Positions 1 to 34,379 of a stretch of 34,379 bases of DNA are shown one piece after another; the first letter of the stretch is position 1, and each line of letters begins with the position of its first letter. Under the pieces are notes generated by a model. The model worked only from the letters and a program-made list of their open reading frames with translations. It was not told where the DNA came from and did not search any database. The DNA is taken from positions 3,747 through 38,125 of the forward strand of contig JAHEZO010000007.1 in NCBI GenBank assembly GCA_023250995.1, read 5' to 3'. The DNA comes from Flavobacteriales bacterium (GTDB taxonomy: Bacteria > Bacteroidota > Bacteroidia > Flavobacteriales_H > JAHEZO01). The translations under genes were made by a program, and so were the position numbers.

Positions 1-428
1 TTTAGCGAATGGGGTGTTTCATAAAAATTAAACCATTCAAATTCCTGAGAAAAAAACGGAAAAAAGCCAAGCTCAATTGCCTGAGTTCTAATTTTTTTTA
101 GTAAGTTTCTGGGGCAGGCAGGCAGCGATGGAAAATCAGCAAGAAAAAATGGAATATCACTATCCCAAGGAATTTTCCTGAAAGTATTCAAATCTATTTT
201 TGCAACTGAATCAGGGTACCCTGTATGCCATCCTGTAATTTTTGAATTTTCGTAACAAACATCAGATGAATCCCACCCATAGGTTACATCGCAAAAACCA
301 AAGCCATTCTCAACTGCGGATTTGAATTTTTCAATTGAAATTACTTTTCCTCTTAATATTCCATCAATATCAGCAATGGCCAGTTTTACCTTTGCCGAAT
401 TCTTTGATTTAAAAATTTCATCAACCAT
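1..428 (-). CDS. Glutamine synthetase family protein, N-terminal part (cut by window edge)
   Basis: The reverse strand is open from the ATG at 428-426 to the window edge, giving 142 residues with no stop. The start reads MVDEIFKSKNSAKVKLAIAD, followed by DIDGILRGK, a GFGFCDVTYGWDSSD stretch, TGWHTGYPDS and IPWDSDIPFFLADF. These match the beta-grasp N-terminal domain of glutamine-synthetase-family ligases, especially the subgroup that joins glutamate to amines or alcohol-amines rather than to ammonia. The ATP-grasp-like catalytic half lies outside the window. The gene begins 34 bp after the permease stop on the same strand, so the two probably form an operon. An amine gamma-glutamylating role (for example on ethanolamine) is inferred from the neighbour and is not shown by the sequence. 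Family call is firm; substrate is not. Confidence 0.85.
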   Translation of the reverse strand, partial: MVDEIFKSKNSAKVKLAIADIDGILRGKVISIEKFKSAVENGFGFCDVTYGWDSSDVCYENSKITGWHTGYPDSVAKIDLNTFRKIPWDSDIPFFLADFPSLPACPRNLLKKIRTQAIELGFFPFFSQEFEWFNFYETPHSL

Positions 429-462
429 TCCCTTTAGGATTTTTTATTTTTTATTAAAAATA

Positions 463-1812
463 TTATTCCTTGAAAAAAACTTTGTACCCGGCAAAACTTA
501 TTGCTAAAATACCAAAAAAAATAAGTGCAAGGAATGAATTAAAAATCGCCATTGACACAATAGAAATAAGTGCAATAATTAAAGCTATCCCGGGAAAAAA
601 CGGATACATGGGTACCAGAAAAGGCCTTTCCAGTTTTTCGCCTTTGTGATTATTTTTTGGAATTAAGGGATAATTTTTTCGAAGGTAAAAGAATGAAATC
701 ATCGAAATAATATAAAGCGCAAGTGCACCAAAGCAGGCAATGGTAATTATTTCTCCGGTTTTTCCTGAAAGCAGAGCAATGATTCCAATAACCATATTAA
801 ATACCAGGGCACTGGCAGGGGTTTCAAACCGGGGGTTAACTTTTCCAATCCATTCCGGTGCCAACCCTTTTCTTCCAAACTCATAAGTTGCCCTTCCACC
901 GGCCAAAATAATTCCATGAAAGGATGCAATAAGACCTAGAAGACCAATGGAAATTAAAAGATGGTATAAAAAATTTCCTTCTCCAACTATTCTACCCAGA
1001 GCCAGCGGCAGCGGTGAATCCGAGAGCACCGGATTCCCACCATTTGCGGGTATGGAGTAAACAATGGCTTCCCATCCGGCCACTCCCACCGAAGAAATAA
1101 AAGTAAGTGCACATAAAAAAACCAAGGTAAGAATGGCTGAACCAAATCCGATCAAAACATTTTTTTGAGGATTAATTGTTTCCTCGGCAACATTGGCTAC
1201 TCCTTCAATTGCAAGAAAAAACCAAATGGCAAAAGGAATGGAGGCAAATATGCCTTTTATTCCAAAGGGAAAGGCATTTTGCTGAAGGTTCGAAAATTCA
1301 AAATGCGGAAGCGTTACTCCCGAAAAAATTAACAATTCAATCACGGCAAGAATTGTTATTACCAGCTCAAAGGAGGCGGCAATTTTTACACCCAGAATAT
1401 TTATTATCGTAAAAAGGAAATATGCCGAAATGGCAATCGCTACAACAGGTATTTTGGGAAAAAAGATGTGAAAATATGCACCTATTGCAGCAGCAATGGC
1501 AGGGGGAGCAAAAATAAATTCAACCAACTGGGCAATTCCGGCCACAAAACCCCAGTTTTTGCCTAAGGCTTTTTCGGCATAATCAAAAACACCTCCTGCT
1601 TTGGGAATGGCACAGGCAAGCTCTGTATAGCTGAAAGTGAAAGTTACATACATTATGGTGATAAAAAAAGTAGCTATACCGAGGCCCAGCGTTCCCCCTT
1701 CTGCAAGGCCCAGATTCCAGCCGAAGTACATTCCGGATATTACATATCCAACACCAAGTCCCCACAACATTAGAGGAGTGAGTGACCGGGCAAGGGTTTT
1801 GGTCTTTTCCAT
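463..1812 (-). CDS. Amino acid/amine permease, ethanolamine permease type (APC superfamily)
   Basis: A 449-aa, very hydrophobic inner-membrane protein with about 12 membrane segments. The N-terminus carries GVGYVISGMYFGWNLGLAEG, a signature I associate with the ethanolamine permease (Eat) branch of the amino acid-polyamine-organocation superfamily. Further APC features are the AIPKAGGVFDYAEKALG stretch after the second helix and the FLAIEGVANVAEETINPQKN stretch in the middle. It should import ethanolamine or a related small amine by proton or substrate exchange. The gene lies just upstream (same strand) of the glutamine-synthetase-family gene, consistent with uptake followed by ATP-dependent gamma-glutamylation. 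No eutBC lyase or microcompartment genes are visible here. The start at 1812 fits the usual short cytoplasmic N-terminus. Other APC amine substrates remain possible. Confidence 0.82.
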   Translation of the reverse strand: MEKTKTLARSLTPLMLWGLGVGYVISGMYFGWNLGLAEGGTLGLGIATFFITIMYVTFTFSYTELACAIPKAGGVFDYAEKALGKNWGFVAGIAQLVEFIFAPPAIAAAIGAYFHIFFPKIPVVAIAISAYFLFTIINILGVKIAASFELVITILAVIELLIFSGVTLPHFEFSNLQQNAFPFGIKGIFASIPFAIWFFLAIEGVANVAEETINPQKNVLIGFGSAILTLVFLCALTFISSVGVAGWEAIVYSIPANGGNPVLSDSPLPLALGRIVGEGNFLYHLLISIGLLGLIASFHGIILAGGRATYEFGRKGLAPEWIGKVNPRFETPASALVFNMVIGIIALLSGKTGEIITIACFGALALYIISMISFFYLRKNYPLIPKNNHKGEKLERPFLVPMYPFFPGIALIIALISIVSMAIFNSFLALIFFGILAISFAGYKVFFKE

Positions 1813-2008
1813 TGGGTAAAAATAATAATAGTGTGCTGTTAAATATTGTTAATAAGAATATTATTTGATGCATTAGAGTAATTTTGCAGTATTAAAACTC
1901 AACTCTTCATTGCCATTTAAGAATAATTCATAATAGGATTATTCATTTTGAATTTGATAACCTTAATGGTATTATCGTCATCCCTCCAAAAAAAATCCAG
2001 TTTTAAAA
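1813..2008. promoter_or_regulatory. Divergent intergenic region with a short inverted repeat
   Basis: This 196-bp AT-rich gap lies between the permease (leftward) and the histidine kinase (rightward), so it must hold promoters for both. I see no clean TAnnTTTG box on either strand. An inverted repeat, GAATAAT (1921-1927) and ATTATTC (1938-1944) separated by 10 bp, could be a regulator site. In such AT-rich DNA a 7-bp repeat can also arise by chance. Confidence 0.25.
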
Positions 2009-3625
2009 TTGAATAAATTATTTATAAAATCACTTATCGCCACCATGACCATATCTCTGGTTGGTTTGATTGTTATTCAGTTATTTTGGGTGTCAACAGC
2101 TATTAACTTAAGAGAAACACAATTTTTAAAAGAGGTAAACCAGGCCCTTCAGCGTGTTGTTGAAAAATTGGAAAAGGAGGAGGCCATGAAAAAACTTCAA
2201 TCCCATCAGGCGGGCAGGTTTTTGTTTTTTGAAAACGATTCTGTTCGCGGCTCGTGGGAGAATCTGGCTGATACTTCATTTCAGTATTTTGTAATGAAAG
2301 ATGTTCAAAAAAGCGGGGATAAGATAGACATCAAAATTACCGAAGAGCAAAATGGAAAACGATTTTCAAAAACAATCACAAAAAACCTTTCAAAAGGAGA
2401 TACCATCACCAGTCAGGAACTTTATGAACCGGGGTTAAGATTTGTTCCCGATACATCCGGTGAAGGAAAAGCCGTTGAAATGAAAATGAGATCCCGGCTG
2501 GCCAATAAAACCGCATTCGTTGGCGACATAGTTAAAAGTTTAATTCAGGTGAATCTTTTCGAAAAGATGGACGACCGGATAAACAAAGAAATGATTGACT
2601 CCCTCCTGAATGAAGAATTTTTAAATGTTGGGATTACCACCGGTTATGATTTCGGGGTTTTTGATTTTAAGGAAAAACTAATTTTTTCGCGCCAAAGAAA
2701 CAAGGATGAAAATTTGGTCAATTCAAATTTACAAATCAGGTTGTTTCCAAATGATATCATTGATGATGCCCACTTCCTGAGAGTTTCCTTTCCAAGGCAA
2801 AAATCATATCTTTTGAAAACACTTTGGACTATGTTACTAATATCTGCCCTCCTGATTGCGATAATAATTTTTGTTTTTTCCTATACTGTTATTGCCATTA
2901 TACGGCAAAAAAAAATAGCTGAAATAAAAAATGATTTTATTAATAATATGACGCATGAATTAAAAACCCCAATCTCTACCATCTCACTTGCCTGCGAAGC
3001 TCTAAAAGATGAAGAAATGAACCGGAACAAAAATCTTTTGAAAAGGTATATCAACATGATTGAGGATGAGAATAAACGGCTTGGAAACATGGTGCAGAAC
3101 GTTTTACAGAGTGCGGTTTGGGATAAAGGTGAATTTGAATTAAAAAAAGAATCGCTTAATATTAATGCCCTGATTAAATCTGTGGCAGAAAAAACCGAAA
3201 TTTATGTTAAAGAAAAACAAGGTCGGATAATTTTGGATTTGAATAATGACCACTCTATGGTGATTGCGGATAAAATTCATATTACCAATGTGCTTTTTAA
3301 TTTATTGGACAACGCGATAAAATACACTCCCGAAAATCCTCAAATTTCTATTAGTACAATGTTCAATCCCCCCTCCCGAATTAATGCAAAAGGAGAAATA
3401 ATTATTAAAATTAAAGATAATGGAATAGGACTTAGAAAGGAGGATCAAAAAAGAGTTTTTGAAAAACTGTACCGTGTGCCTACAGGAAATATCCATAATG
3501 TAAAGGGATTTGGCCTGGGTCTTAATTATGTAAAAACCATTGTAGAAAAGCACAATGGAACGGTTGGAGTGGAAAGCGAATTTGGGAAAGGAAGCTGTTT
3601 CTATGTAAAAATTCCGGTTTCGTAA
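2009..3625 (+). CDS. Sensor histidine kinase, RprX-like
   Basis: A 538-aa two-component sensor. A membrane segment spans about residues 13-30, followed by a roughly 235-residue periplasmic sensor region with no recognised fold, and a second membrane segment at 272-297. The kinase core follows: H-box MTHELKTPIST with phospho-acceptor His316, N-box NLLDNAIKYT (431-440), G1 box KDNGIGL (469-475) and G2 box GFGLGLNYV (500-508). The start used is a TTG: the upstream in-frame stop is at 1964-1966 and no ATG lies between. TTG keeps two lysines ahead of the first membrane helix. The next candidate is the ATG at 2045, which would still retain that helix. The response regulator follows after 36 bp, so the pair is a two-gene operon. 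Overall form resembles RprX of Bacteroides; the signal sensed is unknown. Confidence 0.92.
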   Translation: MNKLFIKSLIATMTISLVGLIVIQLFWVSTAINLRETQFLKEVNQALQRVVEKLEKEEAMKKLQSHQAGRFLFFENDSVRGSWENLADTSFQYFVMKDVQKSGDKIDIKITEEQNGKRFSKTITKNLSKGDTITSQELYEPGLRFVPDTSGEGKAVEMKMRSRLANKTAFVGDIVKSLIQVNLFEKMDDRINKEMIDSLLNEEFLNVGITTGYDFGVFDFKEKLIFSRQRNKDENLVNSNLQIRLFPNDIIDDAHFLRVSFPRQKSYLLKTLWTMLLISALLIAIIIFVFSYTVIAIIRQKKIAEIKNDFINNMTHELKTPISTISLACEALKDEEMNRNKNLLKRYINMIEDENKRLGNMVQNVLQSAVWDKGEFELKKESLNINALIKSVAEKTEIYVKEKQGRIILDLNNDHSMVIADKIHITNVLFNLLDNAIKYTPENPQISISTMFNPPSRINAKGEIIIKIKDNGIGLRKEDQKRVFEKLYRVPTGNIHNVKGFGLGLNYVKTIVEKHNGTVGVESEFGKGSCFYVKIPVS

Positions 3626-3661
3626 AAAAACCTTATTTAAGGAAAAAAAAAAAGAAAAAAA

Positions 3662-4372
3662 ATGAAAGCGAAAAATGAAAATAATCCGGTTGGCAACCAT
3701 AAAGTGTTACTGGTTGAAGACGACATAAACCTTGGGGCAATTTTAGGAGAATATTTAGATACCAAAGGGTATAAAACCACATTGTGCCGAAACGGAGAGG
3801 AAGGATTTGAAGCTTTTTCCAGAGAGCAATTTGACCTTTGCCTTCTGGATATTATGATGCCAAAAAAGGATGGCTTTTCTCTTGCCCGTGAAATCCGGCA
3901 CAGAAATAAAGAACTGCCTATTATTTTTATCACTGCCAAATCCATGAAGGAAGATGCCCTGGAGGGTTTTCACCTGGGTGCCGATGATTTTGTCACCAAA
4001 CCTTTCAGCATGGAAGTTTTGCTCATGAGGATTCAAGCCGTACTCCGCAGATCTCAAAAATCAAAAACAGGCACCGATTTTTTTCAGATTGGGAAATATC
4101 AGTTTGACCATAAAAGGAATGTGATAACAGGAGATGGTATTTCAATAAAACTTACTTCCAGAGAAAGCGAATTATTGAAACTTTTATGTGTAAACGAAGA
4201 TGTATTGGATAGAAATTATGCACTAAAAACCCTATGGGGTGATGATAGCTATTTTAATTCCCGAAGCATGGATGTTTTCATTACCAAACTCAGGAAGTAT
4301 TTTAAAAGCGATCCCTCCGTTGAAATCATCAATGTTCACGGCCATGGTTTCCGGCTAAGTGTGAAACAATAA
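3662..4372 (+). CDS. Response regulator, OmpR/PhoB family, RprY-like
   Basis: A 236-aa DNA-binding regulator. The receiver domain (about 13-130) shows the acidic pocket EDD at 19-21, phospho-acceptor Asp63 in LLDIMMPKKDG, Thr91 in FITAKS and Lys113 in VTKPF, so all switch residues are present. The C-terminal part (about 140-235) is a winged-helix effector domain with LTSRESELLKLLCVNE and a typical SMDVFITKLRKYF recognition-helix region ending in NVHGHGFRL. It is the partner of the upstream histidine kinase. Targets are unknown; the palindrome that begins 6 bp after its stop, in front of the peptidase gene, is one place to look. Confidence 0.93.
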   Translation: MKAKNENNPVGNHKVLLVEDDINLGAILGEYLDTKGYKTTLCRNGEEGFEAFSREQFDLCLLDIMMPKKDGFSLAREIRHRNKELPIIFITAKSMKEDALEGFHLGADDFVTKPFSMEVLLMRIQAVLRRSQKSKTGTDFFQIGKYQFDHKRNVITGDGISIKLTSRESELLKLLCVNEDVLDRNYALKTLWGDDSYFNSRSMDVFITKLRKYFKSDPSVEIINVHGHGFRLSVKQ

Positions 4373-4377
4373 ACACA

Positions 4378-4400
4378 CTTGTAAATAATTTATTTACAAG
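4378..4400. promoter_or_regulatory. Perfect 23-bp palindrome between response regulator and peptidase genes
   Basis: The arms CTTGTAAATAA (4378-4388) and TTATTTACAAG (4390-4400) are exact reverse complements around one central base. It lies 6 bp after the response regulator stop and ends 13 bp before a consensus -7 box. It can be read as an operator covering the -33 region of the peptidase promoter, or as a weak A/T-rich terminator hairpin for the two-component operon, since a run of T follows at 4408-4414. The sequence alone does not decide between these. Confidence 0.5.
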
Positions 4401-4413
4401 ATAATAATTTTTT

Positions 4414-4421
4414 TACCTTTG
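4414..4421 (+). promoter_or_regulatory. Bacteroidota -7 promoter box for the M49 peptidase
   Basis: TACCTTTG matches the TAnnTTTG consensus exactly and lies 30 bp before the ATG at 4452, which would leave a leader of about 25 nt. No clear TTG -33 element is visible at the expected distance; that stretch is occupied by the 23-bp palindrome. Confidence 0.6.
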
Positions 4422-4451
4422 CACTCCCCATAAAACTCAAATAAAAATTTT

Positions 4452-6542
4452 ATGAAAAAAACTTTTTTAAAACTTTTTTCTGCTTCCATTATTATTTTCC
4501 TTTGTGCTTGCGGAGGGAACAAAACGGAAGAACAGGCAGCAATTGCTTCTGACACGGCAGGAATTGAACCCGATGACTTTGTTTATCAAACGGAGCAGTT
4601 TGCCGATATTAAAATTCTTAGATATAAAGTGCCCGGATTTGATGAGCTTACCGGGGAACAAAAAGAGTTGGTTTATTATCTTTCAGAAGCCGCCCTTGCC
4701 GGAAGAGACATTGAATGGGACCAGAATTATAAACACAACCTCTGCATCCGCAGAACGCTCGAAAATATTTTCAGCACCTTTAAGGGAGATAGAAATACAG
4801 AGGATTACAAAAACTTTGTGGTGTATGTAAAACAGGTATGGTTTGCAAACGGAATTCACCACCACTATTCCAATCAGAAATTCGAGCCGGCCTTTTCGAA
4901 AGAATATTTTAAAGAGCTGGTAAAAAATTCTGACCAGAAAGGATTTCCTCTGAAAAAAGATGAAAATGTTGATAAGCTGATTTCAAAACTTACTCCCATA
5001 ATTTTTGATCCTGCCGTAGATGCAAAAAAAGTAAATCTGGATCCAAATGCTGATTTGGTTAAAACTTCGGCTGTTAATTTTTATGAAGGGGTTACTCAAA
5101 AAGAGGTGGAGGAATTTTATGGTGCCATGAAAAGTCAGGATGAAAAAAGGCCAGTTTCTTTCGGACTAAATTCAAAGGTGGTAAAAGAAAAGGGAAAGAT
5201 TGCCGAAAAAATTTGGAAGGTGGGGGGATTATATTCTGCAGCCATCGAAAAAATTGTTTTTTGGCTTGAAAAAGCAAGCAAAGTGGCCGAAAACGATGCC
5301 CAGAAAGCTGCCCTGGATAAGTTGATTGAATATTACAAAACCGGGGATTTGAAGGCTTTTGATGATTATAGCATTTTATGGTTACACGATACCGGCTCGG
5401 TGGTAGATGTTGTAAATGGTTTTGTTGAAGTTTATGACGATCCAATGGGGAAAAAAGGAAGTTATGAATCGGTGGTTTCAATAAAAGATTTTGAGGCATC
5501 CAAAAGAATTTCAACCATTGGCAAATCTGCTCAATGGTTTGAAGATAATTCCCCGCTGATGGAAGAACATAAAAAGAAAAATGTAACCGGAATTTCAGCC
5601 AAAGTAATTAATGTGGTATCCGAATCGGGAGATGCTTCGCCCTCTACGGCTATTGGTATCAATTTGCCCAATGCCGACTGGATAAGGGCAGAACACGGCT
5701 CAAAGTCAGTTCAGCTTGGAAATATTGTTTATGCCTACCAGATGGCTTCAAAAGGAGCTCCCCTTATTCAGGAATTTGCTTTTTCAAAAGAAGAATTGGA
5801 GCGCTCCGAAAAATTTGATTCTTATGCGGATGTACTGCACACTGATATGCATGAAGTAATCGGGCATGCGTCAGGAAAAATTAATGATGGAGTTGGAAAC
5901 CCTGACGAAACATTGAAAAATTATGCTTCCACACTTGAGGAGGCAAGGGCAGATTTGGTTGCACTCTATTACCTGATGGATGAAAAGCTGATAAAACTCG
6001 GAGTGATGAAATCGCTGGAAATTGGAAAAGCAGGGTACGATGATTATATCCGCAATGGAATGATGATTCAGCTTACCAGGCTTAAACTTGGCGACCAGCT
6101 CGAAGAAGCACACATGAGAAACAGGCAGCTCGTTGCTTCCTGGGTTTATGAAAAAGGCAAAACCGAAAATGTGGTGGAGAAAAAACAAAGAGATGGAAAA
6201 ACATTTTTCGTGGTGAATGACTACCTTAAATTAAGAACCTTGTTTGGCGAACTTCTTAAAGAAATTCAACGCATTAAATCAGAAGGAGACTACAATGCCG
6301 GGAAAAATTTAGTAGAAAATTACGGTGTTAAAGTGGATAAAGACCTTCATAAAGAAGTTTTGGACCGATACACCAAATTAAACATTCCCCCTTATAAAGG
6401 ATTTATCAACCCTCAATTGAAAGCCGTAAAAAATGAATATGATAAAATCATTGATGTTGAGATCGAATACCCTATGAGTTTTAGTGAGGAAATGCTTTAT
6501 TATGCAAGGGAGCATTCCTTTCTTCCTACCTATAATGAGTAA
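4452..6542 (+). CDS. Peptidase family M49 (dipeptidyl-peptidase III type) lipoprotein
   Basis: A 696-aa secreted zinc peptidase. The N-terminus MKKTFLKLFSASIIIFLCAC ends in a lipobox with Cys20, so the protein is probably lipid-anchored. The family-specific six-residue zinc motif HEVIGH is at 467-472 (HExxGH rather than the usual HExxH), followed by ASGK. The second zinc/catalytic segment LEEARADLVALYYLMDE is at 495-511, with the ligand Glu in EEARAD. This combination defines M49, whose members remove dipeptides from the N-terminus of oligopeptides. The length is near the usual family size. The gene has its own promoter and a strong terminator, so it is probably monocistronic. M49 proteins in this phylum are sometimes labelled dihydrofolate reductase in databases; I see no support for that here. 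Confidence 0.9.
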   Translation: MKKTFLKLFSASIIIFLCACGGNKTEEQAAIASDTAGIEPDDFVYQTEQFADIKILRYKVPGFDELTGEQKELVYYLSEAALAGRDIEWDQNYKHNLCIRRTLENIFSTFKGDRNTEDYKNFVVYVKQVWFANGIHHHYSNQKFEPAFSKEYFKELVKNSDQKGFPLKKDENVDKLISKLTPIIFDPAVDAKKVNLDPNADLVKTSAVNFYEGVTQKEVEEFYGAMKSQDEKRPVSFGLNSKVVKEKGKIAEKIWKVGGLYSAAIEKIVFWLEKASKVAENDAQKAALDKLIEYYKTGDLKAFDDYSILWLHDTGSVVDVVNGFVEVYDDPMGKKGSYESVVSIKDFEASKRISTIGKSAQWFEDNSPLMEEHKKKNVTGISAKVINVVSESGDASPSTAIGINLPNADWIRAEHGSKSVQLGNIVYAYQMASKGAPLIQEFAFSKEELERSEKFDSYADVLHTDMHEVIGHASGKINDGVGNPDETLKNYASTLEEARADLVALYYLMDEKLIKLGVMKSLEIGKAGYDDYIRNGMMIQLTRLKLGDQLEEAHMRNRQLVASWVYEKGKTENVVEKKQRDGKTFFVVNDYLKLRTLFGELLKEIQRIKSEGDYNAGKNLVENYGVKVDKDLHKEVLDRYTKLNIPPYKGFINPQLKAVKNEYDKIIDVEIEYPMSFSEEMLYYAREHSFLPTYNE

Positions 6543-6573
6543 AAAAAAACCGGCCAAAAGCCGGTTTTTTTTT
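6542..6573. terminator. Bidirectional rho-independent terminator
   Basis: The stem AACCGGC (6548-6554) pairs with GCCGGTT (6560-6566) around the loop CAAAA, with an A-run before and a T-run after. It begins at the stop codon of the M49 gene and is also placed to end the convergent leftward gene at 6625. Confidence 0.88.
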
Positions 6574-6624
6574 ACTTCAAACTAGTTAAATTCATGCACT
6601 TTATCATCCTAAATTATTTCCAAT

Positions 6625-7236
6625 CTAATATTTCGCCCTTTCTTTTATCCTTTTTATTTTTTTTCCGTCTCTGTATTCAATGGTTGTTTCAAATTCCTGG
6701 TTCTTGTCGTATTCTTTCCAAACCCCGTTTTTCCGGCCATTCGCATAACTTTCAACAAGCCAAAGTTTACCGTTTCTGTATTCTTTTTTGCTGAAATTTT
6801 TAAGTTTTCTCCTTTTCCCCTTTTCCGTAAGCCGATAACTTAATTCATCCATGGCTGTAAAACTAAACTCATATTTGAGCTCTCCCTTTTTGTTATAATG
6901 CTTTTCCTTTCTCAGGCTGTCGTCTTCCATGGGAATATTATCCAAAAGTTTTAGCTTTCCGTTTTTGTAATAATGTTTCCATTCCCCAACACGGTAAAGC
7001 AAAACCGGAAATTTGTCATATTGCTTTCCCCAGTATTTTCCATCCGTACGGTTATTTTCTTTTTTATATTCCCAACCCTCTTCCTTCACATTTTCATTTT
7101 TATATAATACCTGAGCATAGTGAATTCCTAAAATTCTTTTGTCGTTTTTTATCTGAAAATAAATGGTGCTGTCAATTTGCTGGGCAAGGCAAATTGAAAA
7201 ACTTGTTAAATAAAATATGAAAAATAATTTTCCCAT
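6625..7236 (-). CDS. Secreted MORN-variant / YwqK-like repeat protein
   Basis: A 203-aa protein starting at MGKLFFIFYLTSFSICLAQQ, a clear signal peptide. An ATG 36 bp further upstream is in frame, but it would put a charged MSKWYRFLRGEE stretch ahead of the signal, so I prefer 7236. After it come several degenerate copies of a motif of the kind W-x-x-Y-x-x-x-G-x-L: WKHYYKNGKLKLL, KHYNKKGELKYEF, KKEYRNGKLWLVES and NGVWKEYDKN. These resemble the MORN-2/YwqK family of beta-hairpin repeats, common in exported Bacteroidota proteins. The molecular function is unknown. It lies downstream of another small secreted-protein gene on the same strand, 164 bp away. Confidence 0.7.
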   Translation of the reverse strand: MGKLFFIFYLTSFSICLAQQIDSTIYFQIKNDKRILGIHYAQVLYKNENVKEEGWEYKKENNRTDGKYWGKQYDKFPVLLYRVGEWKHYYKNGKLKLLDNIPMEDDSLRKEKHYNKKGELKYEFSFTAMDELSYRLTEKGKRRKLKNFSKKEYRNGKLWLVESYANGRKNGVWKEYDKNQEFETTIEYRDGKKIKRIKERAKY

Positions 7237-7400
7237 TTCTTCACCTCTTAAGAACCTATACCATTTAGACATTTATTTTCATTTCTTCCTTCCCGCACCC
7301 ATGATCCCTAAAGAAACCAGCCCACTTTCTATTGAGCTGATCCTTTCAGGGAAAAAAAGGGTGAGGGTAGGAAAAGATTGTTTTATATTTCTAAATGGTA

Positions 7401-7889
7401 TTATTTAAATGTAAGTTCATTGCCAAACATTATTAAGTTTTCCAATTCCATTTGCAAATTTTTTGCTGTTTCTTCATCCTTCACCGGAAAGGCAATTCTT
7501 GAATAAGTGGCCTTTTTTTTCTCCCTTGACAGCTCTCTCCCAATGCATCCTTTTCCGTATCTTTTTTTCCACCCACCTTCCAATCCTTTAAATTCAATGC
7601 AATGAACTGCAACCGATTTTTCTTCGGCAACATAATGAACATTGTTCCGGTCAAGGGCATCAATAAATACCCTGTCCACTCTATAAGGAACTCCATTATC
7701 ATAAAAAGTAATAATGAGTTCCTCCTTGTACTCCATTTTGCAATCGCTTCCCAAAAGCCGGTTTATTGATCCAATGCTCTTGTCAATATTTTCGTAAATT
7801 TGGGCATGATTCCATTGTGCTGAAATTTTTTGAATTCCGCCAAAACAAATTGAAAATAATATCGTTATCCTGTAAAAACTTTCCCCCAT
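7401..7889 (-). CDS. Secreted protein of unknown function
   Basis: A 162-aa protein I do not recognise. The N-terminus MGESFYRITILFSICFGGIQ then KISAQ looks like a signal peptide cleaved after the Ala of SAQ. The mature part is mixed alpha/beta, with Cys residues at CKMEY, VHCIEF and GKGCIG, a Gly/Lys-rich EGGWKKRYGKG and a helical C-terminus DEETAKNLQMELENLIMFG. The reading frame has no gaps and its composition matches its neighbours. Its start lies only 8 bp from the preferred start of the divergent DUF3108 gene. A perfect TAnnTTTG box (7906-7913) on its strand lies inside that neighbour. Confidence 0.65.
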   Translation of the reverse strand: MGESFYRITILFSICFGGIQKISAQWNHAQIYENIDKSIGSINRLLGSDCKMEYKEELIITFYDNGVPYRVDRVFIDALDRNNVHYVAEEKSVAVHCIEFKGLEGGWKKRYGKGCIGRELSREKKKATYSRIAFPVKDEETAKNLQMELENLIMFGNELTFK

Positions 7890-7897
7890 TGGTTTCC

Positions 7898-8704
7898 TTG
7901 CATATCAAAAATAAAAATATAGTCCTGATTTTCCTAATTTTTTTTGCCATTTATTATAATTCCTACTCCCAAACCGGGCCTGAACAAGGTTCGGTTAATT
8001 CTAAAAACAAAGCTTTTAAGAAAGGCGAGGTTCTAGAATACAGAGTGCATTACGGATTTGTAGATGCAGGAACCGCCAAAATTGAAATTAAGGAAGAAGA
8101 CAAAAAAATTGCCGGTAGAAATGTACTTCACGCCATAGGTACAGGAAAAAGCCATTGGACTTTCGACTGGTTTTTTAAGGTGAGAGATAAGTATGAAACT
8201 TATATGGATGAGGAAGGATTATTTCCCTGGTTGTTTGTAAGGCGAGTGGATGAAGGGGGGTACCATATCAAGCAGGACTATGCTTTTTTTCAAAATAAAG
8301 ATACCGTTGACAATGGTGCTGGAAAAAGGTTTGCCATCCCCCACGGCACTCAGGATATGCTTTCCTCCTTTTACTTTGCACGCAATATGGAATTAAATGA
8401 TGCCAAAGCAGGTGATATTTTTTCGCTGGAAGCTTTCATTGATGATTCCGTTTGGACCGGTAAACTAAAATTTCTGGGAACAGATACTGTTGAAATAGAT
8501 CTTGGAAAATTCAGCTGTTTGAAATTTGCACCCATTGTTCAAAAAGGAAGAATTTTTAAAAAGGAGGAAGATTTAACTCTTTTCATTACCAATGATAAAA
8601 ACAAAATCCCTATACTGGCCGAGGCAAAAATTCTTGTTGGATCGGTAAAAATGGAACTGCAGAGTTATTCCGGGCTTGCCTATCCGATTTCAAAAGTAAA
8701 TTAA
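7898..8704 (+). CDS. DUF3108 domain-containing secreted protein
   Basis: About 268 aa. The frame is open from 7766, but no ATG occurs close to the mature protein. A TTG at 7898 gives MHIKNKNIVLIFLIFFAIYY then NSYSQ, an ideal signal peptide, so I chose it. The ATG at 7766 would add 44 residues lacking signal character and lying antisense to the neighbouring gene. The mature part, with KKGEVLEYRVHYGFVDAGTA, the KSHWTFDWFFKVRDKYETYM segment and a repeated beta-strand pattern, is typical of DUF3108, a periplasmic/outer-membrane family of unknown biochemical role. A terminator follows directly at the stop codon, separating it from the M23 peptidase gene. Confidence 0.8.
   Translation: MHIKNKNIVLIFLIFFAIYYNSYSQTGPEQGSVNSKNKAFKKGEVLEYRVHYGFVDAGTAKIEIKEEDKKIAGRNVLHAIGTGKSHWTFDWFFKVRDKYETYMDEEGLFPWLFVRRVDEGGYHIKQDYAFFQNKDTVDNGAGKRFAIPHGTQDMLSSFYFARNMELNDAKAGDIFSLEAFIDDSVWTGKLKFLGTDTVEIDLGKFSCLKFAPIVQKGRIFKKEEDLTLFITNDKNKIPILAEAKILVGSVKMELQSYSGLAYPISKVN
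7906..7913 (-). promoter_or_regulatory. -7 promoter box for the 162-aa secreted protein
   Basis: On the minus strand the bases read TATTTTTG, an exact TAnnTTTG match 16 bp ahead of the ATG at 7889. No TTG -33 element is seen. It lies within the 5' end of the divergent DUF3108 gene. Confidence 0.4.
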
Positions 8705-8723
8705 CCGATCCCTTCGGTTTTTT
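8702..8723 (+). terminator. Rho-independent terminator after DUF3108 gene
   Basis: The stem AACCGA (8703-8708) pairs with TCGGTT (8714-8719) around TCCCT and is followed by TTTT. The stop codon of the DUF3108 gene is part of the left arm. Confidence 0.7.
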
Positions 8724-8802
8724 CCACATTCCATTGTTCGAAATTTTTATCGTTCAATAAATTACTCTCTCCGTTTTGAAATATTATTGCACATATTTCA
8801 TC

Positions 8803-10065
8803 ATGCTCAAATTAATAAAATATTTTCTTTTTGGCTCTCTGGTAATAATTGTATTGGTTAATTTCTATTTTCACCAAAGCAGCGTAGAAGCAAGCGAAGA
8901 TCAGGAGATTTTAAGAGAAGATTCGGTTGATCAGCTGCCGAAATTTGATGAATTCGGGTTTTCGGTTGACTCCTTTATTACACAAAAATCTATTCTCAGG
9001 CCAAATCAGTTTCTATCGGATATTTTACTTTCTTATAAGTTACCATACCCCCAAATAGATAAACTCGTAAAAAAAGCAAAAGAGGTTTTTGATATCAGAA
9101 ATTTAAGAAGCGGTCAAAAATATTCGGTGCTTGTTTCAAAAGATGATTTGCAAACTCCATGTTACTTTATTTATGAGGAAAGCCCCGTAAAGTATGTGGT
9201 TTTTGATTTAAAGGATACCTTGCATGTGTATGTTGAAGAACGAGAGGTTGAAACGATTATAAAAAATTCCGGGGGAATCATCAACTCTTCTCTTTATGAA
9301 ACAATGCAGGAAAATGATCTGGATGCGGGCTTAGCAGCCAAGCTGGCTGAAATTTATGCTTGGACCATTGATTTTTACCGCATCCAGAAAGGCGATTGGT
9401 TTAAATTGATTTACGAGGAGAAGTTTGTAGAAGGGAAATCTATTGGTACAGGAAAAATCCTGGGGGCAGAATTTAGTCACAAAGGAGAACCCTATTATGC
9501 CTTTAATTATTTTGATGGTTCCGAAGAGGGATATTTTGATGAATCGGGAAAAGGAATGAAAAAAGCATTTTTAAAATCCCCGCTTAAATTCAGCCGGATT
9601 ACTTCCAGGTTCACCCTGAAACGATTCCATCCGGTTCAAAAAATTTTCAAAGCACACCTTGGTACTGATTATGCAGCTCCAAAAGGAACCCCCATTTTAT
9701 CGGTTGGCGATGGCACCATTGAGGAAGCGGGTTACAAGCAATTCAATGGCAATTATGTTAAGGTGAAACATAACAGCACCTACACTACTCAATACCTCCA
9801 CATGTGTAAAATTGCCAATGGAATCAGAAGAGGTGCCCGCGTAAAACAAGGTGAGGTTATTGGATTTGTAGGAAGCACCGGACTTGCAACGGGGCCACAT
9901 GTTTGTTTCCGTTTCTGGAAAAACGGAAAACAGTCAGACCACCTGAAAGAAAAATTTCCTTCCTCCGATCCGGTGAAAAAAGAACACCTCAGGGAGTTTT
10001 TAATAAAATCCTCAGAACTCAAGAAGACGCTTGACGAAATGGACAAGACCAAAGCCACTGTTTAA
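8803..10065 (+). CDS. M23 family metallopeptidase, MepM-like (murein endopeptidase type)
   Basis: A 420-aa protein starting at MLKLIKYFLFGSLVIIVLVN, an N-terminal membrane anchor or signal. An ATG 27 bp upstream is in frame but adds only MKYYCTYFI. The middle part (about 60-260) has the LysM/OapA-like and Csd3-like layout found in MepM-type cell-wall endopeptidases. The LytM core shows HLGTDYAAPKGTP (His285, Asp289), YLHM (His333) and TGPHVCFRFW (His366). In canonical M23 enzymes the last motif is HxH; here the second His is Cys (Cys368). I recall similar HVC motifs in related Bacteroidota proteins, so this may be a clade feature. Expected role: cutting peptide cross-links in peptidoglycan in the periplasm. 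Confidence 0.88.
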   Translation: MLKLIKYFLFGSLVIIVLVNFYFHQSSVEASEDQEILREDSVDQLPKFDEFGFSVDSFITQKSILRPNQFLSDILLSYKLPYPQIDKLVKKAKEVFDIRNLRSGQKYSVLVSKDDLQTPCYFIYEESPVKYVVFDLKDTLHVYVEEREVETIIKNSGGIINSSLYETMQENDLDAGLAAKLAEIYAWTIDFYRIQKGDWFKLIYEEKFVEGKSIGTGKILGAEFSHKGEPYYAFNYFDGSEEGYFDESGKGMKKAFLKSPLKFSRITSRFTLKRFHPVQKIFKAHLGTDYAAPKGTPILSVGDGTIEEAGYKQFNGNYVKVKHNSTYTTQYLHMCKIANGIRRGARVKQGEVIGFVGSTGLATGPHVCFRFWKNGKQSDHLKEKFPSSDPVKKEHLREFLIKSSELKKTLDEMDKTKATV

Positions 10066-10110
10066 TCCAGAAGGCAGATAAATAAAATAACCACTACTGG
10101 AAATTAAAAA

Positions 10111-10200
10111 AAGTTTTACCACAGAGGGCACAGATTTTCACAAAGATTAATTATTCTGTGTTTCTCAGTGTACTCCGCTACTCTGTGTTGAAAAATTTTT
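10111..10200. repeat. CACAGAG / CTCTGTG-type imperfect inverted repeat
   Basis: The left side reads GTTTTACCACAGAGGGCACA and the right side CTCTGTGTTGAAAA (10181-10194), with another CTGTGTTTCTC at 10156-10166. The outer parts are imperfect reverse complements flanked by A- and T-runs. Intergenic elements built on ACCACAGAG and CTCTGTGGT words are widespread in bacterial genomes; this looks like a decayed copy. No transposase is nearby. Confidence 0.5.
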
Positions 10201-10294
10201 TTTACGCTACCCAAGTGCAAATTTTCTGCTCACCTTAAATTTTTCGCACCACGCTGGCCCGTATTTTAGGTCTTAATCCGTTGGATTAATTTTC

Positions 10295-10336
10295 CTTTGG
10301 GGCTTGGAATTTGGTTCTTGTAATTTGGAACTTTTT
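10295..10336 (+). repeat. TTGGAATTTGG-type low-complexity repeat
   Basis: Three imperfect units of a CTTGGAATTTGG-like word lie in tandem (for example 10303-10314). The same 12-mer occurs at 21014-21025 inside a signal-peptide-coding stretch. Confidence 0.45.
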
Positions 10337-10405
10337 TAATCCGGGCCCACCTTAATTTTCTTTCTAACCAGCGTTCCTTTTCGCAATATTACCTTGTTGG
10401 TGTTG

Positions 10406-10437
10406 TTGAATTTGCTAACCTGATTTTATTATATTTG
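10406..10437 (+). promoter_or_regulatory. Bacteroidota promoter for the small T9SS protein
   Basis: TATATTTG at 10430-10437 matches TAnnTTTG, with a TTG -33 element at 10406-10408 about 21 bp upstream. The ATG at 10454 lies 16 bp after the box. Confidence 0.6.
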
Positions 10438-10453
10438 CTTCAAAGTCTTTTTC

Positions 10454-11236
10454 ATGAAAATTAAAAAAGTCATATTAATTTTTTGGCCTTTATTTTCATT
10501 TCTTCACAGTTATTGTTCTTCCAGTACAACAGTTAAAGATGGAAATTGGGCGGATCCTGGCGTTTGGAGCCCCGCACGGATTCCTGTATTTTCCGATTCA
10601 ATTATTATTTCACATAAAATTTTTTTTGAGGAAGATATTTCAATTTTACCCGGTGGTTTTTTAAAAATTGAACCGGAAGCCTCTCTTTGCGGTTTAAAAA
10701 CTATTAAAATTTCCTGCAACGCAGGTTTTGTTAACGATGGTAAACTAAGTGCTCAAAATATTATTTTGGATGGGAGTGGTGAAAATACGGGTGAGGTATA
10801 TGTTTCGGAATTCCTTCAGGTTAATTCCTGCGGCAATATGTTTTCTTTTGGGTCCATTACAGTTGGCCTTGAATATAATTGTAATGAAATAGGAAAAGAC
10901 ACCTCCCCGGATCTCCCCGAAATTCCAAATCTTATTCCTGATACATTACTTGTTTCCGATTCTTCTTCGGGAAATTTGAACTTAAAAGTTTTCCCCAATC
11001 CTTTTGTAAATGAATTTGAAGTTTCGGGCAGAATTCCCGAAAATGAATTTGTTACGGTTTCAGTTTACGATGCAATTGGAAAACTTGCAGCTGTTTTTTA
11101 CAATCAAAAACACCCCAAAGGAGATTTTCACAATTTTATTTCAACACGCAATATTGCATTGGGGAACGGAATTTATTATTTACGATTCACTTCCGGTGAA
11201 AACCTAATTCTTCGGAAGATTATCAAATCGGAATAA
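10454..11236 (+). CDS. T9SS type A sorting domain-containing protein with short beta-solenoid-like passenger
   Basis: A 260-aa exported protein. A signal peptide (MKIKKVILIFWPLFSFLHSY) precedes TTVKDGNWADPGVWSPARIP, the G8-like opening seen in many Bacteroidota surface proteins, then short strand repeats resembling a small beta-solenoid. From about residue 175 on there is a C-terminal sorting domain: LKVFPNPFVNEFEVSG, VSVYDAIGKLAAV, then LGNGIYYLRFTSGENLILRK. This has the layout of the T9SS type A signal, so the protein should cross the outer membrane and be attached to the surface or released. No enzymatic motif is visible. It has its own promoter and is convergent with the flippase gene. 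Confidence 0.82.
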   Translation: MKIKKVILIFWPLFSFLHSYCSSSTTVKDGNWADPGVWSPARIPVFSDSIIISHKIFFEEDISILPGGFLKIEPEASLCGLKTIKISCNAGFVNDGKLSAQNIILDGSGENTGEVYVSEFLQVNSCGNMFSFGSITVGLEYNCNEIGKDTSPDLPEIPNLIPDTLLVSDSSSGNLNLKVFPNPFVNEFEVSGRIPENEFVTVSVYDAIGKLAAVFYNQKHPKGDFHNFISTRNIALGNGIYYLRFTSGENLILRKIIKSE

Positions 11237-11330
11237 TTTAAATTATCTGGCGGGATTTTGTGCTTTAGCTGTTTTGTGGCTTTGTTTTCAAAACAATAAT
11301 CCGTCTTTCAACTTTCATTTTATGCAAAAC

Positions 11331-12827
11331 TCATGTTTGTATAATTTCTTTTTTCTTACCTAAAATAAATTCGTTAAAAAGAACAATTGCTCCGAAAACC
11401 CCTAATAGCAAAGTGTTAAATCCATACATTGCAATTTTTGAACTTGCCGGATTAAGCCGGCTGATAAAATATAAGGTAACCGAAGAAAAAAAATAGAGAA
11501 AGAATTTTTTCAGATTATATGGAACCCGGTAGTTTTTTTGGCCGAAATAATACGAAACCAAAACCATTGAAGCATAACAAATAAGAGTGGCCCAGGCGGC
11601 CCCCATATATCCCCAAACCGGTATTGTTAAATAATTTATCATAATGGTTAATATAGCCCCAAAAACCGAAATGTAAGCTCCAAACCTGGTGTTACCGGTT
11701 AATTTATACCAAATGGAAAGGTTGTAATAAATTCCAAGGCAAACGTTGGCCATCAATAAAACCGGTACCACTCCCAGGCCGGCCCAAAAATCTTCATTTC
11801 GAATAAAGTGCTTGATAAAATCCAGGTAAAGCATTGTTCCTAAAAAAACCGTAAAACAAACAATGGTAAAATAATTCATTACGCGGGCATAAATTTCTTT
11901 TGCATTTGTCTCCGTTGACTGTGAGAAAAAAAACGGTTCGGCTGCATAACGGAAAGCCTGAATAAACAAGGTAATTATTATGGATATCTTGTAACAGGCA
12001 CCGTAAATCCCCAGTTGGGTAAGGGTGGCTGATTCACCTAAATTGTCAATCAGCATTCTTTTTATCATTATCCGGTCAATAGTTTCGTTTACTATACCCG
12101 CCAGGCCGGCAATAAGCAAAGGAAAACCATACCAAACCATTTCCTTCAAAAGGGGTGAAATGATTTTTATTTTTGCTTTTAACATTTCAGGTGCAAGCAA
12201 AAGGAATTTTACAACGCTGGCTGCAAGATTCGAAATAAATACATATCCTATTCCAATGCCGGGGTTATAAAAAGTGTCAATAAAAAAATTATGAACCCCC
12301 TTGGCATGCATTGGCAAACAATACCAGAGAAAAAAAACATTCAACCCAATGCTTACTGCTACATTAGAAATATTTACAAAAGCAAACTTTAATGCCCGGT
12401 TTTCAGCTCTGAGTTTTGCAAGTGGAATGGAAGAAATTGCATCCAGGCCAACAATTATTGCAAACCAGGTTACATATTGAGGAAAATCTGAATACCTTAA
12501 CCAATGAGCTATTGGCTGCCTGAACGATACGGTAAGAAAAATAAAAACAGCGGTACTGATGAACAATGAAATTAATATGGTGCTGAACACTGCTGCTTTG
12601 TCCGACCCTTCTTTTGAATTATATCTGAAAAAAGCGGTTTCCATTCCATAGGTCAGAAAAACCACCAGAAAAGCCACATAGGCATACATCTCTGTAATTA
12701 TACCAAACTGAAGGGGAATAAAAACTGATGTGTGAAGGGGAACAAGAAGGTAATTGAGAAACCGGCCAAGGATGCTGCTTAGGCCGTAAATGGCTGTTTG
12801 CCCTGCAAGGTTTTTAATTTGTTTCAA
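11331..12827 (-). CDS. Oligosaccharide flippase family protein (Wzx/MATE-like, MVF superfamily)
   Basis: A 498-aa polytopic inner-membrane protein with about 12-14 helices. It opens with MKQIKNLAGQTAIYGLSSIL then GRFLNYLLVPLHTSVF, the classic start of Wzx-type polysaccharide flippases. A polysaccharide biosynthesis C-terminal region follows, with stretches such as GAYISVFGAILTIMINYLTI and WGYMGAAWATLICYASMVLV. Expected role: moving lipid-linked oligosaccharide precursors across the inner membrane for envelope polysaccharide or lipid-linked glycan synthesis. No glycosyltransferases are beside it, so the glycan cannot be named. It is transcribed away from tatA from its own consensus promoter. 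Confidence 0.88.
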   Translation of the reverse strand: MKQIKNLAGQTAIYGLSSILGRFLNYLLVPLHTSVFIPLQFGIITEMYAYVAFLVVFLTYGMETAFFRYNSKEGSDKAAVFSTILISLFISTAVFIFLTVSFRQPIAHWLRYSDFPQYVTWFAIIVGLDAISSIPLAKLRAENRALKFAFVNISNVAVSIGLNVFFLWYCLPMHAKGVHNFFIDTFYNPGIGIGYVFISNLAASVVKFLLLAPEMLKAKIKIISPLLKEMVWYGFPLLIAGLAGIVNETIDRIMIKRMLIDNLGESATLTQLGIYGACYKISIIITLFIQAFRYAAEPFFFSQSTETNAKEIYARVMNYFTIVCFTVFLGTMLYLDFIKHFIRNEDFWAGLGVVPVLLMANVCLGIYYNLSIWYKLTGNTRFGAYISVFGAILTIMINYLTIPVWGYMGAAWATLICYASMVLVSYYFGQKNYRVPYNLKKFFLYFFSSVTLYFISRLNPASSKIAMYGFNTLLLGVFGAIVLFNEFILGKKKEIIQT

Positions 12828-12849
12828 AAAGGAATTAAAAAATTTGAAG

Positions 12850-12882
12850 CAAACTTAGTTAACAAATCCAAATGGTTTCAAA
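12850..12882 (-). promoter_or_regulatory. Promoter for the flippase gene
   Basis: On the minus strand TAAGTTTG (12857-12850) matches TAnnTTTG, and TTTG (12882-12879) lies 21 bp upstream as a -33 element. The ATG at 12827 is 22 bp downstream of the box. Confidence 0.62.
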
Positions 12883-12892
12883 ATCTATTTGC

Positions 12893-12900
12893 TACTTTTG
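12893..12900 (+). promoter_or_regulatory. -7 promoter box for tatA
   Basis: TACTTTTG is an exact TAnnTTTG match 18 bp before the tatA start. It is divergent from the flippase promoter 35 bp away. No clear -33 TTG. Confidence 0.55.
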
Positions 12901-12918
12901 CTTTAAAATTCATTTAAA

Positions 12919-13104
12919 ATGAACTTATCAATTTTTTTATGGTCCCTTGGGGCCCCCGAAATAATTATTATTCTTGTGGTGGTTCTCCTCCTTTTCGGAG
13001 GGAAAAAAATTCCCGAATTGATGAAGGGTTTGGGAAAAGGAATCAGAGAATTTAAGGATGCATCCAAAGGTGTTGATTCAGATGTTCCTGAAAAAAAGGA
13101 GTAA
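12919..13104 (+). CDS. tatA: Sec-independent protein translocase subunit TatA/TatE
   Basis: A 61-aa protein of standard TatA form: short N-terminus, one membrane helix ([17 protein letters not shown]), the conserved FGGKKIPEL hinge, then an amphipathic helix [14 protein letters not shown] and a charged tail ending VPEKKE. TatA forms the pore-like part of the twin-arginine pathway, which exports folded proteins across the inner membrane. The Glu in APE, the FG pair and the Pro of IPEL are all present. It stands alone, without tatC, which is common in this phylum. It is convergent with the RNase HI gene. Confidence 0.92.
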
Positions 13105-13152
13105 TTATATTTTCGTATAATTTTTCTTTGCCATTGAGATATTTTCAGTAGT

Positions 13153-13647
13153 TTAAAAAATTTCACCGGGCTTCCCCTCAATATCCACCCTTTTTTCGTA
13201 CCCTTCGTCTGTAAATAATTGTTGGCCTTCAGAAGCTTTTACCGCCAGAAAATCACACCGGTTGTTTTCCTTGTTTAATGCATGGCCTTTTACCCAGATG
13301 AATTTTACCTTATGTTTTCTGAAAACCAACAAAAATCTCTTCCATAAATCCGGGTTCATTTTTTTAAGAAAGTTTTTTTTCTCCCACCAGAATACCCACT
13401 TTTTTTCAATGGAATCCACCACGTATTTTGAGTCGGAGTAAATAATTACTTCCCTCCCCTCTTTTTTAATTGCCTCCAATCCTGTTATCACACTTAGCAA
13501 CTCCATCCGGTTATTGGTTGTAAATCGAAATCCCCTTGAAATTTCCTTTCGAAACATACCCGAAATCATTACTACGCCAAATCCTCCCGGGCCGGGGTTT
13601 CCCTTGGCTGCTCCATCCGTGTAAATAATAATTTTTTCATCTTTCAT
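13153..13647 (-). CDS. rnhA: Ribonuclease HI
   Basis: A 164-aa enzyme that cuts the RNA strand of RNA-DNA hybrids. The catalytic carboxylates are visible: Asp11 in IIIYTDGAAKGNPGPGG, Glu49 in NNRMELL, Asp72 in IIYSDSKYVVD and Asp132 in NNRCDFLA, along with His122 in VKGHALNKEN. The basic protrusion region with Trp residues (KKWVFWWEKKNFLKK) is present, as in the E. coli-type enzyme. Length is normal, with a short C-terminal tail. The start at 13647 is the only one that keeps the first beta strand. A -7-like box ends 4 bp before the ATG, raising the possibility of a leaderless message. Confidence 0.95.
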   Translation of the reverse strand: MKDEKIIIYTDGAAKGNPGPGGFGVVMISGMFRKEISRGFRFTTNNRMELLSVITGLEAIKKEGREVIIYSDSKYVVDSIEKKWVFWWEKKNFLKKMNPDLWKRFLLVFRKHKVKFIWVKGHALNKENNRCDFLAVKASEGQQLFTDEGYEKRVDIEGKPGEIF

Positions 13648-13651
13648 GATG

Positions 13652-13659
13652 CAAAAATA
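13652..13659 (-). promoter_or_regulatory. Possible -7 box directly before rnhA
   Basis: The minus strand reads TATTTTTG, an exact TAnnTTTG match, ending 4 bp before the ATG. If used, transcription would begin at or near the start codon. Confidence 0.35.
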
Positions 13660-13840
13660 ATTTTTCCTTTTTCCCGGGCTTTAATTCTTTCCCAAGAGGT
13701 CTCAACCAAAAAGATCCCTAAAAACAAAATGAAATTTTAACAGCCGCCAGGTATGGCAACCGATTCCCTCCCTTTGCGTCTTTTTTCTGTGGTTTGACTT
13801 TCTCTCAAAAACATTTATTTTTTTTTAGATTTTTTTGGCC

Positions 13841-13872
13841 TTGTTGATAGTAATTTAATTTTTATATTTTTG
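13841..13872 (+). promoter_or_regulatory. Promoter of the giant surface-protein operon
   Basis: TATTTTTG at 13865-13872 matches TAnnTTTG, with TTG triplets at 13841-13843 and 13844-13846 at 18-21 bp spacing. An in-frame ATG at 13874 would be at or before the transcription start, so the ATG at 13906 is the better start for the first gene. The gap upstream (13648-13840) has no gene; around 13781-13815 it contains words (TTTGCGTC, CTGTGG) like those in the degenerate CACAGAG repeat. Confidence 0.6.
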
Positions 13873-13905
13873 TATGCTTGCAGAATATTTTTAACTCTGG
13901 TGCCA

Positions 13906-16900
13906 ATGAATTTTTTATACTTTAAAGTGCGTTCGCTTTTTTCGGATTCAATATTTTTTTCAAAGGCAGGTTGGATTTTTGCCCTTTTTGGTTTTGGAAT
14001 TTTGAATTTGGATTTTGTCTTTTTTGCCTCAGCTCAGGAATGCGGATATATTTACGTTACCCCCAATGGTGCCACCAGCGGGTTAACAGGTACCAAAGCT
14101 AATCCTGCAAAATTTTCATTCGGTCTTTCTCTTGTAAGTACAACAAACAAAATAATCCGCATGGCTGCCGGCACCTATTCTTTCAGCAATGCCATTAACA
14201 TTCCTTCCAATGTAATTATTGAGGGTGGATTTAATTCGTCCACCTGGGTTAAAAGCAATGCTACCCCCACCATCATCTACCGCGACAGTTTAAATAACCT
14301 TTCAAACCCAAACCGCTTGGTTGGTCTTTCCTGCATAGGGGTTTCAGGTTTCCGCCTCCTCGACCTTACCATTAATATTGCAGATGCAATTGGCGATGGG
14401 GTTACTGTTTATGGAATTTACGTTAACAACTGCACTAATTATGTTATTTCACGCTGCAAAATAAATGCAGGGGATGGGTCGGATGGTAACCCCGGAACCC
14501 CAGGCATACCGGGAATGGATGGGGATACAGGAAAAGTAGGACAACCCGGAGTAGATATTGGCGACTGTTGCCGGAATGGTGGCCTGGGGGGCTGCTGTTC
14601 CTTTCCCGGAAGTTACTCGGGTGGTAAAGGAGGAACTGGCGCAGTCAGAGGTGGTTTTGTTGTTAATGTTTACACTGGCATCGGCTGCCCTTGGGATACT
14701 TGCTATTATAACAAACCCTTAAGCGATTATACCAATACCGGACTCCCGGGCCTTTTCGGTCAGGGTTATGGTGGAGTTCCGGGAGGCAATGGTGGCGCGG
14801 GCGTTTGTCAATCGCAGTATTATCAACAACAATGTTACTCTGATCCCGCTCAAAATGATGGTGATGTTGGAGATCCCGGAATTGATGGCAAAGATGGGAT
14901 AAACGGTTTGCAGGGCATTGATTCCTACTCCGGAGGATTTTATGTACCCGACAGCGGATCAGTAGGCACCGATGCTCTCCCGGGCGGTGGTGGTGGTGGT
15001 GGTGGTGGCGGTGGGGCTAAGGGATGCGAATCAGCGGTTTTAGATCCTGAAACAGGAGATACAATCAGCTATGTTTCGGGCTCTGGCGCAGGTGGCGGGG
15101 GTGGCGGTGAAGGCGGGCAGGGCGGATTTATTGGTGGCGGAGGCGCAGGGGCAGGTGGATCTTTTTCAATTTTTGTTTGGGCAAACGGAATCAACGGGGT
15201 GGTAAGAGACTGCTCTTTAAATCCCGGGCAGGGCGGTCAGGGAGGAAATGGGGGAGTTGGGGGAGCAGGGGGACAAGGAGGTGCAGGGGGAAAGGGAGGA
15301 AACCTTTACAATGATTCAACTGGAACTCATAGTTGTAACACCGGGGTTGGAGGAAAAGGCGGTGCCGGAGGTACCGGTGGTAAAGGGGGTGACGGTGGTA
15401 AAGGTTCAGATGGTGATAGCAAAGCACTGTACCAGCAACCTGGTCAGGAACCCATCCTTCTATCGAATATGTATAATCCCTTTGAACCCACAGTTACTGC
15501 CACTTTTTCGGGTTGCTCAAATTCGGATGTAACCTTCACTACCAATGCCACCGGAAACATTGACTGGGTATTTGGAGTGGGGGCCAATCCTTCTACCGCC
15601 TCCGGAGCCAATGTTTCGGTACAATACGACAGTGGAATTCCCGGGTTCAGGAGCATTACCCTTGTGGTTGATGGAGTGCCTTACCCTCTGGCTAATTTTA
15701 TTAATATCCCTACTGACTTTACGCCACCAAAAATTAAATCATCCAAGAATGTGGTTTGCGTTGGCGATGCGGTAAATATTTTTACCACCGAAACGGCCAC
15801 CACCTATAATTGGTCCATTCCCGGAGGGTCAATAACCACTTCATCCCTTCAAACCCCGGGGAACGTCACGTTTTCATCCCCCGGAATAAAAACAATTTCC
15901 TTAACTACTACGAGCTGTTGCGGAACCTCCGTAACCACAAAAGATATTGAGGTAATAACTTCTCCCACTATTGATATTGGTAATGATACTTCAATGTGCT
16001 TTACGGATGCTCTTCCATTGCTTGATGCCGGAAATCCGGGAGCCACCTACCAGTGGTTTTTTAATGGATCTCCTACCGGGGATACCTCTCATACGAAACA
16101 AACTGCCGAACCGGGTTTGTATTCCGTTATTGTTAGTTACGGGAGTTGCTTTAACAGCGATTCCATGTATCTTGATATCTACAATAAGTTGCCCATTGAT
16201 CTTGGAACGGATATACTTCTTTGCACTGGTGATACCCTTCCGGTATTAAATGCCGGCTTAACAGGAATGCAATCTTACCTCTGGACAATGAATTCAAATC
16301 CCGTGGGTATGAATTCACAAACTCTTCAAACCATTGGTGCCGGAACTTATATGGTTTCGGTTACCAGCCCTACCGGATGTATTGGAAAAGATACAATTAT
16401 TCTTACCATCAAAGATCCCGAAATTGAATTGGGAAATAATATCACCGTTTGTTCCAATGAACCATTGCCGGTTTTGGATGGCGGAAATTCCGGTTGTACT
16501 TACTCCTGGGCTTTAAATGGCTCGGCAGCCGGAACCTCAAAACTCCTTCAAACCACCGCAGCAGGTTTGTATTCAGTAACGGTTACGAGTCCTGCCGGAT
16601 GTTCAACTTCCGATAATCTTACTCTTAATGTGGTTCCGGCCCTTATTGCCGCTTTCACTGTTCCCGCCTCTGCCATGGTGGGTTCTTTTGTTTCTGTAAC
16701 CGATAATTCAAGTCCGCCTCCAACCTCATGGAATTGGAATTTTGGTGATGGTTCACTGAATGAAAGCCTTCAAAATCCAATTCATATTTATACAGAAGCA
16801 GGCCAATACGCCATTTTTTTAATTGTTAACAATGGTACCTGTTCTGATACAATTACTACTGTTATTAATGTTCAAAATGATTGTTCTGCTCTTGGTCTTA

Positions 16901-17433
16901 CTGCGGCCTTCACTCAATCAGACGATACCATTTACCTGAATGGTTTGGGAATGGTAACCCTGAATAATACTAGTTCAAATTCAAATTCATGGCTTTGGGA
17001 TTTTGGTGATGGCCAAACATCAACAGAACAAAACCCAACCCACGTTTATGCCGATGAGGGAACCTATACTATCACTCTTACTTCCTTCAATTACAATTGC
17101 TCAACCATGGTTTCAGGATTTGAAACCGTTATGTTGTATCCTTTAGGAATTTCCGAATCAGACAATACCTCTGGCCTGTGGAAGGTCAAAATTCTTCCCA
17201 ATCCAAGCAACGGAAAGTTTTTTGTTTCATTAAGCCATCCCCCCTCAGAAAAAAATACGATTTCAGTATTAAATGTTTTGGGAGAAACGGTGTATAAATC
17301 AATTATTCCAAATCCGGGAAATGAAATTGATTTATCCTCTCACCCTAAGGGCATTTATTTTTTTAAGGTTGTTTTAAACAAGGGTTTGGGAGAATTTGAA
17401 AGAGAAATTATTAAAAAAGTAGCAATAAATTAA
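13906..17433 (+). CDS. Giant beta-helix/Gly-rich/Ig-like/PKD surface protein with T9SS type A sorting domain (paralogue 1)
   Basis: 1175 aa from the ATG at 13906, chosen because the promoter overlaps the upstream in-frame ATG. Order: signal peptide ending ASAQ; a CGYIYVTPNGATSG opening and beta-helix-like region to about residue 188, with IEGGFNSSTW and IYRDSLNNL; a collagen-like Gly-X-Y run (NPGTPGIPGMDGDTG); about 300 residues of glycine-rich sequence including an 11-Gly run and GGxGGx repeats, interrupted by another helix-like rung (SFSIFVWANGINGVVRDCSL). Then come Ig-like units with LGxxxxxC and YxWxxNG patterns, at least three in tandem, two PKD domains (WNWNFGDGS, WLWDFGDGQ) and a type A sorting domain from about 1093 (ILPNPSNGKFFVS). 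Predicted to be a cell-surface structural or adhesive protein. No catalytic motif is seen. Confidence 0.85.
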   Translation: MNFLYFKVRSLFSDSIFFSKAGWIFALFGFGILNLDFVFFASAQECGYIYVTPNGATSGLTGTKANPAKFSFGLSLVSTTNKIIRMAAGTYSFSNAINIPSNVIIEGGFNSSTWVKSNATPTIIYRDSLNNLSNPNRLVGLSCIGVSGFRLLDLTINIADAIGDGVTVYGIYVNNCTNYVISRCKINAGDGSDGNPGTPGIPGMDGDTGKVGQPGVDIGDCCRNGGLGGCCSFPGSYSGGKGGTGAVRGGFVVNVYTGIGCPWDTCYYNKPLSDYTNTGLPGLFGQGYGGVPGGNGGAGVCQSQYYQQQCYSDPAQNDGDVGDPGIDGKDGINGLQGIDSYSGGFYVPDSGSVGTDALPGGGGGGGGGGGAKGCESAVLDPETGDTISYVSGSGAGGGGGGEGGQGGFIGGGGAGAGGSFSIFVWANGINGVVRDCSLNPGQGGQGGNGGVGGAGGQGGAGGKGGNLYNDSTGTHSCNTGVGGKGGAGGTGGKGGDGGKGSDGDSKALYQQPGQEPILLSNMYNPFEPTVTATFSGCSNSDVTFTTNATGNIDWVFGVGANPSTASGANVSVQYDSGIPGFRSITLVVDGVPYPLANFINIPTDFTPPKIKSSKNVVCVGDAVNIFTTETATTYNWSIPGGSITTSSLQTPGNVTFSSPGIKTISLTTTSCCGTSVTTKDIEVITSPTIDIGNDTSMCFTDALPLLDAGNPGATYQWFFNGSPTGDTSHTKQTAEPGLYSVIVSYGSCFNSDSMYLDIYNKLPIDLGTDILLCTGDTLPVLNAGLTGMQSYLWTMNSNPVGMNSQTLQTIGAGTYMVSVTSPTGCIGKDTIILTIKDPEIELGNNITVCSNEPLPVLDGGNSGCTYSWALNGSAAGTSKLLQTTAAGLYSVTVTSPAGCSTSDNLTLNVVPALIAAFTVPASAMVGSFVSVTDNSSPPPTSWNWNFGDGSLNESLQNPIHIYTEAGQYAIFLIVNNGTCSDTITTVINVQNDCSALGLTAAFTQSDDTIYLNGLGMVTLNNTSSNSNSWLWDFGDGQTSTEQNPTHVYADEGTYTITLTSFNYNCSTMVSGFETVMLYPLGISESDNTSGLWKVKILPNPSNGKFFVSLSHPPSEKNTISVLNVLGETVYKSIIPNPGNEIDLSSHPKGIYFFKVVLNKGLGEFEREIIKKVAIN
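14986..15006 (+). repeat. (GGT)7 trinucleotide repeat
   Basis: Seven uninterrupted GGT codons inside an 11-glycine tract of paralogue 1. Both sister genes have a poly-Gly tract at the equivalent place. Length changes by slippage would add or remove glycines without a frameshift. Confidence 0.85.
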
Positions 17434-17436
17434 TAA

Positions 17437-20400
17437 ATGAAAACAGTAAGGGCTTCCATCTATTTTCTATTTTCCTATTTCTTTCTTGGCCTTTTTCATT
17501 GGACAGGTGCAGGGAGTGAGGCTTTTAGTCAGCAATGCACCGTAATTTACGTTACCCCTAATGGAGCCTCTTCAGGAAATGCCGGAACAAGGTCTGCTCC
17601 TGCCTCTTTTACTTATGGTCTTTCTCTTGCCACTTCCTCAGATAATAAAATCTTCATGTCCTCGGGAACTTACAATGTTTCAAGCCCCGTTCAGATGAAG
17701 GGAAACCTGACTATTGAAGGTGGGTACAATTCAACCACCTGGAAAAAAAGCAATTCAACGGCAACAACCATTTACCGCGATAATTCAAATCTTGAAACCA
17801 ATCCCAGCCGGATTGTTGGGTTTTATTGCAGTAATATTTCAAATTTCAGGTTTCAGGATTTGACCATCCGCACCGCAAACGCTTCTGGGGGGGGTATTTC
17901 CACTTATGCAATGCACATCAGCGGATGCTCCAATTATCAGATTGTAAGATGTAAAATTCAAAGTGGAAATGCCGGAAACGGGACTGTTGGGACCAATGGA
18001 TCAAGCGGAATGGCAGGAAGTGCCGGGTCAGCAGGCGAGGACGGGTCAAATGATGACCTTGGACCGCGGCAGGGAGGAGCAGGGGCCTCAGGAACCTTTC
18101 CTGGAAGTAATGCCGGAGGCAAGGGGGGAGATGGTGGCGACAGAGGAACTGCCGAATGTGCTTTTTGCGGTGATCCCATTCACGCTACCAATGGATATCC
18201 CGGGCAAAACGGAATGGCAACTCCTCCCGGAGGAGGTGGCTACGGAGCTGCAGGAGGCCAAAAAATTGTAGTTTGTACTTATCCCACAACCCCTCCGCGG
18301 ACCACTTTAAATGATGGAGGAGTGGGAACAGATGGAGCTGATGGTATTGACGGTCTCATAGGTTCAATTGGGGCGGCTACTTTCTCCGGTGGATTTTTTA
18401 TTCCCGGGAATGGGGGCACCGGAACCAATGGAACAAACGGACATGGTGGCGGTGGTGGCGGTGGCGGTGGTTCACTGGGAGGAATTCCCTATGATTGCCT
18501 TTTTGGCCTTCCTCCAAACTGGAATGGCACCGGTGCCGGGGGTGGTGGGGGAGGAGAAGGAGGTCAATTTGCATCCGGAGGAACTGGAGGTTCGGGGGGA
18601 GGAAGTTCTTTTGCTTTGTACCTTTACAATAATGGGGCAGGAAGTGTTATTAAAGATACCAAACTAACCTCAGGGGTTTTCGGAATTGGGGGAGCAGGTG
18701 GAAATGGCGGTGCAGGAGGAAATGGCGGGGCCGGGGGATTGGGTGGTGGGAAATTCAATACCCATGTTGGAGCAGGCGGTGATGGTGGAAAAGGTGGAAA
18801 GGGCGGAACCGGTGGAGGTGGTGGTAGTGGCTCAGATGGAGTTTCCTATTCCCTTTACGAAGACGGCACAGGCACACCCGTTTCAATGCAAAACATTTAT
18901 TCTCTTCAACAGCCCTTTGTTTATGTACAAAATTCCGGCTGCACCAATTCTCCTGTTACCTTTTCTACAAATGCTTCTGGTACTGTGATTTGGTTTTTTG
19001 GGGCCGGGGCTTCTCCTGCCTCGGGCAGCGGGGTTACAGCTACCACAAAATATATCACCCAGGGAAGAAAAACTTTTACAATGGTTAACAATGGCATTTC
19101 TTATACGTTTACTGATTTTATTGAAATTTTTGGCACAGGAACAGGCATGACTCCCTCTATTTCTTCTGCCGATTCGAGCCTTTGCCTTTCCGACTCAGGA
19201 ACCTACTCCTGCTCTGCAGTGGCCGATGATTACATATGGAATGTGGTGAGGACCGGAACACTTGATACTACTCTTACGGGTCCCTCCTTGCAAAATCTTA
19301 CCTTTACTTTTGATTCGGCAGGTAGCTATATGGTGATTTTGAAAAGCGTGAATTATTGTTGCGGCCCTTCCTTCCCAGATACTTTTATTGTTAATGTGGG
19401 GGATTTGTATCCGCCTTCAATAACCATTCAGTCAGAGGATGCGGCCAATATTGTGTGTGATAGCGGCTCCTTCACCTTCAGTGCAACGGTTTCAACTGTA
19501 GGGATTAATCCCACTTACCAGTGGATGGTTAACGGAAATCCAGCGGGTGGCAATTACCCCATTTTTGTGGCTAACTTCCTCCAAAATGCCGATAGCGTAA
19601 ATTGCATTGTAACCTCTTCCCTTGGCTGCTCAACTGGACTAAAGGACACTTCAAATTACCTATCAGTTACCGTAGTTGCATTACCCGTTGTTACTTGTAC
19701 TTCCGATTCTTTTTTCTCAGGCGAGCCTACCAATTTCACTTCAAGTGTTACTACCGGAGGGAATTCACCTTTCACATACAATTGGAGTTTTGGAGATTCC
19801 TCTCTTGGTTTTGGCAACTCGGTTTCCCATATTTACCAGCTTGCCGGAACGTATAGTTATCAGGTAGATGTTACCGATTCAAATGGTTGTGCCGGAAGTT
19901 GCAATGGAACCCTTGTAATTGCAACAAAGCTCAGAGCTGATTTTACTGCTAACATTACCAGTGGCTGCGCTCCCTTGCAGGTAAATTTTACCAATAACAG
20001 CGTTTATGCCATAACCTATCTTTGGGATTTTGGAGATGGTACAACTTCGGTTCAAACCAATCCTTTTCATCTATATACCAATCCGGGATTATTTACAGTT
20101 ACCCTGATGGCTTTTGGGGCAAGCGGAACCGATAGTTCTTCGGTTTCTAACCAGGTTTATGTTTACCCCAAGCCGGTGGCAAACTTTCAGGCAATTATTG
20201 TTCAAACGGGCGATACCGTTTATTTTGCCGACAACTCAGTGGACGCATGGACGTGGTTCTGGAGCTTTGGCGATGGAGGTACTGATACAATTCAAAATCC
20301 TGTTCATGTTTATCCCTCTAACGGAACTTATGATGTGATGTTAATTGTAACCAACGGGTATGGCTGCTCAGATACAACCTTTAAGCCCTCCTTTGTAACA

Positions 20401-20688
20401 ATTGCAGTAGGGCAAAGTGAAATTCAGATTTCAGATTTCGGATTTCATGTTTTTCCAAACCCGTTCAACAATGAAATAAATATTGCCGTGGAGGGAAATC
20501 CGGAAGGTATTTTAAATATCTCCCTGAAAAATGTTTTAGGACAAACAGTTTTTTCACAAAATAAAAATATTGATTCGGGCATTATTGTTTTGCCAACGGG
20601 CAACTACCGGCTACAGGACAACGTCTATTTTCTCGAACTTGATTTTAACGGGAAAAAAAATTATTCAAAACTGATTTTTCAGGAATGA
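17437..20688 (+). CDS. Giant beta-helix/Gly-rich/PKD surface protein with T9SS type A sorting domain (paralogue 2)
   Basis: 1083 aa, starting 3 bp after the stop of paralogue 1. A signal peptide ending EAFSQ precedes QCTVIYVTPNGASSG, then the same region as in paralogue 1 (TIEGGYNSTTWKKSNST, TIYRDNSNL, RCKIQSGNAG). Gly-rich sequence spans about 177-468: a Gly-X-Y run around SSGMAGSAGSAGEDG, the shared FPGSNAGGKGGDGGDRGT, a second Gly-X-Y run, a poly-Gly tract and GGxGG repeats. The distal part has Ig-like regions and three PKD domains (YNWSFGDSS near 781, YLWDFGDGT, WFWSFGDGG near 941). The C-terminus (about 1005-1083: HVFPNPFNNEINIAVEGN, LKNVLGQTVFSQ) is a type A sorting domain. It overlaps the next small gene by 4 bp. 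Expected location is the cell surface. Confidence 0.85.
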   Translation: MKTVRASIYFLFSYFFLGLFHWTGAGSEAFSQQCTVIYVTPNGASSGNAGTRSAPASFTYGLSLATSSDNKIFMSSGTYNVSSPVQMKGNLTIEGGYNSTTWKKSNSTATTIYRDNSNLETNPSRIVGFYCSNISNFRFQDLTIRTANASGGGISTYAMHISGCSNYQIVRCKIQSGNAGNGTVGTNGSSGMAGSAGSAGEDGSNDDLGPRQGGAGASGTFPGSNAGGKGGDGGDRGTAECAFCGDPIHATNGYPGQNGMATPPGGGGYGAAGGQKIVVCTYPTTPPRTTLNDGGVGTDGADGIDGLIGSIGAATFSGGFFIPGNGGTGTNGTNGHGGGGGGGGGSLGGIPYDCLFGLPPNWNGTGAGGGGGGEGGQFASGGTGGSGGGSSFALYLYNNGAGSVIKDTKLTSGVFGIGGAGGNGGAGGNGGAGGLGGGKFNTHVGAGGDGGKGGKGGTGGGGGSGSDGVSYSLYEDGTGTPVSMQNIYSLQQPFVYVQNSGCTNSPVTFSTNASGTVIWFFGAGASPASGSGVTATTKYITQGRKTFTMVNNGISYTFTDFIEIFGTGTGMTPSISSADSSLCLSDSGTYSCSAVADDYIWNVVRTGTLDTTLTGPSLQNLTFTFDSAGSYMVILKSVNYCCGPSFPDTFIVNVGDLYPPSITIQSEDAANIVCDSGSFTFSATVSTVGINPTYQWMVNGNPAGGNYPIFVANFLQNADSVNCIVTSSLGCSTGLKDTSNYLSVTVVALPVVTCTSDSFFSGEPTNFTSSVTTGGNSPFTYNWSFGDSSLGFGNSVSHIYQLAGTYSYQVDVTDSNGCAGSCNGTLVIATKLRADFTANITSGCAPLQVNFTNNSVYAITYLWDFGDGTTSVQTNPFHLYTNPGLFTVTLMAFGASGTDSSSVSNQVYVYPKPVANFQAIIVQTGDTVYFADNSVDAWTWFWSFGDGGTDTIQNPVHVYPSNGTYDVMLIVTNGYGCSDTTFKPSFVTIAVGQSEIQISDFGFHVFPNPFNNEINIAVEGNPEGILNISLKNVLGQTVFSQNKNIDSGIIVLPTGNYRLQDNVYFLELDFNGKKNYSKLIFQE

Positions 20689-20894
20689 AAAAAAGTAAAA
20701 AAAGCTGGCAAGAAGAAATATTCATCAATAAATCCTTATCGGGAAAAGTGGTGGCTATTTGCGATGAAAAAATTGTTGAATCGGCTGATTCGTATTTTTT
20801 ACTGTTCAAAAAAATAAAAAACATCCCATCTTACCGTTTCTTTTTTGTGCCTGAAAATATTGACAAGTACCGAATACTCACATTAAAAAAATGA
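20685..20894 (+). CDS. Small DUF5678-like protein, translationally coupled on both sides
   Basis: A 69-aa cytoplasmic-looking protein without signal or membrane segment. It starts MKKSKKSWQEEIFINKSLSG, continues KVVAICDEKIVESADSY and then KKIKNIPSYRFFFVPENID. The GK-x-VA-x-x-D-x-x-(I/V)V-x-S-x-DS pattern, followed by a helix and a short strand ending VP, matches what I know of DUF5678, a small domain of unknown function in bacteria and archaea. Its ATG overlaps the TGA of paralogue 2 (ATGA, 20685-20688), and its TGA overlaps the ATG of paralogue 3 (ATGA, 20891-20894). It is therefore almost certainly a real gene, probably translated by re-initiating ribosomes. Role unknown; regulation or stoichiometry of the operon is only a guess. 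Confidence 0.72.
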   Translation: MKKSKKSWQEEIFINKSLSGKVVAICDEKIVESADSYFLLFKKIKNIPSYRFFFVPENIDKYRILTLKK

Positions 20895-23800
20895 ATTTTA
20901 TTTTAAAATATCCTGCAAAAAAGAATCCAGTTGGCATCCTTTATTCTATTCCAAAGGCTCGTTCTCCTTTAGTTATCAGAGCCGCCTTTTTTCTTTTTTC
21001 TTTTTTCTTTGGACTTGGAATTTGGGATTTGGGGTTTGGGACTTTTTCATTCGCCCAACAATGCAACATCATCTATGTTACCCCGACCGGAGCCTCCAGC
21101 GGTGCTGCCGGAACCAAAGCAGTTCCTGCATCTCTCCCCTATGCTTTCACCCTTGCCAGTGCAACAAATAACCAACTTTGGCTTGCAGTAGGAAATTATA
21201 CTATTTCTAATGAGCTGCCAATGATAAGCGGAATTACCATGGAAGGAGGTTTTGACCCTTCAAACAATTGGAAAAAAACGAATTCACTTCAAACAATTAT
21301 TTTCAGAGATGCCAACAATTTAGACCCTACGCCCAACCGGATTGTAGCAGTTGAATGTTCTGGAATAAGCAACTTCAGCATTCACGATCTTACCATTATT
21401 ACTTCTGATGCTGCCTCAGGTGTTGCCACCAGTACCTATGGGATTCATCTTTCAAATAACTCCTCCTATATTCTATCCCGCTTAACTATTACAGCAGGAA
21501 ATGCCACAGATGGGGTGGATGGAGTTCCGGGGGCCGATGGAATAAACGGAGCAAATGGTCAGTTAGGCCAGCCGGGGGATGAGGATGGGGGTTGTTGCAC
21601 AGGAGGGGGCGCAGGAGGTTCCGGTTCCTACCCAGGAAGTAATGCCGGGGGAAATGGGGGTGACGGAGGTGCCCGCGGAACAGGGAAATGTTTTGGAGGG
21701 AGCAATAGTGCACCGGATGGAGCGACAGGCCAACCTGGTTTGGGAATCTTAGGCACTGGAGGTGCCGGTGGTACAGGTGGACAAGGAAATTGTGGAATTG
21801 GAATTTCACTAGGTTGTGATCAAACTCCTGCCAGCGTAGGAGCGGATGGGGCTGATGGAGCCGATGGTGCTAATGGTGCTGATGGCGCAAATGGAATTCC
21901 GGTATTTGGAGCTTATTTTCTCCCTGGTGATGGAATGGATGGTATTCAGGGAGACCATGGTGGCGGGGGTGGCGGTGGTGGTGGTGGTGGTTCACAGGGT
22001 TGTTTAATTACCTGTTTTGGAAATAACAACGGTGCCGGTCCGGGTGGAAGCGGAGGAGGAGAAGGCGGAGAAGGCGGCCATGGGGCAACGGGGGGAAGCG
22101 GGGGCGGTGGTTCTTTCGGAATTTACATTGATGCCAATGGAAATGGAACATATCTTAAAGATTGCTTTTCCACCTCAGGTGTGCAGGGAATTGGAGGATT
22201 GGGGGGAACCCCCGGTGGAAATGGAGGCGGAAGCTCAGGAGGTGCTGCAGGAGTAATAGGTTGCGATATCGGAACAGGCGGGGCCGGAGGTGATGGGGGT
22301 AAAGGCGGTAAAGGGGGTAACGGTGGCAATGGTGCTGCGGGTGTTAGTTTGCCACTCTATGAAGATCCTGCAACTGTTTCTATTGCACAATCAGATATGA
22401 GAGCAACTGTTGAACCGGCCATTTATTTACAAAATACCGGTTGCACCTTTCACGACATAAATTACACCACAAACGCCACCGGAATTATACAATGGTTTTT
22501 TGACGGTGGCTCGGTTCCCCTGAGCGGTACGGGAGATTCTGTAAAAACTCAATATACCAGCCAGGGACGCCATTCTATAACTTTGGTTGTTGATGGGGTA
22601 CCTTATATGTTTACTGATTTTACAGGGATTTTTGCCGATGGAACACCCCTTTTGCCAACCATTACCGGACCCGACACTGTTTGTCCGGGAACCACAGGAA
22701 ATTTTTCCGCAACCTTCCCCACAGTTTTTCCGGTAACGGGGTATGACTGGAAAATTTATAATCCCGGTTCCATAAGTCCGGATCAGACCGGAAATTCGGC
22801 AAATTTTTCTTATTCTCTGTTTAACACCCTTGGTAGGTATTTAATTACTCTTCAAACACAGTCGCAGTGTTGCGGATGGTCAAAAATGGATTCATTTTAT
22901 GTTGATATTGTTCCGTATCTTACTGCCGATGTTTTTGTTTCGGCCTCTGCCGGGGCCGTTTGCAGCGGTGAAACCGCCACATTTTTCGCAGTGCCGGTAA
23001 ATGGCGGCAACAATCCCACCTTTTTGTGGAACGTGAATGGAGCAAGCACCGGGGTTACAACAAATTTCTTTTCCTCTTCTACTTTTAATGATGGGGATAA
23101 TATTACCTGCATCATGACAAGTTCTTATCCCTGTCCGTTAAATTCTCCGGTTACATCCATCCCGTTTTCAATTACTGTTTATCCTCTTCCAACTGCAACC
23201 TGCTCTACTGCGGGTGCTTTTTTGGGAGCAAACACCAGCTTTAGTGCCACACCCGGAAACGGAACATCTCCTTATGCCTATAATTGGGATTTTGGAGATG
23301 GTGGCGTTGATACGGCAGCCTCCCCTACCCATTTATATGGGGGAACCGGCACCTATTCTTATTCTGTTTCTGTAACAGATGCAAACGGTTGTACGGGGGT
23401 ATGCACCAACACGGTTGATATCATTATTGCCCCTTATGTTTATGCCGGTTTTACTTTCAGTTCAGTGATTGTGTGCGATAGTACCACAGTCCAGTTTACA
23501 GATACTTCAATTGGAGTTCCACCAGGGAATCCAACCAACACATGGCTCTGGGATTTTGGCGATCAGGGCACTTCAATTTTGCAAAACCCATCACATACTT
23601 TTACCGCCCCGGGAAATTATTCGGTTACTTTAACTGCAGGGAACGGAGTTTTCACAGATACATACATTGCTGCCAACATTGTTCCGGTTCTGATTGTTCC
23701 ATCAGCAAAAATCTCATATATTACAGATACTGTTTGCCTGCCTCTTGGGGCTCAGTTTTTTGATATTTCATCCGGGGCGGCCGGATGGCAATGGGATTTT

Positions 23801-24745
23801 GGCGATTTTACCTCAACATCCACTTTGCAAAATCCTGCACACACATATATTAATGCCGGAACATATACCGTTACATTAACAGTTACCTCAATTGATAATT
23901 GCACCGCCACGGCTACGGCAGGGATGGAGGTTCTTCCTGCCCCCACTGCCTCTTTTGTGCAAAATGACAGTTCCCTCTGCAGTGGAGAAAAAATTCTTTT
24001 TACCGATAGCTCTACCTCTGATGTAACCAAGTGGGGTTGGGATTTCGGAAACGGAAACATTGATTCGGTGGAGGCTCCCGGTGAACAAACTTACGATACA
24101 CCCGGATGGTATAATGTTTCTTTAAAAGTTCAAAACGCACTTGGATGCAAAGACGATACAATTATTTACAATGCGGTTGAAGTAAAACCTCAACCCCAGG
24201 CTTTGTTTACACCCGACACCACTGAAATTCTTTTTCCTGACAATGATATTGCCCTTACCAACCTAAGCTCTAATTATACTTCCTGGATCTGGGATTTTGG
24301 AAACGGGACCATTGATTCCACCAACTTTAACGCCACCGCTGTATATAAAGATTCGGGGGAATATATCATAACGCTTTACACTACCTATGAATACGACTGT
24401 AAAGATACCATGTCAATTAAAGTGATTGTGGTGGACATTGAGGCCATTTATTTTACAAATTCCTTTACCCCAAATGGTGACGGGTTAAACGATTTGTTTT
24501 ATGTTTATGGCAATAACATCTCTGAATTTAAAATGTACATTTTTAACCGGTGGGGCGATAATATTTTCGAAACAGATGATATGAGTAAAATGGCAGAAGG
24601 AAAATATGGAGGGTGGGATGGCAAGGTAAAAGGAGCAAAAGTTCCCGATGGAATTTACCCTTTCAGAGTTGATTATAAAATGAAATCAACCCGCAACAAA
24701 GTTTTCACCAAAATTGGTTCGGTAATGGTTTTGCAAAAAAAATAA
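20891..24745 (+). CDS. Giant beta-helix/Gly-rich/PKD surface protein with T9SS type B (gliding-motility-type) C-terminal domain (paralogue 3)
   Basis: 1284 aa, overlapping the small gene by 4 bp. The N-terminus is unusually long: about 29 residues, then a hydrophobic core AAFFLFSFFFGLGIWDLGFG and FSFAQQ. The shared region follows (CNIIYVTPTGASSG, TMEGGFDPSNNWKKTN), then Gly-rich sequence at about 202-485 with Gly-X-Y runs (VPGADGINGANGQLGQPG), poly-Gly, and a SFGIYIDANGNGTYLKDC rung. Then an Ig-like part and five PKD or PKD-like units (YNWDFGDGG, WLWDFGDQG, WQWDFGDFT, WGWDFGNGN, WIWDFGNGT). From about 1190 the tail reads SFTPNGDGLNDLFYV, IFNRWGDNIFET, GWDGKVKG and VPDGIYPF: the gliding-motility-associated/T9SS type B domain, unlike the type A ends of its sisters. 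Predicted surface protein. Confidence 0.87.
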   Translation: MNFILKYPAKKNPVGILYSIPKARSPLVIRAAFFLFSFFFGLGIWDLGFGTFSFAQQCNIIYVTPTGASSGAAGTKAVPASLPYAFTLASATNNQLWLAVGNYTISNELPMISGITMEGGFDPSNNWKKTNSLQTIIFRDANNLDPTPNRIVAVECSGISNFSIHDLTIITSDAASGVATSTYGIHLSNNSSYILSRLTITAGNATDGVDGVPGADGINGANGQLGQPGDEDGGCCTGGGAGGSGSYPGSNAGGNGGDGGARGTGKCFGGSNSAPDGATGQPGLGILGTGGAGGTGGQGNCGIGISLGCDQTPASVGADGADGADGANGADGANGIPVFGAYFLPGDGMDGIQGDHGGGGGGGGGGGSQGCLITCFGNNNGAGPGGSGGGEGGEGGHGATGGSGGGGSFGIYIDANGNGTYLKDCFSTSGVQGIGGLGGTPGGNGGGSSGGAAGVIGCDIGTGGAGGDGGKGGKGGNGGNGAAGVSLPLYEDPATVSIAQSDMRATVEPAIYLQNTGCTFHDINYTTNATGIIQWFFDGGSVPLSGTGDSVKTQYTSQGRHSITLVVDGVPYMFTDFTGIFADGTPLLPTITGPDTVCPGTTGNFSATFPTVFPVTGYDWKIYNPGSISPDQTGNSANFSYSLFNTLGRYLITLQTQSQCCGWSKMDSFYVDIVPYLTADVFVSASAGAVCSGETATFFAVPVNGGNNPTFLWNVNGASTGVTTNFFSSSTFNDGDNITCIMTSSYPCPLNSPVTSIPFSITVYPLPTATCSTAGAFLGANTSFSATPGNGTSPYAYNWDFGDGGVDTAASPTHLYGGTGTYSYSVSVTDANGCTGVCTNTVDIIIAPYVYAGFTFSSVIVCDSTTVQFTDTSIGVPPGNPTNTWLWDFGDQGTSILQNPSHTFTAPGNYSVTLTAGNGVFTDTYIAANIVPVLIVPSAKISYITDTVCLPLGAQFFDISSGAAGWQWDFGDFTSTSTLQNPAHTYINAGTYTVTLTVTSIDNCTATATAGMEVLPAPTASFVQNDSSLCSGEKILFTDSSTSDVTKWGWDFGNGNIDSVEAPGEQTYDTPGWYNVSLKVQNALGCKDDTIIYNAVEVKPQPQALFTPDTTEILFPDNDIALTNLSSNYTSWIWDFGNGTIDSTNFNATAVYKDSGEYIITLYTTYEYDCKDTMSIKVIVVDIEAIYFTNSFTPNGDGLNDLFYVYGNNISEFKMYIFNRWGDNIFETDDMSKMAEGKYGGWDGKVKGAKVPDGIYPFRVDYKMKSTRNKVFTKIGSVMVLQKK
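21014..21040 (+). repeat. TTGGAATTTGGG-type repeat within signal-peptide codons
   Basis: Tandem units of a CTTGGAATTTGG / GATTTGGGG-like word encode the LGIWDLGFG core of the paralogue 3 signal peptide. The 12-mer at 21014-21025 is identical to one in the non-coding stretch at 10303-10314. Confidence 0.5.
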
Positions 24746-24779
24746 TCAGGAGCAAGGGGAAAACCTCTTCCGGAAATTA

Positions 24780-26438
24780 TCATTTTATTATTTTCCCTGA
24801 GTATTTTTTTTGACCGGCAACAACTTCAATAAAGTAAATACCCTTGCTGATTTTATTTATGTCTACTTGCTTTTGGAAAGTTCCTTTTTCAGAAAGGTCC
24901 TCAGAAAAATAAACTCTTTGGCCCAAAACATCTGAAAGCGAAACACTAACCATCCCACCAAAATTTTTTTTCACCGAAATAAATAAATACTCATTTGCCG
25001 GATTTGGGTAAGTCTCAAGGGCAAAAATTTCAAAGTTTTTTTGTAATCCGGAGGGGTTCGTTTTGCCCACTTTTCCGATAAAAAAATCTTTACTGCCTTT
25101 ATTCAGAAGAGGTGTAATTCCAATAGTTGCATCACCGCTTGATGTACCAGTTACATAAATGATGTCTTTATCGGCAACAATGTTTTTTCCGGTAAGACTG
25201 CTGTCGCTCGTGCCCACTTTGATATTCCATGAGATTGTTTTTAATGAATCGTATTCAACAATAAACATTTCTTCTAACCCGGGATGAGAGTTTTGCAAAG
25301 TGTCTTTCCCCAAAGGAAGAGTTGGGGATGTAAAAAAGCCCGTAAGCAAGGTACTTTTGTCAGGCCCGGAAGTAATCCCCGTTACGCTTTCATCAAATGA
25401 CCCCCCATAGCCATACCCATAAGCCACTGTGCCGGAGGATGCATCCAACCCCTGAAAATGAATATCTTTGGCCTGAACGTTTACCAATACAATTACATCA
25501 GAGGTAATGGTTGGGCTGTCGAAGGATCCTCCAATTTCAATTGTTTGGGTTGAAAGCGAATTAATAATATTCCCAAGGTCATTGCCGCTGCCACCCTCAC
25601 CCTTTCCCCAAAGCGGGTTTCCGGAGGAATCAAATTTAGCAGTAACAATATCAGCACCCCCTGCATTGGTTAAATTGGAATTTCCAATTGGAAGGGTGAA
25701 GCTTTTATAATCTCCCGTTATGTAAACATTTTCACTCTGGTCTGTTGAAATATCCAAGGCTTCATCATCCTGGGTATCTCCAATTCCTTTAGCCCAAATA
25801 ACATTTCCCATTGGGTCCCATTTTGAAATAAAAATATCTTTCCCTCCCTGGTTGGTAAGAAAAAAATTTCCAAAAGGAATGGTAAAGCTTTTATAAAATC
25901 CTGTAACATAAAGATTGCCGCTTGGTCCAGCACAAATCGCTGTGGCAACATCATCATTGGTATCTCCGGCCACTTTCATCCATTTTACATTTCCAAGGGA
26001 ATCAAATTTTATTACAAAAGCATCTGCATGGGTGCTATCGGTACTTTTTAAAGAATCGCTTCCAATAATTAGAAATGGGCTTTTAAACCATCCCGCTATA
26101 TACACATTTCCATCAGGATCTGAGGAAATATCATTTACCACATCATTCCCGGATGAAATGGCGGTCCGGGCCCAAAGAATATTTCCTGAAGAATCTGATT
26201 TAATGATGAAAATATCTTTTCCTCCGGTGTTGGTCAGAGTTGCATTTCCTATAGAAAAAGTGGGACTGGTAAAATATCCGGCCACAAGGATGTTCCCATT
26301 GTTATCAAGGGCCATCCCGTTAGCTTCATCATCACCTGAACCTCCACCTGAATTTACCCAAATCCAATTTTCTGATTGTCCCTTTGAAAACAAATAAAGT
26401 CCGAAAGAAATCAAAACCAAAACAATTTTTTTGTTCAT
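24780..26438 (-). CDS. T9SS type A protein with seven-repeat beta-propeller passenger
   Basis: A 552-aa exported protein. A signal peptide (MNKKIVLVLISFGLYLFSKG) precedes seven repeats of about 55-65 residues. Each has the pattern (G/D)D(E/V)xxxIxxDxxGNxYxxGxF followed by GKDIFIxKxDSxGNxxWAK; examples are DDEANGMALDNNGNILVAGY, NDVVNDISSDPDGNVYIAGW and DDEALDISTDQSENVYITGD. This is the SBBP-like propeller family, and seven copies suit a seven-bladed ring. A type A sorting domain ends the protein (LETYPNPANEYLFISVKKNF, VSLSDVLGQRVYFS, KGIYFIEVV). Expected at the cell surface; no catalytic residues recognised. It faces the giant-protein operon tail to tail, 34 bp apart. Confidence 0.85.
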   Translation of the reverse strand: MNKKIVLVLISFGLYLFSKGQSENWIWVNSGGGSGDDEANGMALDNNGNILVAGYFTSPTFSIGNATLTNTGGKDIFIIKSDSSGNILWARTAISSGNDVVNDISSDPDGNVYIAGWFKSPFLIIGSDSLKSTDSTHADAFVIKFDSLGNVKWMKVAGDTNDDVATAICAGPSGNLYVTGFYKSFTIPFGNFFLTNQGGKDIFISKWDPMGNVIWAKGIGDTQDDEALDISTDQSENVYITGDYKSFTLPIGNSNLTNAGGADIVTAKFDSSGNPLWGKGEGGSGNDLGNIINSLSTQTIEIGGSFDSPTITSDVIVLVNVQAKDIHFQGLDASSGTVAYGYGYGGSFDESVTGITSGPDKSTLLTGFFTSPTLPLGKDTLQNSHPGLEEMFIVEYDSLKTISWNIKVGTSDSSLTGKNIVADKDIIYVTGTSSGDATIGITPLLNKGSKDFFIGKVGKTNPSGLQKNFEIFALETYPNPANEYLFISVKKNFGGMVSVSLSDVLGQRVYFSEDLSEKGTFQKQVDINKISKGIYFIEVVAGQKKYSGKIIK

Positions 26439-26572
26439 AAAGCAGGATAATTTAAGTACAGAATTTTAAGCAAAAAGATAAAAAACATTGAAAAAATTCA
26501 TACGTGAATTGCTAGGTGTTTTATGGGCCTAGTTTGGTTCAAAATAAAATTTACATGACTACAATTGGATTT

Positions 26573-26598
26573 TAAAACCCGGACAAATATCTCCGGTT
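26573..26598 (-). terminator. Possible terminator downstream of mfd
   Basis: On the minus strand, AACCGGA pairs with TCCGGGTT (one bulged G) around GATATTTG, followed by TTTT. It lies about 90 nt after the mfd stop. The stem is imperfect and the T-run short. The rest of the 26439-26686 gap shows no gene. Confidence 0.35.
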
Positions 26599-26686
26599 AG
26601 ATTATTTGATGTTTCCTATTAATTAAAAAACAATAATAATTGCAACATTCTCATTGGCAGGCTCATAATAAAGGTTCAAAGATAAA

Positions 26687-29600
26687 CTAAATAATTACTG
26701 AATTTGAAAATACCGAAGAAAAAGTTTTCAAAGCCGCATTCACACTTTCAATATTTTCAATAATCAATGTTGACTTTAATTCTTTTTCTTTCAGCCGGCA
26801 AATGGTTGGATGCTCTTTAACAAAGTTGATTATTTTTTCGAAAGCGTTTACTTCAAGATTAATATACCCTACTAACATCCTGTTTTTCAAAACTAATTTT
26901 TCAAAACCCAGGTCCCGGGCAATCCATCGCAACCGAATGGTATTGATTAGGTCAACTGCCGGAAGGGGAATTTTTCCGAAACGGTCTATAAGGTTTTTTT
27001 CAAAACGTGTGAGGTCCGCTTCATTATCCAGGCCCGATAATTCCTTATATAAAGCCATTCTTTCACTCACATTATTTACGTAATCGGAAGGAAGCATAAT
27101 TTCAAAATCGGTTTCAATAAGGCAGTCGGGCCCTGATTTTAATTCTAATCCCCCTGCAAAATCCATTTTTTCATTTTTATTTTTTTCAAGCGGGGAGTTA
27201 ACGGAATGTTCATGCTCCAGTTTTAATTCTTGCATGGCCTCATTTAAAATTTTCTGATACATTTCATAACCAATTTCGGTAATAAAACCGCTCTGCTCGG
27301 CTCCCAGCATATTTCCGGCACCTCTGATGTCTAAATCTCTGAGAGAAATGTTGAACCCACTTCCAAGATCCGAAAATTTTTCAATGGCATTCAGCCGTTT
27401 TCTTGCGTCATCCGAAATTCCGGAAAAGGGAGGGGTGAGTAAATAGCAAAAAGCTTTTTTGTTTGACCTCCCCACCCTTCCTCTCAGTTGATGTAAATCG
27501 CTGAGGCCAAAATTATGCGCATCATTTATTATTATCGTATTTGCATTGGCTATGTCGAGTCCCGATTCAATAATTGCGGTTGAAACAAGCACATCACAAT
27601 CATTTTCAATAAATTTGAGCATTACCTCTTCTAACTGATGGCCTTCCATTTGTCCGTGAGCAACTGCTATCCGGGCATCGGGCACAAGGCGCTGAATCAT
27701 CCCCGTAACCTCATGAATATTTTGAATTTTGTTGTGAACAAAAAATATTTGCCCTCCCCTTGAGATTTCATAAGCAACGGCATCCCGGATGGTTTCTTCA
27801 TTAAAACTATGCACTTCGGTTTTAACAGGATAGCGGTTTGGAGGAGGAGTATTTATTACTGATAGATCGCGTGCACCCATGAGCGAAAACTGGAGCGTTC
27901 TTGGAATGGGTGTAGCTGTGAGAGTAAGCGTGTCAACATTTTCTCTTAAGGTTCTAAGTTTCTCCTTTGCTCCAACTCCGAATTTTTGTTCTTCATCAAT
28001 AATCAACAACCCCAATTCCTTAAATTGTATGTCTTTTCCAATCAACCGGTGGGTTCCGATAAAAATATCGGTTTTCCCTTCCCTGAGTTTTTCAAGAGAT
28101 TCCTTTTGCTGTTTTGTTGATTTAAAGCGGTTGATGTAATCTACCGAACAAGGGAAATCTTTCAACCGATCGGTAAAAGTGTTAAAATGTTGAAGTGTAA
28201 GGATGGTGGTTGGAGCGAGAACCGCAACTTGTTTCCCATCAGTAACAGCTTTAAAAGCGGCTCTTATTGCAATTTCGGTTTTGCCAAAACCCACATCACC
28301 ACAGATAAGACGGTCCATGGGCGAGGGTTGTTCCATATCTTTTTTTACATCTTTTGTGGCTTTAATCTGGTCGGGTGTATCTTCATAAATAAAAGATGCC
28401 TCCAGTTCATTTTGCAGATAGGAGTCGGCAGAAAACTCAAATCCTTTTTCGGCTTTCCTTTTTGCATAGAGTTTCACAAGGTCGAAGGCAAGCTCTTTAA
28501 TTTTCTTTTTTGTCTTCTGTTTTAAAGCCTGCCAGGCCCCCGTTCCAAGCTTATTTATTTTGGGAGTGGCCCCTTCTTTACCCGAATACTTGGCAATGCG
28601 GTGTAAAGAATGAATACTTACATAAAGTATGTCATTGTCTTTATAACGAATTCGTATTGCTTCCTGCGGTTTCCCGCCTGCATCAATAATTTCAAGTCCG
28701 TCAAAAATGCCAATCCCGTGATCAATATGGGTCACAAAATCGCCTTTTTGCAAACCGGTAAGTTCTTTTAATGTTATTGCCTGTTTGGCCTTTTGGTATC
28801 CTTCTTTAAGATGAAAACGGTGGTACCTTTCAAAAATCTGGTGGTCAGTATAACAGGTTATTTTTTTATCATGGTCTACAAAACCTTCATGAATAGGAAA
28901 TAAAATAGTTGAAAAAAAGGATGCATTTATTTCCGGTGGAGTTAGTTTATTTTTTTCAGCAGAATCCCCATTAACCATTTTTTCTTCATCCTCATTTGGA
29001 AAGGTTTCACCCTCCCCGCTTTGTTTTTTCTTAAATAATAATGTTTCCTTTTTTTGAAGGTCATCAAAAATGGCATATAACCTGTCCAGTTGTTTGGAGC
29101 TCCCTCCAGCAATAATATTTTTATAACCTGCTTTATGATTTTTCAAAAGATTTTCAAAAATCAAATCAAATTGTTTCCTGAAGGCCGGTTGGGGGGTTTG
29201 ATTGTATTCCACAGTAGAGACAAGGCATGCCTTGTCTCTACTGTGGTTTTGAAAAAATGAACCGGTACCGAACTCTATGGTTGAAAAACCGGGGATTTGG
29301 TTTAAAAACAATTCTTTTGAACAATAGAGTTCTTCTGGAGCAAGGTGATCGAGCGGGGAATCTATTTTCTGAAATTCAGAGCAGGCCTTTTCATATTCCT
29401 TTCCGATTCTTTCGGCAATCATACTTACATTTTTTATCCATACAATGGTGTTTTTGGGAAGGAACTCTAAAAACGTTTGTCTGCTCTGTTTCAATATTTT
29501 TCCCTGAACATTAGGAATAATTGAAATGCGGTGAAAAGGTTTAACTGATAATTGGGTGGCCGGGTCAAAACTTCTAATTGATTCAACACTTTCACCAAAA

Positions 29601-30277
29601 AATTCTATGCGGTAAGGCAAATCACTGGAAAAAGAAAAAATATCGGCAATTCCACCCCTGATTGCAAACTGGCCGGGATCGGTAACAAACTCCACCCTTT
29701 CAAAATGAAATTCAATAAGCAGCTCTGAAATAAAATCAAGCGAAACGCGCTCTCCAGTTTTTAAAAAAAGTGTGTTTTGTGTGAGATTTTTTTTGGTTAC
29801 CACTTTTTCACAAAGCGCTTCGGGATAGGTAACAATTATTAAGCTCAGTTCGGAAATTTTTCCCTCTGCAAATCGGGTATTAATTGTGTTTAAAACCTCC
29901 GAACGATGCAACACATTGGCATTGTCTGTTTTCTCGGTTTGGTAAGGAATCCGGGAAGAAAAAGGGAAGAAAAAAAATGATCCGGATGGTAAATTGAGTG
30001 GTGATTGACCCGGAGTTGAATAGGAATTAAATTCTGCTTCCAAATCATTATAAAGGTATGCCGCATCTTCTTTATCTGAACAAATTACCATATAGGGGTT
30101 TTTCACTTTTTCAGATACTGCCTTTATCAAAAGAGAAGCTGCCGAGCCTTCAATTCCTTTAATAAGAATTCTTGCCGGTTCCTCAAATTCTTTCCCTTCA
30201 ATTGGCATGAGGGTGTTGCAAATATGATCCGTTCGTTCATCGGTAAAAAAAATATTTTTTAGTTCAAAAATTGTCAT
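26687..30277 (-). CDS. mfd: Transcription-repair coupling factor Mfd
   Basis: A 1196-aa DNA translocase that removes RNA polymerase stalled at lesions and recruits UvrA. The UvrB-like N-terminal module spans about 1-340 (with DPGQFAIRGGIADIFSF near 200). The RNA-polymerase-interacting domain is near 505-565 (LQKGDFVTHIDHGIGIFDGL, YVSIHSLHRIAKYSG). The translocase has Walker A GDVGFGKT (660-667), the DEEQ box (761-764), TATPIPRTLQFSLMGARDLS, HGQMEGHQLEEVM and HQLRGRVGRS, and there is a C-terminal TRCF domain. Residues 344-357 are encoded by a perfect 38-bp palindrome that appears to add about 9 residues compared with my memory of related proteins. Residues 411-455 form a charged, probably disordered linker. 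A -7 box lies 20 bp ahead of the start. The frame is intact, so the gene looks functional. Confidence 0.96.
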   Translation of the reverse strand: MTIFELKNIFFTDERTDHICNTLMPIEGKEFEEPARILIKGIEGSAASLLIKAVSEKVKNPYMVICSDKEDAAYLYNDLEAEFNSYSTPGQSPLNLPSGSFFFFPFSSRIPYQTEKTDNANVLHRSEVLNTINTRFAEGKISELSLIIVTYPEALCEKVVTKKNLTQNTLFLKTGERVSLDFISELLIEFHFERVEFVTDPGQFAIRGGIADIFSFSSDLPYRIEFFGESVESIRSFDPATQLSVKPFHRISIIPNVQGKILKQSRQTFLEFLPKNTIVWIKNVSMIAERIGKEYEKACSEFQKIDSPLDHLAPEELYCSKELFLNQIPGFSTIEFGTGSFFQNHSRDKACLVSTVEYNQTPQPAFRKQFDLIFENLLKNHKAGYKNIIAGGSSKQLDRLYAIFDDLQKKETLLFKKKQSGEGETFPNEDEEKMVNGDSAEKNKLTPPEINASFFSTILFPIHEGFVDHDKKITCYTDHQIFERYHRFHLKEGYQKAKQAITLKELTGLQKGDFVTHIDHGIGIFDGLEIIDAGGKPQEAIRIRYKDNDILYVSIHSLHRIAKYSGKEGATPKINKLGTGAWQALKQKTKKKIKELAFDLVKLYAKRKAEKGFEFSADSYLQNELEASFIYEDTPDQIKATKDVKKDMEQPSPMDRLICGDVGFGKTEIAIRAAFKAVTDGKQVAVLAPTTILTLQHFNTFTDRLKDFPCSVDYINRFKSTKQQKESLEKLREGKTDIFIGTHRLIGKDIQFKELGLLIIDEEQKFGVGAKEKLRTLRENVDTLTLTATPIPRTLQFSLMGARDLSVINTPPPNRYPVKTEVHSFNEETIRDAVAYEISRGGQIFFVHNKIQNIHEVTGMIQRLVPDARIAVAHGQMEGHQLEEVMLKFIENDCDVLVSTAIIESGLDIANANTIIINDAHNFGLSDLHQLRGRVGRSNKKAFCYLLTPPFSGISDDARKRLNAIEKFSDLGSGFNISLRDLDIRGAGNMLGAEQSGFITEIGYEMYQKILNEAMQELKLEHEHSVNSPLEKNKNEKMDFAGGLELKSGPDCLIETDFEIMLPSDYVNNVSERMALYKELSGLDNEADLTRFEKNLIDRFGKIPLPAVDLINTIRLRWIARDLGFEKLVLKNRMLVGYINLEVNAFEKIINFVKEHPTICRLKEKELKSTLIIENIESVNAALKTFSSVFSNSVII
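29209..29246. repeat. Perfect 38-bp palindrome inside mfd
   Basis: The arms are exact reverse complements with no spacer: CCACAGTAGAGACAAGGCA (29209-29227) and TGCCTTGTCTCTACTGTGG (29228-29246). On the minus strand it is read in frame and encodes Mfd residues 344-357 (NHSRDKACLVSTVE), between the UvrB-like module and the RNA-polymerase-interacting domain. The GTAGAGAC...GTCTCTAC form resembles dispersed palindromic elements I recall from Bacteroidota and cyanobacteria, usually intergenic. Confidence 0.9.
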
Positions 30278-30297
30278 GCCTTAAAAAATTAAGGTTT

Positions 30298-30305
30298 CAA
30301 AAGTA
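30298..30305 (-). promoter_or_regulatory. -7 promoter box for mfd
   Basis: The minus strand reads TACTTTTG, an exact TAnnTTTG match 20 bp before the ATG at 30277. No clear -33 TTG. Confidence 0.5.
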
Positions 30306-30449
30306 GTATTATGAATTAAGGTTATTATGTAAAATGAATCAATAAATTGCAAACCCTCCAGCCTTTACTGTTACAAACAAAGAAATTCAATTTTTTCTTT
30401 TCTTTAAATTTAATACCTTTATCACGCCTAATTATTCAAACGGTTTTTT

Positions 30450-33400
30450 ATGCAATTTTTTTATCCGTCATTAAAAAAATGTCGAAATCAGAAGATTCGT
30501 TTCTCTAATCTCCTGATTTTCTTTTTCCCTATTCTTTTTGCCGTCCACTGTGGAAAGGTTTATTCCCAATCCGTGGGAATCTTTGGTTCCACCAACTTGG
30601 GAGTAAATAATACCGGGGCCAAAGGAAATACCTCCTCTGTTTTTGATATCAGTGCAAATGGAAAAGGGGTACTAATTCCCCGAATGACAGCAGCTCAGAT
30701 CTCTGCAATGAATCCCCTTCCCGAAGCAGCTCAGGGGTTATTGGTTTATCAAACAGATGCACCGGAGGGCTTTTATTATAACACCAGTATTACCACCATT
30801 CCAAACTGGGTTTTGCTTGCTGCAGGGGGAACCAACTGGCTCCTTACAGGAAATTCGGGAACCACGGATGGAACAAATTTTATAGGCACAACCGACAATG
30901 TTCCTTTTAATTTAAGAGTGAATAATGAAACAGCAGGGAGAATTGACCCGACCCTTTTTAATACTTTTTTTGGCCACCAGGCGGGTCAAACAATTTCCTC
31001 CGGTGGCCGAAATGTATTTATTGGAGAAAAAGCCGGTTTCAGCACCACCACCGGAGTCCGGAATAATTTTATCGGATACCGGGCAGGGTTCAGTTCCAGT
31101 GGAGGGTCGGCAAACTACAACCAGTTTTTTGGCTATGATGCAGGCTATACAAATACCTCTGGCTCCCAAAATCTCTTTATGGGTTACGCAGCAGGTTTTT
31201 TGAATTCTACTGGTGTAAATAATCATGCAGTGGGGTACCTTGCAGGAAGAAACAATAATGGCGACAATAATTTTTTTGAAGGGTATTATTCGGGATTCGA
31301 TAATACCAGCGGGAGCTCCAACACCTTTATTGGTTTTCAGGCAGGCCAAACGGATAATGCGGCAAATACAAATACCACCGGTTCCAACAATACCTTTATT
31401 GGGTACAATGCAGGGTCAGGTTCACCCACCCAGCATACAAATTCAGCAGCCATCGGGTACCATGCTAAAGTGGATGCCGATAATTCAATGGTGCTGGGAG
31501 GTACCGGAGGCTACGTAGTAAATGTGGGAATTGGAACAACCGTTCCCACTTCCAAATTACATCTTCATAATTCTGCTTCAACCGGACTTTCAATTTCAAC
31601 CAATACAAATCTGGGTACCGGAAATGATGTTGAATTAATTTTTAACAGTGATCTTGATGGCACTCCGAACCCAGCCACCATAGGTCAATATAATGATGGT
31701 TCTTTAAGATTTTCGGGTGCTTCAAATTTAGTTACCCCGGATATGGCAATAGATGATGCCGGGAATGTTGGAATTGGTACCGCTTCCCCTTCTGCAAAGC
31801 TAGAATTAAAAGGAAGCTTAAAAATTGTTGATGGCACCCAGGCAAACGGACGTGTTCTTACCTCTGATGCCGGAGGCCTTGCAACCTGGCAAACTCCTTC
31901 CTCCGGGGTGAGCGGAAGTGGTACCCAGAATTATGTTTCTAAATGGAACAATGCCCCAGGAACATCCCTTGGAAATTCTATTATTTACGATAACGGCACC
32001 AATGTGGGGATAGGAACTTCTTCCCCCGGACTCGTTGGCGGTTCGGCAAAATATTTAACCATTTCTTCAGGAAGCGGGTCCCCTGGAGCTGCTGATAATG
32101 TTTCGGTTGAACTAAATGGAGGAAGCAATTCTTCCAATGGAATACAAAATAAAGTTGATTTTGTTGCCCGGGCGACTGATGGGGCAAATTACAACACCGG
32201 AAGGATTGAAATGTCAAATACCTCCGGTTCCACCAATCAGGGAATAATGAGGTTTTACACAAGGGATGCTTCATCCTTAGCAGCAAGAATGACAATTTTG
32301 GAAAGTGGAAATACCGGAGTGGGGATTACCTCACCCGCTGCAAAATTTCATATTTCAGGAGGGTCAGGAATATTCAATTCAAAACTTTTACGGCTTGAGG
32401 GGGATTATTCTTCTCTTGGGCACTACCAGCAATTTGATTTTTCGCGTACTGCAGATGGAGCTGCAGTGGCCGGAATAAGAAATATTTTTGATGCTGCAGG
32501 GCAGTGGTCTCTCGATTTTTACGGAACTACAGGCGGAACCCCTTTTTCAACGGCAATTATGAGAATGCAAGGAGATGGAAATGTTGGAATTGGAACCTCT
32601 TCCCCCTCAGAAAAACTTGATGTTGCAGGGCGAATAAGGATTTCTGCTCTAAGTGCCCCGGGGATTTCGACCGACAAACTTTATAATGTTGGAGGCAACC
32701 TTTTTTGGAACGGAACTCAGTTAAATGCTTCTTCCCCTGCATGGACAATAACCGGAAATTCAGGAACCGTTGACGGAAACAATTTCATTGGAACAACCGA
32801 TGACGTTCCTGTAAATTTCAGAGTAAATAATGAGAAAGCAGGGAGAGTTGAGAATGATGATATTGATGGGATTAACGGTGGAAATACTTTTTTTGGTTAC
32901 AGATCTGGAAATTCAAATGTGGTAGACTTGGCAGGAATTCAGGGATTGTACAATACAAGCATTGGATTTAATTCCTTGTCCTCAAATGTAAACGGCCTAT
33001 ACAATTCCTCTGTTGGTAAGGCTTCTCTTTATTCAAATTTTAATGGAAATTTTAATTCGGCCATTGGGTATGAAGCCCTTTTTGCAAATGTATCGGGAAG
33101 CTATAATACAGCCCTTGGTTATGGTGCTGGCTATAATAATATAAATGGAGGCAATAATGTTTTTCTGGGAAATCAGGCAGGGTTTAATGAGACAGGTTCA
33201 AACAAACTTTATATTGCTAATAACAGTGCTGACCCACCTCTGATTTACGGTGATTTTTCTACCGGACAAATTGGACTGGGAACTTCTTCGCCATTGGCAA
33301 AATTCCAGATAACAAATGGGTCTTTCGTGGCCAACGGCAATACCGGCAATACCCCAATTTCTGGCGCAGGAACCAGAATGATGTGGGTGCCGGCAAAGGG

Positions 33401-34238
33401 GGCATTAAGGGCAGGTACAATTTCCGGGACTCAATGGAATGAAGGTAACATCGGTTTTTATTCTGCTGCATTCGGTTCAGATAACACGGCAAGCGGGGAT
33501 TATTCTCTTGCCTTTGGAAGAGGCCAGACAGCAAGCTCTTCTTATTCATTTTCCGGAGGGTATATTGGAAATGTTTCTGACGGACAGGCAACGTTTGTTT
33601 TTGCCGGAAATCCAATGCTAACCAATGGAAATGCAGGGGTGGTAATGTTTGGGGATTGGAATTCTAATTCATTTACGGCACCCGGAGGAATTCCAAACAA
33701 GATGTATTGCCGCTTTCAAAATGGCTATAACTTTTATACAAATAACAATAATACCGTTGGTGCAACATTGCCTGCAGGAGGTAACGCCTGGGCAGTTATT
33801 TCTGATTCAACAAAAAAAACAAATTTTATTTTTCCTGATGGAGAATCCTTTTTGCAATCCATAAGCAAAATGCACCTGGGCTCATGGAATTATAAAACCC
33901 AGGAGGCCGAAAAATACCGCCACTATGGCCCCATGGCCCAGGAATTTTTTTCTGCATTCGGCCATGATAAATTCGGAACCATTGGTTGCGATACTTTAAT
34001 TAACAGCAGTGATGCAACAGGAGTTGCTTTCATAGCAATTCAGGAACTCGAAAAAAGAACTGCAGATCAACAAAAAATTATTGAATCTCAATCTCTTCAG
34101 ATTCAAATATTAAATTCCGAAAATTTGCTTTTTAAAGCTGAATCAGGAAAATTGAAGGAAGAAAATCAAAAGATTAAGGCCGACATGGAATTGATAAAAC
34201 AACAACTCGGCATTGGAGTAAAAGCTGAAAAAAAATAA
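30450..34238 (+). CDS. Large surface/fibre protein with YadA-head-like repeats and C-terminal S74 chaperone (endosialidase-type) domain
   Basis: 1262 aa. A signal region ends near KVYSQ, followed by the GVLIPRMTAAQISAMNP and GLLVYQTDAPEGFYY opening common in Bacteroidota tail-fibre-like proteins. Residues about 170-350 hold tandem repeats of about 20 residues, such as NTFIGFQAGQT and QNLFMGYAAGF, like the beta-roll of trimeric YadA heads. A second shorter set is at about 810-930, and each set is introduced by the same TGNSGTxDGxNFIGTTD module. NVGIGTxSPxxKL motifs recur between. The C-terminus is an S74 intramolecular chaperone: ISDSTKKTNF with a Ser1118-Asp1119 pair where cleavage would occur, RHYGPMAQEF, GVAFIAIQELEKR, then a coiled coil. 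No T9SS sorting domain is seen, so its export route is unclear. Probably a trimeric fibre. Confidence 0.82.
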   Translation: MQFFYPSLKKCRNQKIRFSNLLIFFFPILFAVHCGKVYSQSVGIFGSTNLGVNNTGAKGNTSSVFDISANGKGVLIPRMTAAQISAMNPLPEAAQGLLVYQTDAPEGFYYNTSITTIPNWVLLAAGGTNWLLTGNSGTTDGTNFIGTTDNVPFNLRVNNETAGRIDPTLFNTFFGHQAGQTISSGGRNVFIGEKAGFSTTTGVRNNFIGYRAGFSSSGGSANYNQFFGYDAGYTNTSGSQNLFMGYAAGFLNSTGVNNHAVGYLAGRNNNGDNNFFEGYYSGFDNTSGSSNTFIGFQAGQTDNAANTNTTGSNNTFIGYNAGSGSPTQHTNSAAIGYHAKVDADNSMVLGGTGGYVVNVGIGTTVPTSKLHLHNSASTGLSISTNTNLGTGNDVELIFNSDLDGTPNPATIGQYNDGSLRFSGASNLVTPDMAIDDAGNVGIGTASPSAKLELKGSLKIVDGTQANGRVLTSDAGGLATWQTPSSGVSGSGTQNYVSKWNNAPGTSLGNSIIYDNGTNVGIGTSSPGLVGGSAKYLTISSGSGSPGAADNVSVELNGGSNSSNGIQNKVDFVARATDGANYNTGRIEMSNTSGSTNQGIMRFYTRDASSLAARMTILESGNTGVGITSPAAKFHISGGSGIFNSKLLRLEGDYSSLGHYQQFDFSRTADGAAVAGIRNIFDAAGQWSLDFYGTTGGTPFSTAIMRMQGDGNVGIGTSSPSEKLDVAGRIRISALSAPGISTDKLYNVGGNLFWNGTQLNASSPAWTITGNSGTVDGNNFIGTTDDVPVNFRVNNEKAGRVENDDIDGINGGNTFFGYRSGNSNVVDLAGIQGLYNTSIGFNSLSSNVNGLYNSSVGKASLYSNFNGNFNSAIGYEALFANVSGSYNTALGYGAGYNNINGGNNVFLGNQAGFNETGSNKLYIANNSADPPLIYGDFSTGQIGLGTSSPLAKFQITNGSFVANGNTGNTPISGAGTRMMWVPAKGALRAGTISGTQWNEGNIGFYSAAFGSDNTASGDYSLAFGRGQTASSSYSFSGGYIGNVSDGQATFVFAGNPMLTNGNAGVVMFGDWNSNSFTAPGGIPNKMYCRFQNGYNFYTNNNNTVGATLPAGGNAWAVISDSTKKTNFIFPDGESFLQSISKMHLGSWNYKTQEAEKYRHYGPMAQEFFSAFGHDKFGTIGCDTLINSSDATGVAFIAIQELEKRTADQQKIIESQSLQIQILNSENLLFKAESGKLKEENQKIKADMELIKQQLGIGVKAEKK

Positions 34239-34297
34239 TTCCAATTTACCCTCCCTTTAAAATCCTATAGTCAAATTTTTTTATGAAAACAAAGCCA

Positions 34298-34318
34298 AAA
34301 AATTCTTAAAGAATTTTT
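34298..34318. terminator. A/T-rich inverted repeat, possible terminator
   Basis: AAAAATTCTT (34298-34307) and AAGAATTTTT (34309-34318) are perfect reverse complements around one base. They lie between the fibre gene and a possible convergent gene. The stem is short and almost all A/T, so termination is only a possibility. Confidence 0.25.
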
Positions 34319-34325
34319 GAGTGAT

Positions 34326-34379
34326 TTAGAGATTTGGTTTTTTGGTGGCAGGATCAATAAAACGGACATTTTTTTTATA
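34326..34379 (-). CDS. Possible 3' end of a convergent gene (cut by window edge)
   Basis: The minus strand entering at the window edge is open for 17 codons and ends at a TAA (34328-34326), reading YKKNVRFIDPATKKPNL. Its composition looks protein-like, but the stretch is too short to identify or to be sure it is coding. Confidence 0.3.
   Translation of the reverse strand, partial: YKKNVRFIDPATKKPNL

Follow-up and report, generated by a model that had tools for sequence, protein, structure and literature searches.

A conserved set of three paralogous T9SS proteins in which one head family is combined with two sorting classes

The 34,379-nucleotide stretch of DNA analysed here (the window) comes from a draft genome of a Flavobacteriales bacterium (341 contigs, 3.6 Mb, 92% complete) and contains three large genes, P1, P2 and P3, in tandem on the forward strand. 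P1 and P2 are separated by 3 bp, and a 69-codon ORF overlaps P2 and P3 by 4 bp each (ATGA on both sides). The coordinates confirmed all of the reading frames, and the gaps of 3, −4 and −4 bp around the small gene, that an earlier sequence-only reading of this DNA had listed. The features of the locus are as follows.

13841..13872 (start 13841/13844), + strand, match to a Bacteroidota-type promoter pattern (TTG - spacer - TAnnTTTG) before the P1 ATG
13906..17433, + strand, P1, 1175 aa from the ATG at 13906; group I by head tree; type A tail
14035..15957, + strand, P1 head (beta-helix, glycine-rich region, Ig/PKD-like part), from the alignment of relatives
17194..17385, + strand, P1 type A sorting domain (TIGR04183/PF18962), 41.2 bits, E 1.2e-10
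17437..20688, + strand, P2, 1083 aa; group II by head tree; type A tail
17530..19401, + strand, P2 head, from the alignment of relatives; model mean pLDDT 94
17965..18840, + strand, P2 glycine-rich region within the head, 39% Gly, with Gly at each third residue and beta-helix strands between the runs
19684..20358, + strand, P2 PKD stalk, PKD_4 E 1e-42
20449..20679, + strand, P2 type A sorting domain, TIGR04183 25.9 bits with the whole protein and 32.6 bits with the last 130 aa
20685..20894, + strand, 69-aa ORF between P2 and P3, ATGA overlaps on both sides
20891..24745, + strand, P3, 1284 aa; group III by head tree; type B tail
21056..22912, + strand, P3 head, from the alignment of relatives
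23216..24430, + strand, P3 PKD stalk, PKD_4 E 4e-62
24452..24706, + strand, P3 type B sorting domain (TIGR04131/CHU_C PF13585), 47.7 bits, E 1.3e-12; 53.2 bits with the last 130 aa

The paralogy of P1, P2 and P3 is far above chance. P2 aligned with P3 at 636 bits (43% over P2 residues 5–980 of 1083, stopping at the sorting domain) and with P1 at 441 bits (40%), the latter alignment reaching residue 981; homology therefore stops about where the tail starts. This substantiated the common N-terminal architecture that had been read from the sequence. The shared head comprises ~625 residues, with a beta-helix carrying a glycine-rich region followed by an Ig/PKD-like part. In an alignment of 112 relatives, the first ~660 residues were kept in register, the glycine-rich middle included. 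The relatives found by name were Bacteroidota MAGs, to which their depositors had given the labels Bacteroidia, Flavobacteriales, Chitinophagales or Sphingobacteriales. At least 90% Gly was found in 89 head columns (65 proteins), mostly inside the glycine region, and the periodicity of this region in P2 was pronounced (lag-3 z 7.1, lag-6 z 4.6). AlphaFold2 modelled the P2 head at the same mean pLDDT with or without the following Ig-like part, placing beta-helix strands at residues 5–144, 284–291, 360–380 and 439–444, between which long Gly runs adopted no regular secondary structure (no helix or strand).

The head family, which has no Pfam name, is defined here, and no description of it was found in the open literature searched. 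No Pfam family covered the beta-helix/glycine part of P2, nothing named was found in 63 of 65 heads, and no PDB chain matched the head by sequence. The closest PDB folds of the beta-helix and glycine model were pectate-lyase-like and weak (E 4e-4 and weaker; TM ~0.2), the listed matches including rhamnogalacturonan lyase 5olr, Pel9A 1ru4 and the adhesin PfbA 4mr0. These matches imply no enzyme function, and Pfam did not place the head among the pectate-lyase-like enzymes: only the remaining two of the 65 heads matched such a family, and did so weakly. When the whole head was used in a fold search, Ig-like domains prevailed among the matches, Aureispira GhpA repeats among them, and nothing could be learned of the head proper. 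A further likeness is to gp38 of phage S16 (PDB 6F45), where extensions from beta-helix turns make a polyglycine sandwich (PMC6851490). Both proteins have Gly-rich extensions off beta-helix turns with Gly at each third residue, although the region spans 73 residues in gp38 and ~290 in P2. No polyglycine-II packing was seen among the fold matches listed and 6F45 was absent from them, so the likeness is one of analogy only; by that analogy, the glycine-rich region probably folds as packed polyglycine-II-like strands. Polyglycine II is made of left-handed Gly helices packed side by side, each turn taking three residues. Nothing on polyglycine in T9SS proteins, or on glycine-rich PKD T9SS proteins, was found in the open literature searched.

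All three proteins contain PKD domains (PF18911/PF00801), with a PKD_4 E value of 8e-29 in P1 and those listed above in P2 and P3. Stalk length was group-specific, and WxFGD/N signatures in the stalk numbered two in P1, three in P2 and five in P3. Using curated profiles (cut-offs of 23 bits for TIGR04183, 35 bits for TIGR04131 and 27 for each of Pfam PF18962 and PF13585), P1 and P2 were both type A substrates by TIGR04183 and P3 was a type B substrate, in agreement with the earlier assignment. The three tails thus fall in two classes, not one. The Pfam type A model scored P1 at 42.8 and P2 at 26.9, just under the cut-off, and P3 reached 53.3 bits against PF13585. P1 and P2 resemble RemA of F. 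johnsoniae (type A, TIGR04183) in their sorting domain, their signal-peptide-like N-terminus and the presence of PorV/PorU in the genome, but differ from such type A substrates in that their head is not a lectin or enzyme but a beta-helix with a glycine-rich region. P3 shares its type B domain with SprB (TIGR04131).

A head tree of Bacteroidota MAGs was built with the glycine part left out. The tree contained four groups, in each of which tail class was nearly fixed: groups I (P1) and II (P2) had type A tails, and group III (P3) and the usually unlinked group IV had type B tails. Tails were classed by profiles seeded from the window and then checked with the curated models, which found TIGR04183 in 40/41 members of groups I and II, and TIGR04131 in 26/26 members of group III and 32/34 of group IV. 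Support was strong for groups I, III and IV and weaker for group II (93/54). Tail class changed four times on the 112-head tree and three times on the 87-head tree. The exceptions were L146, a type A member within group IV, and L084, a type B protein on a long branch close to group II, whose gene is followed after 7 nt by a PorP-like gene. A tree uniting both type A groups was worse by 2.2 log units (p-AU 0.448). The data therefore allow a single deep A/B change, and the tail exchange is old. The head groups are ~39% identical to one another, and the duplicates are therefore also old. In other species, P1, P2 and P3 each had orthologues with the same tail. The proposal of tail swapping between paralogues, which suggests shuffling, must be corrected to an old exchange, with tail class almost fixed inside each orthologous group.

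The trio order and tails were also kept in separate assemblies of relatives (L011, L012, L013 and L014/L015), which ruled out an assembly artefact. Group II was directly followed by group III in 20 loci, window included, a number that contains close kin (L032, L034, L035 and L037). The II–III gap was −4 in seven loci (these four together with L023, L070 and L127), 1–30 in L038, L043, L045, L049, L079, L124 and L128, and 144–324 bp in the window, L011–L014 and L016. Within the window's own lineage this gap is thus wider than elsewhere. Group I preceded group II in the window, L011–L014, L016, L017, L031 and L043, and the full I–II–III order was also found in L016, L017 and L043, some genes being cut by contig ends or masked-stretch breaks.

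The head was detected in 53 of 247 evenly sampled members of the class, and groups II and III were neighbours in ~20 of these 53 carriers, representing ~10 family codes (coordinates counted by eye). An arrangement kept over ~10 families is therefore more than a one-genome oddity. When genomes were read gene by gene, all three groups occurred together in 11, the window's included. Seven genomes (G004, G010, G014, G042, G050, G054 and G057) carried all three with group I on another contig or far from II–III, and the set is therefore kept without linkage. Contig ends hide whether group I is linked in G024, G046 had groups I and II, the group II gene being truncated at the end of its contig, and G016 and G059 had only group IV among the loci read. 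No flanking genes were conserved around the trio among the relatives' loci, so it is the gene unit itself that persists. The recurrence of this trio in many Bacteroidota, with these same tails, suggests that the combination was selected and did not arise by accident. The open literature searched held no description of an operon with both sorting-domain names. A close comparison is the exchange of the CTDs of SprB, RemA and AmyB (PMC12618676), in which one passenger was likewise given either a type A tail or a type B tail; those swaps were made in the laboratory, whereas the P1–P3 combination is natural, old and conserved.

Bacteroidota promoters follow the consensus TTG - TAnnTTTG. Between 13600 and 24800, the match before P1 was the only one on this strand, and the other TAnnTTTG cores of the interval lay within genes. 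No promoter match was found at the internal junctions in the same scan, and neither junction had a terminator-like site. Together with the gene spacing, this supports the suggestion that P1, P2 and P3 are made from one message, which would probably start at the putative promoter before P1. Among relatives, the TAnnTTTG core preceded 1/20 group III genes following group II (compared with a 14% background), 9/16 group I genes and 15/34 group IV genes. It also preceded just 1/18 group II genes for which no upstream partner was detected, although some of these lie just downstream of a group I gene that is cut or broken, and the motif is therefore an unreliable guide.

The small gene noted in the earlier reading did not prove to be conserved with the trio. 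No homologue of the 69-aa ORF was found at any relative's II–III junction or in the other fetched loci, and no convincing one elsewhere in the genome; the 144–324 bp gaps of L011–L014 and L016 contained no related ORF. Its codon score lay between those of random sequence and genes, and a reverse frame scored higher. A role as a conserved chaperone or linker was rejected for this lack of homologues, and the ORF is better regarded as either specific to this lineage or spurious.

The genome contains the families expected for both sorting classes: PorV-family genes, PorU (split between contigs C252 and C321) and 15 PorP/SprF-family genes over the cut-off. In F. johnsoniae, a passenger moves between static anchoring, release and the gliding machinery when type A and type B tails are exchanged (PMC12618676). 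The barrels bound by type B proteins are PorP-like, and PG1035 lacks A-LPS modification (PMC9143113). Based on this published work and on the presence of the PorV, PorU and PorP families, we infer that P1 and P2 are routed through a different T9SS branch from P3, as the sequence-only reading had supposed. There was no PorP/SprF-family shuttle gene in the window, such linkage being usual for type B substrates, not obligatory, and no PorP-like ORF was paired with group III among the relatives' loci. The nearby PorP-like ORF of L045 belongs to a group IV gene; in group IV, a PorP-like gene lay just downstream in seven cases and just upstream in one more. As TIGR04131 matches number 43 (42 over the cut-off) and shuttles 15, type B proteins without a linked shuttle are common in the host genome. 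Conversely, unlinked PorP/SprF genes lie on contigs C93, C110, C186 and C252, for which the TIGR04131 listing held no match. In having no adjacent PorP/SprF gene, P3 is like the orphans Fjoh_1123, Fjoh_1720 and Fjoh_4934 of F. johnsoniae, whose orphan type B proteins use one common unlinked shuttle (PMC12618676); unlike these and other type B substrates, P3 shares a gene set with type A sisters that have the same head. Identification of its shuttle through a near-identical tail was ruled out: the best other type B tail of the genome was 43% identical to that of P3, so no partner can be named.

Taken together, we consider it probable (roughly 0.6) that P1, P2 and P3 are co-expressed T9SS surface proteins that arose from one ancestor, are most likely adhesins and are anchored in two ways. 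Each protein would consist of the same head, a PKD/Ig stalk of group-typical length and a group-fixed sorting tail. Judging from the promoter match and spacing, a single transcript would run from the promoter before P1. By reference to published T9SS work, P1 and P2 would exit the translocon with a common PorV shuttle, and PorU would remove their CTD, leaving them statically attached or released. P3 would retain its CTD and remain bound to a PorP/SprF-type shuttle whose gene lies elsewhere. In this way a single message would give the same head two modes of surface display. That these proteins act in adhesion is suggested by their architecture. To judge by that architecture, a PKD stalk bearing a beta-helix/glycine-rich head looks at least as much like a set of separately anchored adhesins as like the layer or fibre originally suggested.

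An assembly built from all three proteins (fibre, layer or tuft), in which subunits from both sorting branches meet via their similar heads and the mixed tails act as an assembly rule or code, is possible but unlikely. It would account for the retention of groups I, II and III as a set even when unlinked, for II–III adjacency across many lineages and for the group-specific stalk lengths; however, clustering is also common among independent adhesin genes, and group I is sometimes far from II–III. If true, the trio would form a three-part surface apparatus requiring both branches, with two parts attached by PorV/PorU and the third on a PorP/SprF barrel. We are similarly doubtful that the trio reflects inertia, that is, tandem-duplicated substrates in a substrate-rich genome whose mix of type A and type B tails has no special meaning. 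The many type B matches of this genome, its many other PKD proteins with either tail, and the frequent proximity of type A and type B proteins in such genomes are all compatible with inertia, but order and tail class are conserved while the flanks vary, and the depth of divergence between the head groups is poorly explained by it. Recent recombinational tail swapping between the paralogues is very improbable and, for P1–P3, largely refuted by the head trees: L146 and L084 are isolated later switches, but the tail changes are few, one deep change is not rejected and the tails of orthologues agree between species.

Co-expressed adhesins anchored in two ways therefore remain the preferred reading. 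The common head, the tail classes, their old and stable assignment, the conserved order and the co-occurrence of groups I, II and III as a set are direct observations. The parts are of known kinds; the open literature searched gave no account of a fixed A/A/B combination on one head family. In this phylum a matched set has been retained by evolution over ~10 families (by family code), with nearly the same head for each tail, side by side. The trio thus offers a natural test of the purpose of the two sorting classes, and of the way in which orphan type B proteins reach their shuttles.

Head paralogues of the trio (P1–P3) were also present on two other contigs of the source genome, G000, where both are truncated by the contig end.

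G000:C212:1-1833, fourth head paralogue, group IV (L139/L164)
G000:C251:22-963, fifth head paralogue, divergent (L138)

A PorP/SprF-family gene, belonging to the shuttle family for type B proteins, lies directly upstream of the group IV paralogue. Exceptions in the sorting tails were observed at two loci in the wider set: L146 (3041-6337) is a type A member inside type B group IV, and L084 (9920-13159), which falls close to group II, is of type B and is followed after 7 nt by a PorP gene. Each likely represents one tail switch.

The interval following group II also varied among relatives. In close relatives L011 (13163-13306) and L012 (13163-13443), short palindromes were identified by eye within the II–III gap, including, in L012, a GACTCCGCTCGAA / TTCGAGCGGAGTC repeat, which suggests that small insertions widened this gap. 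In two other relatives, an ORF conserved between both loci, with a signal-peptide-like start, sits between group II and the next head gene; the 69-aa ORF of the window is unrelated to it.

L017 6031-6590, ~180-aa ORF
L031 13211-13771, ~180-aa ORF

Additional surface-type proteins were encoded in the window; two, both type A T9SS proteins, lie in the vicinity of the trio.

10454-11236 (+), type A T9SS protein
24780-26438 (-), type A T9SS protein
30450-34238 (+), 1262-aa protein, YadA-head repeats, Peptidase_S74 (endosialidase chaperone) domain at the C-terminus

One of the two type A proteins, convergent with P3, carries SBBP-type beta-propeller repeats. The 1262-aa protein pairs phage-tail-like and trimeric-adhesin-like domains within a Bacteroidota surface protein.
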